Shown here: one piece after another, positions 1 to 64,000 of the stretch
Layout of the letters: every line of letters begins with the position of its first letter
Position numbering within the stretch: position 1 is the first letter of the stretch
NCBI RefSeq assembly: GCF_007990755.1
Contig: NZ_BJXA01000011.1
Coordinates: 62,001 to 126,000, forward strand
DNA length: 64,000 nucleotides
Source of the DNA: Nocardia ninae NBRC 108245
GTDB taxonomy: Bacteria; Actinomycetota; Actinomycetes; Mycobacteriales; Mycobacteriaceae
Reading direction: 5' to 3'
Notes under the pieces: model-generated
Database searches by the model: none
What the model was told of the DNA's origin: nothing
Seen by the model: only the letters and a program-made list of their open reading frames with translations
Translations under genes and position numbers: made by a program

Positions 1-1085
1 TCGACCGGCACGTCCAGCGGGTTCTTCTTGCTCTCGCCCTTGTAATCCTGATAGTTGATCTTGTCGTCGGTGATCCCGAACGCCTGCCTGGTCGCGGCGA
101 TGTTGCGTTGGATGTACTCGCTTTCCTTGTCCGCGGCGTTCGGACGTACTGAGAACTGCTCGACCACCAGCGGCCACACCGCGCCGACCAGGATCGAGGA
201 CAGCACGAGCAGCGCGGCCGCCATCGCGGGCACCCGCAGATCGCGCAGCACGATGCCTGCGAAGAAGGCGAGCGCGCAGATCACCGCGATGGAGAGCAGG
301 ATCAGCTTGGCGGGCAGCACCGCGTTGATGTCGGTGAAGGAACCACCGGTGAAGGTGGGCTCCTTACGACTGCTCATCAACAGCTCATAGCGATCGAACC
401 AGTACGCGATCGCCTTGAGCAGCACGAAAACCCCGGCCAGCACGGCCAATTGGATGCGCGCGGCGCGGGTCAGCGTGCCCTCGCGACCACTCAGCCGCAG
501 ACCGCCGAAGATGTAGTGCGTCACCAAGCTGGCGAAGAACGCGATGACCACCGCGACGAACAACCAGTTCAGCACCATCCGATACAGCGGCAGCTCGAAG
601 GCGTAGAAGCTGACGTCGAGATGGAACTGCGGGTCCTCCTCGCCGAACTTGCTGCTGTTCAAAAACAGCTGCACGGTGACCCAATTCGACTGCGCCACCA
701 AGCCGGACAGCAATCCGAGCAGTACCGGGATGCCGACACCGAACAACCGCAGCCTGCTCATCACGGTGGTGCGGTAGCGCGCGATCGGATCGTTCGGCCC
801 GGCCACCGGCACGAACACCGGCCGCGAGCGATAGGCCATCAGCAACGCCAGCCAGACGATCACGCCGACGAAGATCGCCACGCCGACGAACAACAGGATC
901 CGGGTCACCAAGACCGTGAGATACACCTCGCGGAAACCGACTTCGCCGAACCACAACCAATTGGTATAGGTGTCGGTCAGCCGTGGACCGAGTAGCAGCA
1001 ACGCCGCTAAGGCAATGGCCGCCAGCAGCAGCACGCGGCTGCGTCGGGAAAGCGAAGGTAAGCCGGTGGGGGGCCGCATGCCCAC
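1..1085 (-). CDS. UPF0182 family membrane protein (N-terminal part, cut by window edge)
   Basis: About 361 N-terminal residues of a large integral membrane protein; the rest lies beyond base 1. It begins [17 protein letters not shown] and has about seven hydrophobic segments (around residues 17-32, 50-85, 105-125, 165-190, 205-228, 260-282 and 288-312). The last part in the window is a soluble stretch with [14 protein letters not shown], typical of UPF0182 (COG1615) proteins, which usually run to about 1000 residues. GTG at 1085 is chosen because MGMR is the usual family N-terminus; ATG at 1079 is the alternative. The M. tuberculosis neighbour in this position is Rv3193c. The biochemical function of the family is unknown. 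Confidence 0.88.
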
Positions 1086-1310
1086 GATGCCACTCTCCAA
1101 GGTCCGGCGGCACTCGCGCCGATACAGCAGGCCGAGACGCCGCAGTCCGATAGTGCGGGGTGGTCCTTACGGACCGTCGGGGCCCACTCTACGGAATCGG
1201 ACACTGATCACATGCTCTGCCCGCGATTCGACGCTCGAAAATCCGCTCCCGGCGCAAATTCGAGCGCCGAACTCGGGTTTGTGAATAGCGTGTCCAGTCG
1301 ATTTGATTGG

Positions 1311-1916
1311 ATGTCCCCCGTGACTCCCGCAGATCTGCACGCCGAATTGGTACTCGCCCGCGCCGTCCGGGAGGTGGCCGATTTCGTCGACGCCGAAGGG
1401 TGGGGAAGACCGCCGCAGATGTTCGCGCTGGTACCCACCGCCGACCTGATCGCGGCGCAGCCGGAGCTGCTCGAGGAGGTCGACGAGGCCGCCGAGCTCA
1501 CTCCTGTTGCGCAGGAGTCGTATCCGGACGAGGTGACCGGCGGCTCGGTGGCGCTGGACGAGTACCTCGCGACCACCAGCTGGCCGCCCGCCGTCCAGGG
1601 CTGCGTGCTGGTGCAGGAGATCGTGGTGCTGCCGCCCGACGCCGAGTCCTCCCTGGACGAGGCGCTGGTGCCGCTGCTCGCCGACCACGAGGCGGCCGAC
1701 GCCGCCGCCAGGGCCGCGGCCGAGTCGCATCCGGAGCGGCGCGAGGCCCGTCTGTTCGCCGCGGTGCTGCGCGAGGGCGCGTCGCTGAGCCTGCTGCAGT
1801 TGCGACCCGAAGAGGACGCCGACGACTTCGGCGATCTGGACCTGCGCACCTACCCGAACCTGGCGCCCAACCTCATCGACGCGCTGCACGCCACCCTGGA
1901 GTGGGCAGGCGACTGA
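1311..1916 (+). CDS. PPA1309 family conserved protein
   Basis: A 201-residue soluble acidic protein. It resembles the actinobacterial PPA1309 family, which is conserved but uncharacterised. It opens with LHAELVLARAVREVADFVDAE and contains GWGRPPQMFALVPT and the late stretch DLRTYPNLAPNLIDALHATL. There is no signal peptide and no membrane segment. The frame is open upstream to 1212, but conserved-looking sequence starts only at ATG 1311 (or GTG 1320). It lies between the divergent UPF0182 gene and the convergent YlbL-type protease gene, 5 bp from the end of the latter. I can assign no enzymatic role. Confidence 0.75.
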   Translation: MSPVTPADLHAELVLARAVREVADFVDAEGWGRPPQMFALVPTADLIAAQPELLEEVDEAAELTPVAQESYPDEVTGGSVALDEYLATTSWPPAVQGCVLVQEIVVLPPDAESSLDEALVPLLADHEAADAAARAAAESHPERREARLFAAVLREGASLSLLQLRPEEDADDFGDLDLRTYPNLAPNLIDALHATLEWAGD

Positions 1917-1921
1917 CCGGC

Positions 1922-2947
1922 TCAGCCGCAGCTGACGGTCTCCTTGCCCGCGTTGATGTCGTTGAGCGATTGCACGGCGCCGGTGAGGTTTTCGACCTTG
2001 ACCAGGCGCAGCCCCTCGGGGGTTCGCTGCTTGGCCTCGTTGCAGTTCGCGGCGGGCACCATGAAGGTCTCCGCGCCCGCGTCGCGCGCGGCCATCATCT
2101 TGTATTGGATGCCGCCGATCGGACCGACCTTGCCCTCCTGATCGATGGTGCCGGTGCCCGCGACGAACTTGCCGCCATCGAGCTCGCCGGGGGTGAGCTT
2201 GTCGATCAGCGCGAGGCTGAACATCAGGCCGGCCGACGGTCCGCCGATGTCGGCGAGGTTGAAGGTCACCTGCAAGGGCGGGCGCGCACCCTCGCCCGGT
2301 GTGACGCCGAGGTAGCCCTTGTCCTTGTCGTCGGGTCGCGCACCGAGGGTCACCTGCAAGGTCTGCTCGGCGTTCTCGCGGCGCACCTGCACGGTCAGCT
2401 GCGCGCCCGGCGGCTGCTCCGACACGGCCGTCACCACGTCCTTCGGCGCGGCGATCGGCGCGCCGTTGATGCTGATGATCTCGTCACCGGCTTTCAGCAC
2501 ATCCTTGGCCGGGCCGTCCTCGGCCACCTTGCGCAGCAGCACCACGGTCGGCATGTTCAGGTAGTGCAGCGCCGCGACCTCGGCATTGCCCTCGGAATCC
2601 TTGAAGTCCTGCTGGTTGGACTTGTCGATCTCGTCCCGCGACACACCGGGCGGGTAGACCTCGGCGCGCGGCACCAGCCCGTACCTGCCGCGCGCCCAGA
2701 ACCCGAACGCCTTGAAGATGCTCAACCCGTCGTGCACCGACACGGTGGTCATATTGAGGTGACCCGTCGTCGGGTCCACCTCGGTGCCGCGGACGTCGAC
2801 CACCTCTTTGCCCTCGACCTTGCCGAGGGTGTTGAAGGTGGGGCCGGGGCCGAGTGCGACGAACGGCACAGTGAGCACGCTGCCGAGGGCGCCGAGCACG
2901 AGCACCGGGATCAGGGCGGCCACCAGGGTGAGGATCCGACGATTCAC
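1922..2947 (-). CDS. YlbL family membrane-anchored PDZ / Lon-type (S16) protease
   Basis: Predicted 341-residue protein with one N-terminal membrane anchor (about residues 4-28), a PDZ-like substrate-binding region (about 115-205) and a C-terminal Lon-type S16 serine protease domain. The S16 signature DIGGPSAGLMFSLALID carries the presumed nucleophile Ser238, and GGIQYKMMAA carries the presumed general base Lys283, so the dyad looks intact. The family acts at the membrane in extracytoplasmic quality control or regulated proteolysis; the substrate here is unknown. GTG 2947 (NRRILTLVAALIPV) is chosen because the frame upstream is Arg-rich and not conserved; GTG 2956 is also possible. The M. tuberculosis counterpart in this order is Rv3194c. 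Confidence 0.88.
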   Translation of the reverse strand: MNRRILTLVAALIPVLVLGALGSVLTVPFVALGPGPTFNTLGKVEGKEVVDVRGTEVDPTTGHLNMTTVSVHDGLSIFKAFGFWARGRYGLVPRAEVYPPGVSRDEIDKSNQQDFKDSEGNAEVAALHYLNMPTVVLLRKVAEDGPAKDVLKAGDEIISINGAPIAAPKDVVTAVSEQPPGAQLTVQVRRENAEQTLQVTLGARPDDKDKGYLGVTPGEGARPPLQVTFNLADIGGPSAGLMFSLALIDKLTPGELDGGKFVAGTGTIDQEGKVGPIGGIQYKMMAARDAGAETFMVPAANCNEAKQRTPEGLRLVKVENLTGAVQSLNDINAGKETVSCG

Positions 2948-3073
2948 CTGGACCACAGTAGTGATGGCCGCCGTCGAAGGACGCCGGAGGCGGACATTCG
3001 GTGCTCGCGCGCGTCCCCGGTTTCGCGCCGCGCGAACATCAAGTGCCTGCACTACACGCGTAATGTTGGCCGT

Positions 3074-4501
3074 ATGAGTGACGTCCCCTTCGGATTTTCG
3101 GACCGCGACGACGACGACCGCAAGCGCGGTGACGAGCCGGGCGGTCCCGAGTCGAACAATCCGTTCGGAGTGGGTGGACCCGGTGGCGGTTTCGATCCGT
3201 CACAGCTCGGCCAGATGCTGACCTCGCTCGGCCAGATGCTCAGCGGCATGGGTCAGCCCGGTTCGGCGCAGGCCGGTCCGGTGAACTACGACGTCGCCAA
3301 GCGACTCGCCCGGCAACAGCTCGGGTCGAGCGTGACCCCGGTGTCGGCGAGCACCGCGAGTGCCATCGCCGATGCCGCGCACCTCGCCGAGCTCTGGCTC
3401 GACGGCGCGACCACCCTGCCCGCGGGCGCGACCAAGACCGTCGCGTGGACCGCCAACGACTGGATCGAGGAGACGCTGTCCACCTGGCAGCGGCTGTGCG
3501 ACCCGGTGGCGCAGCAGATCTCGGGCATGTGGACCGCGTCCCTGCCGGAGGAAGCCAAGGAGTTCGCGGCGCCGATGGTGGGCATGCTCGGTCAGATGGG
3601 CGGCCTCGCCTTCGGTTCACAGCTCGGTCAGGCGCTCGGCCAGCTCGCCAAGGAGGTGCTGACCTCCACCGACATCGGCCTGCCGCTCGGCCCGACCGGT
3701 ACCGCCGCGCTGCTGCCCGCCGCGATCTCGGACTTCAGCGCGGGCCTGGAACAGCCGGAGAGCGAGATCATGGTGTTCCTCGCCGCGCGGGAAGCGGCGC
3801 ACCAGCGGCTGTTCGGTCACGTGCCGTGGCTGCGCCAGCAGGTGCTCGCCGCGGTCGAGGACTACGCGCGCGGCATCCGAATGGACTTCTCCGCGCTGGA
3901 GGAAGCCGCCCAGGGCATCGACCCGATGGCGCTGACCGATCCAGGCAAGCTCGAGGAAATCCTGTCGCAGGGCGCGTTCGAGCCGCAGACGACACCGGAG
4001 CAGAAGCAGGCGCTGGAACGGCTGGAGACGCTGCTCGCGTTGATCGAGGGCTGGGTGGAGGTCGTGGTCACCGACGCGGTCGGCGATCGGCTGCCCGGCG
4101 CCGGTGCGCTGGCCGAGACCCTGCGGCGGCGCCGCGCCACCGGTGGTCCCGCCGAGCAGACCTTCGCCACCCTGGTCGGGCTGGAACTGCGGCCGCGCAA
4201 GCTGCGCGAGGCCGCCGCGCTGTGGCGCAGGCTCACCACCGACGCGAGTGTGGAGCAGCGCGACGGCGTCTGGGCCCATCCGGACCTGCTGCCCGACTCC
4301 AACGACCTGGACTCCCCCGCCGGCTTCATCGATGCGGTGATCGGCGGCGGCACCACCGCGTTCGACGATCCGCTGGCGCAGCTGGCGGAGACCGAGGCGC
4401 GCGAAAAGGCCGAGCGGGACAAGACCGACGCGGCCGATCCGGGTGCGGACGACGACCAGCCCGGTCCGGACCTGGGCAAGGACAGCGGCCCGTCCGCCTG
4501 A
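3074..4501 (+). CDS. zinc-dependent metalloprotease-like protein (DUF2342 / zincin_2)
   Basis: A 475-residue protein of the actinobacterial DUF2342/zincin_2 family, counterpart of Rv3195. The N-terminus is Gly/Pro/Asp-rich and disordered. The conserved core begins near NYDVAKRLARQQLG, and the metal-site motif lies near residues 235-250 (AAREAAHQRLFGHVPW). The C-terminus is a charged tail rich in Asp and Lys. No signal peptide is seen. The frame is open far upstream through the antisense of the ylbL-like gene, but ATG 3074 is the likely start. A TAATGT box lies 7 nt before it with no Shine-Dalgarno sequence, which suggests a leaderless mRNA. The substrate is unknown. Confidence 0.83.
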   Translation: MSDVPFGFSDRDDDDRKRGDEPGGPESNNPFGVGGPGGGFDPSQLGQMLTSLGQMLSGMGQPGSAQAGPVNYDVAKRLARQQLGSSVTPVSASTASAIADAAHLAELWLDGATTLPAGATKTVAWTANDWIEETLSTWQRLCDPVAQQISGMWTASLPEEAKEFAAPMVGMLGQMGGLAFGSQLGQALGQLAKEVLTSTDIGLPLGPTGTAALLPAAISDFSAGLEQPESEIMVFLAAREAAHQRLFGHVPWLRQQVLAAVEDYARGIRMDFSALEEAAQGIDPMALTDPGKLEEILSQGAFEPQTTPEQKQALERLETLLALIEGWVEVVVTDAVGDRLPGAGALAETLRRRRATGGPAEQTFATLVGLELRPRKLREAAALWRRLTTDASVEQRDGVWAHPDLLPDSNDLDSPAGFIDAVIGGGTTAFDDPLAQLAETEAREKAERDKTDAADPGADDDQPGPDLGKDSGPSA

Positions 4502-4514
4502 GTGTCCTGTTGAT

Positions 4515-4553
4515 AGCCACGAATCCCTGTGCATAACTACGGGATTCGTGGCT
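4515..4553 (+). terminator. 13-bp perfect hairpin after the zincin gene
   Basis: Arms AGCCACGAATCCC (4515-4527) and GGGATTCGTGGCT (4541-4553) are perfect reverse complements with a 13-nt loop. They lie 13 nt after the zincin stop and before the next start at 4588. There is no U-tract, as is common for actinobacterial terminator-like hairpins. An operator role for the downstream gene cannot be excluded. Confidence 0.5.
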
Positions 4554-4587
4554 GGTCGGCGCGTACGGGGTCCGCATACTGCCGGAC

Positions 4588-5493
4588 ATGACCTCACTGT
4601 GTCGTGGCCCGCTGCTGCCCCCGCAGATCGCCGTGCTGGTGCGTCCGTCCGGCGTCGTACAACTCGGCTGGCATCCCGAGACCGCCCTGCTGCTCGACCC
4701 CGCCGGGCTCGACGCCGACACCGTGCTCGCCTTCCTGCGCCTGCTGGACGGGACGCAGACGCGGCCCCAAATCGTCTGGCGCGCCGGGGAATGCGGCATC
4801 GAACCGGACCACGCGATGGCGCTGCTGGACGTGCTGGACGAGGCCGGACTGCTCGAGCATCCCGAGGACCGCGGCGGGCGGATCAGGTCGGTGCGGGTGC
4901 ACGGGCTCGGTCCGATGTCCGACGCGATCACCACGGGCCTGCGCAAACTCGGGGTGCGGCCGAGCCGTTCGCGCGACTACCGGCCGCACGCGGCCCCGGT
5001 GTCCGGTTGGCAGACCGACCTGGTGGTGCTGGCCGATGTGCTGGTCGCCGACCCGCGGCTCACCGACGATCTCGTGCAACACCGGATCGCCCATTTGCCC
5101 GTGCGGATCCGCGACGGCCGCGGCGTGATCGGCCCGCTGGTGCTGCCCGGCGCGACCAGTTGCCTGCGCTGTGCCGATCTGCTGCGCGCCGACTACGACG
5201 CGGACTGGCCGCACCTGGCCGCGCAGTTGCTGGGCCGGGTCGGCCACGCCTCGCCGGCCAAGATCGCGGCCACCGCGGCCCTCGCGGTGAGTGAGGTGGA
5301 GGCCGTCCTGGCCCTGTCCACCCGCCGGGCACCGGCCACCTTGGACGCGACGCTCGAGGTCGACCTGGACGCGTACCTGCTGGATCGGCGGCAGTGGCCG
5401 CGGCACGAGGACTGTGGCTGCCGCCGAATTCCGGCCGGGCTCACCGCGTGTCGAGATCGCCCGGATACCTCGACCGAGGCGGAGCACGAGTGA
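4588..5493 (+). CDS. E1-like / TOMM leader-peptide-binding-type protein (Rv3196-like)
   Basis: A 301-residue protein matching the actinobacterial family often annotated as a TOMM precursor leader-peptide-binding or cyclodehydratase-like protein. Visible landmarks are an N-terminal winged-helix-like segment (residues ~20-95), a degenerate ThiF-like core (VHGLGPMSDAITTGLRKLG) and two cysteine pairs, SCLRCAD near residue 192 and EDCGC near 275, which would form one zinc site. No ATP-binding E1 signature is evident. No precursor peptide, YcaO or dehydrogenase gene is nearby, so a RiPP role is not supported. It precedes the ABC1 kinase gene by 78 bp, the same pairing as Rv3196-Rv3197. Confidence 0.65.
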   Translation: MTSLCRGPLLPPQIAVLVRPSGVVQLGWHPETALLLDPAGLDADTVLAFLRLLDGTQTRPQIVWRAGECGIEPDHAMALLDVLDEAGLLEHPEDRGGRIRSVRVHGLGPMSDAITTGLRKLGVRPSRSRDYRPHAAPVSGWQTDLVVLADVLVADPRLTDDLVQHRIAHLPVRIRDGRGVIGPLVLPGATSCLRCADLLRADYDADWPHLAAQLLGRVGHASPAKIAATAALAVSEVEAVLALSTRRAPATLDATLEVDLDAYLLDRRQWPRHEDCGCRRIPAGLTACRDRPDTSTEAEHE

Positions 5494-5571
5494 TCGGGGT
5501 CACTGCCATCAGCGGTGTCTATTGCAAGATTGCCGTGGCTAAGAAGTGCTTCCTTCCGCCATGATGGGTAC

Positions 5572-6915
5572 GTGTCTGAGATCGTGCGCCGTCGCTCGTC
5601 CCGTAACGCCAAGTTGGCCAAGATTCCGCTCGGCATCGCCGGGCGGGCCGCCGTGGGGTTCGGTAAGAAGCTGGCCGGTGGCGACAAGTCCGAGATCAAC
5701 GCGCAGCTGAACCAGAAGGCCGCTGAGCAGCTGTTCACCGTGCTCGGTGAGCTCAAGGGCGGCGCGATGAAGTTCGGGCAGGCCCTCAGCGTGATGGAAG
5801 CCGCGGTGCCCGAGGAGTTCGGCGAGCACTACCGCGAGGCCCTCACCAAGCTGCAGGCCGCCGCGCCGCCGATGCCCGCCGAGACCGTGCACCGGGTGCT
5901 CGACCAGCAGCTGGGCACCCAGTGGCGGCAGCGGTTCCAGGAGTTCGACGACAGCCCCGCCGCGTCGGCCAGCATCGGCCAGGTGCACAAGGCGGTCTGG
6001 TCGGACGGGCGCACCGTCGCGGTGAAGGTGCAGTACCCCGGCGCCGACGAGGCGTTGCGCGCGGACCTCAAGACGCTGAACCGGATGACCGGACTGCTCG
6101 CCTCGGTCATCCCCGGCGCCGATGTGAAGCCGATCCTGGCCGAGATCACCGAGCGCACCGAGGAAGAGCTCGACTACCGCAACGAGGCGGCCAATCAGCG
6201 CGCCTTCGCCAAGGGTTTCGACGGGCATCAGGACATCGTGGTGCCCAAGGTGGTGGCCAGCGCGCCGAAGGTGATCGTCACCGAATGGCTGGACGGCACC
6301 GCCGTCTCCTCGATCATCCAGGCCGGTGCCGCGGACCCCGAGGGCACCCGCGAGCTGCGTAACCGGGTCGCGACCCTGATGGGCCGGTTCCACTTCTCCT
6401 CTCCCGAGACCGTCGGCCTGCTGCACGCCGACCCGCATCCCGGCAACTTCATGATGCTCGCCGACGGCAAGCTCGCGGTCATCGACTTCGGCGCCTGCGC
6501 ACCGCTGCCGAACGGCTTTCCCCCCGTGCTCGGTCAGATGCTCGCGCTCTCGGTCGAGGAGCGCTTCGAGGAACTGACCGAGCTCATGTACGACAACGGC
6601 TGGGTCATTCCCGGCCGCACTGTCACCCATCAGGAGATCGCCGACTACCTGCGCCCGTTCACCGACCCGATCAAGTCCGACTCGTTCCACTTCACCCGCA
6701 AGTGGATGCAGCGGGTCGCGGGCAAGGCCTCCGACATCTCCAGCCAGGAGATGAAAACCGCACGCGCCCTGCAACTTCCGGCCGAATACGTGATGATCTT
6801 CCGGGTGCTCGGCGGCTCCGTCGGCATCCTCGCCCAGCTCGACGCCGAACTGCCGTTCATGGAACTGGTCCGCACCTGGATGCCGGGCTTCCGCGAGGAG
6901 CGCACGGTCAGCTGA
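5572..6915 (+). CDS. ABC1/AarF (UbiB-like) atypical protein kinase
   Basis: A 447-residue ABC1-family kinase-like protein. The N-terminal KxGQ motif (GGAMKFGQALS, ~residue 65), Ala-rich loop plus catalytic Lys (ASIGQVHKAVW ... TVAVKVQYPG, ~132-155), catalytic loop (HADPHPGNF, ~284) and metal-binding DFG (VIDFGA, ~304) are all present. Family members bind ATP and mostly act as ATPases tied to quinone or lipid metabolism. GTG 5572 is chosen; the frame extends to 5515 without conserved sequence. The M. tuberculosis counterpart Rv3197 lies directly before whiB7 and has been linked to macrolide tolerance. Here two further genes separate it from whiB7. Confidence 0.88.
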   Translation: MSEIVRRRSSRNAKLAKIPLGIAGRAAVGFGKKLAGGDKSEINAQLNQKAAEQLFTVLGELKGGAMKFGQALSVMEAAVPEEFGEHYREALTKLQAAAPPMPAETVHRVLDQQLGTQWRQRFQEFDDSPAASASIGQVHKAVWSDGRTVAVKVQYPGADEALRADLKTLNRMTGLLASVIPGADVKPILAEITERTEEELDYRNEAANQRAFAKGFDGHQDIVVPKVVASAPKVIVTEWLDGTAVSSIIQAGAADPEGTRELRNRVATLMGRFHFSSPETVGLLHADPHPGNFMMLADGKLAVIDFGACAPLPNGFPPVLGQMLALSVEERFEELTELMYDNGWVIPGRTVTHQEIADYLRPFTDPIKSDSFHFTRKWMQRVAGKASDISSQEMKTARALQLPAEYVMIFRVLGGSVGILAQLDAELPFMELVRTWMPGFREERTVS

Positions 6916-7011
6916 ACCGGTGACCCGGCCCGCGACGCGAATTGCGGGATGCGGGGTCGCCGGTCGATTAACCTCATCCTCGGCTCGGATCGTCTCCGTC
7001 GACGAAGGGTG

Positions 7012-7434
7012 ATGACCATGTCGCGCACCGGTCGGATAGTCGGTGTCTCGATCGGCGCGGCCGCGGCGCTGGGGGTGTCGATGGCGCCGGTCGGTGCCGA
7101 ACCCGCCGCCGAGGCGCAGTCGGTGGTCTCACTGTCGGTGGGGCCGGGAGTATCGACCGAGGTGGGTGGCAAACGCGTCGTCAGCCTCATCTGTGCACCG
7201 AAGATCGGCGGCACCCATCCGAAAGCCGAGCAGGCCTGTGCGAATTTGGCGGCGGCCGACGGCAATATCCGGGCGCTCGCCGACTTCACCGTGCCGCCGC
7301 TGTGCTCCCAGGACTTCGTTCCGGTGGTCGCCGCCATCGACGGTGTCTGGCGTGGCGAACCGATCTCCGACCATGGCTTCTTCTCGAACGAGTGCGTCTT
7401 GCACGCCACCACGGTCGCGGTGTTCGACTTCTAA
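7012..7434 (+). CDS. secreted subtilisin-inhibitor-like (SSI family) protein
   Basis: A 140-residue secreted protein. An N-terminal signal peptide (about residues 1-27: basic start, hydrophobic GVSIGAAAALGVSMA, then VGAEPA) is followed by an SSI-like domain. The four cysteines expected for the family's two disulfides are present (LICAPKIGG, EQACANL, PPLCSQD, NECVLHA), and GGTHPKAEQAC is the characteristic core. Such proteins inhibit extracellular serine proteases. ATG 7012 is preferred, with AAGGG a few nt upstream; ATG 7018 is the alternative. The frame opens earlier at 6949 without support. The gene sits between the ABC1 kinase gene and an XRE-cupin regulator gene. Confidence 0.78.
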   Translation: MTMSRTGRIVGVSIGAAAALGVSMAPVGAEPAAEAQSVVSLSVGPGVSTEVGGKRVVSLICAPKIGGTHPKAEQACANLAAADGNIRALADFTVPPLCSQDFVPVVAAIDGVWRGEPISDHGFFSNECVLHATTVAVFDF

Positions 7435-7476
7435 GCCCTGGGAAGTATTCCGATCAGCGTGATGTAAACACGCGGA

Positions 7477-7544
7477 TTCCGTACCGCACTCCTGCCACTG
7501 TGCGATGGGATCGAGAGAGGTTTTTCGGCAGGTGCGGTACGGAA
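7477..7544. repeat. long inverted repeat spanning the start of the XRE-cupin gene
   Basis: Left arm TTCCGTACCGCAC (7477-7489) plus CTGCC (7492-7496) is matched by GGCAG (7527-7531) plus GTGCGGTACGGAA (7532-7544). That is 18 paired bases with a 2-nt bulge and a 30-nt centre. It lies after the SSI gene and covers both candidate start codons of the next gene. It could be a two-site operator or an mRNA hairpin sequestering the start. Confidence 0.7.
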
Positions 7545-8155
7545 GCGACGACCAGGCGCGGTGGCCTGGACTCGGCAATGTCGTGCACGACCGCAGGCGT
7601 GCGGCTCGGCTGACGCTGGCACAACTGGCGGCGAAGACCGAATTGTCGCAATCATTTCTGAGCCAATTGGAGAACGGGCGCACCAACACGAGCCTGCGCT
7701 CGCTGCAACGCATCGCCGACGCGCTCAGCACCACGGCGACGGAGCTACTGGCGGCGGCCGACAGCACGCCCGGCTCGGTGATCGTGCGCGCGGGCGAAGG
7801 CAGCCTCGACCAAACCGATTGGGACAACGACGGTTCGGTGCGCTCACTGGTGCACGGCGCCAGGGAACTGCGAGCGCTCGAGTTCACCGGCGGAACCCGG
7901 CGGGGCGAGCGCGAATTCACCCATGGCAACGACGAATTGATCTATGTGGTCTCCGGGACGATCACGGTCGTCGCCAGTGGCGAAGAGGTGATCCTGTCCA
8001 CCGGAGACTCCTATTACTGCCCGTCGGGCGTGCGCCACCGCTGGTGGGCGCACGCCGACGACACCAGAACACTACTGCTCGCCGTTGCCGACGGGCTGAC
8101 GGTCCGCCGGGCACCCCACGGGCCACGGCGAACCGGACTTCCAAAACCCCGGTAG
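7532..8155 (+). CDS. XRE family regulator with C-terminal cupin domain
   Basis: A transcriptional regulator of about 207 residues. An N-terminal helix-turn-helix of the XRE type (LTLAQLAAKTELSQSFLSQLENGRT) is followed by a cupin (ELIYVVSGTITVVASGEE ... LSTGDSYYCPSGVRHRWWA). This layout is common in regulators of small-molecule or stress genes; the cupin may sense a ligand. Two starts are possible. ATG 7505 has no Shine-Dalgarno sequence, while GTG 7532 has GAGAGAGG 11 nt upstream and is used here. Both lie in a long inverted repeat (7477-7544), which suggests autoregulation. The target genes are unknown. Confidence 0.83.
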   Translation: MRYGSDDQARWPGLGNVVHDRRRAARLTLAQLAAKTELSQSFLSQLENGRTNTSLRSLQRIADALSTTATELLAAADSTPGSVIVRAGEGSLDQTDWDNDGSVRSLVHGARELRALEFTGGTRRGEREFTHGNDELIYVVSGTITVVASGEEVILSTGDSYYCPSGVRHRWWAHADDTRTLLLAVADGLTVRRAPHGPRRTGLPKPR

Positions 8156-8165
8156 CACAACGCAA

Positions 8166-8200
8166 ACGAGCCGCCCACCGGGCAACGGTGAGCGGTTCGT
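8166..8200 (+). terminator. bidirectional terminator between XRE-cupin gene and whiB7
   Basis: A 15-bp stem with one mismatch and one G-U pair (8166-8180 with 8186-8200, 5-nt loop) sits in the convergent gap between the XRE gene (ends 8155) and whiB7 (ends 8286). On the + strand it is followed by a pyrimidine-rich CTGCTTTCTC. Confidence 0.6.
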
Positions 8201-8285
8201 CTGCTTTCTCGTTCGTTGGCTCGGCCCGTGTCAGGACCAACCGAATCGAGCACATCGACCGGAGGGAGGGAAGCTACTCCCGGAT

Positions 8286-8609
8286 TCATGCCGGGACCGC
8301 GATCTTGCGCGGACGGCCGCGCGGGCGCTTGCGTTCGATGACGACTCCCTGTTCGAAGATTTCGCCACCCCAGACACCCCACGGCTCACGCCGATCCATG
8401 GCTGCGGTCAAGCAGCCCTTCCGGATGGGGCAACTGGCGCACAGCGCCTTGGCCTGCTCCAACTGGTTAGGGCTCTCGGCGAACCAGAGATCGGGATCTC
8501 CGGCACGGCAAGGCAGCACCTTGTTGACCTCCCTGGCCCGGGTGATGGGGGCCACGGTTCGGCATGTCACGTCAGTAGTGGCCTCTGGCCATTCCTGGGC
8601 GGTGAACAC
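8286..8609 (-). CDS. whiB7: WhiB7-type iron-sulfur transcriptional regulator
   Basis: A 107-residue WhiB protein. The four cluster ligands are Cys34 (LPCRAG), Cys57 and Cys60 (LCASC) and Cys66 (GCL), followed by the WhiB turn GVWGGE and the C-terminal AT-hook RPRGRPRK, which is diagnostic of WhiB7. WhiB7 works with the primary sigma factor at promoters with an AT-rich element just upstream of -35 and induces intrinsic resistance to ribosome-targeting drugs. Start GTG 8609 has a strong AAGGAG (8616-8621) at 6-nt spacing. The gene lies downstream of uvrD2 as in mycobacteria and has a ~550-nt leader with an upstream ORF and terminator. Confidence 0.95.
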   Translation of the reverse strand: MFTAQEWPEATTDVTCRTVAPITRAREVNKVLPCRAGDPDLWFAESPNQLEQAKALCASCPIRKGCLTAAMDRREPWGVWGGEIFEQGVVIERKRPRGRPRKIAVPA

Positions 8610-8683
8610 GTCGTTCTCCTTCAGCTCGTTGCAGCGGTTCGTTGTGTGGTCCGCGAAACCGGTGCCGGCTGGCTGAAGGGCCG

Positions 8684-8725
8684 AAAAAGATTGGCCACGG
8701 TTTCGCTTCGTGCGATCCGTGGCCA
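8684..8725 (-). terminator. intrinsic terminator (attenuator) in the whiB7 leader
   Basis: On the - strand, a perfect 9-bp stem TGGCCACGG / CCGTGGCCA (8717-8725 and 8692-8700, 16-nt loop) is followed by ATCTTTTT, with T5 at 8684-8688. It lies 22 nt after the stop of the 113-codon upstream ORF and about 75 nt before the whiB7 GTG. This is where whiB7/wblC genes are known to be controlled by premature termination. Confidence 0.85.
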
Positions 8726-8747
8726 GGAGGTCTGGGAGGGAGATTCC

Positions 8748-9089
8748 CTACCTAGGTATTCGACATCTCTGCCGAGTCCTGATCACGATCGCTTGGTTTG
8801 CGGGGCGGAGGCGTGCTGCCTGCAGATCCGCCGGCTCATAACCGGCGTCTGCTGCGATGACGACAACGTTGTCTGCCGTCGTGGTGACGACAGACGGGTG
8901 CCAGCTACCCGCGTTGGGCTTGTCCTGCATGACGGCGCAGCCATGGGCATGCATGGGCGCGAGTTGCGCCTGCGTGCCGAACGCACCGATTTCGGACAGA
9001 CCGATCCCCTGCAAGGCGAGGATCCCCCGGGAGGCCGACATGGGTGTATTCACCGCAACGTCGCTGCCGCTGAAGTAATTGCTGTTCAC
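8748..9089 (-). CDS. leader ORF (uORF) of whiB7, 113 codons
   Basis: A 113-residue reading frame starting at GTG 9089 with a very strong Shine-Dalgarno GGAGGGAGG (9095-9103) at 5-nt spacing; it begins MNSNYFSGSDVAVNT. I recognise no domain. Most of the frame has GC-rich third positions, but the final ten codons are AGG ACT CGG CAG AGA TGT CGA ATA CCT AGG, a concentration of codons that are rare in such genomes. The TAG stop (8748-8750) is 22 nt before the leader terminator. The likely role is a translation-rate sensor for whiB7 attenuation rather than a functional protein. The frame continues upstream to a GTG or TTG near 9191, but the strong RBS favours 9089. Confidence 0.65.
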   Translation of the reverse strand: MNSNYFSGSDVAVNTPMSASRGILALQGIGLSEIGAFGTQAQLAPMHAHGCAVMQDKPNAGSWHPSVVTTTADNVVVIAADAGYEPADLQAARLRPANQAIVIRTRQRCRIPR

Positions 9090-9162
9090 GTCTGCCTCCC
9101 TCCATAACTCGTTGTGTCTGATGACTGTGCGCGCCGGGATGACCTCCCGGTGCGTAGAACCC

Positions 9163-9199
9163 ACCATAGGCAAGTTCGCCAAACGGTACAACCTATTTT
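9163..9199 (-). promoter_or_regulatory. whiB7 promoter with AT-rich WhiB7-type box
   Basis: Read on the - strand: AAAATAGG (9192-9199) directly followed by TTGTAC (-35, 9186-9191), a 17-bp spacer and TATGGT (-10, 9163-9168). The AT-rich run touching the -35 element is the arrangement expected of WhiB7-activated promoters, consistent with autoregulation. It begins at the last bases of uvrD2. Transcription would start near 9156, giving a leader of ~547 nt. Confidence 0.65.
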
Positions 9200-11374
9200 C
9201 TACCTGCGGTTTTGGGGTCTTGCGCGCAGCCGTGAAGCGATGATCGCGAGCACGTCGGCGCCGTACTGTTCGAGCTTCTTCGCGCCGATCCCGGCGATCG
9301 CGGCCAGCGCGGCGTCGTCACCTGGGAGTTGTTCGGCGATGGCGGTCAGCGTGGTGTCGGTGAACACCACGAATTCGCGCACCTGCAACGCCTGCGCCTT
9401 CTCGGCGCGCCACTCCTGCAGTGCCACCAACAGCTCGGCGTCGAGGTCCGCCGGACAACGCCGACAGCGGCCGAGCATAGTCGCATAGGTGCCGATGAGT
9501 GGCTTCGCACACACTCGGCAGGTGGGGCGGATGCCTTTCGCGGTCTCCGAGACCGGCACCGCGATCCGGGAAGCCGGGGAATCATCGGGCACGAGGCCGT
9601 TGAGGAACCGAGATCGGCGCCGGGTGCGCCGCTTGCCCTCACCGCGGGCCAGCGCCCAGGACAGCTGCAGATGTACCCGCGCCCTGGTCACGCCGACGTA
9701 GAGCAGCCGCCGTTCCTCTTCCAGTTTCGCCTCGTCGCCGACCGAGCCGTCGTCGGCGAGCACGTGCGCGATCGGCAGGGTGCCGTCGGCGACCCCGACC
9801 AGGAAGACCGCGTCCCACTCCAGCCCCTTGGCGGCGTGCAGCGAGGCGAGCGTGACGCCCTGCACGGTCGGTGGGTGCCGCGCCTCGGTCCGGGCGGCCA
9901 GCTCACGCAGCAGGCCGGGCAGGTCGAGCTTCTCGTCGTGCTCGACCAGTTCCTCGGTCAGGGTGACCAGCGCGACGAGCGAGGCCCATTTCTCCCTGGC
10001 CTGGACACCGGCCGGTTCGGCCGTGGTCAGGCCGAGCGGGGCCAGCACCGCGCGCACCAGGGTGACCAGCGCGGCGCCGCTGCGCGCCTCGCCGGGCAGG
10101 TCGTCACGCGAGGCGGCCTGGCGCAACGCCGAAACAGCCTGCCTGACTTCGGCACGCGAGAAGAAGCCTTCACCGCCGCGCACCTGATAGGGGATGCCGC
10201 GTTCGGTGAGCGCCTGCTCATAGCTCTCGGACTGCGCGTTGATCCGGTAGAGCACGGCGATCTCGGCGGCGGGCGTGCCCGCATCGATCAGCCGCTTGAT
10301 CGACTTGGCCACCGCGGCGGCCTCGGCGGGGCCGTCCTCGAACTCGGCGAAGACCGGCTCGGGTCCGTCCGGGCGCTGGCCGATCAGTTGCAGCCGGGTG
10401 CCCGCGATGCGGCCCCGTGCCACACCGATCACCCGGTTCGCCAGCGACACCACCTGCGGGGTCGAGCGGTAGTCGCGTTCCAGGCGGACCACGGTGGCGT
10501 CGGGGAAGCGGCGGGAAAAGTCGAGCAGGTAGCCGGGGGTCGCGCCCGTGAACGAGTAGATCGTCTGGTTGGCGTCGCCGACCACGGTCAGGTCGTCGCG
10601 GTCGCCGAGCCAGGCGTCGAGCACGCGCTGCTGCAGCGGGGTGACGTCCTGGTATTCGTCGACGACGAAACTGCGATAGCGGCCGCGGAATTCGTCGGCC
10701 ACCGCCGGATAGTCCTCCAGCGCCGCCGCGGTGTGCAGCAGCAGATCGTCGAAGTCGAGCAGCAGTCCGTCCGGCGTGGCCTTGAGCTTCTCGTAGCCCG
10801 CGTAGACCTCGGCGACCCGTAGCGCGTCGTACGGCGTCTCGCGACGGTTCTTGGCCACCGCCGCCGGATAGTCCTCGGGGGCGATGAGCGAGGCCTTCGC
10901 CCACTCGATTTCGCTCAGCAGGTCACGCACGCTGTCGGTGGCCGAGGAGAGCCCGGCCCGGTTCGCCGCCTGCGCGACGATCGGGAACTTGCCGTCGATC
11001 AGCCGCCACGGCACGTCGCCGACGATCTGCGGCCAGAAGTATTTGAGCTGGCGCAGCGCGGCCGCGTGGAAGGTGCGCGCCTGCACCTGGTTCGCGTCAC
11101 CACCCAGGCCGAGGGCGCGCAACCGGCTGCGCAGCTCCCCCGCCGCCCGTGCGGTGAAGGTCACCGCCAGCACCTGATCGGCCTTCACGTGTCCCGCGGA
11201 GACCAGGTGCGCGATGCGATGGGTGATGGTCCTGGTCTTGCCGGTGCCCGCCCCCGCGAGTACGCACACCGGACCCCGTGGCGCGCGCACGGCGGCGGCC
11301 TGTTCGGGGTCGAGCGAGTCCAGCTCGAGGCCGGTCGGTCGGTGTGTACTGGTTGACGACACGGCACCCATCAT
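9200..11374 (-). CDS. uvrD2: ATP-dependent DNA helicase UvrD2
   Basis: A 724-residue superfamily 1 helicase. Walker [10 protein letters not shown], Walker [14 protein letters not shown], motif [16 protein letters not shown] and motif [10 protein letters not shown] are intact. The C-terminal part has the tetracysteine element typical of UvrD2 (CRVCAKPL ... CRRCPADL), then an HRDC domain ending [23 protein letters not shown]. It unwinds DNA 3'-5' in repair and replication. Start ATG 11374 (or the adjacent ATG 11371) is chosen over the upstream 11431, as the extension lacks family character. It is divergent from the LtrA-family gene with ~50 bp between starts. Confidence 0.95.
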
Positions 11375-11422
11375 GACAGTGAGCGCCGACAACTCACGCG
11401 GCCCGCGCAATACTCTCGCCTC

Positions 11423-12682
11423 GTGGCACACGACACGCCGTCAACGGACGCACAACCGACCGACCGGCACGCGACCTGGATGGAACTGTTCTTCGACCTG
11501 GTCGCGGTCGCCGGGATCGGCCAGCTCACCCACCTGCTGCACCGTGGGCCCTCGCTCGGCGACTTCGGCCTGTATCTGCTGCTCTACCTGGCCTTCTGGA
11601 CGGCCTGGGCATGCATGATGCTGTACGGCAACATCGCGCGCGACCAGACCAGGATCCGGCTGATGCTGGCGGCGATGCTCGGCCTCGGCGTGATGGCGAG
11701 CGCGGTCGCGGGGATTCCGGACCGGCACGCGACCACCTTCGCGGCGGTCTACGTGCTCGTGCGCATGGTCGCCGCGCAGGTCTGGGGCCGCGGCACGCTG
11801 GTGGTCGACTGGCCGATCGCGCAACTGTCCGTCGGTGTATTGCCGTGGATCGTCTCGCTGTGGGTGCCCGAGCCGTGGAAGTACGGCCTCTGGGCGCTGG
11901 GCCTCGCGCTGGATCTGTGGCTGATGTTCGCGATGACCGGCGAGCGGATGCTGGCAGGTGCGCAGGAGGCGATCGATCGCAGACTGGGCAACTCGCGCCG
12001 GTTCCGGAATGTCGAGCCGCCGAAAATCAAGGCACTGCATGCCGATTCGGCGCATCTCGGCGAACGCCTCGGGCTGTACGTGATCATCGTGCTCGGCGAG
12101 GGTGTCATCGCGGTGATCGCCGCCGTGGGCGGCGTGCGGTGGCACGCACCGGTGCTCGCCCTCGGCTTCGGCGCGTTCGTGGTCCTGGCGAGCCTGTGGG
12201 CGCTCACCCTGATGTACGGCTTCGTGCCACGCCTGATGACCGGTATCGACCCGGACGGCTCGCTACCGAGGCAACACGCGATGGCGATGCACTGCTGGAT
12301 CACCGCCGCGATCGCCACCATCACCGCGGGTCTCGGGCTGGCCGTCGAGCATGCGGACGGGCACGTGTCCACCGGGATCGGGTGGTCGCTCGGTGGCGGC
12401 GCGGCCGCGTACTTCGTGATCACCGGACTCGGCGGCGCGCGCAGCGGGGCGGGGTGGCGCTGGATGCTGACCTGGCCGCTGCCGTGTGCGGTGCTCGCGG
12501 TGCTGCTCGGCGCGTTCGGTCCGCACCTCGGGGCGCTCGGACTGGTGTACGGCGTGGTGGCGCTGTTCCTGTGGGCGGTGCTGTGCCAGACGTATGCCGC
12601 AGGGCAGTGGGGCCTCGGATCCGATCGCCGCAGGCGGTGGCGGCGGCCGAACCACGGTCTCGCGATCGACGAGATGCTATAG
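11423..12682 (+). CDS. low temperature requirement protein A (LtrA) family membrane protein
   Basis: A 419-residue integral membrane protein of the LtrA family (PF06772). The N-terminal [22 protein letters not shown] is the family signature, followed by about ten hydrophobic segments. The central soluble loop contains [28 protein letters not shown], the second conserved block. The function is unknown beyond an association with growth at low temperature in Listeria. GTG 11423 has no Shine-Dalgarno; TACTCT at 11411-11416 lies exactly 6 nt before it, suggesting a leaderless mRNA. Its end overlaps the convergent MarR gene by 6 bp. Confidence 0.85.
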
Positions 12683-13135
12683 CCGCCGGTCGCGCAGTCG
12701 CCGCAGATCGACGCCGAATTGCCCGGTCCGCGGCCCGAGCGGACCGAAGAACTCGCGGTCACAGGCTTGCACCGCGACCACCGCCCGATTCGCCAGTGCC
12801 GCACCGGCTTCGGTGGGCACCAGCGACTTCGCCCGCCGATCACTCGGATGATCGCGCCGCTCGACCAGGCCCTTCTGTTCGAGTACGCGCAGCACCTGGG
12901 AGGTCATCATCGGGTCGGTGGCGGCCTGCGCGGCGAGATCACGCTGCATGACCGGATCGCCTGCGACCGCAAGGTAGGTGAGCGAGGTGAGCAGCACGAA
13001 CTGCACGTGGGTGAGCTCGAATGGTGCCAGCGCCGCGCGCTGGGCGGCCTGCCAGCGGTTGGTCACCTGCCAGAGCAGCAGGCCCGGACCTTCGTCGGCG
13101 TGTTCGAATTCGCTGCGTAGCCCATTGTTTCGCAT
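12677..13135 (-). CDS. MarR family transcriptional regulator
   Basis: A 152-residue winged-helix regulator. The MarR core is clear: FELTHVQFVLLTSLTYLA, QRDLAAQAATDPMMTSQVLRVLEQKGLVERRDHPSDRRAKSL (recognition helix plus the D-x-R wing) and PTEAGAALANRAV. Such proteins usually bind palindromic operators and are released by small phenolic ligands. The start ATG has GAGG about 8 nt upstream. It follows the small gene at 13145-13381 by 9 nt and is probably co-transcribed with it. Confidence 0.9.
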   Translation of the reverse strand: MRNNGLRSEFEHADEGPGLLLWQVTNRWQAAQRAALAPFELTHVQFVLLTSLTYLAVAGDPVMQRDLAAQAATDPMMTSQVLRVLEQKGLVERRDHPSDRRAKSLVPTEAGAALANRAVVAVQACDREFFGPLGPRTGQFGVDLRRLRDRRL

Positions 13136-13144
13136 CGGCCTGCC

Positions 13145-13381
13145 TCACTCGCCTGACATCGCTGCCGCGATCACCGCATGGTCGTGTTCGGTGAGTTGTA
13201 TCAGGCCGCGGCGCAATATCATTCCCCAGTTCGGGGTGCTCGTCAGCGCCAGTTCGCCGCGCAGGTCGTTGATCGCGACCTCCTCGGCGGCGGTCCGATA
13301 GCTGACCGAGCGGCGCCACGGTCGGAAGCAGCTGCAGTCCGGCCGGTCGACCGGGTGGGCCTGCCAGGCGGGGGCGGTCAT
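13145..13381 (-). CDS. small hypothetical protein upstream of MarR gene
   Basis: A 78-residue protein (MTAPAWQAHPVDRPDCSCFRPWRRS... ending HAVIAAAMSGE) that I do not recognise. It has a CxC pair near residue 17, a conserved-looking TPNWGMILRRGLIQLTEHDHAVIAAA and no signal peptide. ATG 13381 is preferred because the longer frame (to 13627) runs antisense across the mycoredoxin gene. It ends 9 nt before the MarR start, so the pair looks like an operon. Confidence 0.5.
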   Translation of the reverse strand: MTAPAWQAHPVDRPDCSCFRPWRRSVSYRTAAEEVAINDLRGELALTSTPNWGMILRRGLIQLTEHDHAVIAAAMSGE

Positions 13382-13459
13382 CGATGGTGCCGATCGAGGT
13401 GGAGGCACGGATCGGCGACCACGCGGAACACCATCGGCCCTGGCAGCGTTGCATCCTTC

Positions 13460-13717
13460 GTGACTGACGCAACCCCCGACCTGACGATGTACTCGACCAC
13501 CTGGTGCGGTTACTGCCGCAGGCTGAAGAAGCAGCTGGACGAGTCCGGTATCAGCTACATCGAGATCGACATCGAACAAGATCCGGCGTCGGCCGAGTTC
13601 GTCGGCAGCGTCAACGGCGGCAACCATGTGGTGCCGACGGTGAAGTTCGCGGACGGCTCGACGGCGACCAATCCGTCGCTGGTGGACGTCAAGAAGGCGC
13701 TCGCCGCACTAGCCTGA
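13460..13717 (+). CDS. mrx1: mycoredoxin-1-type glutaredoxin-like protein
   Basis: An 85-residue thioredoxin-fold protein with the mycoredoxin active site WCGYC (TMYSTTWCGYCRRL), the cis-Pro segment VPTVKFADGS and EFVGSVNGGN, closely matching Rv3198A. Mycoredoxins reduce mycothiol mixed disulfides using mycothiol, so this supports a mycothiol-producing actinobacterium. GTG 13460 gives the expected length (M. tuberculosis protein ~84 residues). The position next to uvrD2 and nudC matches the mycobacterial order, although the LtrA, MarR and small-protein genes intervene here. Confidence 0.93.
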   Translation: MTDATPDLTMYSTTWCGYCRRLKKQLDESGISYIEIDIEQDPASAEFVGSVNGGNHVVPTVKFADGSTATNPSLVDVKKALAALA

Positions 13718-13783
13718 TCAGCCCCGCCGTGCCGACACGGCATGCATTAGCCTCCGCAAGTCCTGCTGAACCCCTGCATCCGC

Positions 13784-13803
13784 GCGGGCCGTCCCCGGCC
13801 CGC
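13784..13803. terminator. short GC-rich hairpin between mrx1 and nudC
   Basis: GCGGGCC (13784-13790) and GGCCCGC (13797-13803) form a perfect 7-bp stem with a 6-nt loop in the gap between two convergent genes. There is no U-tract. Confidence 0.35.
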
Positions 13804-13828
13804 CGCGGTCGTTTCGCGCGCGCCGAAC

Positions 13829-14728
13829 TCAGTCGAGCGCGGCCCAGGATTCCATGATGGTGCGGGCGATGGAGATCGAACCCGGCAGCAACAGCCGCGC
13901 GCCCGAACCCCGCGCCGACCAGTCCCCCGCCGCCAGCGCCGCGCGCACCTCGTCCCGGGTGAACCAGTGCGCCTCGGCGATCTCCCCGTCGGAGAAGACC
14001 AGCGGCTGCGCCGGATCACCGACCGCCGCGAACCCGAGCATCAGCGAGCGCGGGAACGGCCACGGCTGGCTACCCAGGTAGTGGATGTCGCGGACATCGA
14101 CGCCGACCTCCTCCTTCACCTCCCGCTCGACGCACCGCTCCAACGACTCCCCCGCCTCGACGAACCCGGCGAGCAGCGAGAACAGCGTCTCCGGCCAGCT
14201 GTGCTGCCGCGCGAGCAGCACCCGGTCGGCGCCGTCGTGAATCAGGCAGATGACCGCGGGATCGATCCGCGGGAACTCCTCGTAACCGCTCTCGGTGACC
14301 CGCGACCAGCCACCCTTGCTCGACGTGGTGGCGGTGCCGTCGGCGCTGTTGAATCCGGCCTTGTCATGCCAGTTCAGCAGGGCGACCGCGGTGGAGAGCA
14401 CCCCGGCGGTGAGATCGTCGACCGTGTTCGACATGCCGCGCAGGTCGGTCAGCGAGCCGGTCAGTTCCCGATCACGCACCGCCCACAGGTGCACACCGTC
14501 GATACCGAGGAACACCGCGTCGGGGCTCGGCTCGGGCGACAGGTCGATGGCCTTGTCCAGGACGAGCGCGCCGTTCTCGAATCTGACCTGGCCGCGCGCG
14601 TTCACCCGCAGCAGCTTGGCGTCGCGCCAGCCTTCCAGTAGGGCCTGCGCATCGGCCCGAGTCTCCTCGGCGCGATCGAGCACGGAACGGGACAGCAAGG
14701 GCACACCATTGAGCTGAAAGACCGGCAC
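13829..14728 (-). CDS. nudC: NAD(+) diphosphatase / Nudix hydrolase NudC
   Basis: A 299-residue NudC. The Nudix box is complete (GFVEAGESLERCVEREVKEEVGV, fitting GX5EX7REUXEEXGU) and is followed by the NudC-specific SQPWPFPRSLM. NudC hydrolyses NAD(H) to NMN(H) and AMP and can remove NAD caps from RNA. The zinc-ribbon region is degenerate: between NWHDKAG and EEFPRIDPAV the four expected cysteines are absent, as I recall for the mycobacterial enzyme. The GTG start has TAGTCT exactly 6 nt upstream, so a leaderless mRNA is likely. Counterpart of Rv3199c. Confidence 0.92.
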   Translation of the reverse strand: MPVFQLNGVPLLSRSVLDRAEETRADAQALLEGWRDAKLLRVNARGQVRFENGALVLDKAIDLSPEPSPDAVFLGIDGVHLWAVRDRELTGSLTDLRGMSNTVDDLTAGVLSTAVALLNWHDKAGFNSADGTATTSSKGGWSRVTESGYEEFPRIDPAVICLIHDGADRVLLARQHSWPETLFSLLAGFVEAGESLERCVEREVKEEVGVDVRDIHYLGSQPWPFPRSLMLGFAAVGDPAQPLVFSDGEIAEAHWFTRDEVRAALAAGDWSARGSGARLLLPGSISIARTIMESWAALD

Positions 14729-14773
14729 CCTCCGAGACTATCGCGCCGAACGGCCGGCACCCGTGGCGCGGCC

Positions 14774-15838
14774 TTACTTGGCCGTGCGGCGGATGTAGAG
14801 CAGCTTGTCGCTGCCCTCGAGCGAGTCCACTTCCGGCTCGCCCACCCGGACCAGCACGCCCGCGCGCACCACGCCGAGCACAATGTCGCTCAGATGCCGT
14901 GGGGAGCCGCCGATCTCCGAGGGGTCGACATCGCGCTCGGCGATCGCGAACCCCTCCTCCGGGGTGAGCAGGTCCTCCATCATCTCGACCACCGAGGGCG
15001 TCGTCGTCGCGACACCGAGCAGCCGGCCCGCCGTCTCCGAGGAGACCACCACCGAGTCGGCGCCGGACTGGCGGACCAGGTGGGTGTTCTCCGCCTCGCG
15101 GATCGCGACCACGATCTTGGCGCTCTTGGTGAGCTCACGGGCGGTGAGGGTGACCAGCACGGCGGTGTCGTCGCGATTGGTCGCGACCACCACCGAGGAC
15201 GCGTTCTGCACGCCGGCCAGCCGCTGCACGTCGGACTGGGTCGCCGAGCCGTGCACCGTCACCAGGCCCGCGTTCGCGGCGGCCTCCAGCGCGATCACGT
15301 CGGTGTCGACCACCACGATGTCGGCGGGCTGCACGTTGTCGCCGAGCATCGCGTCGATCGCGGTCCGTCCCTTCGTGCCGTATCCGACGACCACGGTGTG
15401 ATTGCGCACGCTGTGCCTCCATCGCTGAATCTTGAAAGCCTGCCGGGACCGTTCCGTCAGCACGCCGAGGGTGGTACCGACGAGCACAATGAGGAACAGC
15501 ACACGCAGCGGCGTGATGATGATGATGTTGGCCAGTCGCGCCTGCGGCGTGATCGGCGCGATATCGCCGTAACCGGTGGTCGACAGCGACACCGTGGCGT
15601 AATAGAACGCGTCGAGAAACGACAGCGGATCGCCGGAATTGTCGCGGTAACCGTCCCGGCCGATGAACACCACCAGGGCCGCGGTGAACAGCAGCCCGAT
15701 CGCGAACAACACGCGGCGGGTCAGCGAAATCCACGGGCTGGTCTGCACTTCCGGGATGCGCAGCACGCCGACCAACGCGAAATGCGGGCGATTCGACAGC
15801 CCGAGCGTGCGCGCTCGATCACCGAACAGCGGACTCAC
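14774..15838 (-). CDS. potassium channel family protein with RCK (TrkA-N/TrkA-C) domains
   Basis: A 354-residue two-helix K+ channel subunit. TM1 lies at about residues 40-62, the pore helix and selectivity filter follow (TVSLSTTGYGDIAP), and TM2 lies at about 103-127. A cytoplasmic RCK domain has a Rossmann fingerprint (VVVGYGTKGR) and acidic nucleotide-binding residues (VVVDTD), and the TrkA-C-like region reaches the C-terminus. It should form a tetrameric, ligand-gated K+ channel. Counterpart of Rv3200c. The start codon is GTG. It is divergent from the DoxX-like gene. Confidence 0.92.
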   Translation of the reverse strand: MSPLFGDRARTLGLSNRPHFALVGVLRIPEVQTSPWISLTRRVLFAIGLLFTAALVVFIGRDGYRDNSGDPLSFLDAFYYATVSLSTTGYGDIAPITPQARLANIIIITPLRVLFLIVLVGTTLGVLTERSRQAFKIQRWRHSVRNHTVVVGYGTKGRTAIDAMLGDNVQPADIVVVDTDVIALEAAANAGLVTVHGSATQSDVQRLAGVQNASSVVVATNRDDTAVLVTLTARELTKSAKIVVAIREAENTHLVRQSGADSVVVSSETAGRLLGVATTTPSVVEMMEDLLTPEEGFAIAERDVDPSEIGGSPRHLSDIVLGVVRAGVLVRVGEPEVDSLEGSDKLLYIRRTAK

Positions 15839-15968
15839 CCGCCCTGGTATTCAACGAGTCGGCGGTACCCGGCTCTGCTTGTCCCTCCAGCACAGCACGG
15901 GAGCCTACCTGTTTCCCGGGATACCACCCGGTCTCGACGCGAACACCCGCAGAATGCGAAGGTGCCTC

Positions 15969-16382
15969 ATGGCAGAAAACGCTCACGTACCTACCCGCGC
16001 CGCCGGTCGGCGCCCCGCACTGGCCATCGCCGCCCTGCTGTTCCCCATGGGGGTCCTGCACTTCGTCGCGCCCAAGTTCTTCGACGGGATCGTGCCCCGC
16101 GCGCTGCCCGGCGAGGCGCGCAACTACACCTATGCCTCGGGCGTCGCCGAGATCGGGGTCGCCGCGGCGCTGGCGATCCCGCGGACGCGTGGCCTCGGCG
16201 GGCGGCTGGCCGCGCTGCTGTTCATCGCGGTGTTCCCCGCGAACGTGCAGATGGCCGTCGACACGCTCGGCAACAAGAAGGCCTCGCAGCTGATGAAGGT
16301 CGGCACGGTGCTGCGGCTGCCGCTGCAGGTTCCGCTGATCATCCAGGCGTTGAAGGTGAGCCGGTCGGCGCGGAATTCCTGA
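15969..16382 (+). CDS. DoxX-like small membrane protein
   Basis: A 137-residue protein with four hydrophobic segments (about 16-35, 53-70, 76-95 and 110-128). The pattern FPMGVLHFVAPKFFDGIVPR and YASGVAEIGVAAALAIPRTRGLGGRLAALLFIAVFPANVQMA is typical of DoxX/DUF417-like integral membrane proteins. Function unknown. ATG 15969 is chosen with GAAGG about 7 nt upstream; the frame is open to 15663 without conserved sequence. Its 3' end overlaps the convergent adnB by 44 bp (16339-16382). Confidence 0.75.
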   Translation: MAENAHVPTRAAGRRPALAIAALLFPMGVLHFVAPKFFDGIVPRALPGEARNYTYASGVAEIGVAAALAIPRTRGLGGRLAALLFIAVFPANVQMAVDTLGNKKASQLMKVGTVLRLPLQVPLIIQALKVSRSARNS

Positions 16383-19300
16383 TCAGCTCGGCCAGTTCGT
16401 CCGGTCCGGCCAGCGCCGTCGGTGCGATGGTGCGGCCGGTGCGCACGTAATGGAAAGCGGCACTGATGCGTTCGAGCATCTCCTGCTCGGGCCTGCCCTC
16501 CCTGGACGCCATCAGCCTGGCCCAGGCCAGCCGGTAGACGGCCAGCTGCATGGCGACCGCGGGCTCCTCGGCGGGGGTCGGCTCGGCGCCGGTCTTCCAG
16601 TCGACCACGATCCAGCCGCCGCCCGGCTCGGCGAACACCGCATCCATCCGGCCGCGAATCACGGTGCCCGCGAGCGACGTTTCGAACGGGACCTCCACAT
16701 CGATCGGGCTGCGGTTGGCCCACGAGGAGTTCAGGAACGCGTCCTGCATCGCGGTCAGCTCGTCGTCCACGCCGGCGTCGGCGGCGGTGCTGTCGGCTGC
16801 GCCAGGCAGTTCGTCCAGGCCGAGCAGCCGGGTCGAACCGAACCAGCGCTGCACCCAGGCGTGGAACGCGGTGCCGCGGCGGGCCAGTGGGCTCGGCGGG
16901 AACGGCAGCGGACGGCGCAGGCGCGCGGCGAGTTTCGCCGGGTCGGCGCGCATCTCCACCAGGGCGGTCGCGGCGATCTGGCCGGGGAGTTCGACCTCCT
17001 CGGCGGCGGCCTGCTCGGATTCGAATTCGGCGAGTAGGGCGTCGACGTCGGCGGCCCAGCCGTCGGGGTCGTCGGGGTCGGGGGCGGGGGTGATCGGGTC
17101 CAGGGGTTGCTCTGCCGCGAATTGTGCGGTGGCGAAGGCGATGTCCTCGTCGGAGACGGGCTCGTCCATGGGGTCGGGTGGGATATCGCTGAGGTGCCGG
17201 GGTTCGGTGGGGTTGTCCATGGGGTCCGGTGGCAGATTGTCGGGGTCCGGTGGCAGGGCGTCCATGGGGTCCGGTGGCAAGGCGTCGATGTCGTCCGGCG
17301 GTTCGAACGGGTATGGGTCGCTGAATCCTGCTGTGGTCGAGGTGGTGTCGAAGAGATCTGCCGAGACGCTGTCCGGTTCGGGAGCACCTTCCGGTTCCAG
17401 TGCACTGCCGAGTTCGAGAGCAGCGCCCGGTTCGAGGACTGCCGCCGCTTCTACGACCGCGCCCGGTTGTCCGGCTGCGATCTTCTTCTCGCGGGCTGTT
17501 GCTCGCGGCGCGGGCCGCTTGGCGCGGAGTTCGGCCAGGGCGGCACGGACGAGGGCGGCACCCTGCTCGATGGGATCGCGGCGGTCGCCGAGGGGGTCGC
17601 GCGGCCATTCGGCGGTGGCCGGGTTGTCGGTGAACGGGTTCACTGCGTCGTGTGCCGGTGGGTCGTCCCAGCGGGCGATGTCGACGACGCCGTTGGCGGG
17701 ACTGTCGGCGGATTCGCTGGCGTGTTTCAGTTCGAGCAGGAAGTCAGACGGGCCCTTCGGCGTGGTGCCGGTCTCGGCCCAGTGGTGCGACGAAACGAGC
17801 AGCACGCGTTCGGTTCTGGTGAGGGCGACATAAAAGAGGCGGCGCTCTTCATCGATGCGACGGCGCTCCAGTGCTTCTTTATGGGACTTGATCGCGCGTT
17901 CCAGGTCGGCGCGGTCGTACAGGTCGGCCAGGTCGAGGACGGGCACGCCTTCGGCCGCGTCGTCCTGTTGCCGGTCGCCACGCAGCTTGGTCGGAAGTTC
18001 GGCCAGGGCACCGAGCCAGGTACCCGACGCGGTCCCGGACGGGAAGACACCACGCACCACGTGCGGCACCGCGACGATCTCCCATTCGAGACCTTTCGCC
18101 GCGTGCACGGTCAACACCTGCACCCGGTCCTTGGCGACCTCGACTTCGCCTGGCTCCAAGCCGTTCTCGACCGACTCGGCCGCGGCGAGGAAGGACAGCA
18201 AGCCGCTCAACGACGCACCGGAATCGGCCGCGTACCCCGCGACCACTTCAGCGAAGGCGTCGAGATGCTCACGCCCCGCGCCGGTGCCCGACATGGCCCG
18301 GCGGGCTTGGGTCTCCACGCCGACGCCGATGGTGCGCTCCACGTCGGCGACCAGCTCGGTCAGCAATTGGCCGCTGCGTTCGCGCAGAGCGGCGAGTTCT
18401 CTGCTCAAGGCCTCGATCCGGGCGAAACCCGACTCCGAATACTGTTCGCGCGGACCGGGATCGGCGATCGCGTCGGCCAAGCCCGCCTGTTCGGCAGGTT
18501 CGGGTGCCACCTCGCGCAAGGCCTCGGCCAGCGAGTTGCCGTCGGTGATGTCCGGCGCGTCACCACTGTTGAAGCGGCTGATCGAGAGCATGCGCGCGCG
18601 TCGGGCCAGCGCCGCGATATCGGCGACACCGATACGCCAGCGAGCACCGGTCAGGACCCGCATCGCCGCGCTACCCGAGCCTGGTTCGGCGATCAGGCGC
18701 AGCGTGGCGACGATATCGGCGACCTCGGGGGTGGCGAGCAGGCCGCCGAGCCCGACGATCTCCACCGGTAAACCTTGGGCGCGCAGCGCTTCCGCGAGCG
18801 GTGACGCATCGGCGTTGCGGCGGACCAGCACCGCCGAGGTGGGCGGCGGCTCCCCCGCGGCGCGACGAGCCGCCCACTCCTCGGCGATCCGTATGGCCAG
18901 CCACTCGCGCTCCTCGGCAACGGTCTCGGTCAACGCCAGCGCCACCACGCCCTGTCCCGCACCGGGTTTCGCGCGCAGGGCATCGACCGTCACGCCGCCG
19001 CCCTCGATGGCTTTGCGGCGCAAGGGGTCCGCTACCAGGTTCGCCAGTGCCAACGCCTCGGGCGGATTGCGCCAACTGGTCAGCAGCGGCAGCGTCGGCG
19101 CGGGAACGCCGGGGGCACTGGGGAAGTCGGTGGCGAAGCGCGGCAGGTTCGCGGCGGAGGCACCGCGCCAGCCGTAGATCGATTGCATCGGGTCGCCGAC
19201 GGCGGTGACCGCCAGTCGTTGTCCGTCACGCGACGAGGGCTCCCGCGAATCGGCATTCGAGGACCTGGCAGCACCGCGTTGCTCGCCCTGCCGCGACTCC

Positions 19301-20295
19301 TCGCTCGCCGGCCGTCCGGTGTGCCGCGGCTCCCGTGCACTCGTCGGCTGCTCAGCGCGGCCGGTCGGATCGGCCCAGGGCGCGCCACCGAACAAGGCGG
19401 CCAGCAGCACTCGTTGGGCGTGGCCGGTGTCCTGGTACTCGTCGAGCAGGACGAGGCGGAAACGGGCCCGCTCGGCGGTGGCGACCTCCGGGTGTTCGGC
19501 GGCAAGGCGGGCGGCCAAGGACATCTGCGCGCCGAAATCCAGTGCGCCGCGACGGCGTAACGCGTCGGCCAGCTGCTGCACCAGTGGGAGCAGGGCGATG
19601 CGTTCGCGCTGGACCTGCAGGATGCTCAGCAGGGCTTGACTCGGCCCACCGCGCTGGCGTGGGCCGGGCGGGAGGGTGTGCACCAGCTTCTCGAGGTCGG
19701 TGTGCGCCTCGGCCAGTTGCTCCGGCTCGACCAGGTGCTCGGCCAGCTGCCCGGACAGAGCGAGGATCGCCTCGGTGACCGAGACGGGGGTGCGGTCGGT
19801 GTCCAGGTCGCCGTCCCAGGTGCGCACCACCTGGTGCGCGAGCTGCCAGAGCTGGGTCTGGGTGAGCAGCGTCGCCGAGGGCTCCACCGGCAGCAGCAGG
19901 CCGTGTTCGGTGAGCAGCCTGCCCGCGTACGAGTGGTAGGTGCTGATCTCCGGCTCGGCGCCGGACAGCTGCGCCCGCAACTGCCCGGACAGGTCGAGTT
20001 CGCGCAGCAGCGGCGCACCGGCGAGCCGGGCCAGCCGGGTCCGGATGCGAGCGGTCAACTGCTGCGCGGCTTTTCGGGTGAACGTCAGGCCGAGAACCTC
20101 ATCGGGCAGGACGAGGCGGTTGGCCACCATCCACACCACGCGGGCGGCCATCGTCTCGGTCTTCCCCGCCCCGGCCCCCGCGACGACCAGGGTCGGGCCC
20201 GGCGGCGCCGCGATCACCGCCGCCTGTTCGTCGGTGGGCGGCGGCAGGCCGAGTGCGTCGGCCAGCCGGTGCGGGGTTACCCGTCCGCCGGTCAC
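16339..20295 (-). CDS. adnB: AdnB subunit of the AdnAB helicase-nuclease
   Basis: About 1318 residues. A UvrD-type motor (Walker A GAGAGKTET, Walker B LLDEYQDTGHAQ, motif III GDPMQSIYGWRGA, motif VI ALTRTERVL) is followed by a RecB-type nuclease (GTAFHAWVQRWFG, IRGRMDAVF, VVDWKTG, QLAVYRLAW). The catalytic Asp and D-x-K residues are present. With AdnA it resects double-strand breaks in mycobacteria, where AdnB is the lead motor. GTG 20295 is chosen (GAGG 7 nt upstream); the frame to 20451 is Arg-rich and unconserved. It carries an acidic, proline-rich linker with PPDPMD repeats and is ~200 residues longer than mycobacterial AdnB (~1100). Confidence 0.9.
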   Translation of the reverse strand: MTGGRVTPHRLADALGLPPPTDEQAAVIAAPPGPTLVVAGAGAGKTETMAARVVWMVANRLVLPDEVLGLTFTRKAAQQLTARIRTRLARLAGAPLLRELDLSGQLRAQLSGAEPEISTYHSYAGRLLTEHGLLLPVEPSATLLTQTQLWQLAHQVVRTWDGDLDTDRTPVSVTEAILALSGQLAEHLVEPEQLAEAHTDLEKLVHTLPPGPRQRGGPSQALLSILQVQRERIALLPLVQQLADALRRRGALDFGAQMSLAARLAAEHPEVATAERARFRLVLLDEYQDTGHAQRVLLAALFGGAPWADPTGRAEQPTSAREPRHTGRPASEESRQGEQRGAARSSNADSREPSSRDGQRLAVTAVGDPMQSIYGWRGASAANLPRFATDFPSAPGVPAPTLPLLTSWRNPPEALALANLVADPLRRKAIEGGGVTVDALRAKPGAGQGVVALALTETVAEEREWLAIRIAEEWAARRAAGEPPPTSAVLVRRNADASPLAEALRAQGLPVEIVGLGGLLATPEVADIVATLRLIAEPGSGSAAMRVLTGARWRIGVADIAALARRARMLSISRFNSGDAPDITDGNSLAEALREVAPEPAEQAGLADAIADPGPREQYSESGFARIEALSRELAALRERSGQLLTELVADVERTIGVGVETQARRAMSGTGAGREHLDAFAEVVAGYAADSGASLSGLLSFLAAAESVENGLEPGEVEVAKDRVQVLTVHAAKGLEWEIVAVPHVVRGVFPSGTASGTWLGALAELPTKLRGDRQQDDAAEGVPVLDLADLYDRADLERAIKSHKEALERRRIDEERRLFYVALTRTERVLLVSSHHWAETGTTPKGPSDFLLELKHASESADSPANGVVDIARWDDPPAHDAVNPFTDNPATAEWPRDPLGDRRDPIEQGAALVRAALAELRAKRPAPRATAREKKIAAGQPGAVVEAAAVLEPGAALELGSALEPEGAPEPDSVSADLFDTTSTTAGFSDPYPFEPPDDIDALPPDPMDALPPDPDNLPPDPMDNPTEPRHLSDIPPDPMDEPVSDEDIAFATAQFAAEQPLDPITPAPDPDDPDGWAADVDALLAEFESEQAAAEEVELPGQIAATALVEMRADPAKLAARLRRPLPFPPSPLARRGTAFHAWVQRWFGSTRLLGLDELPGAADSTAADAGVDDELTAMQDAFLNSSWANRSPIDVEVPFETSLAGTVIRGRMDAVFAEPGGGWIVVDWKTGAEPTPAEEPAVAMQLAVYRLAWARLMASREGRPEQEMLERISAAFHYVRTGRTIAPTALAGPDELAELIRNSAPTGSPSTPG
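17165..17290 (-). repeat. tandem repeat encoding PPDPMD units inside adnB
   Basis: On the + strand GGGGTCCGGTGGCA recurs several times with 15-40 bp period. Translated on the - strand it gives repeats DALPPDPM / DALPPDP / DNLPPDPM / DIPPDPM in the linker between the helicase and nuclease domains. The in-frame units suggest expansion and contraction by slippage. Confidence 0.75.
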
Positions 20296-20571
20296 GACTG
20301 CGCCTCGGTGGTACCGCACTCCGACGCGCCGGGTGGCACCGGTCCGCCTGGTCGCGGTCGACGTGCGCCGGTGGCCCGGCGACGTGGCCCGATACTCGAG
20401 TGCGCTGCGGCGTCGATCGCTCGCTCCGGTATGACGGAGCAGCACAGACACTCGACTCCGCAGATCGGCAGCGGTACGCGGCGGGGCTTGTCGTTCACGA
20501 CGTCACCTCGCTGCCCGGCTCCGTCGTGCGCAACAGCACGCTGTGTTGGCGATCGACTCGCCGATGCTGGC

Positions 20572-23500
20572 TCACTCGTCGGTCACCTGCCTGCCGGTGT
20601 CCTGGACGGGGCAGCTGCCTGCGACCGGGCAGTGGCGGCAGCCGTCGTTGCGCATCGCGAGATAGCTCGGGCCCTCGGTGGCGGCGGCCGCGTCGTGAAT
20701 AGTGTTGCGCCACTTGTCCAGAGCCTCCGGATCGAGCGGCGGCTGCATGCGCTGGGTAGCGCCCTCCTTGCTGCTCGGCTTGGCGACGTAGACCAATCGA
20801 GCGCCGCCCGGCTCGCCGAGTGCGCCGCCTTCGTTCGCGATCTGTTCGTCCGAGTCTTGCTCGTCGGCATCCGGTTCGCCTGGGGCGGTGACCGATTCGA
20901 CCGCATCCGAATCAGCCGGCCTATCGGCGGGGCCCGATTCTTCCTGCGCTTCCTCGGTGGTCGCGTCGAGCGCGCCCATCGCCGCCGCCACCTGATACGT
21001 CGCCAGCTGCGCGTGATCGACCGCCGCCTGCTTGGTGACCGGCGACTTCCCGGTCTTCACGTCCACGATCACGAAGCGGCCCAGCGCATCCCGCTCCAAC
21101 CGGTCCACCCGGCCGCGAATCCGCACCGGCCGTTCGTCTTCCGTCCGAGGCGGCAGCACGCAGTCCACCGGCACCTCGACCCCGGCCTGGGTGAGTTCGC
21201 CACGGGTGTTGCGCACCCACGCCATGAAGGTTTCCAGCATGGCCTCGGTGCGGCGCAGCTCCTGCCGGGAATGCCAGCCGGATCCGGGATCGACGGACTG
21301 CCAAGCCTTTTCGAGCGCGGCGCGCACCTGCGTCTCGGGCACCTGTCCGGCCAGCGCCTGCACCAGGGTGTGCACCAGGTTGCCCTTGACGGCGTGCGGG
21401 TTGTCCCCGTCGGTGCCGCCGTGCCGTTCCAGCGCCCAACGCAGCGGGCAGGTGCGCAGCAGCTCCACGGTGGACGGCGAGAGGCCGATCGGGCTCTCGT
21501 CCTCCTCCCACAGGGACCGCGCCGAGCTCAATTCGGCGGTGCCGTACCACTCGTCGGGGTGGGTGCCCGGCACGCCGGCGCCGGCCAGGCGCGCCAACTG
21601 GTGCGCGGCCCGTTGCCTGCGGTCCGGATCGGCCTCGGGATCGCAGACGGCGCCGCGCAATTCGGCCACCAGCGAATGCATGACCAGGGCGCGGCCGGGA
21701 TCGGCGATCGGCAGCGCGCCGGGTTCCCCGTCCTCGTCGTGCCCGAGCAACTCGGCCAGGAACCGGGACGGAACGAGATCCCGCTCCCCCGAGACCGATT
21801 CCACCGCGGTGACCAGCAGTGAACGCCGGGCCCGGCTGCACGCGACGAGCAGCAGCCTGCGTTCCTCGGCGAGGATCGGCGCGGCCCGGCTCACCTGTTC
21901 GCCGCCGTCGGTGACGCCTGCGGTCAGGTCAACCAGGTCCTCGGTGTTCAACAACGTCCCGCGCGCCCGCGGGTTCGGCCAGATCCCTTCCTGCACAGCG
22001 GCGACCGCGACGACGTCCCACTCCCGGCCCGCGGCGGCGTGCGCGCTGAGCAGGGCGACCGCCTCCTTGGGCGCGGTACGGGGCATCGAACCGTTCGGAA
22101 TCTCCTGTTGCACCAGGTATTCCACGAAGCCCTCGATGCTCGCGCGGGGCAGCCGGTCCACATAGGCCGCGGCCGCGTCGAACAAGCCGACGGCGGCATC
22201 GAGATCGCGGTCGGCCTGCATGCCCACCGCGCCACCGCGTTCGGACTGCGCGACCCAGCGTCGCTCGAGCCGCGAGGCGGTCCACAGCGCCCACAGCACG
22301 TCCTCCAGCCCCGCGCCGGGCCGACGCGCCTTGCGCGCCCGCTCGAGCGCGTCGAGCACCCGGCGCAGCGGGGCCGCCTCGACATCGGTCAGCCGCTCCA
22401 GGATGCGCAGGTCGCCGGACCCGATCAGCAGATCCCGCAGGACCTCCGCAGACGATTGATCTATGCCGTGCCGGAGTACGGCGGACTCACCGCTCGCCGC
22501 AGGATCGTCAGCGGGATCGATGGAGTGACTGGACTTCGCGGAGGAGCCGTCGACAGCGGCGGTGGTGGCGGTCGCATCAGCGGTGGCGGTCACGTCCGTC
22601 GAGTCGGCGGAGTCATCGTCGTTGGCGGCGGCATCAGGGTCAGCGTTCTGGTCGGCGTCCTCGTCATCCTGTTCGACCTCGATGCCACGCCATTCGGAGT
22701 CCTCGATGCTCCATTCGGCATCGATCCCATACCAATCGGCGTCGTCCGCAGCCCGCTCGACGCTGCCCGGACTCGGCTCGGGTAGCCCTGTCTCCCGCTC
22801 GGAGCTTTCGATAGCCTGATCGGGCTCACCCGGATTCCGCTCGGAGTACTCGTTTTCCGGAGCCTCGTCCGCACCCCGGCCGAACTTCGCCTTGTTCCGC
22901 TCGGATTCCAGCACACTGCGTCGCACACCACGCCGCAACCGCCGCAGCGTGATCTGATCCGCGCCACCGAGCGGACCGGCAAGCAGGTCCAGCGCATCCT
23001 CCGGCTCGAACGTCGAGCCCTTCTCTCCCGCGAGCAACGCCCGGAGCGACAGCAGCATCCAGGCCGCGCCCCGCCGCCGAGCCAGCGGTGTGTCCAGCGC
23101 GGGCTGCTGTACCGGCACTCCCGCCGCCAGCAGCGCCCGGCGCAGCGGCGGCAACGACAGCGGCACCGACCGGACGATCACCGCCATCCGCGACCACGGC
23201 ACCCCACCGGTCAGGTGCGCCCGCCGCAGGTGATCGGCGATGAGCGCGGCTTCCTTCGCGGGCGTGGCGAGCACCCGCACCCGCACCTCGGTGCCGTCGT
23301 CCACCGGTTGATCCGCCCGCTTCGGCAACGAAAAGCGTTGTGGCGCACTGCCGGGCAACTTCGCCGCCACCCTGGCGACGGCCAGCTCCACCGGACCGCC
23401 CGAACGACGGTTGTCGCGCAGCACGATTCGCTGCCCGTCGGGTGCGGGCAGGTCGGCGACGAACCGGGCGTCCGCGCCGCGGAAGGCGAAGATGCCCTGG

Positions 23501-24465
23501 TCCGGGTCGCCCGCGACGACGGTGGTGTGCGCGCTGTGCCCGATCGCCCTGACCAGCATCGCGGCCTGCGGGTCGAGATGTTGCGCATCGTCGACCAGCA
23601 GGTACCTGATCCGGGCGCGTTCGGCGGCAAGCAGATCGGCGTCGCCGGCCAGCGCGTCGAGCGCGGCGCCGATCAGTTCGGCGGCGTCCAGCGCGGGCGC
23701 GGTCGCCTCCGGTGCCTCGACGCCCACCGACCAGCGCAGCAGCATCGTCTGTTCGTAGCGCACCGCGAACTTGCCCGCCGCCACCCACTCCGGTTTACCG
23801 TGCTCGCGCCCGAGCCGCACCAGATCCTCGGGCCCCAGCCCACGTTCGGTCGCCCGCAACATCAGGTCACGCAACTGTTCGGCGAACCCACCGAGTGCCA
23901 ATGCGGGTTGCAGCCGTTCCGGCCACAGGTCGTCCGCGCCCTCAGCGATGTCGATAAGGTCCCCGCGCAGCATTTCCCGCAGCACCGCATCCTGCTCGGC
24001 ACCGGTCAGCAAACGTGGCGGCGGGTTGCCGTGTGCGGTCGCGTGCCTGCGCAGCACCGAGAAGGCGTAGGAGTGCAGGGTGCGGGCCAGCGGCTCCCTG
24101 GTCGCGCCCGGTACCCCGCCCTCGGCGTCGGGGCCGGCCAGGCGTGCGGTGATGGCGTCGCGGGCCGCACTCGCGGCCTGCTTCGAATGGGCAAGGACCA
24201 GCACGGATTCGGGATCGTCGCCCGCCGCGATGCGGTCGGCGGCGAGATCGACCAGCAGAGCTGTTTTGCCCGTGCCCGGTCCGCCGAGCACCTGCCAAGG
24301 TCGCCACCCTGGGCGCGTCGGCCCGGCCGCGGCCGCGGCCTCGAACAGCGCGCGAACGTCGGCACCCCAGGCGCGCGGCCGGGGTGCCGCCACGTTCCGG
24401 CGAACAAGTCGCACCGCGCTATCCGATCGCACCACGCGGGCTATTGCAACAGACACGACCGACAC
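20572..24465 (-). CDS. adnA: AdnA subunit of the AdnAB helicase-nuclease
   Basis: About 1297 residues. The N-terminal UvrD-like domain has Walker A GGPGTGKTA, but its Walker B region reads LLVDDAQHL rather than DEYQ, fitting the secondary-motor role of AdnA. The C-terminal nuclease has RIRGRVDRL, IVDVKTGK and QLATYQVA. Cysteines in CPLRWAL, plus CRHCPVAGSC near the C-terminus, match the iron-sulfur arrangement of AddB/AdnA nucleases. A ~150-residue acidic low-complexity insert (22460-22890) separates motor blocks and explains the length over the ~1055-residue mycobacterial protein. GTG 24465 is a best guess; TTG 24486 or GTG 24456 are possible. It is co-oriented with adnB, 276 bp upstream. 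Confidence 0.9.
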   Translation of the reverse strand: MSVVSVAIARVVRSDSAVRLVRRNVAAPRPRAWGADVRALFEAAAAAGPTRPGWRPWQVLGGPGTGKTALLVDLAADRIAAGDDPESVLVLAHSKQAASAARDAITARLAGPDAEGGVPGATREPLARTLHSYAFSVLRRHATAHGNPPPRLLTGAEQDAVLREMLRGDLIDIAEGADDLWPERLQPALALGGFAEQLRDLMLRATERGLGPEDLVRLGREHGKPEWVAAGKFAVRYEQTMLLRWSVGVEAPEATAPALDAAELIGAALDALAGDADLLAAERARIRYLLVDDAQHLDPQAAMLVRAIGHSAHTTVVAGDPDQGIFAFRGADARFVADLPAPDGQRIVLRDNRRSGGPVELAVARVAAKLPGSAPQRFSLPKRADQPVDDGTEVRVRVLATPAKEAALIADHLRRAHLTGGVPWSRMAVIVRSVPLSLPPLRRALLAAGVPVQQPALDTPLARRRGAAWMLLSLRALLAGEKGSTFEPEDALDLLAGPLGGADQITLRRLRRGVRRSVLESERNKAKFGRGADEAPENEYSERNPGEPDQAIESSERETGLPEPSPGSVERAADDADWYGIDAEWSIEDSEWRGIEVEQDDEDADQNADPDAAANDDDSADSTDVTATADATATTAAVDGSSAKSSHSIDPADDPAASGESAVLRHGIDQSSAEVLRDLLIGSGDLRILERLTDVEAAPLRRVLDALERARKARRPGAGLEDVLWALWTASRLERRWVAQSERGGAVGMQADRDLDAAVGLFDAAAAYVDRLPRASIEGFVEYLVQQEIPNGSMPRTAPKEAVALLSAHAAAGREWDVVAVAAVQEGIWPNPRARGTLLNTEDLVDLTAGVTDGGEQVSRAAPILAEERRLLLVACSRARRSLLVTAVESVSGERDLVPSRFLAELLGHDEDGEPGALPIADPGRALVMHSLVAELRGAVCDPEADPDRRQRAAHQLARLAGAGVPGTHPDEWYGTAELSSARSLWEEDESPIGLSPSTVELLRTCPLRWALERHGGTDGDNPHAVKGNLVHTLVQALAGQVPETQVRAALEKAWQSVDPGSGWHSRQELRRTEAMLETFMAWVRNTRGELTQAGVEVPVDCVLPPRTEDERPVRIRGRVDRLERDALGRFVIVDVKTGKSPVTKQAAVDHAQLATYQVAAAMGALDATTEEAQEESGPADRPADSDAVESVTAPGEPDADEQDSDEQIANEGGALGEPGGARLVYVAKPSSKEGATQRMQPPLDPEALDKWRNTIHDAAAATEGPSYLAMRNDGCRHCPVAGSCPVQDTGRQVTDE

Positions 24466-24527
24466 GCCGACGCGCCCCTCGGGCAACTCGCCGAGCGGCC
24501 GTTCGCTACGCAGGTCAAAATGGACCG

Positions 24528-25304
24528 GTGTCTGCTCTCAATGTCTATCGATTCGGCCCGGCGACCGGACCGGCCGTCCTCACCCTGCACGGGGTGACCG
24601 GCCACGGCAAACGCTGGGAAGACCTGGCCGCGAACCATCTGCCCGGTGTCCGGATCATCGCACCTGACCTGCGCGGACACGGGCGGTCGAGCGCGTTGCC
24701 GCCGTGGACCTTCGAGGCCGTCGTCGCGGATCTGGTCGAGTTGCTCGCCGCGGAGACCACCGATCCGGTGACAGTGGTCGGGCACTCGTTCGGCGGCGCG
24801 TGTGCGCTTCATCTCGCCGATCGCCATCCGGACCTGGTCCGGCAGCTCGTGCTGTTCGATCCGGCCATCGCGATCGACCCGGCACTGATCAACGACATCG
24901 CCGAATCGCTGCTGGCCTCCCCCGACTACGAGAGCATGGCCCGCGCCCGGGAGGACAAGCTGGCCTCCTCGTGGGGCGAGGTCGCGCCGGAGCGCCTGGA
25001 TGCCGAACTCGCCGAACATCTGGTGCCCACCGCGGACGGCCGCGTCGGCTGGCGGATGAGCCTACCCGCCATCACCTCCTACTGGGGCCAGCTCGCCCGC
25101 CCCTTCGTGCTGCCGTCCGCCGACCTGCCCACGGTCCTGGTGCAGGCGATGAAGGTACAGCCACCGTTCGTCACACCCGAGTTCCGCGCGGCGCTCACCG
25201 AGCACCTCGGCGCGCGGCTCACCGTGCACGAGTGGCAGTGCGATCACATGATCCCGCAAGCCCTTCCGGCCGAGGCCGCCGCGCTCATCCGCTCGGTGCT
25301 CTGA
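24528..25304 (+). CDS. lipV: alpha/beta hydrolase, LipV-like
   Basis: A 258-residue alpha/beta-hydrolase. The oxyanion region is LHGVTGHGKRWEDLA, the nucleophile elbow is VGHSFGGACAL (Ser in GHSFGG), and the acid and histidine fall near DLPTVLVQAM and CDHMIPQALPAEAAALI. PDLRGHGRSSALPPWTFEAVVADLVELL and the C-terminal half match Rv3203 (LipV), a lipase/esterase. The substrate here is unknown. GTG 24528 gives a start just before the first strand; the longer frame to 24384 overlaps the adnA start region. It is divergent from adnA and 5 bp upstream of the alkyltransferase-like gene. Confidence 0.85.
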   Translation: MSALNVYRFGPATGPAVLTLHGVTGHGKRWEDLAANHLPGVRIIAPDLRGHGRSSALPPWTFEAVVADLVELLAAETTDPVTVVGHSFGGACALHLADRHPDLVRQLVLFDPAIAIDPALINDIAESLLASPDYESMARAREDKLASSWGEVAPERLDAELAEHLVPTADGRVGWRMSLPAITSYWGQLARPFVLPSADLPTVLVQAMKVQPPFVTPEFRAALTEHLGARLTVHEWQCDHMIPQALPAEAAALIRSVL

Positions 25305-25309
25305 GCGCG

Positions 25310-25606
25310 ATGGCCACCACCGACGATCAGGTGGAGCGGGTGCGCGAGCTGGTCGCGTCCATCCCGCCCGGCCGGGTGGCGACCTACGGCGACATCGCCG
25401 CGGCCGCCGGGCTGTCCACGCCGCGCACGGTCGGGTGGATCATGCGCACCGACGCCGCGGATCTGCCGTGGCATCGGGTGATCGGCGCGGCAGGCAAGCC
25501 CGCCGCGCACCTGGCCGACCGCCAGCTGCGCCTGCTCGCGGCCGAAGGGGTGCCGATCCGCGAGGGCCGAGTGAACTTGCGAGCGGCGCGTTTTCCGTTT
25601 GGGTAA
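25310..25606 (+). CDS. alkyltransferase-like (ATL) protein, MGMT fold without active Cys
   Basis: A 98-residue protein with the DNA-binding domain of O6-alkylguanine-DNA alkyltransferases: PPGRVATYGDIAAAAGLSTPRTVGWIMRT and the arginine finger region. The active-site PCHRV motif is replaced by PWHRV, the hallmark of ATL proteins. These bind O6-alkylguanine and flag it for nucleotide excision repair instead of repairing it directly. It follows lipV by 5 bp and is probably co-transcribed. Counterpart of Rv3204. The ATG start lies next to the lipV stop. Confidence 0.9.
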   Translation: MATTDDQVERVRELVASIPPGRVATYGDIAAAAGLSTPRTVGWIMRTDAADLPWHRVIGAAGKPAAHLADRQLRLLAAEGVPIREGRVNLRAARFPFG

Positions 25607-25646
25607 ACCCACCCGGCGCGGGCCGCGCGACGGTTACCGTTGAAGC

Positions 25647-26396
25647 ATGTCCACCCGCCTGGCGTGTGTCGTGTTCGATGCAGACCGGCCGCGGTTCATC
25701 GCGGATTTCTGGGCCGAGCTGCTCGGTTGGGGTGTGACTCTCGACCGCCCGGACGAGGTGGATGTGGCGGCGCACGATCCCGACGGCGCCGATCTGGCCC
25801 TGGCCTTCCTGCCCGCCGCGCGAGCCAAGCACGGCAAGAACCGCATTCACCTCGACCTGGCCAGCCGCTCGATCGATCATCAACGCCTGCAGGTGGATCG
25901 CGCGCTGTCCCTCGGGGCGCGCCGCGTCGACATCGGGCAGGGCTCGGTGCCGTGGGTGGTGCTCGCAGATCCCGAGGGCAACGAATTCTGTGTCCTGGAG
26001 CCGCGCGAGGAATATGTGGACACCGGCGCCGTCGCGGCCATCGTGATGGATACCCGAGACCCACTGCGACTGGCCGAGTTCTGGTCCGCCGCCTCCGGCT
26101 GGCCGGTAGCGCACGGCGGCGCGCAGGTCGCCGGACTGCGGTCGGCGACCGGGCTCGGCTCGTGGCTGGAGTTCGTGCGCACGCCGGAGGCGAAGTCGGG
26201 CCGCAACCTGCTGCACCTGAATCTGGCCTCGTTCGACGATCAGTCCGTCGAGCTGGCCAGACTGCGGGCCGCCGGCGCCACACCGATCGAGCACGACGGC
26301 GGGAACGTCGACATCGCGCCCGGCCTCACCCTCGCCGACCCCGAGACCAACGAGTTCTGCCTGCTACGGCCGGTGCGCGACTGCTCGACGGTGTAA
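25647..26396 (+). CDS. VOC family protein with two glyoxalase-like domains
   Basis: A 249-residue protein made of two tandem vicinal-oxygen-chelate modules. Both halves share the pattern of a starting beta strand (LACVVFDADRPRFIADFWAELLGW / IVMDTRDPLRLAEFWSAASGW), a middle NRIHLDLAS / NLLHLNLAS and an ending LADPEGNEFCVLEP / LADPETNEFCLLRP. The duplicated halves fold into one VOC barrel. The family covers glyoxalases, dioxygenases and drug-binding proteins; the substrate is unassigned. ATG 25647 has TACCGT exactly 6 nt upstream and no Shine-Dalgarno, so a leaderless mRNA is likely. Confidence 0.85.
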   Translation: MSTRLACVVFDADRPRFIADFWAELLGWGVTLDRPDEVDVAAHDPDGADLALAFLPAARAKHGKNRIHLDLASRSIDHQRLQVDRALSLGARRVDIGQGSVPWVVLADPEGNEFCVLEPREEYVDTGAVAAIVMDTRDPLRLAEFWSAASGWPVAHGGAQVAGLRSATGLGSWLEFVRTPEAKSGRNLLHLNLASFDDQSVELARLRAAGATPIEHDGGNVDIAPGLTLADPETNEFCLLRPVRDCSTV

Positions 26397-26470
26397 ACCG
26401 TCGGTGTCCGCCTCCCGGGTTCGCGGCGACGACGAATTAGCATGTCCGCCATGTACCTAGGCCCTGCTCG

Positions 26471-28207
26471 GTGACCGCCGCCGACGCCATCGTGCTCGCC
26501 GGCGGGCGAGCCAGCCGCATGGGCGGTGTCGACAAACCCGCGATCGTGATCGGCGGGCGCTCCATGCTGGATGCCGCGTTGGCCGCGGTCTCCTCGTGTG
26601 CGCACACGGTGGTGGTCGGACCGCATCGGCCCGAGCTGCCGCCGGAGATCAAGCAGGCGCGCGAGGTACCACCGGGGTCGGGGCCGGTCGCGGCGATCGG
26701 CGCCGGGTTGCACGCACTCGGCTCGGCGGCCCCGCTCCTGGTGGTGCTCGCGGCCGATCTGCCGTTCCTGTCCGACTGGTCGGTCACCGAATTGATCAGG
26801 CACGCCTGCGAATCCGGGGCCGAGGCGGTGTTCGCGGCGGACGAGTCGGGGCGTCCGCAGTATCTGATCGGAGTGTGGCGGCGCACCGCGCTGGCCGCGG
26901 CCCTCGATGGGCTGGACTCCCTGATCAATCAGCCGATGAAGGCGCTGATACCGGCCGACTCGGCGATCATCGCGCTGCCGGGGGTCGCCGACTGCGATAC
27001 CGACGAGGAGGTCCGTCAGGCCCGCGCCTCGGTCGACCCGGCACCACCGCTGCCCCTAGACGAGGCACGGAATATCCTGCGCGACAACCTCTCCCGGCTC
27101 ACCACGTACACCGCCGACCTGGCCTCGGTGCGCGGTGCGGCGCTCGCGGCACCACTGACGGCCGGCGGTCCGCTGCCCCGCTTCGACGTCTCCGCGATGG
27201 ACGGGTACGCGGTGGCCGGCGACGGTCCGTGGCGGTTGCGCCGCGATATCGGGTTCGCGGGCGGTCAGCGTCCGGTCGGGTTGCTGTCCGGCGAGGCGGT
27301 GCGCATCGCCACCGGCGCACACGTGCCCGACGGCACCACCAGCGTGCTGCGCGACGAATTCGTCCGGGTGACCGCGGAGGACAGCCTGCACCGACTACCG
27401 GATACCCCGATCCGGGACGATGTGCGCCGCCGGGGCGAGGACCGGCAACCCGGCGATCTCGTTGCGCCACAGGGGACTCCGGTCACCGCCGCGTTGATCT
27501 CCGCCGCGGCGAGCGTGGAGGTGACCGCGGCGCCGGTGCGCGGCCCGGTCCGGGCCAGGATCGTGATGACCGGCGACGAGATCCGCAGCGAAGGTCCGCT
27601 GCACGCGGGGCAGACCCGCGATTCGATCGGCCCGATCCTGCCGGAGTTGCTGTCGCTGTGCGGTATTCGCACCGCCGACCGCGTGCACCTGCGCGATACC
27701 CCCAACGGCTTCGACCAGGTGCTCGCCGCAGCGCCGGAGTGCGACCTGCTGGTGATCGTCGGCGCGACGGGTGGCGGGGCGGCCGACCAGCTCCGTGCCG
27801 CGGTGGACCGCTCGCGAGCTCGGGTATTGGTGCGGCGACTGCGGCTGCGGCCGGGCGGTTCCACGATCGTCGCCGAACTCACCACGGGCACTACGGTTCT
27901 CGGCCTGCCCGGTAACCCGTTCGCCGCCGTGGCTACTCTTCTTGCCTTGGCCCCCGCTCTCGTCGAGGGTCGCACCGGCTGCGCGCCGCGACGCTCCTTG
28001 CTCGGCCCGCTGCACAACGCGTCGGAGATAGCGGGACCGGTCGCGCGCATCGTGCCCGCTCGTTTCGCCGAGGCGGGCGGCTGGGTCGGCGACCCGCACA
28101 TTCGCACCGCTCACCTCGGCGGTCTGGTGGACCGCGACGGTCTGGTCATCGTGCCCGCCGACGCCGCAGACGGTGCAACGGTCGAGTTCTTGCCGCTGCC
28201 GCGATAG
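26471..28207 (+). CDS. MobA-MoeA fusion: molybdenum cofactor guanylyltransferase / molybdopterin molybdotransferase
   Basis: A 578-residue two-domain protein. Residues 1-~190 are a MobA-type nucleotidyltransferase (LAGGRASRMGGVDKPA, PPGSGPVAAIGAGL, LAADLPFL). Residues ~195-578 are MoeA-like (PLPRFDVSAMDGYAV, a MoaB-fold region at MTGDEIRSEG and VIVGATGGGAADQ, and VLGLPGNPFAAVATLL). MoeA inserts molybdate into adenylylated molybdopterin and MobA attaches GMP to form the bis-MGD cofactor, so the fusion joins late steps of Moco synthesis. The usual MoeA TTGGxS-type loop reads GATGGGAADQ, so activity of that half is slightly uncertain. GTG start at 26471. Confidence 0.85.
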   Translation: MTAADAIVLAGGRASRMGGVDKPAIVIGGRSMLDAALAAVSSCAHTVVVGPHRPELPPEIKQAREVPPGSGPVAAIGAGLHALGSAAPLLVVLAADLPFLSDWSVTELIRHACESGAEAVFAADESGRPQYLIGVWRRTALAAALDGLDSLINQPMKALIPADSAIIALPGVADCDTDEEVRQARASVDPAPPLPLDEARNILRDNLSRLTTYTADLASVRGAALAAPLTAGGPLPRFDVSAMDGYAVAGDGPWRLRRDIGFAGGQRPVGLLSGEAVRIATGAHVPDGTTSVLRDEFVRVTAEDSLHRLPDTPIRDDVRRRGEDRQPGDLVAPQGTPVTAALISAAASVEVTAAPVRGPVRARIVMTGDEIRSEGPLHAGQTRDSIGPILPELLSLCGIRTADRVHLRDTPNGFDQVLAAAPECDLLVIVGATGGGAADQLRAAVDRSRARVLVRRLRLRPGGSTIVAELTTGTTVLGLPGNPFAAVATLLALAPALVEGRTGCAPRRSLLGPLHNASEIAGPVARIVPARFAEAGGWVGDPHIRTAHLGGLVDRDGLVIVPADAADGATVEFLPLPR

Positions 28208-28281
28208 GCAGCGTCCACCTGCCGACGCGCGGGTAGATAAACCTGTTGCCCCTGCGGCAACCGCTCGGCAACAATCGGGGC

Positions 28282-29040
28282 ATGGGACGCAGCTTCGAGG
28301 ATCTGGTAGCGGAGGCCGACACGGTCTCCGTGGCAGGCTGGGATTTCGGCTGGCTCGACGGGCGGGCCAGCGAACAGCGGCCGTCCTGGGGGTACCAGCG
28401 GGTGCTGGCTGAGCGGCTCGGGAAAGTCACTGCGGCACTGGACATTCAGACCGGTGGGGGCGAAGTACTGGCCGGTGCCGGGAACTTTCCGCCGCTGATG
28501 GTGGCCACCGAATCGTGGCCGCCGAATATCGACAAGGCGACCCAACTGCTACATCCACTGGGCGTGGCGCTGATCGCGGATCCGGATGAACCGCCGTTGC
28601 CGTTCGGGGACAACGCCTTCGATCTGGTGGTCAGCAGACACCCGGTCACCGTCTGGTGGACGGAGATCGCCAGGGTGCTCCGTCCGTCGGGCACCTATTT
28701 GGCGCAACATGTCGGCGATGCAAGCGTTTTCGAACTCGTCGAATATTTTCTCGGCGCACAGCCGGCGGAAATTCGTAAGCGCCGCAATCCGAATGACGAT
28801 CGGACCGCCGCGGCGGCCGCGGGACTCGATATCATCGATCTCCGATATGAACGGTTGCGCGTCGAGTTCGGCGATATCGGCGCGGTCGTGTACTTCCTGC
28901 GGAAGGTGCCGTGGATGGTCCCCGACTTCACGGTGGACCGATACCGCGACCGCCTCCGGACCCTGCACGACGAGATCGAAGCAAATGGTCCATTCATCGC
29001 CCATTCGACCCGATTCCTAATCGAAGCACGCAAGCCATAG
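28282..29040 (+). CDS. class I SAM-dependent methyltransferase
   Basis: A 252-residue Rossmann methyltransferase. The SAM-binding region is ALDIQTGGGEVLAG, then MVATESWPPNI (acidic residue after strand 2), NAFDLVVSRHPV (strand 4) and EIARVLRPSGTYLAQHVG. The C-terminal part (KVPWMVPDFTVDRYRDRLRTLH ... FIAHSTRFLIEARKP) is typical of small-molecule methyltransferases. The substrate is unknown. ATG 28282 is chosen; the frame extends to 28246 without support. An intrinsic terminator follows at 29060-29090. Confidence 0.85.
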   Translation: MGRSFEDLVAEADTVSVAGWDFGWLDGRASEQRPSWGYQRVLAERLGKVTAALDIQTGGGEVLAGAGNFPPLMVATESWPPNIDKATQLLHPLGVALIADPDEPPLPFGDNAFDLVVSRHPVTVWWTEIARVLRPSGTYLAQHVGDASVFELVEYFLGAQPAEIRKRRNPNDDRTAAAAAGLDIIDLRYERLRVEFGDIGAVVYFLRKVPWMVPDFTVDRYRDRLRTLHDEIEANGPFIAHSTRFLIEARKP

Positions 29041-29059
29041 CGCTTCTACCTGCGAAAAT

Positions 29060-29090
29060 GCCTAGGATCGCCGGTGCGACAGGCTTTTTT
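29060..29090 (+). terminator. intrinsic terminator after the methyltransferase gene
   Basis: An outer stem GCCT/AGGC (29060-29063 with 29081-29084) and an inner stem TCGC/GCGA (29068-29071 with 29076-29079) are followed directly by TTTTTT (29085-29090). It lies 20 nt after the methyltransferase stop. Confidence 0.6.
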
Positions 29091-29174
29091 CACTTTCCCT
29101 TCCGGAATTGCTCGACGCTCGCTATCGTGAGTGACGTTAGGCGAATATCAATCCCCGGAAAGGACCGAGTGGAG

Positions 29175-29369
29175 ATGGCTGAAAAGTCGAAGAAAACGCC
29201 TAAGAAAATGCCTAGGCAGATGGATCGGCAGCAGCAACAACAGCGCCAGGATCAAAACCAGAACCAGGGCATGAACCGCCCAGGCGCAGACGGCCAGCGC
29301 ATGCCGAACCAGCGCCAGTCCGACGATGATCGGCGCGACGCCGACCAGCGCAGGATGGGCCAGAACTAA
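29175..29369 (+). CDS. small Gln/Asn-rich disordered protein
   Basis: A 64-residue highly charged, Gln/Asn/Arg-rich peptide: MAEKSKKTPKKMPRQMDR, a glutamine run, then NQNQGMNRPG and DDDRRDADQRRMGQN. No membrane segment, cysteine or known domain is seen; it is predicted to be intrinsically disordered. AAAGGA (29159-29164) fits GTG 29169 (4-nt spacing) or ATG 29175. A hairpin terminator follows at 29386, supporting a real transcription unit. The function is unknown; a nucleic-acid-binding or stress role would be speculation. Confidence 0.55.
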   Translation: MAEKSKKTPKKMPRQMDRQQQQQRQDQNQNQGMNRPGADGQRMPNQRQSDDDRRDADQRRMGQN

Positions 29370-29385
29370 CTGATCCGCACCGCGT

Positions 29386-29410
29386 GCCGCCGGTTCACCG
29401 AACCGGCGGC
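29386..29410 (+). terminator. 10-bp perfect hairpin after the Q-rich small gene
   Basis: GCCGCCGGTT (29386-29395) and AACCGGCGGC (29401-29410) pair perfectly with a 5-nt loop, 16 nt after the stop. There is no U-tract. The rest of 29411-29644 shows no further feature that I can support. Confidence 0.55.
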
Positions 29411-29644
29411 CGCGGTTGTGGTCGTTCCGGCGCATTCGGCGCCGGACAGCTGAGCACGCCGGTCCGGCTGACCCGCAAACCTTTCGGTGCCGTTCCCCGG
29501 AAGCGCGGTCGAGCGGGCAGCGGAATGTGTTGCGGGGTAAGCGGATCGACGCTTACCTCTGAAGTAATTGTCGGGCATCAGCGCAAGGCCTACGTTCGGA
29601 TCGGCGTCGTGCTCCGGCGACGCCACCGACGACGGGAGCCGCCC

Positions 29645-29992
29645 ATGTCCGCCTATGGCTTCGCCCACCTGCGCGCCCGCAGGCCGCACCCCGACATCCT
29701 CGAGTACCTGGAGCGCATTCAGGACACCCTGGATCCGTTCCACGGCCGCTTCGTCATCCATGGACCGCCCGCCGAGGTGGTCGAGGGCGACTGGCCGGGC
29801 AGCATGGTGCTGCTCGAGTTCCCCGATCTGGATACGGCACGGGCGTGGTATCACTCCCCCGCGTATCAGCAGATCATGCCTCTGCGCACCGACCACATCG
29901 ACGGCGATCTGCTGCTGATCGAAAGCGTCGAACCGAACTACGACCCGCGCGCGCGGGCCGTGAAGTTGCGGGCGGAAGCCGCAGCCGGGTAA
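29645..29992 (+). CDS. DUF1330 family protein
   Basis: A 115-residue dimeric alpha-beta barrel type protein of the DUF1330 family. MVLLEFPDLDTARAWYHSPAYQQIMPLRTDH is the characteristic block, and HGRFVIHGPPAEVVEGDWPG precedes it. Function unknown; relatives resemble small heme- or polyketide-related ferredoxin-like folds. ATG 29645 has GGGAG about 6 nt upstream. It is followed by the methionine-salvage operon after 115 bp and need not be part of it. Confidence 0.85.
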   Translation: MSAYGFAHLRARRPHPDILEYLERIQDTLDPFHGRFVIHGPPAEVVEGDWPGSMVLLEFPDLDTARAWYHSPAYQQIMPLRTDHIDGDLLLIESVEPNYDPRARAVKLRAEAAAG

Positions 29993-30107
29993 CCGGGCAC
30001 CCGCGGCTCGTCCGGTTCCGGCCACTCGGCCGACTTTCTCCGCGCCATTCCCGTCCGATACCGTTGACCAGGCACAACACGGTTCCACGCGACGAAGGAT
30101 GCGCCTG

Positions 30108-31841
30108 ATGGACGACAGTTCCCTGAGCTGGGACGACGGTGCGCTGGTCACCATCGACCAGCGTGGACTGCCGCACGAAGTCCGCGAGCTGCGGCTCGAC
30201 ACGGTCGACGCGGTCATCGACGCCATCCGGGTGCTCGCCATCCGGGGCGCACCCGCCATCGGCATCGCGGGGGCGTTCGGCGTGGTCATCGCCACCGCCG
30301 CGCACACGGTCGACGGGGTGGTGGACGAGGCCCGGGTGCACGACGACGCCGATCGCATCGCGGCCGCGCGGCCGACCGCGGTGAACCTCGCGTGGGCGGT
30401 GCAGCGCGTGCGCGCCAAGATCGCGCACGGTGCCGACGCCGTGCTCGCCGAAACGCTGGACATGCTCGCCGAAGACGGCCGGGTCAATCGGGCCGCCGCG
30501 ACGCACGCCGCCGACCTGGTCCAGGAGCTGTGCCCGGACCGGCCGTTGCGGGTACTCACTCACTGCAACACCGGGCGGCTCGCGACGAGTGCGTTCGGTA
30601 CCGCGATCGGCACGCTGCGGGTGCTGTTCGAGCGCGGCGCGCTCGAGGACGTGCTGGTCGACGAGACTCGGCCGTTGTTGCAGGGCGCGCGGCTCACCAC
30701 CTGGGAGCTCGCCGAGGCGGGTATTCCGCATCGGCTGACCATCGATGCCGCGGCGGCCTGGGCCATGGCGACGGGGCAGGTCGACTGTGCACTGGTCGGC
30801 GCCGATCGGGTCACCGTGAACGGTGATGTCGCGAACAAGATCGGCACGTATTCGCTCGCGCTCGCGGCGCGGCATCACGGCATTCCGTTCATCGTGGTCG
30901 CGCCGGAATCGACCAGGGATCCGAACATGGCGACCGGGCGCGACATCGTGGTGGAGGAGCGGGCCGCCGCCGAGGTGATCGGATTCGGTGGTGTGGCAAC
31001 GGCTCCCGAAGGGACCGCGGTGTTCAACCCGGCGTTCGATGTGACGCCCGGCGCGTTGGTGACGGCGGTGGTCTCGGAACTCGGTGTGGTGCATCGCTGC
31101 GCCGCGACGACCGGGTCGGGGTCGACCCGAACCCTCGTCCCGGGCGATCATCGGCCGGCTGGTGCCGGGCCGGACGCGGCCAGCGGTAATTCCTTGCCCG
31201 GCAAGGCGATCGCCGATCTCGCGCGCGGCCTGTACCAGCGGGGCTGGATGCCGGGGACCGCGGGCAATATCTCGGTGCGGACCGGCGAGACCGCCGTGAT
31301 TACCGGCAGCGGGTTGTCCAAAGGTGAACTCACCGAACACGACATGGTGATCGTCCGGGTCGCGGATTCGACACCGGTGGCCGGGAGCAGCCGGAAACCC
31401 TCGGCGGAGACCACAATTCACACCGCGGCCTACCGCGCCACCGCCGCGCAGGCGGTCGTGCACATCCATCCGCCCTATGCCACCGCGCTGGCCACGCGAG
31501 CCGGCGGGTCAGACGAGGTAACCGCTCTGCGGATCGCCGATTACGAGCTCATCAAGGGTCTCGGCGGCAGCGACCCGGCGGTCATCGACATTCCCGTGTT
31601 CCCCAACTGGCCGGACGTGCCGCGCATCGGCGCCGATATCGAGCGCTATCTCACCGATCACCCCGCCGCGCCGCCGATCCTGTTCATCACCGGTCACGGG
31701 ATCACCGCGTGGGGGGACAATCTTTCCCAGGCGCGTGATCGTGCCGAATGCCTGGAGGCGCTGTGCGAGCTGGTGGCCCGCACCGGTCGCAGGCAGGCAG
31801 TCGGGTCGCGCGACGAGACTCTCGAGATTGGACTGACATGA
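30108..31841 (+). CDS. fused MtnA-MtnB: methylthioribose-1-phosphate isomerase / methylthioribulose-1-phosphate dehydratase
   Basis: A 577-residue bifunctional enzyme of methionine salvage. Residues ~1-345 are MtnA (VLAIRGAPAIGIAGA, the catalytic Cys in LTHCNTGRLATSAFGTA, the catalytic Asp in LVGADRVTVNGD). After a short Gly/Ala/Pro linker, residues ~365-577 are MtnB, a class II aldolase fold (WMPGTAGNISVR, zinc ligands in VHIHPPYATAL and ITGHGITAWG). It converts methylthioribose-1-P to methylthioribulose-1-P and dehydrates it. ATG 30108 is preferred because AAGG lies 9 nt upstream; ATG 30099 directly abuts the AAGG. The stop overlaps the mtnD start (ATGA). Confidence 0.9.
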   Translation: MDDSSLSWDDGALVTIDQRGLPHEVRELRLDTVDAVIDAIRVLAIRGAPAIGIAGAFGVVIATAAHTVDGVVDEARVHDDADRIAAARPTAVNLAWAVQRVRAKIAHGADAVLAETLDMLAEDGRVNRAAATHAADLVQELCPDRPLRVLTHCNTGRLATSAFGTAIGTLRVLFERGALEDVLVDETRPLLQGARLTTWELAEAGIPHRLTIDAAAAWAMATGQVDCALVGADRVTVNGDVANKIGTYSLALAARHHGIPFIVVAPESTRDPNMATGRDIVVEERAAAEVIGFGGVATAPEGTAVFNPAFDVTPGALVTAVVSELGVVHRCAATTGSGSTRTLVPGDHRPAGAGPDAASGNSLPGKAIADLARGLYQRGWMPGTAGNISVRTGETAVITGSGLSKGELTEHDMVIVRVADSTPVAGSSRKPSAETTIHTAAYRATAAQAVVHIHPPYATALATRAGGSDEVTALRIADYELIKGLGGSDPAVIDIPVFPNWPDVPRIGADIERYLTDHPAAPPILFITGHGITAWGDNLSQARDRAECLEALCELVARTGRRQAVGSRDETLEIGLT

Positions 31842-32413
31842 CCCTGCTCCAGGTGATGGCCGCCGACAACCCGGCCGACGTGCGGGTGCGGACCACCGAC
31901 GACGCGGTGATCGGCACCGAATTGGCAAAGCACGGCATAACTTTCGGCCGCTGGCCGGTGGTGGAGAATGCGACGGCGATCGCCTCCGATGAGCTGCTCG
32001 CGCACTACACCGACCAGGTCGCCGAGCTGAACCAGTCCGGGCGCTACCAGCACATCGACGTCGCCCGCATCCACCCGGACGACGCCGACCCCGAATGGCC
32101 GAAGGTCGCCGAGGGTGCGCGGGCGAAGTTCCTCGACGAACACCGGCACGCCGAGGACGAGGTCCGCTACTTCGCCGCCGGCCGCGGCTGCTTCTACCTG
32201 CATCTCGGGCAGGAGGTGCTGGCCGTGGTCTGCGAGGGCGGCGATCTGCTCTCGGTGCCCGCAGGCACCCTGCACTGGTTCGACATGGGCAGTCGGCCCG
32301 ACTTCATCGCCATCCGCTTCTTCGAGGAGGCCGACGGCTGGGTGGGCGACTTCACCGGGGACCGGATCAGCGCGGGGTTCCCGACCCTCGACGAGCTGCT
32401 CGCCACCTCATGA
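31838..32413 (+). CDS. mtnD: acireductone dioxygenase
   Basis: A 191-residue cupin. The metal ligands of acireductone dioxygenase are visible in DEHRHAEDEVRYF (His-x-His-x4-Glu) and in TLHWFDMG (the third His). It oxidises the acireductone made by MtnC to 2-keto-4-methylthiobutyrate (Fe form) or to an off-pathway product (Ni form). It overlaps mtnAB by 4 bp and mtnC by 4 bp (ATGA in both cases), so translation is coupled across the three genes. Confidence 0.95.
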   Translation: MTLLQVMAADNPADVRVRTTDDAVIGTELAKHGITFGRWPVVENATAIASDELLAHYTDQVAELNQSGRYQHIDVARIHPDDADPEWPKVAEGARAKFLDEHRHAEDEVRYFAAGRGCFYLHLGQEVLAVVCEGGDLLSVPAGTLHWFDMGSRPDFIAIRFFEEADGWVGDFTGDRISAGFPTLDELLATS

Positions 32414-33099
32414 TCACGACGATCGTCGTCGATATCGAAGGGACCACCAGCCCGACCAGTTCGGTGCGCGAAGATTTGTACGGCTATACCCGCGAACGTC
32501 TTCCGGCGTGGTTGGCCGAGAACCGCACGGGCGCAGCGGCTCCCATCCTCGCTGCGGCCAAGGCGCAGGCTGGGCGACCGTCTGCCGACACCGATGAGGT
32601 TGCGGCGACATTGCGCGGCTGGCTCGACTCCGACGTCAAAGCCGAGTCGCTCAAGGCCGCCCAGGGGCTGATCTGTGCGGAGGGGTTCCGCAACGGCGCG
32701 CTGCACGGGGAGTTCTTCGCCGATGTGCCACCGGCGCTGCGCGCCTGGCATGCGGACGGTCTCGCGGTGTACGTGTATTCGTCGGGATCTGTTCGTAATC
32801 AACAGGATTGGTTCACCTTCGCGCGCGGCGGCGAATTGGCCTCGCTGGTCTGCGGCTACTTCGATCTGTCGACGGCGGGCGGCAAACGTGAGGCCTCGTC
32901 GTACGAGAAGATCGCGGGTGCCATCGGCGTCTCCGGCGATCGGATCCTGTTCCTGTCCGACCATCCGGACGAGCTCGACGCGGCCGTCGCGGCTGGTTGG
33001 CACGCCATCGGGCTCGCCAGGCCCGGCGAGCCCAATCCGCCTCGGCCACCACATCGTTGGGTGGATACGTTCGCTGACATCGATCCGAGCGCCGAGTAG
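32410..33099 (+). CDS. mtnC: enolase-phosphatase (acireductone synthase)
   Basis: A 229-residue HAD-superfamily enzyme. The first motif is VVDIEGTTSPTSSV (with Glu in the usual second-Asp position, as in MtnC), the second is VYSSGSVRNQQ, and the last is ILFLSDHPDELDAAVAAGW. It enolises and dephosphorylates diketomethylthiopentyl-1-P to acireductone, the substrate of the mtnD product directly upstream. It is the last gene of the coupled operon. The next gene is convergent and ends 6 bp away. Confidence 0.93.
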   Translation: MITTIVVDIEGTTSPTSSVREDLYGYTRERLPAWLAENRTGAAAPILAAAKAQAGRPSADTDEVAATLRGWLDSDVKAESLKAAQGLICAEGFRNGALHGEFFADVPPALRAWHADGLAVYVYSSGSVRNQQDWFTFARGGELASLVCGYFDLSTAGGKREASSYEKIAGAIGVSGDRILFLSDHPDELDAAVAAGWHAIGLARPGEPNPPRPPHRWVDTFADIDPSAE

Positions 33100-33104
33100 G
33101 CGGC

Positions 33105-33536
33105 TCAGCCCAGCGAGTCGACGATCTTCGCGATCCGGCGCGTGCGGGTCTCCGCACGCTTGGCATCGGTGACCGCCGTGACGTGTTCGCGGCGGCGCGA
33201 GTAGGACAGCTTGTCGAAGGCGTCGCGGCGACCCGCGGAGCGCAGTGCGTCGGCCAGGTCGTCCGGGACGTCGACGGTGCGTTCGGCGTCGTCGCGGGAC
33301 ACCGTCACCACTACGGTGTCACCGGGTGCCTTGCCCAGCTCGGTGCGGATCGCCTTCAGCAGGCCGAGGCAGGGTCCGGAACCCATGTCGACGATGGAGC
33401 CGCGGTAGTCGACGCCGTCGAAGTCCACCTCGACCGGGATGCGGCCGCCGCCACCGAGCGCCGCGACGACTTCCGTGGGTACTGCCACGTACGCGCCGCC
33501 GCCGGCGCCGGACTCGATTCTCGCTTCGAATCGCAT
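33105..33536 (-). CDS. YdeI/OmpD-associated family protein (DUF1905)
   Basis: A 143-residue two-part protein. The N-terminal DUF1905 beta barrel (MRFEARIESGAGGGAYVAVPTEVVAALG ... IPVEVDFDGVDYRGSIVDMGSG) is followed by a C-terminal YdeI-type helical segment (DVPDDLADALRSAGRRDAFDKLSYSRRREHV ... AKRAETRTRRIAKIVDSL). The family is widespread and associated with resistance to some peptides in enterics; no role is established here. It is convergent with the methionine-salvage operon. Confidence 0.85.
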   Translation of the reverse strand: MRFEARIESGAGGGAYVAVPTEVVAALGGGGRIPVEVDFDGVDYRGSIVDMGSGPCLGLLKAIRTELGKAPGDTVVVTVSRDDAERTVDVPDDLADALRSAGRRDAFDKLSYSRRREHVTAVTDAKRAETRTRRIAKIVDSLG

Positions 33537-33651
33537 GGACCGACCCTAGTCCCTGAGGCGTGCTGATCTCCGGATTCAGGGTGTTCCCCGATAGCAGGGG
33601 TGCGCCGGTCCGGCCTACGGTGAGCGTCGGTCGGTCATCGGTGGAGGTAGT

Positions 33652-34458
33652 GTGCGGCGTCAGGTTTCGGATCGGTCGGCCGCGGCCGTCTTCATCGTGC
33701 TGGTTCTGGGGATCGCGGTGGCGACGGCGAATGTGGCCGGTGGGTTGATTCTGGCGTTGTCGCCGGTGTTGGTTACCGTGCTGCTGCTGGCGTTCACTCG
33801 CGACAGTCGCACAGGGTGGGACCGGGCCGGGTTGTTCCGCAGTGGGGTTCGTCAGTGGCCGCTGGCTGTCGGTGGGAGTGTCGCGGTGTCGGTGGTGGCC
33901 ACGGGTCTCGTGGTGTTGCTCGGCTACGCGTCGTTCACCTCGCCCGGCTCGGACATGTGGATGAATATGCTCGTGCTGGCGATCACCGGGCCGATTCTCG
34001 CGTTCGCCGAGGAAATCGGTTGGCGCGGTTACCTTCTCCCGCGAGTGATGTGGCTGGGCGAGCGACGCGCCATGCTGCTCGTCGGTGTGGTCTGGGCGGC
34101 TTGGCATCTGCCCTACATTCTGTTCACGCCCTACTACCACAGCGAAGGCAATCGGCTGCTTACTCTTTCGCTGTTCATCGGAAGCGTGCTCGCGTTCTCC
34201 TTCTTCTTCGGTTATCTGCGGCTCGCGTCGGACAGCGTGTGGCCGCCGGTGCTCGCGCACTTCGCGCACAACTGGGCATTCGCGGTGTTGCCGGCGATCG
34301 TGGCGACTGATCATCCCGTCGTGTTCGGGGAGTACCTCGCCGGTGATACCGGGCTGTTCGTCATGCTCGGTACGGGTCTGCTTGCCTGCCTGCTCGCGGG
34401 CGCGTGGCGACGGCGGCTCGTGCTCCCGGAACGTTCGGCGGTCAGCGGCAAGATTTGA
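33652..34458 (+). CDS. CPBP family intramembrane metalloprotease (Abi/CAAX-like)
   Basis: A 268-residue polytopic membrane protein with about eight hydrophobic segments. The CPBP motifs are complete: EEIGWRGYLLPR (EExxxR), WHLPYILFTPYY and HFAHNWAF (HxxxN). These form the intramembrane metal site of Rce1-like proteases. Bacterial members act in bacteriocin self-protection or unknown proteolysis; no bacteriocin gene is near. GTG 33652 has a good GGAGG 5 nt upstream. A hairpin terminator follows. Confidence 0.88.
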   Translation: MRRQVSDRSAAAVFIVLVLGIAVATANVAGGLILALSPVLVTVLLLAFTRDSRTGWDRAGLFRSGVRQWPLAVGGSVAVSVVATGLVVLLGYASFTSPGSDMWMNMLVLAITGPILAFAEEIGWRGYLLPRVMWLGERRAMLLVGVVWAAWHLPYILFTPYYHSEGNRLLTLSLFIGSVLAFSFFFGYLRLASDSVWPPVLAHFAHNWAFAVLPAIVATDHPVVFGEYLAGDTGLFVMLGTGLLACLLAGAWRRRLVLPERSAVSGKI

Positions 34459-34459
34459 A

Positions 34460-34484
34460 CGCCCGCCTCTCGGTGAGGCGGGCG
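34460..34484. terminator. bidirectional hairpin between CPBP protease and VOC genes
   Basis: CGCCCGCCTC (34460-34469) and GAGGCGGGCG (34475-34484) form a perfect 10-bp stem with a 5-nt loop. It fills the 32-bp gap between two convergent genes. Confidence 0.65.
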
Positions 34485-34490
34485 GTCGGT

Positions 34491-34943
34491 TCAGGCGTTG
34501 TCGTAGGCGTCCTGGAGGGTTTTGATGTCGAGCTTGGACATGCTGCGCAGGGCGGTGCCGACGGCGATCGTCTTGGCGGGGTCGTCGCCGCTCATCAGGT
34601 TCGGCAGCACGGCCGGGGTGACCTGCCAGGACAGGCCGTACCGGTCGGTGAGCCAACCGCACGGGCCCGGCTCGCCGCCGTCGGTCAGGGCGTCCCAGAG
34701 TCGGTCGATCTCGTCCTGGGTTTCGACGATCAGTTGCAGCGAGGCCGCGTCGGTGAGTGGGTGGCCGGGGCCACCGTTCATCAGGGTGACCGCGTGGCCG
34801 TCGAGTTCGATCGCGACGATGAACGCCGTTCCGTCCGAGTTGCGTGCGACGTCGGTGATCCGAGAGTTCGGCACGAGGGTGGTGTAGAGGGTGGCGGCTT
34901 CCTCGGCGGCACTGTCGAACCAGAGGAAAGTGTTGACGGACAT
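34491..34943 (-). CDS. VOC family protein, PhnB / 3-demethylubiquinone methyltransferase-like
   Basis: A 150-residue single-domain protein of the PhnB-like VOC group: TFLWFDSAAEEAATLYTTLVPNSRIT, FIVAIELDGHAVTLMNGGP and CGWLTDRYGLSWQVTPAVLPNLM. Despite the historical name it is not a methyltransferase. The ligand is unknown. It is convergent with the CPBP protease gene. Confidence 0.87.
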   Translation of the reverse strand: MSVNTFLWFDSAAEEAATLYTTLVPNSRITDVARNSDGTAFIVAIELDGHAVTLMNGGPGHPLTDAASLQLIVETQDEIDRLWDALTDGGEPGPCGWLTDRYGLSWQVTPAVLPNLMSGDDPAKTIAVGTALRSMSKLDIKTLQDAYDNA

Positions 34944-35054
34944 GATGGGCTCCTTGCCGGTGGTGTGTGACTTGCTGTCACCCTCTGGTCGGAGCCGTTT
35001 TCGCTGTCTCGACCTATCTCCCCGAAATTTCTCGAGATATTTCTGCGAGGCCGG

Positions 35055-35909
35055 TCAGAGAGACGGCAGCTGGTCGAGATATGGCCGGATCGCCTTCTCG
35101 GCTTTTTCTGGGTAGTCGAGCCCACCGGCCGTAGCAACCTCCCTGGCGAGCTCACCGAACAGATCCGCCGTAGCCTGCGCCTGCCGCAACGGATCACGGA
35201 TCGCGAAGACCCCTTCGACCCGCTCCCACACCCCCCGCGCTGCCCACTGCCGCATCTTGGTGCCCGCATGCCAAACATCGTGCCCACTGCCGTGCCGCGA
35301 AATCGCATGCCATTCGATCATCGTCAACAGCAGTTCCTTGGTCTCCCAGTCCCGAGCCTTCACGACCCAGAACTCACCGCGCGCCGAATACCTTGGCAGA
35401 TGGGCGATCTCGAACCAGAACTCCGAGCACAGCGCTCCGAACTCCGCCTGATCAGGCAACTCGCCGACGGGTGCCGACCCGGTCGCCGCCGGCAGCCCCG
35501 CCGCCGACCCATCCCGATCGAACAGCACCTGATATCCCCGCTCATGCAACTCGTCGAGACCGTCCTCGACCATCTCCCCCAGCCGCTGCACCGGCACCAC
35601 CTGAAAGTCGACCTTCACCCCACCCTCGAAGAACACCAGGTGGGCAGGATTGTCATACGGCCCCTCCAACTCGACATTCACCCACACCTCCCCCAACTCC
35701 CGCACCCACCCGTCATCCCCCGAATACCGCTCCACGTCCGTGGTGTAGAGCTCAATATCGTGGTCCGACAGCGCATCCACCATCCCATCTCCCCGCCCCC
35801 GCGACCCCGTCCGCAACACCACCCGAATGTCGTCACGCCCCCGCGCCCACTCCACCACCCGCCCCACCATCGGTTCGTCCTCAGCAATCCCCATCAGCGA
35901 GCGATCCAT
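35055..35909 (-). CDS. aminoglycoside 6-adenylyltransferase family protein (AadE/ANT(6)-like)
   Basis: A 284-residue nucleotidyltransferase of the streptomycin adenylyltransferase family. The catalytic pattern RTGSRGRGDGMVDALSDHDIELY gives GS...D..SDxD, with a further acidic residue in VKVDFQVVPV. Family landmarks further on include SEFWFEIAHLPRYSARGEFWVVKARDWETKELLLTMIEWH and WHAGTKMRQWA. It may modify streptomycin, but relatives in soil actinobacteria often have untested substrates. ATG 35909 (AGGAT 8 nt upstream) gives the usual family length; the frame is open to 36008. A possible antitoxin remnant overlaps its start. Confidence 0.85.
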   Translation of the reverse strand: MDRSLMGIAEDEPMVGRVVEWARGRDDIRVVLRTGSRGRGDGMVDALSDHDIELYTTDVERYSGDDGWVRELGEVWVNVELEGPYDNPAHLVFFEGGVKVDFQVVPVQRLGEMVEDGLDELHERGYQVLFDRDGSAAGLPAATGSAPVGELPDQAEFGALCSEFWFEIAHLPRYSARGEFWVVKARDWETKELLLTMIEWHAISRHGSGHDVWHAGTKMRQWAARGVWERVEGVFAIRDPLRQAQATADLFGELAREVATAGGLDYPEKAEKAIRPYLDQLPSL

Positions 35910-36072
35910 GATCGCCGATCCTGCCCGACGGACCTCGGGGTGGCAACGGACCACCGGTCCCGTCTGCGGCATCGAGTTCGAATCGGCTTCGCGCCGTCTC
36001 GTAGGCAACTCCAGCCCCTGACCGATTCATGACTTCAGCGCGCAGGTCCGCCCAACGCACATGTTCTCCCAT
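35881..36072 (-). pseudogene. possible truncated XRE-type antitoxin N-terminus
   Basis: A 63-residue frame beginning MGEHVRWADLRAEVMNRSG, followed by AGVAYETARSRFELDAADG. This resembles the helix that precedes the HTH in HigA-like XRE antitoxins (W-x-D-L-R-A-E ... Y-x-x-A-R). The sequence then degenerates (GTGGPLPPRGPSGRIG) and no HTH follows; the stop falls 28 bp inside the adenylyltransferase gene. No toxin gene is adjacent. The resemblance is partial and the start lacks a Shine-Dalgarno sequence, so chance similarity is possible. Confidence 0.35.
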
Positions 36073-36092
36073 CGGAGACGGACCGATCAGGG

Positions 36093-36998
36093 TCACTCGG
36101 CTCCGAAAAGGTCGGCGATGCTGGTCACAGTCGCCGAGCGCCGGAGCCACAAGCGGAGTACGTCCCGGTCTTTGCACGATGTGATGCGAGCTCGCGCGTC
36201 AGGTGGTACCTCGATCGATCGCTCAGCCAGGATCTCGAGAATGCTGCCCGCGACTCCCTTGGCCTCCCCTTTGGCCTCGCCCTCGATTAGCCCCTCAGTC
36301 CGCCCCTCTTCCCGCAGGCGCTGCGACGTCTCCGAGCGGAAGAACGATGGGTCGATCGACATCAGGTGCCTCCAAGTGTGGGCGGCCGGGCTCTTACCCA
36401 GGCCGAGTTCGGTGAGTTCGGCGATGACGTGGGCGTCCTCCTCGTCGATCCCCCGCAGGGCGGCGGCGAGCGCCTTCAGTATCTCACCGATGCAGGGGTC
36501 TTTGGCATGCGTCATCGCGGAGAGTGCGGTGAGCGCGATGTCGGCGGCGGCCTCGTCGGGGTCGGTTACCGGGCGCACGTTTTCCGGGCCGAGGACCAGC
36601 GGGCGCATCGTGAGACTCGACCAGAACGGCTGGCCGAACGCTACAGGGCGGGCCGCCCACAGCGCGGTGGCTTGGTCGTGGCAGACGACCAGCAGCAGTG
36701 CGGGGAGGCGGTACTTGGCGTGCGCGTGCGCGAGGTAGTACGCCCACGCCGAAGGTTTGGCCGGGTCGTCCTCGCCTTGCGCCTCGACCAGAAGCAGAAA
36801 CTGGCCCGTAGCCGTGGTGAACCGCAATAAGGTGTCTACTCGTCGCTCCAGCGGTCTGACTTCGGTGAGATCCGTTGGTAGCAAGACCACTTCGGTTGGA
36901 TCGTCTAATGGCACGTCCAACGCGCGGAATGCGCGCGCGAACATTTTCGGGTCGTGCTGAAAAATCCGGTGCATCGCCTCGTGCTGGGAACCGACCAT
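36093..36998 (-). CDS. Rpn-like recombination-promoting nuclease (PD-(D/E)XK)
   Basis: A 301-residue protein of the Rpn/YhgA-like putative transposase-nuclease group. The catalytic pattern is in place: Asp55 (RRVDTLLRF) and Glu72-x-Gln74 (FLLLVEAQGEDD), followed by ALLLVVCHDQ. The C-terminal part holds a GxxxGxxxGxxxG-like linker (EGRTEGLIEGEAKGEAKGVAGSILEILAER) common in this family. Rpn proteins cut DNA in vitro and promote RecA-independent recombination; newer work ties some to phage defence. It is a single gene with no transposon ends visible. It is divergent from the Tat-exported phosphatase gene across an AT-richer 239-bp gap. Confidence 0.8.
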   Translation of the reverse strand: MVGSQHEAMHRIFQHDPKMFARAFRALDVPLDDPTEVVLLPTDLTEVRPLERRVDTLLRFTTATGQFLLLVEAQGEDDPAKPSAWAYYLAHAHAKYRLPALLLVVCHDQATALWAARPVAFGQPFWSSLTMRPLVLGPENVRPVTDPDEAAADIALTALSAMTHAKDPCIGEILKALAAALRGIDEEDAHVIAELTELGLGKSPAAHTWRHLMSIDPSFFRSETSQRLREEGRTEGLIEGEAKGEAKGVAGSILEILAERSIEVPPDARARITSCKDRDVLRLWLRRSATVTSIADLFGAE

Positions 36999-37237
36999 TC
37001 CGCCGAAAGTACCTCGAGATTCGAAAATACGTTCGATTCAAATTTGGGGCAGTGGAATTCGGGTGAGGTGCATGGACGGGACCGTCTTCGAAGGGGTCGG
37101 CTGAATCCGGCTGTGGTTGTGGGATTGTCGTAATTGCCGGGTTGTAGCGCTCCGATCGGGAGAGTTCATCCAGTGTTCGCACTTGACTTCCAGTGTCGAG
37201 TTGCTGGGGGCTTGCGGGGAGTACAGCATCGGTGGGT

Positions 37238-38941
37238 ATGGGGTCGAATCCGCTGAATCCTGTTGGTGATGTTCCGGAGACCGGGATACCGGGTGGGCTG
37301 TCTGCCGAGATGACTATGGCTGAGCAGCATGAGTGGCATCAGGAGTATCTGCGGCGGCATCGGGTTTCGCGGCGCAATGTGTTGCGAGGGGCGGCGGCTG
37401 CGGCTGCTGTCGCGGCGGTGGGTACTTCGCCGTTCGGGGGGCGGGCTTATGCGCAGGATGCGCCGTTGGCGGTCGGGGGGCGGCATGTGGGGTTCGGGGC
37501 GGATGCGACCAGTCAGTTGCGATTTGCGGGGCAGTTGTCCAGGCGACCTGCGGGTACCAAGGTGTTTCTCGAGCATGGGCCGACGCCTGCGCTCGGTGCG
37601 ACGGTGGAGGCGGAGGTGCGCAATCTGCTGACGCAGGTGCCGAGTAGCGATGGCGGCGTGCTGGCGGCCGAACAGTTCTATGTGCACGCGCCGGTGGACG
37701 GGTTGCCGGGGCGGGTGCCGCACTACTATCGCTGGCGCACGTCGGACGGCTTCGCTGGTGATATCCGTGCGGCTGCGACGGCGATGCCGACCGCGCGGGC
37801 GGCGATCGTGCCGTTTCGTTTCACCATGATGGGCGATCAGGGGACCGACGAAACGCCTGCGTTGCCGTCGGGTGTCGCGCCCGGTGACTACGACGACAAG
37901 TACTACAAGGCGGACAACGATCCGAATGTCCCGCACGCCACGAATGTGCTGCGCCAAATCGCCAGGGCCAAACCGGATTTCCATATTCTGGCGGGCGACA
38001 TCGCTTACGCCGATCCGTCCGGTGCGGGCAAACCGAACCAATTCGTCTCGCACGGTGCGAAATCGGCGCACGGCTTCGACAAGTTCAATCCGTACGTCTG
38101 GGACGTCTATTTCGGCGCCATCGAGGTGAGCGCCGCTCAGACGCCGTGGATGTTCGCCACCGGCAACCACGATATGGAGGCGACCTACGGTTCGCACGGC
38201 TACGGCGGTCACGCGGCGCGCCTCGACTTTCCCGGTAACGGGCCGGCCGGCTGTCCGTCGGCGTATTCGTTCACCTACGGCAATGTCGCGGTGCTCTCGC
38301 TCGACGCCAATGACGTCTCCTACGAGATTCGCGCGAATACCGGGTATTCCGATGGGGCGCAGACGAGTTGGGTGGAGCGCACGCTCGCCGCCTACCGGGC
38401 GAACCCGGATATCGATTTCCTGGTCTGCTTCTTCCACCACTGCGCCTATTCGACGACTGAGGCGCACGCCAGCGACGGTGGCGTGCGTGACGCCTGGGTC
38501 GCGTTGTTCGACCGCTACCAGGTGGATCTGGTGTTGCAGGGGCACAATCACGTTTTCGAACGCACCGACCCGATCCGCGGCAACGTCGCGACGAAGGTCG
38601 CGGGCGACAATTCGGTGGTGTACCCGGAGACCGACGGCACCGTCTACTACACGGTCGGCGGCGGCGGTCGGCCCCGCTACGACTTCCAACCGGGATCACG
38701 AGAGTCCTACCGAGGCAACGAGTTACCGGACACGGCCGTACCGAACAGCTATGTGTGGGCGCCCGGCGGCGACAAGCAGGACGAGGCGGCCCCGTGGTCG
38801 CGGGTGCGGTTCCGCAACTATTCGTTCCTGCGCGTCGACGTCCGTCCCGGCATCTTCGCCAGCGAGATGGACGTGATCGCCGTCGACGAGTACGGACACG
38901 AATTCGACCGGGTCACCTACCGCAGGCAGGTGCGCGGGTAA
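37238..38941 (+). CDS. Tat-exported purple acid phosphatase-like metallophosphoesterase
   Basis: A 567-residue exported enzyme. The N-terminus carries a twin-arginine signal (SRRNVLRGAAAAAAVAAVG, around residues 45-63). The calcineurin-like core shows MGDQGT, LAGDIAYADP, ATGNHDME, CFFHHCAYS and LQGHNHVFERTDP, a full set of dinuclear metal ligands, and an N-terminal fibronectin-like part as in purple acid phosphatases. It likely hydrolyses phosphate esters outside the membrane. ATG 37238 is used; ATG 37310 is possible and would give a shorter n-region. The 5' part is rich in GGG and GCG codons. It ends 5 bp from a convergent gene. Confidence 0.88.
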   Translation: MGSNPLNPVGDVPETGIPGGLSAEMTMAEQHEWHQEYLRRHRVSRRNVLRGAAAAAAVAAVGTSPFGGRAYAQDAPLAVGGRHVGFGADATSQLRFAGQLSRRPAGTKVFLEHGPTPALGATVEAEVRNLLTQVPSSDGGVLAAEQFYVHAPVDGLPGRVPHYYRWRTSDGFAGDIRAAATAMPTARAAIVPFRFTMMGDQGTDETPALPSGVAPGDYDDKYYKADNDPNVPHATNVLRQIARAKPDFHILAGDIAYADPSGAGKPNQFVSHGAKSAHGFDKFNPYVWDVYFGAIEVSAAQTPWMFATGNHDMEATYGSHGYGGHAARLDFPGNGPAGCPSAYSFTYGNVAVLSLDANDVSYEIRANTGYSDGAQTSWVERTLAAYRANPDIDFLVCFFHHCAYSTTEAHASDGGVRDAWVALFDRYQVDLVLQGHNHVFERTDPIRGNVATKVAGDNSVVYPETDGTVYYTVGGGGRPRYDFQPGSRESYRGNELPDTAVPNSYVWAPGGDKQDEAAPWSRVRFRNYSFLRVDVRPGIFASEMDVIAVDEYGHEFDRVTYRRQVRG

Positions 38942-38945
38942 CCGG

Positions 38946-39284
38946 CTACTTCTTTTTCGGCGGCAGCGTCCGCGCATAGCCGACGCCGCGATCGACCCAT
39001 TCGCGCAGCACGGTGTCGTCGTCGGCCGCCTCGGGGTTGACGCGCAGCCAGCCGACCATTTCCCGGCCGCCCATCACCATGGGCTCCACGAATTCGTTCG
39101 CGAGCAGCCTGTCGCTTTCCGCCCGGTCGACCCGGACCAGCAAGCCGCCTTGCCCACTGGCCGCCACCGCCATATTGCCGCCGATCAAAAAGGCCAGACC
39201 GCCGAACATCTTGCGCTCGGACAGCTCCGGCCCCGGCTTGATCAGCAGCCGGATGCGATCGGCCAACTCCTCGTCATATGCCAT
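38946..39284 (-). CDS. TfoX/Sxy N-terminal domain protein
   Basis: A 112-residue protein matching the TfoX N-terminal domain: LADRIRLLIKPGPELSERKMFGGLAFLIGGNMAVAASGQGGLLVRV and MGGREMVGWLRVNPE. In gammaproteobacteria Sxy/TfoX activates competence genes. In actinobacteria the stand-alone domain is common and its function is not established. It ends with a basic KKK tail. Confidence 0.88.
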   Translation of the reverse strand: MAYDEELADRIRLLIKPGPELSERKMFGGLAFLIGGNMAVAASGQGGLLVRVDRAESDRLLANEFVEPMVMGGREMVGWLRVNPEAADDDTVLREWVDRGVGYARTLPPKKK

Positions 39285-39329
39285 AGCGGAATTGTCGACC
39301 CTGGCACCGACAGATTCTCGGCGACAGCC

Positions 39330-40307
39330 TCACGCGCCGATCGCCGCGGCGAACAACGGCCAGGACAGGTGCAGGTCGTCTTCCCAGTAGGTCCAGGCGT
39401 GGGTACCGGCAGGCCGCAGGTTCGCGGTGACCGGGATGCCGAGTTGGTGCAGCCGATCCACGAACGGCCGGGTGCAGCCGCCGATGACGGTCTCCATCAC
39501 ACCGCCGACGAGCATGCGGTCGAGCAACCGGGCCGGGTTGCCGTCGATGCCGCGGTCACCGATGGTGTCGTGCTCCCCCGGTGCGCCGGTGCCCGACGAA
39601 ACGTACAGCGCCACACCGCGCAAGCGTTCGGCGTTCAGCATCGGATCGTGCTCGGCCCAGGCCGGGCTTTCCGGCCCGCCCCACATGTTCGCGGCGTTCG
39701 CGCCGAACACCGCGAGCTGCGACGAGACGTAGGCCTGGGCCACCGAGTCACTGGTGCGCGGGCATCCGCTGTAGGCGCCGACCGCCTGATAGAGACCGGG
39801 TGCGCCGGTCGCGAGGTTCAACGCCGAGGTCGCCGACATGGACAGTCCCGCAACGGCATTGCGCCCCGTCATGCCGAACCTGTCCTCCAGCAACGGCGGC
39901 AGCTCGCGGGTCAGGAAGGTGGTCCACTGGTTGCGGCCGAGCACCGGATCGTCGCGCAGCCAGTCGGTGTAGTAGCTGGCGCGCCCACCCATCGGCACGA
40001 TCACGTTGACGTTCTTGTCCGCGAAGAACTCCGCGACATCGGTGCGCCGCATCCACGGCCCACCGTCCTCGCCGCCGTCGACCGCGTTGAGCAGATACAG
40101 CGCGGGCGCACCGGCGCCGGGATGCGACATCCACAGCGTGATGGGCTTGTTCATCGCCGCCGAGTGCACGACGACCTCGAGCTGTCGCCCGTCCAGCGGA
40201 CGTACCTCGAGGATGCGGGAGTCGGGATCGGCGGCGGCCGGACCGGCCGGGACGATCGCGGCGAGGACCGCGAGAAGGGGAACCAGGCATCGCATCAGCC
40301 GGCGCAT
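39330..40307 (-). CDS. secreted esterase, mycolyltransferase (antigen 85)-like
   Basis: A 325-residue exported alpha/beta-hydrolase. An N-terminal signal peptide (CLVPLLAVLAAIVPAGPAAA) precedes the mature enzyme. The nucleophile elbow is GLSMSATSAL, and the region MGGRASYYTDWLRDDP ... WTTFLTRELPPLLEDRFG matches the antigen 85/esterase D superfamily of mycolyltransferases, which attach mycolic acids to trehalose and arabinogalactan. The acid and His candidates are in the C-terminal third (GTHAWTYWEDDL). ATG 40307 is chosen at the start of the signal peptide. The Ser motif differs slightly from canonical Ag85, so a related esterase role is possible. Confidence 0.82.
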   Translation of the reverse strand: MRRLMRCLVPLLAVLAAIVPAGPAAADPDSRILEVRPLDGRQLEVVVHSAAMNKPITLWMSHPGAGAPALYLLNAVDGGEDGGPWMRRTDVAEFFADKNVNVIVPMGGRASYYTDWLRDDPVLGRNQWTTFLTRELPPLLEDRFGMTGRNAVAGLSMSATSALNLATGAPGLYQAVGAYSGCPRTSDSVAQAYVSSQLAVFGANAANMWGGPESPAWAEHDPMLNAERLRGVALYVSSGTGAPGEHDTIGDRGIDGNPARLLDRMLVGGVMETVIGGCTRPFVDRLHQLGIPVTANLRPAGTHAWTYWEDDLHLSWPLFAAAIGA

Positions 40308-40563
40308 GGGGTCGAGTATCTCCCAGGGCCGCCGGGACATCCGGCATTCACCGGGCGTGTTCGCGTACCGAATGAACGCGCAGGTCGGTGGCGGCATCGT
40401 CGTCGCCGATCAGAATCCAGCAATCGACCAGCGACGGCGGATTCAGCCTGCGTAACTGCGTTCGAGCCATCGGTGTCCAGCGCGCCGAATCGGTAATGCA
40501 CGTCTGCGCCTTCGAGCAGCTCAGACGGGCCGGGTCAGGTGCCTGCATCAACGCATTCGAGCC

Positions 40564-43500
40564 TTAAGCGCCCGGACCCGCAACGCGCTCGAGCCGTTCA
40601 CTGCGCACCGCGACGGGCACCGCCGTGCGCTCCAGATGCCGCGCCAGTATCGGTCCGATCACGCCGACCACATCTGCATTGGTGAGCTGTGCATGTGTCG
40701 CTGGCACCGGGTGTTCGATGAGGTCGCCGGTGATGAACGGCCGCCATATCTCGGCGCCGAACAGCTCGGTCACGCCACGGGTGGCCGAGAAGTACAGCAG
40801 GTCACCGTCGAAGACGCCGGGCTTGTATCCATGGGAAAGGGCGACGCCGTCCACATAACCGCGATGCAGCCGTTCCAGTTGCGCCGCCGATAGTCCGGTA
40901 CCGAATGACGCACCGGCGCCGGCCAATTCGTCGGCGGCCTCGGCGGCCGACAGCTCCGGGGCGGCGTCGCCGTCTTCCGGCTCGTCACCGAGCAAGTGCG
41001 TCAGCAGATCTCGCATCCGAGGCGCGGGGGGCGGATCGACGCCGTCGGGGAAGACGACGCTGTCCAGCATGGCCAGCACCGCCACCGCGGCACCACGGGC
41101 GCGCAGCCGCACCGCGATCGCGTGCGCGATCTGACCACCGAGCGACCAGCCGAGCAGGTGGTACGGCCCCTCCGGCTGCACGCGCAGCATCGCGTCGACG
41201 TAGCTGTCGGCCAGCTCGTCGATGGTGCCGAGCGTGCGGCACGGTCCGGTCAGCGTCGGCGCCTGCAAGCCGTACACCGGCCGGTCCGTGATGTGCCGCG
41301 CCAATCCGGCGTAGCACCAGGCCAGCGGGACCGCCGAGTGGACGCAGAACAGTGGCGGGCGGGTTCCGTTGCGGCGCAATGCGAGCAAGACACCGAATGC
41401 GTCGTCGTCGCTGGTATCCGTGCCGTCGTAGGTGGTGATCCGCTCGGCGAGCGCCCGCACGGTCGGTGCCGCGTACAACCAGCGCACCGTCACCGGCACC
41501 CCGGTCGCTGCGGCCAATTCGGCCGAGACCGCCACGCCTAGTAGCGAATTCCCGCCCAGCTCGAAGAAGTCATCGTTCAGGCCGACCCTGGATTGACCGG
41601 TGGCCGTGCCGATGTGCTCGGCGACCAGACGCTGAATCATGTTCTCCGGGGCCAGATACGGACGTTGCACGATGATCGACGGCGGCAAAGCGGCACGATC
41701 GAGTTTTCCGTTGCTCGCCACCGGGAGCCGGTCGAGTTCGATCAGCGCCGAGGGCACCAGTGCGGCGGGTAGCGTCGCGCGCAATCGGTGCAGTGTGGCC
41801 GCCGCGTCGAACGCGACACCGGGGGCGGCGACCACGTAACCCACCAGTCGCGCCTCGGGGCGACCCGCGTCGGCGACCGTGACGACCGCGTACTCGATGT
41901 CCGGTCCGGCGAGCAGTGCCGCCTCGATCTCGGCGGGCTCGATCCGCCGCCCGCGCACCTCGACCTGGGCGTCGACGCGACCGAGGAACTCGAACACCCC
42001 GTCGGGTCCCGCGCTGACCAGGTCGCCGGTGCGGTACAGCCGCCGCCCGACCCCGAACGGATCGGCGATGAACCGCACCGCGGTGCCCGCCGGATTGCGG
42101 ACATAACAATCGGCGACGCCGATGCCGCCGAGGTACAGCTCGCCTCGGGCACCGTCGGGCAGTCGCGCCAATCGGGAGTCCAGCACCACCGCGAGCACCC
42201 CGGGAAGCGCGCGCCCGATGGTCACCGGCGCGTCGATCGCCATCGCCGCGGTCTCCGTCGCCATCACGGTGGCCTCGGTCGGCCCGTATCCGTTGAACAA
42301 CCGCACATGCGGCGCCCATTCGCGCACCAGCTTCGCCGGGCAAGCCTCGCCACCGATGGCCACCACCGACAGCCCGGGCACCTCCGCCGGGGAGAGCGTG
42401 GCAAGCACCGCAGGGGTCGTCAGGTAATGGGTGCAGCCTGTCGCGCGGAGCAGCCGTGCCAGCTCGGCGCCGGACACCACCGATGGCGGCTGCACCACCA
42501 AGCGCGCACCGGACGCGAACGCGGCAAGAACATCGAGGAGATGTGCGTCGAAAGACGGGGCGTGCGAATGCAGCACCACCGAGTCCCTGCCGACGCCCCA
42601 GTGCTCGACGATGTAGTCGGTCAGCGAACCGAGGCCGCGATGACTGACCGCCACACCTTTCGGCCGCCCGGTAGTGCCCGACGTGTAGATCAGATAGGCC
42701 GGATGCGCGGGCCGCAGGGCACGCGGCCGCTCCGTGTCGGCCACCGGTGTCGCCGACCGGCGCTCGACCTCCGCCATGCACCGCGGATCATCGAGCACCA
42801 GCCAGTCGATGCCACACCCGGTCGCGCCGCGTGCGTCATCGTCGCTCGCGCGGTCCGCGTCCGCCGCGGCAGGATCGAGGCGGCCGAAGAATCCGGTATC
42901 GCAGGGAAATTTCTCCCGCACCGCGCTGATCGTGATTCCTTGCCGGGCACGGGAATCCGCGATGACCGTGGCGATCCGCGCGGCCGGATCGGACGGATCG
43001 ACCGGGACGAAGCAGGCGCCGGTCTTCGCGACCGCCCACAGGGCCAGCACCGATTCCAGCGAACGCGGCACGGCGACCAACACGAACTCACCGGGACGCG
43101 CGCCGCCCGCCATCAGCTCGCGGGCCAGCCGCGAGGACGCCTCGTCCAGTTCGCGGTAGCTCATGGTGCGGGTATCGTCCTGCACCGCAACAGCATCCGA
43201 GGCCGAGTCCGCGCACAGCAGTTCGGGCAGCACCCGCACCGGCGCGGCGGGCGGCGCGACCACGGGAGCGGGCCGAGCGCCGTCGACCGCGACTATCGGG
43301 CAGTCGGGCGCCGCGGCAAGGAAGCGGCGGAAGTACTCCAGGAACATGCGGTGCTGCCACACCACGGTGTCGTGGCGGTAGCGCGCCGGGTTGGCCTGAA
43401 AATCGATGCTGACCGAGCGGTCGTCCGGACCGGCCTGGTAGCCGTTGACCATCAGATCCTCGACGGGTCCGAGTGCGAGCAGCCGGGCCTGGCCGGTCAG

Positions 43501-44859
43501 CGGGCCGAGCCGGAGCGGTTCGGCGAAACCGAGGACATTGACCAGCGGCCCGAATCCACTGCCCAGGGCCTGATCCCGGCCACTGTCGCGGCGCATATCC
43601 TCGAAACGGTAGCGCTGGTGCCGCAAAGCGCCGATGACAGTCGATCGGACCTGGGCGATGACCGCACTGACGGTGCTGGTGTCGAGCCCGGATAGTCGCA
43701 GCGGCACCACATTCGACAGCGATCCGGCCGATCGGCGCAGTCCCGCGGTGGTGCGGGCGGGGACGGGCAGGGTGAGGCAGACCTCCGCGTTGCCCGTCAT
43801 CCGCGCCAGGAAGCAGGCGAAGGCCGCGAGGGCCAACTCCGGGAAGGTGGCACCGTGGCTGGTCCTTGCGGCGGCGAGCAGTTCCGCGGTGGCGGCATCG
43901 ACGGTCGCCGTCACCCGGTGCGGCCGGGCCTGCGGTGCGGCAGGTTGGCCGGCCAGGCTCACCGGCGCGCCGAGTCCGGCGAGCCGATCCAGCCAGTAGT
44001 CCCGATCGACCGCTCGGCGTGGTGAATCCCGATAGGCCTGCTCGGTTGCCAAGATCTCCGGCACCGATAGCGCCGGAAGGTCCTGTACCGAACCGGCTTT
44101 GGCGCGATCCGCGGCACCGTTCGACAGCACAGTACTGGCGCGCGGCGTGGATTCGTCTGCCGCTTCGCGCGTTTCGGTCGATGCGAGATGATCCGCGGAC
44201 CGCCACAGCACTCGCCCGGACGGGCGACGGCCCGCTCCTACCAAGCGGCCGGTGTCGAGAAGCGCGGTGTCGCCCGCCCCACGCACCACTCGCGGCTCGA
44301 TGTCCCGCTGGGACGCAAGCACTTCGGCCCGATAGAGCTCCCCGGTGCGGCGCAGCACCGCCGCGGCACCGAGGCCGTCCAGTACGAGATGGTGGCTGCG
44401 CAGGTACAGCAGGTGGTGCTGCGGCGCTACCCGGAACAGAGTGGCGACGGTGTGGTCGTCGGTGCGGGGATCCAGCGGTGCGCTGTAGTCACGCTCCATC
44501 GCGGCGAGAGCGGTAGCGACCGGGTCGATGCCGGTCGTCAGGTCCACGACCTCGATCGGCAGCTCCGCGTCCGGATCGACGTACTGCCGCGGCTGCCCGT
44601 CGACGGTCCGGAGTCGCACGTGCGGCGATTCGAGTTCCCGGGCCGCGCGCCGGGCACAGCGGGCCATCAGTGCTATGTCGAGGGGTCCACAAAGATCCAG
44701 GTACATCGCGACCGTGAGCGGCACCTCGGGTTGCAGTTGCTGGGCCACCCACCAACTCTGCTGCACGGTCGAGAGTGGGTACATCCGCTGCGCCGTGGCA
44801 TCGCCAGGCACGGCGTCGTCGGCTCCGGTCAACACGCCTCCCATGCATTCGGAAGCCAC
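40564..44859 (-). CDS. single-module nonribosomal peptide synthetase (C-A-T-TE)
   Basis: 1431 residues. Condensation domain (~25-450; HHLVLDG at 156-162, intact). Adenylation domain (~540-1070): AYLIYTSGTTGRPKGVAVSH, FNGYGPTEATV, YRTGDLV, GRVDAQVEVRGRRIEP and NGKLDRAALP. Carrier domain with the phosphopantetheine Ser in DDFFELGGNSLLG. Thioesterase (~1190-1420) with nucleophile GWSLGGQIAHA. It should load one amino acid, condense it with an acyl or peptidyl donor and release it by hydrolysis or cyclisation. No other NRPS, MbtH, exporter or tailoring gene is adjacent, so the partner is unknown. GTG 44859; ATG 44844 possible. Confidence 0.92.
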   Translation of the reverse strand: MASECMGGVLTGADDAVPGDATAQRMYPLSTVQQSWWVAQQLQPEVPLTVAMYLDLCGPLDIALMARCARRAARELESPHVRLRTVDGQPRQYVDPDAELPIEVVDLTTGIDPVATALAAMERDYSAPLDPRTDDHTVATLFRVAPQHHLLYLRSHHLVLDGLGAAAVLRRTGELYRAEVLASQRDIEPRVVRGAGDTALLDTGRLVGAGRRPSGRVLWRSADHLASTETREAADESTPRASTVLSNGAADRAKAGSVQDLPALSVPEILATEQAYRDSPRRAVDRDYWLDRLAGLGAPVSLAGQPAAPQARPHRVTATVDAATAELLAAARTSHGATFPELALAAFACFLARMTGNAEVCLTLPVPARTTAGLRRSAGSLSNVVPLRLSGLDTSTVSAVIAQVRSTVIGALRHQRYRFEDMRRDSGRDQALGSGFGPLVNVLGFAEPLRLGPLTGQARLLALGPVEDLMVNGYQAGPDDRSVSIDFQANPARYRHDTVVWQHRMFLEYFRRFLAAAPDCPIVAVDGARPAPVVAPPAAPVRVLPELLCADSASDAVAVQDDTRTMSYRELDEASSRLARELMAGGARPGEFVLVAVPRSLESVLALWAVAKTGACFVPVDPSDPAARIATVIADSRARQGITISAVREKFPCDTGFFGRLDPAAADADRASDDDARGATGCGIDWLVLDDPRCMAEVERRSATPVADTERPRALRPAHPAYLIYTSGTTGRPKGVAVSHRGLGSLTDYIVEHWGVGRDSVVLHSHAPSFDAHLLDVLAAFASGARLVVQPPSVVSGAELARLLRATGCTHYLTTPAVLATLSPAEVPGLSVVAIGGEACPAKLVREWAPHVRLFNGYGPTEATVMATETAAMAIDAPVTIGRALPGVLAVVLDSRLARLPDGARGELYLGGIGVADCYVRNPAGTAVRFIADPFGVGRRLYRTGDLVSAGPDGVFEFLGRVDAQVEVRGRRIEPAEIEAALLAGPDIEYAVVTVADAGRPEARLVGYVVAAPGVAFDAAATLHRLRATLPAALVPSALIELDRLPVASNGKLDRAALPPSIIVQRPYLAPENMIQRLVAEHIGTATGQSRVGLNDDFFELGGNSLLGVAVSAELAAATGVPVTVRWLYAAPTVRALAERITTYDGTDTSDDDAFGVLLALRRNGTRPPLFCVHSAVPLAWCYAGLARHITDRPVYGLQAPTLTGPCRTLGTIDELADSYVDAMLRVQPEGPYHLLGWSLGGQIAHAIAVRLRARGAAVAVLAMLDSVVFPDGVDPPPAPRMRDLLTHLLGDEPEDGDAAPELSAAEAADELAGAGASFGTGLSAAQLERLHRGYVDGVALSHGYKPGVFDGDLLYFSATRGVTELFGAEIWRPFITGDLIEHPVPATHAQLTNADVVGVIGPILARHLERTAVPVAVRSERLERVAGPGA

Positions 44860-45208
44860 CGCTGAATCGTTTCTCGGGCAAACCTACGGCATCTAGGCCC
44901 GAACTCGCCGTAATTGCAGCATGATCGGCGCGTGCAAGGGTCGCTGCCAGGACAGACAGCGGGCGCTGGCCTATCGGATTCGACGAATATCCGGCCACGA
45001 GCGTTATCTCGGCACACACCCTGCTACGTAGGCCGTTAGCTCAAGGGAGGCGTAGCCGTTGAGCCGCTCGCTCAACGGGAGGCGTCGCAGTGGAGCCGCT
45101 CGCCCAACGGGGGGCTCAGTGGAGCCGTTCACTGACCGGCGGCAGCCGACAGTACGAACCTTTCTCGGCTCATCGTGTCGGCGACACCGCACAGCTCGTA
45201 ACACGAGC
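44860..45208. other. intergenic region between NRPS and chelatase genes, with a ~30-bp minisatellite
   Basis: This 349-bp gap holds the NRPS promoter on its left and, at 45031-45145, four imperfect copies of a ~30-bp unit. A small perfect hairpin (AGCTCGT/ACGAGCT, 45193-45209) touches the stop of the chelatase gene and may end the nitrite operon. No gene is supported. Confidence 0.6.
45031..45145. repeat. four imperfect ~30-bp tandem repeats
   Basis: Units begin near 45031, 45061, 45092 and 45121 and share GAGCCGCTCGCTCAACGGG followed by a GGCGT-like tail. Units two and three are the most alike. CCGTTGAG (45056-45063) and CTCAACGG (45071-45078) form a perfect 8-bp hairpin inside the array. 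Confidence 0.65.
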
Positions 45209-45964
45209 TCAAGCGGCCCGGGTCCGCACCAATTCCCGCGCGGCCGCGCGATAACGGTCGGCGATGAGCCGGACCACGGCGGGATGCACGCCGATGGGCT
45301 CGGCGACGCCGTCGGCACCCGCGTCGTGCAGGCGTTGCTGGAACAGCCCGTGCGCCAGCAGATACGAAGCGACGAAGACCCGTTGCGCACCCGACTCCCG
45401 CAGTGCGGCAACGACTTCCGCAACCCGTGGCGCACCGGTGGCGATGTAGCCGATCCGCACCGGGGTATCGAGGTGTTCGGCGAGCATGGCGGCGGCCCGG
45501 CGAACATCCTGGCGGGCACGAGCATCGGAGGATCCGGCGGCGGCGAAGACGACCGCGTCACCGGGACGCCAGCCGGCGGCCCGCAGCCGCATCGTCATGA
45601 TCCGGGCCAATGCCGGATCCGGACCCATGGCCGGAGTGACAGCCACTGCGGCATGCCCGCTCTCGGCTACTTCCCGCGGCACGTCCTGGTAGACGTGGTA
45701 CCCGGAGGCGAGGAACGCCGGAACCACCACGGCGGGAACAGAATCCCCCGCCGTGTCGCACAGATCGCGCAGCACCTCGGCCGGCGACGGACCGAGAACG
45801 TCCACGAAAGCAGTCCGCACGGCCGGGTCGGGCAGCTCGGCGTCGCGCCCCGAAACCGCGACGCCGAGCTCCCTGTCCACCGCCTCGGCCAGCGCGGCGA
45901 TCATCTGAACCCCACGGGTGCTCCTGGTGCCGTGCGCCACCAGCACCAGGGCGGGCGGGGTCAC
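45209..45964 (-). CDS. sirohydrochlorin chelatase (CbiX/SirB-like)
   Basis: A 251-residue two-lobed chelatase. LVLVAHGTRSTRGVQMI is the N-terminal metal-site motif (His of VAHGT), and VVPAFLASGYHVYQDVPREV carries the second His; the C-terminal half repeats the fold (VFAAAGSSDARA ... VASYLLAHGLFQQRL). It inserts Fe (or Co) into sirohydrochlorin; here it would supply siroheme for NirB. GTG 45964 overlaps the upstream gene's stop by 4 bp (GTGA), so translation is coupled. It is the last gene of the nirB operon and counterpart of Rv0259c. Confidence 0.88.
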   Translation of the reverse strand: MTPPALVLVAHGTRSTRGVQMIAALAEAVDRELGVAVSGRDAELPDPAVRTAFVDVLGPSPAEVLRDLCDTAGDSVPAVVVPAFLASGYHVYQDVPREVAESGHAAVAVTPAMGPDPALARIMTMRLRAAGWRPGDAVVFAAAGSSDARARQDVRRAAAMLAEHLDTPVRIGYIATGAPRVAEVVAALRESGAQRVFVASYLLAHGLFQQRLHDAGADGVAEPIGVHPAVVRLIADRYRAAARELVRTRAA

Positions 45965-47184
45965 AAGGACCCCAACGTCTGCACGTACCGCGTCGGCGCG
46001 CCGGGCGCCTGCGGTCCCGACAGCTCGGGGCGCGGATTGTTGTCGATGCATTCGGCCGCGTCCAGCGCCAGTCGATAGCCGCGCTTGACCACCGTCTGAA
46101 TCGCCTTCGGCGCACCGAGCCCAGCCCGCAGCCGGGCGATCGCGGTCTCCACGGCGTGCGTGTCGTCACCGCCGCCGGGCAACGCGGCGAGCAGGTTCTC
46201 CCGGGAGACGACCCGGCCGGGCTGGCGCGCCAGCGAGCGCATCAGCGCCATCGGCGCGGGCGCGAGTTGACGCACCTCGCCGTCGACCACCACGCAGCCG
46301 CCACGCACGCTGAGCGTGTGGCCCGCGGCGTAGATCCGGTTGGCCCGCCGCGGCAGTTCCTCGGCGACGTGGCGAGCCAGCGCACCGAGCCGGGCCCGGC
46401 CGGGCATCGACGTCGCCACACCGAGCTCCTCCAGCGGCGCCGCGGTGATCGGGCCGACGCAGGCGGCCAGCACCCGGCCGCGCAGCGCGTGCAGCACGCC
46501 CTCCAGCAGGCCGGTTTCCTTGGCGCGCATCAACATCGACGCCACGGCGGGCGCGCTGGTGAAGGTCACACAGTCCAGGTTCGCGGTGACGATGGCCTCG
46601 ATCAGCTGGTCCATCGGACCCTGATCCTCCGGCGGCATCCACCGGTACACCGGCACCGGCACGACATCCGCACCGGCACAACGCAATACCTCGCAGAAGT
46701 CGGGCACCGGCTCCCACTCGGTGGTGGCGCCGTGCAGCTGCACCGCGATCCGCACGCCCTCCACGCCCTCGGCGAGCAGGTGATCGAGCACCTCCGCGGA
46801 CGACTCCGAGGCGGGCGACCACTCCTCCCGCAATTCGGCGGCGCGGATGGCGCCCTTGGCTTTCGGGCCGCGCGCCAGCATCCGGGTGGCGCCGAGCGTG
46901 GCGCGCAACTCCTCCGCGACGCCCCAGCCCTCGGCGGCCTCCATCCAGCCGCGGAAGCCGATGCCGGTGGTGGCCACCGCGATCTGCGGCGGTTCGACGA
47001 TGAGCTGGCGGGTCACCCGCTCCAGCTCGGTGTCGTCGGCCAGCGGAATGATGCGAATGGCCGGCGCCGACACGATGTCGGCGCCGCGCCGGACGAGCAG
47101 CGTGGCGAACTCGTCGGCCCGTCTGGCCGCTGTGATGCCGATGGTGAATCCGGCGAGGCAGGGGCCCGGCTCGATGGTTGTCAT
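45961..47184 (-). CDS. uroporphyrinogen-III synthase-like protein with C-terminal DNA-binding domain
   Basis: 407 residues. The N-terminal ~265 residues are HemD-like (GFTIGITAARRADEFATLLVRRGADIVSAPAI, CVTFTSAPAVASML, VACVGPITAAPLEELG). Residues ~275-375 are an OmpR/PhoB-type winged helix (LAPAPMALMRSLARQPGRVVSRENLLAALPGG ... HAVETAIARLRAGLGAPKAIQTVVKRGYRLA). A tetrapyrrole-enzyme fold is thus joined to a transcriptional output domain, as in Rv0260c. It may sense a siroheme precursor and regulate the nitrite genes; this is inference. It starts 4 bp after nirD and overlaps the chelatase gene. Confidence 0.9.
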   Translation of the reverse strand: MTTIEPGPCLAGFTIGITAARRADEFATLLVRRGADIVSAPAIRIIPLADDTELERVTRQLIVEPPQIAVATTGIGFRGWMEAAEGWGVAEELRATLGATRMLARGPKAKGAIRAAELREEWSPASESSAEVLDHLLAEGVEGVRIAVQLHGATTEWEPVPDFCEVLRCAGADVVPVPVYRWMPPEDQGPMDQLIEAIVTANLDCVTFTSAPAVASMLMRAKETGLLEGVLHALRGRVLAACVGPITAAPLEELGVATSMPGRARLGALARHVAEELPRRANRIYAAGHTLSVRGGCVVVDGEVRQLAPAPMALMRSLARQPGRVVSRENLLAALPGGGDDTHAVETAIARLRAGLGAPKAIQTVVKRGYRLALDAAECIDNNPRPELSGPQAPGAPTRYVQTLGSL

Positions 47185-47188
47185 GCGT

Positions 47189-47590
47189 TCATCCGTCCGA
47201 GGAGGCGAGCCCGGCGGCGACCGGCTCGTTGGAGATCGACACGACGCCGTCGGCTACGCGGACCGCGTACACCGGCAGCGCCGCCGATTCGTCGTCCAGG
47301 CAGCGCCCGTCGACCAGGGAGAACGCCTGCTTCAGCAGGGGTGAGGCGACGACCGGGACACCGCCGCGGTCGCCGACGATGCCGCGCGACATGACCGCCG
47401 CGCGTCCGATCGGGTCGATGTTGCCCACGGCGTAGAGCATGCCGTCGGACAGCAGGAACAACGCGGCCTGACGGCCACCTTTCAGCAATACCGCAACGCC
47501 GCGGCCGGGGATCAGGTAGTCGAGCCGGCATGCCTGCGTCCAGCCGGTGGCGGTCGTAGCGGCAAAACCGGGGGTATCGATCACGGTCAT
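47189..47590 (-). CDS. nirD: nitrite reductase (NADH) small subunit
   Basis: A 133-residue Rieske-like NirD subunit: ACRLDYLIPGRGVAVLLKGGRQAALFLLSDGMLYAVGNIDPIGRAAVMSRGIVG and PLLKQAFSLVDGRCLDDESAALPVYAVRV. As usual for NirD, the Rieske cysteines and histidines are missing, so no Fe-S cluster is expected. It pairs with NirB to reduce nitrite to ammonia. ATG 47590 is preferred with GGAGG 9 nt upstream; ATG 47599 directly abuts the GGAGG. It lies 64 bp after nirB. Confidence 0.93.
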   Translation of the reverse strand: MTVIDTPGFAATTATGWTQACRLDYLIPGRGVAVLLKGGRQAALFLLSDGMLYAVGNIDPIGRAAVMSRGIVGDRGGVPVVASPLLKQAFSLVDGRCLDDESAALPVYAVRVADGVVSISNEPVAAGLASSDG

Positions 47591-47654
47591 CGGTGTCATC
47601 CTCCAAACGCCTTACCCATTGGTACAGGCGTCCTGTTTCTATGCGGTTAAGCCG

Positions 47655-50201
47655 TTATTTCCCGGGCATGGCGGCGGGCACGTCCGGCATGCCCAGCAAC
47701 ACCGGTACCTTGCGTTCCCCCGTTTCGTCGAACGCGATTGTGGGGTCGGTCTCATCCGGGGCATTGACGAAGGAAACGAAGCGCGACAGCTTCTCCTCGT
47801 CCTCCAGCACGGCCGCCCACTCGTCGCGGTAGCCGGCGACATGCTGGGCCATCACCGCCTCCAGTTCCTCGGCGATGCCGAGGCTGTCCTCGCAGATGAC
47901 CTGCTTGAGGTAGTCGATGCCGCCCTCGAGCGCCTCCTGCCACGGCGCGGTGCGCTGCAACCGGTCGGCGGTGCGGACGTAGAACATCAGGTACCGGTCG
48001 ATGTACTTGATCAGGGTCTCGTCGTCGAGGTCACCGGCGAGCAGCACCGCGTGCTTCGGGGTGAGGCCGCCGTTGCCGCCGACGTAGAGGTTCCAGCCGT
48101 GCTCGGTGGCGATCACGCCGACGTCCTTGCCCCGCGCCTCGGCGCATTCACGGGCGCAACCGGACACGGCCAGCTTCAGCTTGTGCGGGGAACGCAGTCC
48201 GCGGTAACGCTTTTCGAGCAGCACCGCCATGCCGACCGAGTCCTGCTGGCCGTAGCGGCACCAGGTGGAGCCGACGCAGCTTTTCACCGTGCGCAGCGAC
48301 TTGCCGTACGCGTGACCGGATTCCATGCCGACGTCGACCAGACGCTGCCAGATCTGCGGCAGCTGCTCCACCCTGGCGCCGAACAGGTCGATCCGCTGAC
48401 CGCCGGTGACCTTGACGTAAAGGTCGAAGTCCTTGGCGATCTGGCCGATGGTGATGAGCTGATCGGCGGTCACCTCACCGCCGGGCATCCGCGGCACCAC
48501 CGAGTAGGTGCCGTTCTTCTGCAGGTTGGCCAGGAAGTGGTCGTTGGTGTCCTGCAGCGCGGCCTGCTCGCCGTCGAGGATGTGCTCGCTGGAGGTCGAG
48601 GCCAGGATGGAGGCGACCGTCGGCTTGCAGATGTCGCAGCCGGTGCCCTTGCCGTACTTGGTGATCAGTCCGGAGAAGGTGCGGATGCCGGTGACCTGCA
48701 CGATCTGGAACAGCTCGGCGCGCGATTGGATGAAGTGCTCGCACAGCGCCTTGGACATCTCCACGCCGGACTGCTCGAGCAGCTTCTTGAGCATGGGAAC
48801 GCAACCGCCGCAGGAGGTTCCGGCGGTCGTGCACTTCTTGATGCCCGGGATGTCGCAGGCGCCCTCGGCGATGGCGCCGCAGATCGCGCCCTTGGACACG
48901 TTGTTGCAGGAGCAGATCTGCGCGTCGTCGGGTAGCGCGTCGGCGCCCAATTCCGCACCGGCGGGCGAGATCAGCGCGGCGGGCTCGGCCGGCAGCGGCC
49001 GCCCGACCAGCGGGCGCAGCGCGGCGTAGGCGGTGGCGTCGCCGACCAGGATGCCGCCGAGCAGGATCTGCGCGTCATCGGAGACAACGAGTTTCGCGTA
49101 GGTGCCCTTGGCGGCGTCGTGCAGCACGACCGACAGCGCGCCCTCGGTGGTGCCGTGCGCGTCACCGAAGCTGGCCACGTCGACGCCGAGCAGCTTGAGC
49201 TTGGTCGACATGTCCGCGCCGGGGAATTCGCCTGCGCCGCCGAGCAATCGGTCGGCGACGATCTCGGCGGTGGTGTAACCGGGCGCGACGAGGCCGTAGC
49301 AGGTGCCCTCGACCGCGGCGCATTCGCCGATGGCCCAGATGCTCGGATCCGAGGTCTGCAGGCCGAGGTCGGTGATGATGCCGCCGCGCGGGCCGACCTC
49401 CAGCCCACTGTCGCGGGCGATCTGGTCGCGCGGGCGGACACCCGCGGAGAAGACGACGAGCGAGGCCTCGATGACCGAGTCGTCGGACAGGCTGACCCGG
49501 ATGCCGCTGTCCCCCGCCTCGATCGAGGACGTGCCGACGCCGGTGTGCACGTACAGGCCGAGATCGGTGACCAGCCGCTCCAGGATGGCGCCACCACCCT
49601 CGTCCACCTGGGCAGGCATCAGCCGCTGGTTGTACTCGACCACGTGCGGGGTGAGGCCGAGCAGCCGCAGCGCGTTCGCGGCCTCCAGGCCGAGCAGACC
49701 GCCACCGACCACCACGCCGACCGCGCCGGGTCCGGCGGCCTCGGCGGCGGCCCGGATGCCGTCCAGGTCGTCGATGGTGCGGTAGACGAAGCATTCCGGG
49801 CGATCGTGGCCGGGCACCGGCGGCACGAAGGGATAGGAGCCGGTGGCGAGCACCAGCGCGTCGTAGGCGATGGTGTCGCCCGCCGACGTGGTGACCTTGC
49901 GGGCGTCCCGGTCGATCGACTCGGCGCGCTGGCCGAGCCGCAGGTCGACGAGGGCGTCACCGTCGTAGTCGTTGCCGGGCAGGGCCAGCGCCGCGGTATC
50001 CCAGGCGCCGACGTAGGTCGACAGACCCACGCGGTCGTAGGCGGGCAGCCGTTCCTCGCTGAGCACGACAACCTGCCACTGTCCTGCCTCGTCGCGCGAG
50101 CGCAGTGCCTCCACGAACCGATGCCCGACCATGCCGTGGCCGACGACGACCGCGGTCTTGCGCAGGGCTGGTTCGACTGAGTGATTCGTCGACGTGCTCA
50201 A
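47655..50201 (-). CDS. nirB: nitrite reductase (NADH) large subunit
   Basis: 848 residues. The N-terminal FAD/NAD(P) oxidoreductase (VVVGHGMVGHRFVEAL, VVGGGLLGLEAANALR, WAIGECAAVEGTCYGL) is followed by a BFD-like [2Fe-2S] domain (CSCNNVSKGAICGAIAEG ... CGGCVPMLKKLL). The siroheme/[4Fe-4S] nitrite reductase domain has CVGSTWCRYGQ and SGCARECAEARGKD, giving the C-x5-C ... C-x3-C ligands. It catalyses six-electron reduction of nitrite to ammonium in the cytoplasm. The start is TTG 50201 with GGGAGG 6 nt upstream. It heads the nirB-nirD-hemD-like-chelatase unit. Confidence 0.96.
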   Translation of the reverse strand: MSTSTNHSVEPALRKTAVVVGHGMVGHRFVEALRSRDEAGQWQVVVLSEERLPAYDRVGLSTYVGAWDTAALALPGNDYDGDALVDLRLGQRAESIDRDARKVTTSAGDTIAYDALVLATGSYPFVPPVPGHDRPECFVYRTIDDLDGIRAAAEAAGPGAVGVVVGGGLLGLEAANALRLLGLTPHVVEYNQRLMPAQVDEGGGAILERLVTDLGLYVHTGVGTSSIEAGDSGIRVSLSDDSVIEASLVVFSAGVRPRDQIARDSGLEVGPRGGIITDLGLQTSDPSIWAIGECAAVEGTCYGLVAPGYTTAEIVADRLLGGAGEFPGADMSTKLKLLGVDVASFGDAHGTTEGALSVVLHDAAKGTYAKLVVSDDAQILLGGILVGDATAYAALRPLVGRPLPAEPAALISPAGAELGADALPDDAQICSCNNVSKGAICGAIAEGACDIPGIKKCTTAGTSCGGCVPMLKKLLEQSGVEMSKALCEHFIQSRAELFQIVQVTGIRTFSGLITKYGKGTGCDICKPTVASILASTSSEHILDGEQAALQDTNDHFLANLQKNGTYSVVPRMPGGEVTADQLITIGQIAKDFDLYVKVTGGQRIDLFGARVEQLPQIWQRLVDVGMESGHAYGKSLRTVKSCVGSTWCRYGQQDSVGMAVLLEKRYRGLRSPHKLKLAVSGCARECAEARGKDVGVIATEHGWNLYVGGNGGLTPKHAVLLAGDLDDETLIKYIDRYLMFYVRTADRLQRTAPWQEALEGGIDYLKQVICEDSLGIAEELEAVMAQHVAGYRDEWAAVLEDEEKLSRFVSFVNAPDETDPTIAFDETGERKVPVLLGMPDVPAAMPGK

Positions 50202-50452
50202 GAAGGGCCTCCCAAGATCCGGTTGGCCCCACGGTAGGAAACAGGTATTGCCGCCATGCTGCGCGCGATGACCGGCGCATCAACGGTTGCTCACGGACCC
50301 GGATTCACCAGGGTGAGCTCGCCGCAATGTTGCGCGGGTGCGACGCGCCGTTCGCGCGCGTCATCGCGAGCCGACCTCGCAATAGCCGGCCGATGCGGGG
50401 CGACGCGCACAGCATGAACGCCGCCACATCACCCCGCAACTCGAGCCGGGAA

Positions 50453-51712
50453 TCAATTCCAGGTGTCTTCGAGCATCCGCGGCTTGCAGGCCTGCCAGGC
50501 ACCGGCGAGCAGCACAAGTACGGCGACGCCGAGCAGTGCGAACGGAGCGATCCAGCCGCCGGTGACCGAGTGCAGCACGCCGAACAGCAGCGGTCCGATG
50601 CAGGCCACCGCGTAGCCGACGCCCTGGGTGAAACCGGAGAGCGCGGCGGAGCCACCAGGGGTGTTGGTGCGCAGGTTGATCAGGGTCAGCGCCATCGGGA
50701 AGGTGCTCGGGCCGAGGCCCAGCAGGACGACCCACAGGATGGGCGCGCTCATCGGGGCGACGATCAGTCCTACGAAGGCGGCGACGAAGAAGATCGCGCA
50801 GCCGATCACGACGGGGAAAGGATTACGGAATCGGGTGACGACCGTCGGCGCACTGAGCGCCGCGACCAGACCGACCACCGCGAACAGCGCGAGCATCGAC
50901 CCGCCGAAGCCTGCGCTTGCTCCGGCGTCGCTGAGGATCTTGGGCAACCAGGTGAACATCGCGTAGGTGATCAACGACGTCATACCGAACATGCCCGCCA
51001 TGCCCCACGCCACCGGGGACCGCCAGACCCGCCCGGTGCGCGGCGCGTCGATCGCGCCGAGGGCGGTGCTGTCCTGCACGTCGCGGCCGCGCCGGTCGCG
51101 CAGCACGCCGAGCCACGGCACCACGGCGGCGAAGCCGAGGATCGCCCACAGACCCAGTGAGATCCGCCAGCCGTGCGCGTCGGCGACCGGGACCGCGACG
51201 AATGCGGGCACCACGGTGCCGAGCTGCACCATCACGATGTAGAGCGAGCTGACGATGGCGACCCGATCGGCGAAGTACCGCTTCACCAGCGGCGGGATCA
51301 CCACGTTGCCGATGCCCATGCCTGCCAGCGCCAGCGCGGAGAAGACGAGGAGTTCGGCGGTGCCGGACAGCAGCACCCGGACCAGCTGGCCGGTGCCCGC
51401 CATCAGCATGGCGACCAGCGCGGTGCGCTCCAGCCCGAGGCGCCGGACGAGCACCGGGGTCAGCAGGCCGGACAGCGCGAACATCGCGGTCGGGATCATG
51501 CCGAAGACGCCGACCACCGCGGTGCCGTAGCCCACGTCGGCGCCGATGCGTTCGGCTAGCGGACTGAACGCGGTGACCGCGACGCGCAGGGTAAGCGCCG
51601 ACATAACGATGGCGGCCAGAACGAGGAGACGGCCCTCCGTCAGCGCACGTCGGCGCTGCTCGACCTGCGGAGATTCCTGTCCGGTCGGAGTTTTCTGGAG
51701 GGTTGCAGTCAC
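50453..51712 (-). CDS. MFS transporter, CynX/NimT-like
   Basis: A 419-residue 12-TM major facilitator. The N-terminal MSALTLRVAVTAFSPLAERIGADVGYGTAVVGVFGMIPTAMFAL pattern resembles the CynX/NimT group of anion and 2-nitroimidazole transporters. GTG 51712 is chosen over a longer frame to 51748. It is divergent from the GntR regulator gene (60-66 bp between starts), which is its likely regulator. nirB lies 251 bp downstream on the same strand. The substrate is unknown; nitrite or cyanate would fit the neighbourhood but is inference. Confidence 0.88.
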   Translation of the reverse strand: MTATLQKTPTGQESPQVEQRRRALTEGRLLVLAAIVMSALTLRVAVTAFSPLAERIGADVGYGTAVVGVFGMIPTAMFALSGLLTPVLVRRLGLERTALVAMLMAGTGQLVRVLLSGTAELLVFSALALAGMGIGNVVIPPLVKRYFADRVAIVSSLYIVMVQLGTVVPAFVAVPVADAHGWRISLGLWAILGFAAVVPWLGVLRDRRGRDVQDSTALGAIDAPRTGRVWRSPVAWGMAGMFGMTSLITYAMFTWLPKILSDAGASAGFGGSMLALFAVVGLVAALSAPTVVTRFRNPFPVVIGCAIFFVAAFVGLIVAPMSAPILWVVLLGLGPSTFPMALTLINLRTNTPGGSAALSGFTQGVGYAVACIGPLLFGVLHSVTGGWIAPFALLGVAVLVLLAGAWQACKPRMLEDTWN

Positions 51713-51777
51713 TGCGAAATCATAGGATGACCGGATGATAGGAGGCAACGATTTGTGATGAGCGGTACTCTATGGCA

Positions 51778-52449
51778 GTGCAACCAGTCCGGCGCACCAG
51801 CCTCATCGCCCAGGTCACCGAGCAGCTGCGTGCCGAAATTCGTTCCAGCCGTTGGCCCATCGGGTCCCGCATCCCCACCGAACCGGAGCTGACCGAGCTC
51901 ACCGGAACGGGTCGAAACACCGTGCGCGAGGCCGTCCAGGCCCTCGTGCACGCGGGGATGCTGGAGCGACGCCAAGGCTCGGGAACCTACGTGATCGCCT
52001 CCTCCGACCTCGGCGGCACCCTCGGCAAGTACTTCGCCGATGCCGAAGAGCGCGATGTCCTCGAGCTACGCCTGGCGCTGGACACCACGGCCGCCGCGCT
52101 GGCCGCGCGCCGCCGCGACGACGGCGACATCGCGAACCTACTGCAGCTGCTCGCCGAGCGCGACAAGGCCTACGACGAGGACAACCCGGCCGCGATCGAG
52201 TCCGATGTCGAGCTGCACCGCGCGATCGTGGTCGCCAGCCACAACGCGGTCTACCTCGAGTTCTACGACTCGCTGCTGCCGATCATCGAGCAGGTGATCC
52301 GGGCCCGGACCTTGAAGTCCGACGACTCCTACCCCGAGGAGCACGCCGAGCTGGTGCACGCCGTGATCGACGGCGACCCCGAGCGCGCCGCCTCCGCGGC
52401 CAGCTGCTTCCTCGAGTCGCTCATCGCCGAATACCCCGACGTTCGATAA
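51778..52449 (+). CDS. FadR/GntR family regulator (FCD ligand domain)
   Basis: A ~223-residue regulator. The N-terminal winged helix (LIAQVTEQLRAEIRSSRWPIGSRIPTEPELTELTGTGRNTVREAVQALVHAGMLERRQGSGTYV) is followed by an all-helical FCD effector domain (LELRLALDTTAAALAARR ... SDVELHRAIVVASHN, YPEEHAELVHAVIDGD with metal-ligand Asp/His). The start is either ATG 51772 or GTG 51778. TACTCT (51766-51771) lies exactly 6 nt before the GTG and there is no close Shine-Dalgarno, so a leaderless GTG start is favoured. A direct repeat GGATGAC/GGATGAT in the divergent gap is a candidate operator. Confidence 0.9.
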   Translation: MQPVRRTSLIAQVTEQLRAEIRSSRWPIGSRIPTEPELTELTGTGRNTVREAVQALVHAGMLERRQGSGTYVIASSDLGGTLGKYFADAEERDVLELRLALDTTAAALAARRRDDGDIANLLQLLAERDKAYDEDNPAAIESDVELHRAIVVASHNAVYLEFYDSLLPIIEQVIRARTLKSDDSYPEEHAELVHAVIDGDPERAASAASCFLESLIAEYPDVR

Positions 52450-52464
52450 ACAGCTCTCTTCCTA

Positions 52465-52502
52465 GCGGACGGCACGTGAAGAACCACTCACGTGCCGTCC
52501 GC
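52465..52502 (+). terminator. 15-bp perfect hairpin after the GntR gene
   Basis: GCGGACGGCACGTGA (52465-52479) and TCACGTGCCGTCCGC (52488-52502) are perfect reverse complements with an 8-nt loop, 15 nt after the stop. Only two T residues follow. It separates the regulator gene from narK. Confidence 0.65.
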
Positions 52503-52658
52503 TTCGCATGTGAGTCGGAATTGCCTGGAACGTCACGCGTAGCCACGGAGCCGCAACAACCGGCCCCTACGTTGTGAAACGACCTAAAAAGGCAACTCGA
52601 CTCCGCCGGCGGCGCCAGCCGCGATGAGGGCCGGTCGAGTGCGAACGAGAGGAAGCCG

Positions 52659-54149
52659 ATGACTGCCATCGCAGCCGCCACCGGCACCGAGTCGAACACC
52701 GCATCCGAGACCTTCCAGCACCAGACCCGCGGCCGCTGGCTGGAACACTGGGAGCCGGACAATCTGAAGTTCTGGGAATCCGGTGGCGCGCGGACGGCAC
52801 GCAAGAACCTGATCTTCTCGGTGTTCGCCGAGAACCTCGGCTTCAGCATCTGGGTCATCTGGGGCACCGTGGTCACCAGCATGGGCGCCGCGGGCTTCCC
52901 CTTCCTCGAGGGGCTCGGCAAAGGCAACCCGACGGCGGTGAGCAACGCGCTGCTGCTCTCGTCCACCCCGACCCTGGTCGGCGCCGCGCTACGCATCCCC
53001 TACACCTTCGCGATCCCGAAATTCGGCGGCCGGGCCTTCACCGCGTTCAGCGCGGCGATGCTGCTCATTCCGACTCTCGGGCTGGCGTATTTCGTGAACC
53101 AGCCGGGCACGCCCATGTGGGTCTTCATGATCCTGGCCGCACTCGCCGGTGTCGGCGGCGGCAACTTCTCCTCGTCGATGGCCAACATCAACTTCTTCTT
53201 CCCGGAGAACAAGAAGGGCGCGGCGCTCGGCATCAACGCCGCGGGCGGCAATCTCGGTGTGGCACAGACCCAGCTGGCGTTGCCGCTGCTGATCACCCTG
53301 GGCACGCACCTGATGGCCAAGGATCCGGCGGGCTACCGCTTCGGCATCACGCTGTCGGTGCTGGTGTGGATTCCGTTCATCCTCATCGCGGCCTTCGGCG
53401 CGCTGCGCTACATGGACAGCGTCGCCAGCGCCAAGTCCGATGGCAAGTCTTACCGGCTCGCGTTGACCAACCAGCACACCTGGGTGATGGCGCTGCTGTA
53501 CATCGGCACCTTCGGCTCGTTCATCGGGTTCTCCTTCGCCTTCCCGACGCTGATCAAGGCCAACTTCCCGGAGCTGGCCAAGATCGGCTGGATCAGCACC
53601 ATCGGCAACCTGGCCTTCCTCGGCGCGTTCGTGGGCTCGTTCAGCCGGCCGTTCGGCGGGTGGGTGTCCGACAAGATCGGTGGCGCCAAGATCACCGTGT
53701 GCGTGTTCGGCGGCATGGCCGTCTCGGTCGCGCTGATCATGGCCGCGCTGGAGCTGAAAAGCTTCCCGCTGTACCTGATCTCGTTCCTGCTGCTGTTCGT
53801 GATGACCGGCATCGGCAACGGCTCCACCTATCGGATGATCCCGACCATCTTCAGCGCGATCTCCAAGAAGTACGCCGCCGAGCACGGTCTGGACCTCACC
53901 GAGTCGACCGCGTCGGCCCGGCGGCAGGCAGGCGCCGCGATCGGCGTGATCGGCGCGGTGGGCGCCTCGGGCGGCTGGCTGTTGCAGCAGGCGTTGCGAC
54001 TGTCCAACATTCACTACCACTCGATGGCGCCCGCGTTCTGGGCCTATGCCGTGGCGTTCCTGCTGATGGGCGCGGTCACCTGGTGGTTCTACTTGCGGTC
54101 TTCGTTCGCGGTGGAGCGGATGCCGTCGCTGGCCTACGCCAAGGTGTAA
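52659..54149 (+). CDS. narK: NarK-type nitrate/nitrite transporter
   Basis: A 496-residue MFS transporter with about 12 TM segments. The nitrate signature regions are visible: AALAGVGGGNFSSSMANINFFFPENKKGAALGINAAGGNLGVAQTQ and FVMTGIGNGSTYRMIPTIF. The basic N-terminus (GRWLEHWEPDNLKFWE) is typical of actinobacterial NarK. It takes up nitrate or exports nitrite in the same neighbourhood as nirBD. No assimilatory or respiratory nitrate reductase gene lies in the window, so nitrite handling may be the local role. ATG 52659 has AGAGGAAG upstream. Confidence 0.93.
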   Translation: MTAIAAATGTESNTASETFQHQTRGRWLEHWEPDNLKFWESGGARTARKNLIFSVFAENLGFSIWVIWGTVVTSMGAAGFPFLEGLGKGNPTAVSNALLLSSTPTLVGAALRIPYTFAIPKFGGRAFTAFSAAMLLIPTLGLAYFVNQPGTPMWVFMILAALAGVGGGNFSSSMANINFFFPENKKGAALGINAAGGNLGVAQTQLALPLLITLGTHLMAKDPAGYRFGITLSVLVWIPFILIAAFGALRYMDSVASAKSDGKSYRLALTNQHTWVMALLYIGTFGSFIGFSFAFPTLIKANFPELAKIGWISTIGNLAFLGAFVGSFSRPFGGWVSDKIGGAKITVCVFGGMAVSVALIMAALELKSFPLYLISFLLLFVMTGIGNGSTYRMIPTIFSAISKKYAAEHGLDLTESTASARRQAGAAIGVIGAVGASGGWLLQQALRLSNIHYHSMAPAFWAYAVAFLLMGAVTWWFYLRSSFAVERMPSLAYAKV

Positions 54150-54190
54150 CCGGCACAACGCAGCACGCACGTCGGTCGTCGAAAGGCACT

Positions 54191-54204
54191 GAGCCGCAAG
54201 GCTC
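54191..54204. terminator. GNRA-loop hairpin between narK and the TIGR02569 gene
   Basis: GAGCC-GCAA-GGCTC is a 5-bp stem with a GCAA tetraloop in the 85-bp gap between two convergent genes; a TTTT lies about 20 nt on. This is weak evidence for a terminator. Confidence 0.3.
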
Positions 54205-54234
54205 GCCTCTCGGCGGCCGGCGTTTTCGTCTGCG

Positions 54235-55089
54235 CTACACCATCAATCGGACCATGTCGGCCGTGCGCGCCAAGCCGGGGAACGCCTCCGGCGTCGACCG
54301 TGGATGCAGGGCGTGCACCGCGAGCCGGAACATGACCGCGCGCAACAACATCTGCGGCCATTCCGGCAGATCGCGCCAGCGCTCCAACAGTCCGTCGTCG
54401 GCACCACCCCAGGCCAGCGCGTCCACCACGATCACCCCGGCCGCCCAGGGCGCGGGCCGCCAGTACGGCGTGATGTCGGTGAGGCCCGGCGTGTGGGTCC
54501 CTGCGAACAGCACGGTGCCGAACAGGTCGCCGTGCACCAGCTGGGCGGGCGTCTGCACCGGCTTGCGCAGGGTGGCCAGCTGGCCGATGAGCTCCATGCT
54601 GCGCTGGCCGTCGGGTGAGTCCGCCGAGGGCAGCGGGCCGCCCGCGCGCAGGCTGCGCAGCGGCACCGCCTCCCAGGCGGCTCGATCGGCCGCGACGAAC
54701 ACGTCCACATCGACCCACGGCGCCACCGGCGGCTGCACCAGGAACCGGGGCCGCTCAAGATGGGTCGTCGCCTGATGCAGGCGCAGCGACACCGAAACCA
54801 CTTCGTCGTGCCGGGGTTCCGGGATGCCTTCCAGGTAAGTGTCGGCGCGCCAGCCGGAGACCACGTAGCGGCCGTCGGTCGCGCGCACCGGGCGGGCCAG
54901 GCGCAGCCCGTCCACCTTCAGCGTCTCGCGCACCTTCGCCGACCACGCCGCCCGCGCGTGATCGGCGACCGGGCTGAGCACCACGTCCCCGAATCGCCAG
55001 CCACCCTCCCAATCGCCCAGCGTGACCGGGGAAACTTCGCGCAGACCGAACGTGGCACGCACGTGCTCGGGAGGTTCCACAGAAGTCAC
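54235..55089 (-). CDS. TIGR02569 family protein (kinase-like fold)
   Basis: A 284-residue protein of the actinobacterial TIGR02569 family, counterpart of Rv3205c. It has the shape of an aminoglycoside-phosphotransferase-like fold (LVHGDLFGTVLFAGTHTPGLTDITPYWRPAPWAAGVIVVDALAW), but the usual HGDxxxxN loop has no Asn, so kinase activity is doubtful. It follows moeZ by 96 bp in the same direction. No substrate is known. Confidence 0.82.
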   Translation of the reverse strand: MTSVEPPEHVRATFGLREVSPVTLGDWEGGWRFGDVVLSPVADHARAAWSAKVRETLKVDGLRLARPVRATDGRYVVSGWRADTYLEGIPEPRHDEVVSVSLRLHQATTHLERPRFLVQPPVAPWVDVDVFVAADRAAWEAVPLRSLRAGGPLPSADSPDGQRSMELIGQLATLRKPVQTPAQLVHGDLFGTVLFAGTHTPGLTDITPYWRPAPWAAGVIVVDALAWGGADDGLLERWRDLPEWPQMLLRAVMFRLAVHALHPRSTPEAFPGLARTADMVRLMV

Positions 55090-55185
55090 GGCCGTACCGT
55101 ACCGCCGTGGTGGACGCCGTACAGGACGCCGCGCCGAAGTGCAACCCCCGCCGTTAGGGCGGGGGTCACAGCGTCCTTCGACGGA

Positions 55186-56370
55186 TCAGTAGACGGGCAG
55201 CGACGGATCGATCTGCCGCGCCCAGGCGATGACCCCGCCTTGCAGGTGGGTGGCGTCGGCGAAACCCGCGCGCTTGAGCGCGGCCAAGGCCTCCGCCGAA
55301 CGCACACCGGTCTTGCAGTGCAACACGATCGGGCGGTTCTGCGGCAGCTCGGACAGCGCCTCGCCGGACAGGATGCGGTCCTTCGGGATGAGCCGCGCGC
55401 CATCGATGTGCACGATGTCCCACTCGACCGGCTCGCGCACGTCGATCAGCTCGATCTCCTTGCCCGCGTCGAGCAGATCCTTCAGCTCGCGCGCGGTGAC
55501 CGTCGAGTCGGCCGCGGCGGCCTGACCCTCCTCGGACACCACCCCGCAGAACGCCTCATAGTCGATCAGTTCGGTGATCGGCTGACGCTCCGGGTCACGG
55601 CGCAGCTTGATGGTCCGGTAGTTCATGTCCAGTGCGTCGTAGACCATCAGGCGGCCGAGCAGCGGCTCGCCGATGCCGGTGATGAGCTTGATCGCCTCGG
55701 TCACCATCACCGAACCGATGGACGCGCACAGCACCCCGAGCACGCCGCCCTCGGCGCAGGACGGCACCATGCCCGGTGGCGGGGCCTCCGGGTAGAGGTC
55801 GCGGTAGTTGATGCCGCGCCCGTCGGGGGCGTCCTCCCAGAAGACCGAGACCTGGCCCTCGAAGCGGTAGATGGAGCCCCACACGTAGGGCTTGCCCGCC
55901 AGCACCGCCGCGTCGTTGACGAGGTAGCGGGTGGCGAAGTTGTCGGTGCCGTCCACGATCAGGTCGTAGTCGGCGAACAGCTCGACGGCGTTCTCCGGCT
56001 CCAGCCGGATCTTGTGCAGCCGGACGTCGATGCCGGAGTTGATCTCGAGGATCGAGTCGCGCGCGCTGTCGGCCTTCGGGCGGCCGATGTCGGACTCGCC
56101 GTGGATGATCTGGCGCTGCAGGTTCGAGGCGTCCACCTCGTCGAACTCGACGATGCCGAGCGTGCCGACGCCGGCGGCGGCCAGGTACAGCAGCGCCGGG
56201 GAGCCGAGCCCGCCGGCGCCGATCACCAGGACCTTGGCGTTCTTCAGCCGTTTCTGCCCGTCGACGCCCAGGTCCGGAATGATCAGGTGGCGGCTGTAGC
56301 GGGCGACCTCGTCCTTGGTCAGCTCCGCGGCCGGCTCGACCAGCGGCGGCAGGGACTTAGGTGATGACAC
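55186..56370 (-). CDS. moeZ: adenylyltransferase/sulfurtransferase MoeZ (MoeB + rhodanese)
   Basis: 394 residues. The N-terminal E1-like MoeB domain (VLVIGAGGLGSPALLYLAAAGVGTLGIVEFDEVDASNLQRQI, DLIVDGTDNFATRYLVND) is followed by a C-terminal rhodanese domain with active-site VLHCKTGVRSAEAL. MoeZ adenylates and then thiocarboxylates small sulfur carriers for Moco, thioamide and cysteine-related pathways. GTG 56370 has GAGGAG 8 nt upstream; the frame to 56445 is unsupported. Counterpart of Rv3206c. The MobA-MoeA fusion that acts later in Moco synthesis is encoded about 27 kb away in the accessory block. Confidence 0.94.
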   Translation of the reverse strand: MSSPKSLPPLVEPAAELTKDEVARYSRHLIIPDLGVDGQKRLKNAKVLVIGAGGLGSPALLYLAAAGVGTLGIVEFDEVDASNLQRQIIHGESDIGRPKADSARDSILEINSGIDVRLHKIRLEPENAVELFADYDLIVDGTDNFATRYLVNDAAVLAGKPYVWGSIYRFEGQVSVFWEDAPDGRGINYRDLYPEAPPPGMVPSCAEGGVLGVLCASIGSVMVTEAIKLITGIGEPLLGRLMVYDALDMNYRTIKLRRDPERQPITELIDYEAFCGVVSEEGQAAAADSTVTARELKDLLDAGKEIELIDVREPVEWDIVHIDGARLIPKDRILSGEALSELPQNRPIVLHCKTGVRSAEALAALKRAGFADATHLQGGVIAWARQIDPSLPVY

Positions 56371-56456
56371 GTCCAGGACTCCTCGAATCGAATGGGTCGA
56401 TCTCGTTGTGCAACACCCGCGACCAGACCGTTCTTCCCGACCCATCGTCGCGCATG

Positions 56457-58592
<2,136 letters not shown>

Positions 58593-58606
58593 GCATACGA
58601 ACGACG

Positions 58607-58639
58607 CGAGCCCCTGCATCCCGAGGTTGCAGGGGCTCG
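58607..58639. terminator. bidirectional terminator between TetR and DUF3107 genes
   Basis: CGAGCCCCTGCA (58607-58618) and TGCAGGGGCTCG (58628-58639) form a perfect 12-bp stem with a 9-nt loop in the gap between two convergent genes. Confidence 0.7.
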
Positions 58640-58667
58640 TTGCTGTCGGCCCCAGGGGCCGAGAAAA

Positions 58668-58895
58668 CTAGACGGTGGCGAAGCCGACGCGACCGCTGGT
58701 GACGGTGCCGATCTCGACGTAGGCGACCTTCGAAGCCTGGATCAGGAACTTGCGACCCTTGTCGTCGGTCAGGGACACGACGCCGCCGCTGCCGTTCAGG
58801 GCACCGGCCACCAGCGCCTCGACCTCGTCCGGGGTCTGCGAGCTGTTGATCAAGAGCTCGCGCGGGCTATCCGAAATACCGATCTTGACCTCCAC
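58668..58895 (-). CDS. DUF3107 family protein (Rv3208A-like)
   Basis: A 75-residue protein, VEVKIGISDSPRELLINSSQ ... VVSLTDDKGRKFLIQASKVAYVEIGTVTSGRVGFATV, matching the DUF3107 family (Rv3208A, TB9.4). It is small, soluble and conserved across actinobacteria; its function is unknown. GTG 58895 has GGAGG 6 nt upstream, which decides against the longer frame to 58952. Confidence 0.9.
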   Translation of the reverse strand: MEVKIGISDSPRELLINSSQTPDEVEALVAGALNGSGGVVSLTDDKGRKFLIQASKVAYVEIGTVTSGRVGFATV

Positions 58896-59038
58896 GGCCA
58901 ACCTCCGAACGTAAGAGTCCTGTGCTGTCGATCCAAGGCTAGTGCAGGGCAACGCCGTGCAGGCAGACGGCTGCCTGCGCCCTCAGCGAACAGCAACGGC
59001 CCGCACACCGTTGTGCGGGCCAGTTCGGTGCGGCGGTA

Positions 59039-59590
59039 CTACTTCGGTTCGATGAGCTGGATCTCCAGCTCGATGTTGACCTTGTCGCTGAGCATGCCGG
59101 GCAGCGGGCCGCCGACGCCGAAGTCGGTGCGCTTGATGGTGCCGGTGGCGGAGAAGCCCGCGTGCCGGTTGCCGGTCGCGCCGAACTCCTGCACGCCACC
59201 CCACTCGACGTCCAGGGTGACCGGCTTGGTGATCGCGCCGAGCGTGGCCTCGCCCTGCACCTCGAAGCTCTCCGCGATCTGCACCGGCTCGGTGGCGCGG
59301 AACGTCAGCGTCGGGCGGTTCTCGGCATCGAGGAAGTCGGCGGTGCGGATGTGCGCGTCGCGGTCGGCGTTGCCGGTGTCGAACGAGTCGAGGTAGATGG
59401 TCGCACCGAGGGTGGCGGCGCCGGACTCGTCGACCACGAATTCGGTCTCGAAGCGGGTGAATCCGCCGCGCACCTTGGAGATGCCGAGGTGGCGGATGGT
59501 GAAGGCCACCGACGAGTGCGCGGTGTCCAGGGTCCAGGAGCCGGGCTTCAGCGACTGGGTGGTCGTGGTGGACTCGGAAGAAGTTGTCAT
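59039..59590 (-). CDS. YceI family protein
   Basis: A 183-residue lipocalin-like protein. The YceI pattern is clear: GSWTLDTAHSSVAFTIRHLGISKVRGGFTRFETEF, LDSFDTGNADRDAHIRTADFLDAENRPTLTFRATE, and the final DFGVGGPLPGMLSDKVNIELEIQLIEPK. Members bind polyisoprenoids such as quinones. No signal peptide is seen. ATG 59590 has AAAGGTGG about 5 nt upstream. It is divergent from an XRE regulator gene; a 14-bp palindrome (59606-59619) lies between them. Confidence 0.92.
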   Translation of the reverse strand: MTTSSESTTTTQSLKPGSWTLDTAHSSVAFTIRHLGISKVRGGFTRFETEFVVDESGAATLGATIYLDSFDTGNADRDAHIRTADFLDAENRPTLTFRATEPVQIAESFEVQGEATLGAITKPVTLDVEWGGVQEFGATGNRHAGFSATGTIKRTDFGVGGPLPGMLSDKVNIELEIQLIEPK

Positions 59591-59605
59591 GCCAACCACC
59601 TTTGC

Positions 59606-59619
59606 CGGACCACGGTCCG
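59606..59619. promoter_or_regulatory. palindrome in the yceI-XRE divergent gap
   Basis: CGGACCACGGTCCG: 6-bp arms CGGACC/GGTCCG around AC, 16 nt upstream of the yceI start. It is a plausible operator for the XRE regulator encoded on the other side. Confidence 0.4.
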
Positions 59620-59683
59620 TTAACCAGACCGCAGTTATCATGGCCCCCGTAGGGCGAGGTTAAGCCTCCTAGGACACGGCACG

Positions 59684-60529
59684 ATGGGACCCATGGCACG
59701 CAACGGATTCGCCGAATTCCTCGTCGCGCGACGCGCTGAGCTACGCCCGGCCGACGTCGGCATGCCCGAGGGCAGGCGGCGCCGCACGCCCGGGTTACGC
59801 CGCGAAGAGGTGGCCGTGCGCGCGGGAGTCAGTGCCGACTATCTGGCGCGGCTCGAGCAGGGGCGCGACACCAATCCCTCGGTCGCGGTGATCGACGCGC
59901 TCGCCGACGCACTGCTGCTGCGTGGCGACGAACGCCATCACTTCAGCCTGCTCGCGCTGGCCTCCGGCAACGAATCCCACTGCCCCGGTAGCGAATCCGC
60001 GCAGGAGAAGGTCGCCGAGACGATCCAGTCGATCCTGCGCGCCTTGCAGCCGACCCCCGCGTTCGTGGTCGGGCGCAGGCTGAATGTGCTCGGCTGGAAC
60101 GCGGCGTGGGAAGACTTCGCCGCACCGCTGGGCCTGCTCGACGGCGAGGGACAGCCGAACCTGGCCTGGTACACGTTCGTGCAACCGACCGCGCGCCAGG
60201 TGCTGCGGAACTGGTCCGAGGTGGCGGACACCTTCGCCGCGGCTCTGTCGCGCGCCAAATTGCGCTGGCCCGGCGACGATTCGCTGGTGGAGACGATCGA
60301 CGCGCTGCGCCGCCACCCGGAGTTCGCGACCCGCTGGAAGCCACACCATGTCGGGGCGCCCGTCTCGGGCATGCTGCAGATCGACCATCCGGTGCACGGC
60401 CTGGTGCACGTCCCGTTCGAGACGCTCGATGCCGATCGCGATCAGAGCATCATCGTGTGGCTCACCGATCAAGCCCAGACGCAGACACCCGGCCTGCGAC
60501 TGGTCCGGCCCGCGGCCGTCAACGAGTAG
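59684..60529 (+). CDS. XRE family regulator with MmyB-like ligand domain
   Basis: A 281-residue regulator. The N-terminal HTH (RRRRTPGLRREEVAVRAGVSADYLARLEQGRDTNPSVAVIDALADAL) precedes a MmyB-like domain (PTPAFVVGRRLNVLGWNAAWEDFAAPLG ... ELRRHPEFATRWKPHHV-type WxxHxV near 222) that in MmyB binds fatty acids. It is divergent from yceI and may control it. ATG 59684 has AGGA 9 nt upstream; ATG 59693 is possible. It ends 3 bp from the convergent ferritin-like gene. Confidence 0.9.
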   Translation: MGPMARNGFAEFLVARRAELRPADVGMPEGRRRRTPGLRREEVAVRAGVSADYLARLEQGRDTNPSVAVIDALADALLLRGDERHHFSLLALASGNESHCPGSESAQEKVAETIQSILRALQPTPAFVVGRRLNVLGWNAAWEDFAAPLGLLDGEGQPNLAWYTFVQPTARQVLRNWSEVADTFAAALSRAKLRWPGDDSLVETIDALRRHPEFATRWKPHHVGAPVSGMLQIDHPVHGLVHVPFETLDADRDQSIIVWLTDQAQTQTPGLRLVRPAAVNE

Positions 60530-60532
60530 CCC

Positions 60533-61222
60533 TCAGATCCCCAGCTTCGCCATGCGTTCGGCGTGGCTGGCCTGCATGCGCTCGAACAGCGAGGCGATGC
60601 CGTTGAGGTCGCCCGCGGCGCCGAGCACGAGTTCGGTCAGCTCGTCGCGCTGCGCCATGACGTACTGCGCCTGCGTGATCGCCTCGCCGAGCAGGCGCCT
60701 GCCCCACAGAGTGAGCCGGTCACGTTCGGAGCGGCTGGCCTCGACCGCGCGCCGCACCTCCTCGACGACGAACTCGGAGTGGCTGGTCTCGGCGAGCACG
60801 TCGCGGACCACCTCGGCGACCGCGGGCGGCAGTGCACCGGCGATCTCGTTGTAGAAGTCCGCGGCGATGCCGTCGCCGACGTAGAACTTCACCATCGACT
60901 CGAGCCAGGTGGAGGGGTCGGTGGAGGCGTGGTAGGCGTCCAGCGCGCGGACGAACGGCGCCATCGCGTCGAAGATGTCGACCCCGCGCTCGGCCAGCGC
61001 CGCCTCCAGCGCGTTGAAGTGCCCCATCTCGGCGGAGGCCATCTTGGCGACGGCTACCTTGCCGCGCAGTGTCGGCGACAGCTTGGCTTCCTCGGCCAGC
61101 CGATAGAACGCGGAGATCTCACCGTAGGCGAGCACCGCGAACAGATCTATGACGCCCGGGTGGTCGGCGAGGTCGGCATCGGTCGACGAAACACCCAGCG
61201 CGGCAGGTGACTGTGCTCCCAT
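60533..61222 (-). CDS. ferritin-like fold protein (Rv3210c-like)
   Basis: A 229-residue all-helical protein of the ferritin-like superfamily. EISAFYRLAEEAKLSP, AKMASAEMGHFNALEAAL and AETSHSEFVVEEVRRAVEA supply Glu and E-x2-H-like ligand positions of a di-iron site. Similar proteins include MiaE-type tRNA hydroxylases; the substrate here is not known. Counterpart of Rv3210c. It is convergent with the XRE gene. Confidence 0.85.
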   Translation of the reverse strand: MGAQSPAALGVSSTDADLADHPGVIDLFAVLAYGEISAFYRLAEEAKLSPTLRGKVAVAKMASAEMGHFNALEAALAERGVDIFDAMAPFVRALDAYHASTDPSTWLESMVKFYVGDGIAADFYNEIAGALPPAVAEVVRDVLAETSHSEFVVEEVRRAVEASRSERDRLTLWGRRLLGEAITQAQYVMAQRDELTELVLGAAGDLNGIASLFERMQASHAERMAKLGI

Positions 61223-61280
61223 GGCCCCAGCCTAGTACTCCGCGATGGTCACGCCGCCGCAGCGCGAAAGTTGTCCATTT

Positions 61281-62348
61281 TCACGCGGCCTCGGTGAGGA
61301 ACTTGTCCAAATATGCCCATGTCGAGTCGCGGGCCTCCGGTCCGGTGAGGATGCCGAGATGGCTGCCCGGGGCGGTTTCGAAGCGGACCGAGGCCGCGCC
61401 GGTGAGCGTCCGGGTGCCCGCTTCGACGGCGGCGGCCGGGGTGATCACGTCGGTGGGGCCGCCGACCAGCAGAACGGGGGCACTCACCTGGGCCAGCTCG
61501 ATGCGCCGCTTACCGAGCTGAACGACGCCGCGGCCGATGTCGTTGTTCAGGATCAACCTGCCCCACAGCTGGCCGTAGAAACGACCGGGGTAGCCGGGCA
61601 TCTCGGCCATGAAGCGGTCGATGGTCTCCATCCGCGCCAGCGTCTCGGTGCGCGCGATATTGCTCGCGACGAACCACGGCCTGGTCAGCTCGCGGTCCCA
61701 GGCGGTGATCTTGTAACCGATCCTGGTCAGCGGCGCGGGCACGCCACCGGCGGCGCGCACCAGCGTCGAGGTGGCGATCCCGCCGGTCAACTTGGCCACC
61801 GCGCGCAGCTGCGGGATGCCGGTCAGCTTGTCGTAGTCCAGCGGTGCGCCCACCGCGGTGACGGAGCGGATCGGCAGCTCGGCGTGCGCGGCGGCGGTGA
61901 GCAGCGCCAGCGTGCCGCCGAGCGACCAGCCCACCAGGTCGACCGGCTTGCCGTCGCGGTCGGCGGAGGTGCGCAGCACCGCCTCGGGCAGGATCTCGTC
62001 GATCCAGTCCTCGAAGCCCATCCGCCGGTCGCCGAAGGTGATGTCGCCGTAGTCGATCACGTACGGTGCGCGGCCGGTCTCCAGCAGGAAGCCGGCCAGG
62101 CTCTGGTCGGGGCGCAGGTCGAAGCAGGTCGCGGGCGCGGCCAGCGGCGGCACCAGCAGCACCGCGGAATCCGTTGCGGGCACGGCGGTTTCGGTGTCGC
62201 CGGGGCGGTGCTCGAAGCGACGCAGCTGCCGATGCGGCTCGTCCCAGAGCACCGTCGACGGCGTGGGATCCGGTGCCTCTACGCCCGAACCGAAGGTCAG
62301 CGCCCACGCGTTGCGGGCGGCGGTCGTGACGGTGTCCGCGATATTCAC
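61281..62348 (-). CDS. alpha/beta hydrolase, PHA-synthase-like
   Basis: A 355-residue alpha/beta hydrolase with the look of the PhaC/PhaE family. LLVPPLAAPATCFDLRPDQSLAGFLLETGRAPYVIDYGDITFGDR is typical. The nucleophile elbow reads GWSLGGTLAL, with Ser where PhaC has Cys, so polymerase activity is unlikely. Asp and His candidates are in LLVGGPTDVITPAAAV and PGSHLGILTGPEAR. The substrate may be an acyl ester. Only about 54 bp separate it from the SCO6745-family gene upstream on the same strand. Confidence 0.85.
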   Translation of the reverse strand: MNIADTVTTAARNAWALTFGSGVEAPDPTPSTVLWDEPHRQLRRFEHRPGDTETAVPATDSAVLLVPPLAAPATCFDLRPDQSLAGFLLETGRAPYVIDYGDITFGDRRMGFEDWIDEILPEAVLRTSADRDGKPVDLVGWSLGGTLALLTAAAHAELPIRSVTAVGAPLDYDKLTGIPQLRAVAKLTGGIATSTLVRAAGGVPAPLTRIGYKITAWDRELTRPWFVASNIARTETLARMETIDRFMAEMPGYPGRFYGQLWGRLILNNDIGRGVVQLGKRRIELAQVSAPVLLVGGPTDVITPAAAVEAGTRTLTGAASVRFETAPGSHLGILTGPEARDSTWAYLDKFLTEAA

Positions 62349-62402
62349 CCGGAGAATGTCTCACATCCGGTACCGGCGGTAACAGGCAAGTCCGGTTTGT
62401 GG

Positions 62403-63260
62403 TTACCGCTTGCCCATGGCGAGCGGATTCGCCGCAGGCACGATGGCCGCGTGCACCCGGTCGGCCAGCGGCGCGAGCGAGGTCGTCAGCTCGGTCACCG
62501 CGTCGGCGGACAGCACCGCGAGCGCACCGTTCCAAGCCGCGTCGTCGGTGCTCTGCTCGACCCGTCCGAGCAGTTCGGCACCGCTGCCGGTCAATGCCGG
62601 GCTGACCGGCTCCCCCTCGACCACTCCCCTGGCCCGCAGTTCGTCGAACGCGTCCGCCCACTCCCGTTCGGACAACCCGCGCGCCCCGCGCAGCACCGAT
62701 TCGGCCGCCTTGCCCGCCGCCGCCTGCATGACCATCGCCTGCCGCCCGGTCAGGCCGTGCGTCGCCAGCGCGGCCACGTGCCCGTCGCCGCGGTGCTCGC
62801 GCAGCGAGGTGGTCAGCTGCCAGAGCGCGCCCACCGGGTCCGCGGGCAGCGGCAATGCCGCGTTCGCCGCGAACAGCGGCCTGCCCGTCGGGTCGGCCTG
62901 CTCCTGCACCGGCGCGAGCAGCGAGACGGCGCGGGCACACTCCGCCTCACCGGCGCCGAGTTCACGCAGCAGCGCGGTGGACAGGTCGAGCCGGACCGCC
63001 AGGCACTGCTCGGGGGTTGCCAGGGCCCAGGCGCCGGGCAGCGCTTTGCGCACCATCTCCGGATGAAAACCGGCGAAGATCGCCTCGACTGTGGCGGGCG
63101 TCACCGCGCCGAGCGGCGCCGCCCGAAATGCGAAGTAAGTTTGCCAGTAACCGCGCAGTCCGATCGCGACTCCGGCCTCCTTGACGCCGGTCCCGAAATA
63201 GACCACGTCATGTAGTGGCTCGAGAGTCTTCCAGATTTGCCGCGCGGGATGAATTGCCAT
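62403..63260 (-). CDS. SCO6745 family protein
   Basis: A 285-residue helical protein of the actinobacterial SCO6745 family: RQIWKTLEPLHDVVYFG, YWQTYFAFRAAPLGAVTPATVEAIFAGFHPEMVRKALPGAW and LREHRGDGHVAALATHGLTGRQAMVMQAAAG. Members resemble winged-helix-like SalK proteins from antibiotic clusters; function is unproven. ATG 63260 is chosen; the frame continues to 63485 without conserved sequence. It is divergent from the helicase gene across ~370 bp. Confidence 0.85.
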   Translation of the reverse strand: MAIHPARQIWKTLEPLHDVVYFGTGVKEAGVAIGLRGYWQTYFAFRAAPLGAVTPATVEAIFAGFHPEMVRKALPGAWALATPEQCLAVRLDLSTALLRELGAGEAECARAVSLLAPVQEQADPTGRPLFAANAALPLPADPVGALWQLTTSLREHRGDGHVAALATHGLTGRQAMVMQAAAGKAAESVLRGARGLSEREWADAFDELRARGVVEGEPVSPALTGSGAELLGRVEQSTDDAAWNGALAVLSADAVTELTTSLAPLADRVHAAIVPAANPLAMGKR

Positions 63261-63628
63261 GTGGCGCAGCGTACGTCGATGAACCACCCGGCGATAGCCG
63301 AGTTCGGATTCCGAATAATCGACGGTGGCAATTCGAGCCGCGCACAATATCACGCTACAATCGCACCGGACAACGAAAAGTTTCGCTCGACCGACTTGCC
63401 TGATCTGTGCGTGCACCGCCCAGCGGTACCGATCCGATCGGCATAACGAGCAGCGATTTCGTGGTCCAGGAAAATGTGCGCGCACCAGCTCCGCATCACC
63501 AGTGCGCCGCGCCGAGATCTCCCGAGGTAGCCGCCCAGTCGCGGCACCCGAAGATCTCCAGAGCGTGGCCGGGTGAGTATCACAGGCGGAGACGTGGTCG
63601 TCGCGGGCCGACCGGTCCGCCCCACCTC
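63261..63628. other. 368-bp intergenic region upstream of the helicase gene
   Basis: No gene is supported. TACAAT (63356-63361) is a good -10 hexamer on the + strand, but the matching -35 is weak. If used, it gives a leader of about 265 nt before the helicase gene. GTGCGCGCAC (63476-63485) is a perfect 10-bp palindrome of unknown role. Confidence 0.45.
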
Positions 63629-64000
63629 GTGCGCGCGGGACGCGATTACGAGGAAGGCACGAACCTGAGCAAGATCACTGTCGAACAGGAACCCGGGGTA
63701 GCGGAGACGCTGTTGACCGCCGAACTGGACGCAACACATACCGCACCGACATTTGCCGAATTGGGCGTTCGCGACGAAATCGTGCGCGCGCTGAACGAGA
63801 TCGGCATCGAACGTACTTTCGCAATTCAGGAACTCACCCTGCCGCTGGCGCTGGCCGGCGAAGATCTCATCGGCCAGGCCCGCACCGGCATGGGTAAGAC
63901 CTTCGGCTTCGGCGTGCCGCTGCTGCACCGCATCGCCACCGCCGACACCGGCACCACGCCGCTCGACGGCACGCCGCGCGCGCTGATCATCGTGCCGACC
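63629..64000 (+). CDS. rhlE: DEAD-box ATP-dependent RNA helicase (N-terminal part, cut by window edge)
   Basis: About 124 residues of a DEAD-box helicase; the rest lies beyond base 64000. TFAELGVRDEIVRALNEIGIERTFAIQELTLPLAL is the Q-motif region and GQARTGMGKTFGFGVPLL is Walker A. It matches the position of Rv3211 (RhlE). The start is uncertain. GTG 63629 is the only standard start in frame, but AGGAAGG (63651-63657) sits 7 nt before an in-frame CTG at 63665, which could be the true start. Confidence 0.85.
   Translation, partial: MRAGRDYEEGTNLSKITVEQEPGVAETLLTAELDATHTAPTFAELGVRDEIVRALNEIGIERTFAIQELTLPLALAGEDLIGQARTGMGKTFGFGVPLLHRIATADTGTTPLDGTPRALIIVPT

What the first reader, a model, noticed from the sequence alone, without database searches (positions are those of the whole stretch)
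8684..9199. whiB7 leader with a 113-codon uORF ending in a rare-codon cluster before an intrinsic terminator
The whiB7 leader contains, in order, a TTGTAC-N17-TATGGT promoter with AAAATAGG against the -35, an ORF with a near-perfect GGAGGGAGG RBS, a TAG stop, a 9-bp perfect hairpin plus T5, and a strong whiB7 RBS. The last ten sense codons of the ORF are AGG ACT CGG CAG AGA TGT CGA ATA CCT AGG; most are rare in high-GC actinobacteria, whereas the rest of the ORF is GC3-rich. Attenuation by uORF translation is established for mycobacterial whiB7 and Streptomyces wblC. A long uORF with a rare-codon stall zone placed 22 nt before the terminator is a specific, testable design: slow decoding, as under ribosome-targeting drugs, would hold a ribosome over the hairpin. 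I do not know whether this uORF has been described in Nocardia.
Basis: partly seen in the sequence, partly recalled or inferred. Interest (0 to 1): 0.78.

Follow-up and report, generated by a model that had tools for sequence, protein, structure and literature searches.

The report
Self-folding uORF controls Nocardia resistance regulator
In front of the Nocardia antibiotic-response gene whiB7 lies a long leader reading frame whose odd, rare-codon ending is mostly RNA that can fold against the transcription terminator, so it looks like a more elaborate version of a known ribosome-sensing switch rather than a codon-based ribosome trap.

Summary
The uORF occurs in all 147 same-genus genomes (of 148 searched) with an ortholog-level whiB7. 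The 'stall zone' reading is mostly not supported. Codons 100-105 pair with the terminator's 5' arm (antiterminator), the next codons form a hairpin (H1), and the stop codon lies in a third, weaker helix (H2). Across the genus these pairings persist, partly by compensatory changes, while rare codons range from 7 to 2 of 10. One uncommon Arg codon, in the H1 loop, is not explained by pairing. The uORF's other conserved boxes also pair: with the uORF's own Shine-Dalgarno, as a hairpin, and with a mid-uORF box. Best explanation: ribosome-mediated whiB7/wblC attenuation, known in kind, in which most conserved parts of a long uORF are cis-acting RNA, with a probable extra gate on uORF initiation. 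The attenuator core is found in much of the family; the gate I could align only within Nocardia. Nothing was tested at the bench, and the key prior paper (Lee 2022) could not be read.

The parts
9163..9199 (-). whiB7 promoter: AAAATAGG, TTGTAC, 17-nt spacer, TATGGT
   Evidence: sequence; AAAAT-N(0-6)-TTG pattern in 146 of 146 aligned same-genus leaders; generic scan negative
8748..9089 (-). uORF, 113 codons, GTG start, TAG stop
   Evidence: no Pfam or NCBIfam match at E<=0.01
9095..9103 (-). uORF Shine-Dalgarno GGAGGGAGG; 9100-9094 is the 5' strand of helix P2
9029..9035 (-). anti-SD GCCTCCC in uORF codons 19-21, 3' strand of P2
   Evidence: 98.9% of 1001 cells paired; slid controls 30-74%; codon 20 is TCC in 143 of 143
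9003..9024 (-). hairpin P3: GATCCTC 9024-9018 with GGGGATC 9009-9003
   Evidence: 96.7% of 1001 cells paired; pair c69.1:c92.2 is A-U in 70 and G-C in 56 of 143 rows, the highest APC-corrected mutual information of the 417 columns compared
8994..9002 (-). 5' strand of helix P4, GGTCTGTCC
   Evidence: 93.6% of 1141 cells paired; slid 19-50%; in the free fold of the window
8917..8925 (-). 3' strand of helix P4, GGACAAGCC (the 'QDKP' box of the uORF)
8777..8792 (-). segment 1: antiterminator (AT) 5' strand GCGATCGTGATCAGGA, uORF codons 100-105
   Evidence: GCG, GTG and ATC without synonymous variation in the rows that have Ala (140), Val (143) and Ile (100) at these columns
8760..8775 (-). hairpin H1 TCGGCA-GAGA-TGTCGA over part of the rare codons
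   Evidence: helices 3 and 4; local fold z below -1 in 31 of 36 sampled same-genus tails against 2 of 36 in a control window
8728..8753 (-). helix H2 around the stop codon, AGGTAGGG...CCC.GACC(T)
   Evidence: helices 5 (92.9% paired) and 6 (75.3%); weakest helix, and the window's own free fold pairs this region slightly differently
8712..8728 (-). segment 2: AT 3' strand TCCTGGCCACGGATCGC, containing the terminator 5' arm
8684..8725 (-). intrinsic terminator: 9-bp stem plus 4-bp extension, 3' arm 8706-8692 (segment 3), T5 8688-8684
   Evidence: in 133 distinct aligned rows 8 of the 9 outer pairs are formed in every row, the outermost U-A in 122
8653..8661 (-). segment 4: CGGTTTCGC, complementary to 8706-8698 in segment 3, helix PT
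   Evidence: 97.7% of 1241 cells paired; slid 19-54%
8286..8609 (-). whiB7, 107 aa, GTG start, RBS AAGGAG 8621-8616
   Evidence: Pfam WhiB E 3.3e-16, no NCBIfam match; 99% identical to Nocardia suismassiliense

Best explanation
A ribosome-mediated transcription attenuator of the whiB7/wblC kind, in which most conserved parts of a long uORF are cis-acting RNA. Four alternating segments set the outcome: 1 (uORF codons 100-105) pairs with 2 (AT); 2 pairs with 3 (terminator T); 3 pairs with 4 (PT, possible only in readthrough RNA). H1 and H2 lie inside the loop that AT closes and draw its arms together. A ribosome that translates into the last codons melts AT and H1, so T forms and transcription stops. 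If the uORF is untranslated, or ribosomes stall in its first ~94 codons, AT forms first on the nascent RNA and whiB7 is transcribed. Upstream, the uORF's SD pairs with an anti-SD in codons 19-21 (P2), followed by P3 and P4; I infer a gate that closes the SD if no ribosome has loaded by the time the anti-SD emerges (about 74-125 nt later over the genus), so slow initiation also gives readthrough. Shown by sequence: positions, complementarity, conservation. Inferred: transcription, translation, termination, the kinetic order, the gate's effect.
For: AT+H1+H2: 91.0% of 3528 cells paired over 133 distinct leaders, 29-47% when slid; 33 double-change cells against 11.6+-3.1 shuffled, 0 of 500. P2/P3/P4/PT: 98.9/96.7/93.6/97.7% paired; 0 of 300 shuffles reach each, and all slides are lower. 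P3 pair A-U (70) / G-C (56) of 143, top covarying pair of the columns compared. Little or no synonymous variation at the conserved boxes. Unconstrained folds of the window contain P2, P3, P4 (z -2.7), AT with H1 (z -3.3) and T (z -6.1). Other genera of the family: CCACGG..CCGTGG terminator in 34 of 40; CCGTG arm upstream in 25 of those 34 against 17% shuffled; in L161 and L168 both strands carry the same extra pairs (GCGATTC-CCGTG with CACGG-N-GAATCGC); model R1 hits 23 of 40. 15 of 16 named Mycobacterium loci have a CCACGG..CCGTGG stem, and 10 of 16 a TCCGTG upstream of it or of where it should be (no shuffled control). Drug- and starvation-induced readthrough of whiB7/wblC leaders is in print (PMC11550727, PMC9618640, passages).
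Against: The AT core is nearly invariant inside the genus, so it shows no covariation there (190 of 300 shuffles equal it). Tree-aware counts are small: P3 about 4 same-way co-changes, 0 opposite, 1 without; other pairs 0 to 2; no test reaches 0.05. Equilibrium folding gives T in 145 of 146 and, in 5 leaders tried, T at every ribosome position, so the switch must be kinetic. Pairing of the terminator 5' arm with upstream RNA also appears in 95 of 192 shuffles. H2 is weak (one pair fails in 72 of 128), and the innermost H1 pair fails in 67 of 128. Pairing does not explain the uncommon H1-loop codon. The T tract is short and a generic scan finds no terminator. H1-like folding is seen in only 11 of 38 tails of other genera. 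R1 finds only the 3 own-genus genomes among 148 of the class at E<=0.01. I saw no experimental precedent for the SD gate.
Confidence: 0.69

Rival explanations
1. The rare-codon tail is a selected slow zone that stalls ribosomes and thereby induces whiB7.
For: The cluster is statistically extreme in the window, and over 143 uORFs the last ten codons hold 4.8 rare codons on average against 1.2 per ten further up. Arg stands 1, 3, 5, 7 and 9 codons before the stop in 123-142 of 143 rows each. The H1-loop codon is AGA, CGA, AGG or AAA in 124 of 143 rows.
Against: Rarity drops to 2-4 of 10 in 65 of 143 uORFs while helices stay. Compensatory swaps make codons commoner. A ribosome held there would cover segment 1 and favour termination by the usual logic.
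Confidence: 0.1
2. RNA pairing sets most letters, but slow decoding is also useful: a ribosome lingering at codons 104-109 sits on segment 1 and secures termination during normal growth.
For: Geometry: the pause codons lie just 3' of segment 1; 2 or more of the last 10 codons are rare in 143 of 143 uORFs; the uncommon H1-loop codon is not set by pairing.
Against: Codon rarity varies where pairing allows; a clade with mostly common codons (AGG CGG CCC CAC CGC CGA CCA) keeps the leader.
Confidence: 0.22
3. The uORF makes a working or arrest peptide (conserved SASRGILALQGxGLS, QDKPxxGW, RxRxRxR motifs).
For: The motifs are conserved at the amino acid level over the genus.
Against: Synonymous sites at the motifs hardly vary, and changes follow pairing (I/V with I/T; T/I/S/N at codon 101). 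The tail becomes RPGPG in one clade, and Cys and Ser swap. No family match.
Confidence: 0.07
4. P2-P3-P4 is not an SD gate but protects the long leader when untranslated (against Rho or RNases), or paces RNA polymerase.
For: An untranslated ~340-nt stretch would be exposed to Rho; P3 is a compact hairpin that could pause polymerase (inference).
Against: P2 uses exactly the SD letters, and the pair SD-14:c65.1 is kept in 141 of 143 rows; protection or pacing would not need the SD.
Confidence: 0.25

Closest known systems
whiB7/wblC uORF attenuator of mycobacteria and Streptomyces (Lee, Lee and Roe 2022, seen only as cited in PMC11550727, PMC9618640 and PMC12121999; Dinan et al. 2014, PMC4128351, passages)
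   Same: WhiB7 target, SD-led uORF, Rho-independent terminator between uORF and gene, alternative antiterminator, expected response to many ribosome drugs and to starvation.
   Different: Here the uORF is 113 codons and carries P2-P3-P4 over its own SD; H1 and H2 sit inside the antiterminator; a fourth segment follows the T tract. I could not check how much of this Lee et al. describe for other genera.
trp-type ribosome-mediated attenuators (Mtb ilvB1 in PMC13236596, passages)
   Same: Alternating segments; the position of a translating ribosome selects antiterminator or terminator.
   Different: No regulated amino acid is evident; segment 1 lies inside the coding region, 30-45 nt before the last base of the stop codon.
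Antibiotic-inducible leaders with stalling uORFs (toiL of E. coli, PMC12121999; are5sc/tiaA of S. coelicolor, PMC12421871; passages)
   Same: A uORF senses translation inhibitors and frees a downstream gene.
   Different: [quoted passage not shown] here no stall codon was shown, and the SD of the uORF itself is paired.

Membership tests
whiB7/wblC uORF attenuator | lies directly before a whiB7 ortholog | tested here: met
   Pfam WhiB; 99% identity to the Nocardia suismassiliense locus; next to a UvrD-type helicase gene. No NCBIfam WhiB7 model matched
whiB7/wblC uORF attenuator | SD-led uORF in the leader | tested here: met
   146 of 146 aligned same-genus leaders, plus one more
whiB7/wblC uORF attenuator | intrinsic terminator between uORF and whiB7 | tested here: met
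   hairpin z -6.1 plus T5; 8 of 9 stem pairs formed in 133 of 133 distinct rows; generic scan negative
whiB7/wblC uORF attenuator | antiterminator exclusive with the terminator | tested here: met
   complementarity and in silico only:
whiB7/wblC uORF attenuator | drug-induced readthrough that depends on uORF translation | not testable with these tools
   needs RNA and reporter data
amino-acid (trp-type) attenuator | conserved control codons for one amino acid | tested here: inconclusive
   Arg codons recur in the tail (123-142 of 143 rows per position) but mostly follow pairing and are partly lost in one clade
arrest peptide | amino acid sequence conserved independently of codon choice | tested here: not met
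   synonymous sites hardly vary at the motifs; residues change where pairing allows
Rfam RNA families | match to a curated covariance model | tested here: not met
   0 matches at E<=1 in 6000-12000 of the window

The most novel reading that the evidence does not exclude
The whole 113-codon uORF is a dual-coding riboregulator with two gates: P2-P3-P4 tests whether a ribosome initiates in time, and the four-segment AT/T/PT switch tests whether it finishes. Its peptide is a by-product, so rare codons and 'conserved motifs' in such uORFs can mark RNA structure. It would let whiB7 respond to loss of initiation as well as to elongation stalls.
Probability: 0.42. Interest if true: 0.72.

Novelty: new variant of a known kind. 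Interest (0 to 1): 0.55.

Why it matters
It turns a codon-usage observation into a base-pairing model that can be probed on native RNA, and it warns that rare-codon clusters in leader ORFs may be RNA structure. It also bears on an open question: PMC12121999 (passages) states that it has not been tested whether antibiotics stall ribosomes within the whiB7 uORF. The model predicts that no particular stall codon is needed; stalling or non-initiation anywhere before about codon 94 should suffice, which would explain a response to many drug classes.

Tried and rejected
Rare-codon stall zone: not kept as the main feature, though the H1-loop codon leaves room for it. Peptide function: no family match, synonymous sites hardly vary. 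Known Rfam element: none. Equilibrium folding with ribosome masks: gave T everywhere, uninformative. Nascent folding as proof of AT: its shuffled control reached 95 of 192, so I do not count it as evidence. A P3-like hairpin in 40 non-Nocardia family leaders by pattern: one match that looks accidental (L156); L151 keeps a CAGGGGACC like the 3' strand. SD complementarity in other genera: 12 of 34 with 7 nt or more against 8% codon-shuffled, suggestive but not aligned; own genus 105 of 143 against 17%. Whole-class search with model R1: 3 of 148 genomes, all own genus. Order-level leaders (27 read): the CCACGG-type stem was seen in 4, all of the window's own family (L201, L209, L210, L212), plus one match that looks spurious (L193); most others carry GGCCGCGG-type stems and were not analysed further. 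Most other high-MI column pairs look like shared ancestry.

Rows dropped: G054 of the 148 same-genus genomes has no ortholog-level whiB7 match (best E 7.1e-9). G068 was left out by oversight from the alignments and checked apart. Identical rows were merged: 146 leaders gave 143 distinct uORFs and 133 distinct tails. The family sample was 40 leaders that I chose from the 201 genomes to cover many genera; 38 of the 40 had a uORF tail that I used, and 34 were used for SD complementarity. Folding z-scores of same-genus tails used every fourth row, 36 of 143.

Full report
WHAT IS THERE. The window lies in a Nocardia-type genome: the nearest named WhiB7 is from Nocardia suismassiliense at 99% identity, and G000 has 9.7 Mb. 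The generic promoter and terminator scans found neither element; the hairpin folds at -23.6 kcal/mol with z -6.1.

RARE CODONS. Codon usage from 31 long, GC3-rich ORFs of the window (14,714 codons) puts 7 of the last 10 codons below 5 per 1000. No synonymous resampling out of 200,000 and none of 14,435 ten-codon windows in those ORFs reached 7. CGG, CAG and CGA are not in that rare class. So the cluster is real.

THE GENUS. Of 148 same-genus genomes, all had some match and 147 an ortholog-level one; G054 did not. I aligned 146 leaders; the 147th, left out by oversight, was checked later and has the same layout with a 117-codon uORF. All 146 have the AAAAT-TTG promoter pattern 494-670 nt upstream of the whiB7 start and an SD-led uORF of 86-139 codons. 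Stops: TAG 136, TAA 9, TGA 1. Three boxes are conserved in the peptide: SASRGILALQGxGLS, QDKPxxGW, and ATVIRxRxRCRxR at the end.

THE BOXES ARE LARGELY RNA. At these boxes the synonymous sites hardly vary (143 distinct uORFs): one Ser is TCC in 143 of 143, one Val GTG in 143 of 143, one Ala GCG in all 140 rows that have Ala there, one Leu CTC in all 135 rows that have Leu there. Elsewhere in the same uORFs those amino acids use several codons. Projected base-pair probabilities of whole leaders then suggest which letters pair. Helix by helix, over 143 rows: P2, SD with codons 19-21, 98.9% of cells paired; P3, 96.7%; P4, 93.6%; PT, 97.7%; sliding one strand by 1-3 columns gives 19-74%. Shuffling partners within columns gives 98.2, 93.0, 92.4 and 97.3%, so the margin over that control is small though never reached in 300 shuffles. 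The highest average-product-corrected mutual information among the 417 columns compared is a P3 pair: A-U in 70 rows, G-C in 56. In the tail, AT+H1+H2 pair in 91.0% of 3528 cells against 29-47% when slid, with 33 double-change cells against 11.6+-3.1 in shuffles. Unconstrained folding of the window's own sequence contains P2, P3 and P4 (z -2.7) and AT with H1 and an H2-like hairpin inside (z -3.3).

LIMITS OF THAT EVIDENCE. Inside the genus the AT core hardly varies, so its pairing cannot be tested by covariation there. On a tree from the neighbouring coding DNA, the P3 pair shows about 4 same-way co-changes, none opposite, 1 without; the other pairs show 0 to 2 same-way and none opposite; no test reaches 0.05. 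H2 is the weakest helix (one pair fails in 72 of 128 rows) and the innermost H1 pair fails in 67 of 128. Outside the genus AT does vary together: in L161 and L168, from unnamed genera of the family, both strands carry the same extra pairs, GCGATTC-CCGTG against CACGG-N-GAATCGC. The terminator pattern is in 34 of 40 family leaders, the complementary CCGTG arm in 25 of those 34 (17% in shuffles), and model R1 finds 23 of the 40. Of 16 named Mycobacterium loci, 15 have a CCACGG..CCGTGG stem and 10 a TCCGTG further upstream (no shuffled control). In whole-genome search of 148 genomes of the class R1 finds only the 3 own-genus ones, and in the own genome only the whiB7 leader.

WHY NOT SIMPLY A STALL ZONE. 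Of the seven rare tail codons, AGG-104 lies in AT, ACT and TGT have letters in H1, and AGG-113 with the stop lies in H2. CCT is partly paired in the window's own fold. AGA is the H1 loop, and ATA is unpaired and found in 8 of 133 distinct rows. Across the genus the number of rare codons in the last ten runs from 2 to 7 (65 of 143 have 4 or fewer, window codon usage applied to all). In the clade around L063-L077, H1 is kept as CGGC..GCCG and the codons become CGG, CCC, CAC, CGC or AGC; in 7 further rows the outer H1 pair goes from U-A to C-G, changing CGA to CGG. Amino acids drift as well (T, I, S, N at the second AT codon; Cys or Ser; a tail RPGPG). H1 is locally better folded than shuffles (z below -1) in 31 of 36 sampled tails, against 2 of 36 in a window 20 codons upstream, and in 11 of 38 tails of other genera. 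What stays unexplained by pairing is the H1-loop codon: AGA 56, CGA 52, AGG 8, AAA 8 of 143 rows. That keeps a role for slow decoding open, and I raised the rivals' odds a little for it.

HOW IT MOST LIKELY WORKS. Shown: order and complementarity of segments 1 (8792-8777), 2 (8728-8712), 3 (8706-8692) and 4 (8661-8653). Inferred: a ribosome that reaches the last codons melts segment 1 and H1, so 2 pairs with 3 and transcription ends; without it 1:2 forms first. At equilibrium T wins in 145 of 146 leaders, so AT must act kinetically, before segment 3 is out. In the nascent fold the terminator 5' arm pairs upstream in 146 of 146, but with shuffled upstream sequence it still does in 95 of 192, so this is no proof. 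Segment 4 emerges after the T tract; it can only lock readthrough RNA. P2 occludes the uORF SD. The anti-SD emerges about 74-125 nt after the SD over the genus, which suggests a time window for the first ribosome. This gate is my inference and the least secure step.

PRIOR WORK. Reviews and citing papers describe uORF-dependent termination and a drug-favoured antiterminator for whiB7/wblC (PMC11550727 and PMC9618640, passages), an unannotated uORF and stem-loop in mycobacteria (PMC4128351, passages), and induction by starvation (PMC12121999, passages, which also says stalling in this uORF has not been tested). PMC13393426, PMC12421871, PMC13236596 and PMC4974804 were seen as passages. Lee et al. 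2022, Poulton et al. 2024 and D'Halluin et al. 2023 are not held. Five searches (the last listed 15 of 41 papers) listed no paper whose title or abstract start concerns the Nocardia leader or pairing of this uORF's SD with its own codons. The library lacks most subscription journals, so this is not proof of novelty.

VERDICT. By the sequence features I could test it belongs to the known whiB7/wblC attenuators, as a variant with a structured, self-pairing uORF.

Noticed in passing
9131-9153 (-): A GC-rich hairpin close to the predicted transcript start (GC-A-CCGGGA-GGTCA-TCCCGG-C-GC) in the fold; L106 folds alike there, L007 and L064 differently. Possibly a 5' stabiliser.
   Followed up: no
8164-8199 (-): By eye: a long inverted repeat after whiB7 (CGAACCGCTCACCG...CGGTGGGCGGCTCG, then TTT), probably the terminator between whiB7 and the convergent gene.
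   Followed up: no
7505-8155 (+): Convergent gene for a helix-turn-helix/cupin regulator (Pfam HTH_3 and Cupin_2).
   Followed up: no
L189-L215 (order-level relatives): Leaders of related families carry uORFs of up to 120 codons and mostly GGCCGCGG-type stems instead of GGCCACGG; their antiterminator partner was not worked out.
   Followed up: partly
L147-L186: In a number of other genera of the family the last codons can form a different hairpin just before the stop (CCGAAG..CTTCGG-TAG or CCGAG..CTCGG-TAG), perhaps the counterpart of H1.
   Followed up: partly
L063-L077 and kin: One clade of the genus has an Arg-poorer uORF tail with mostly common codons, a natural contrast for testing codon effects.
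   Followed up: partly
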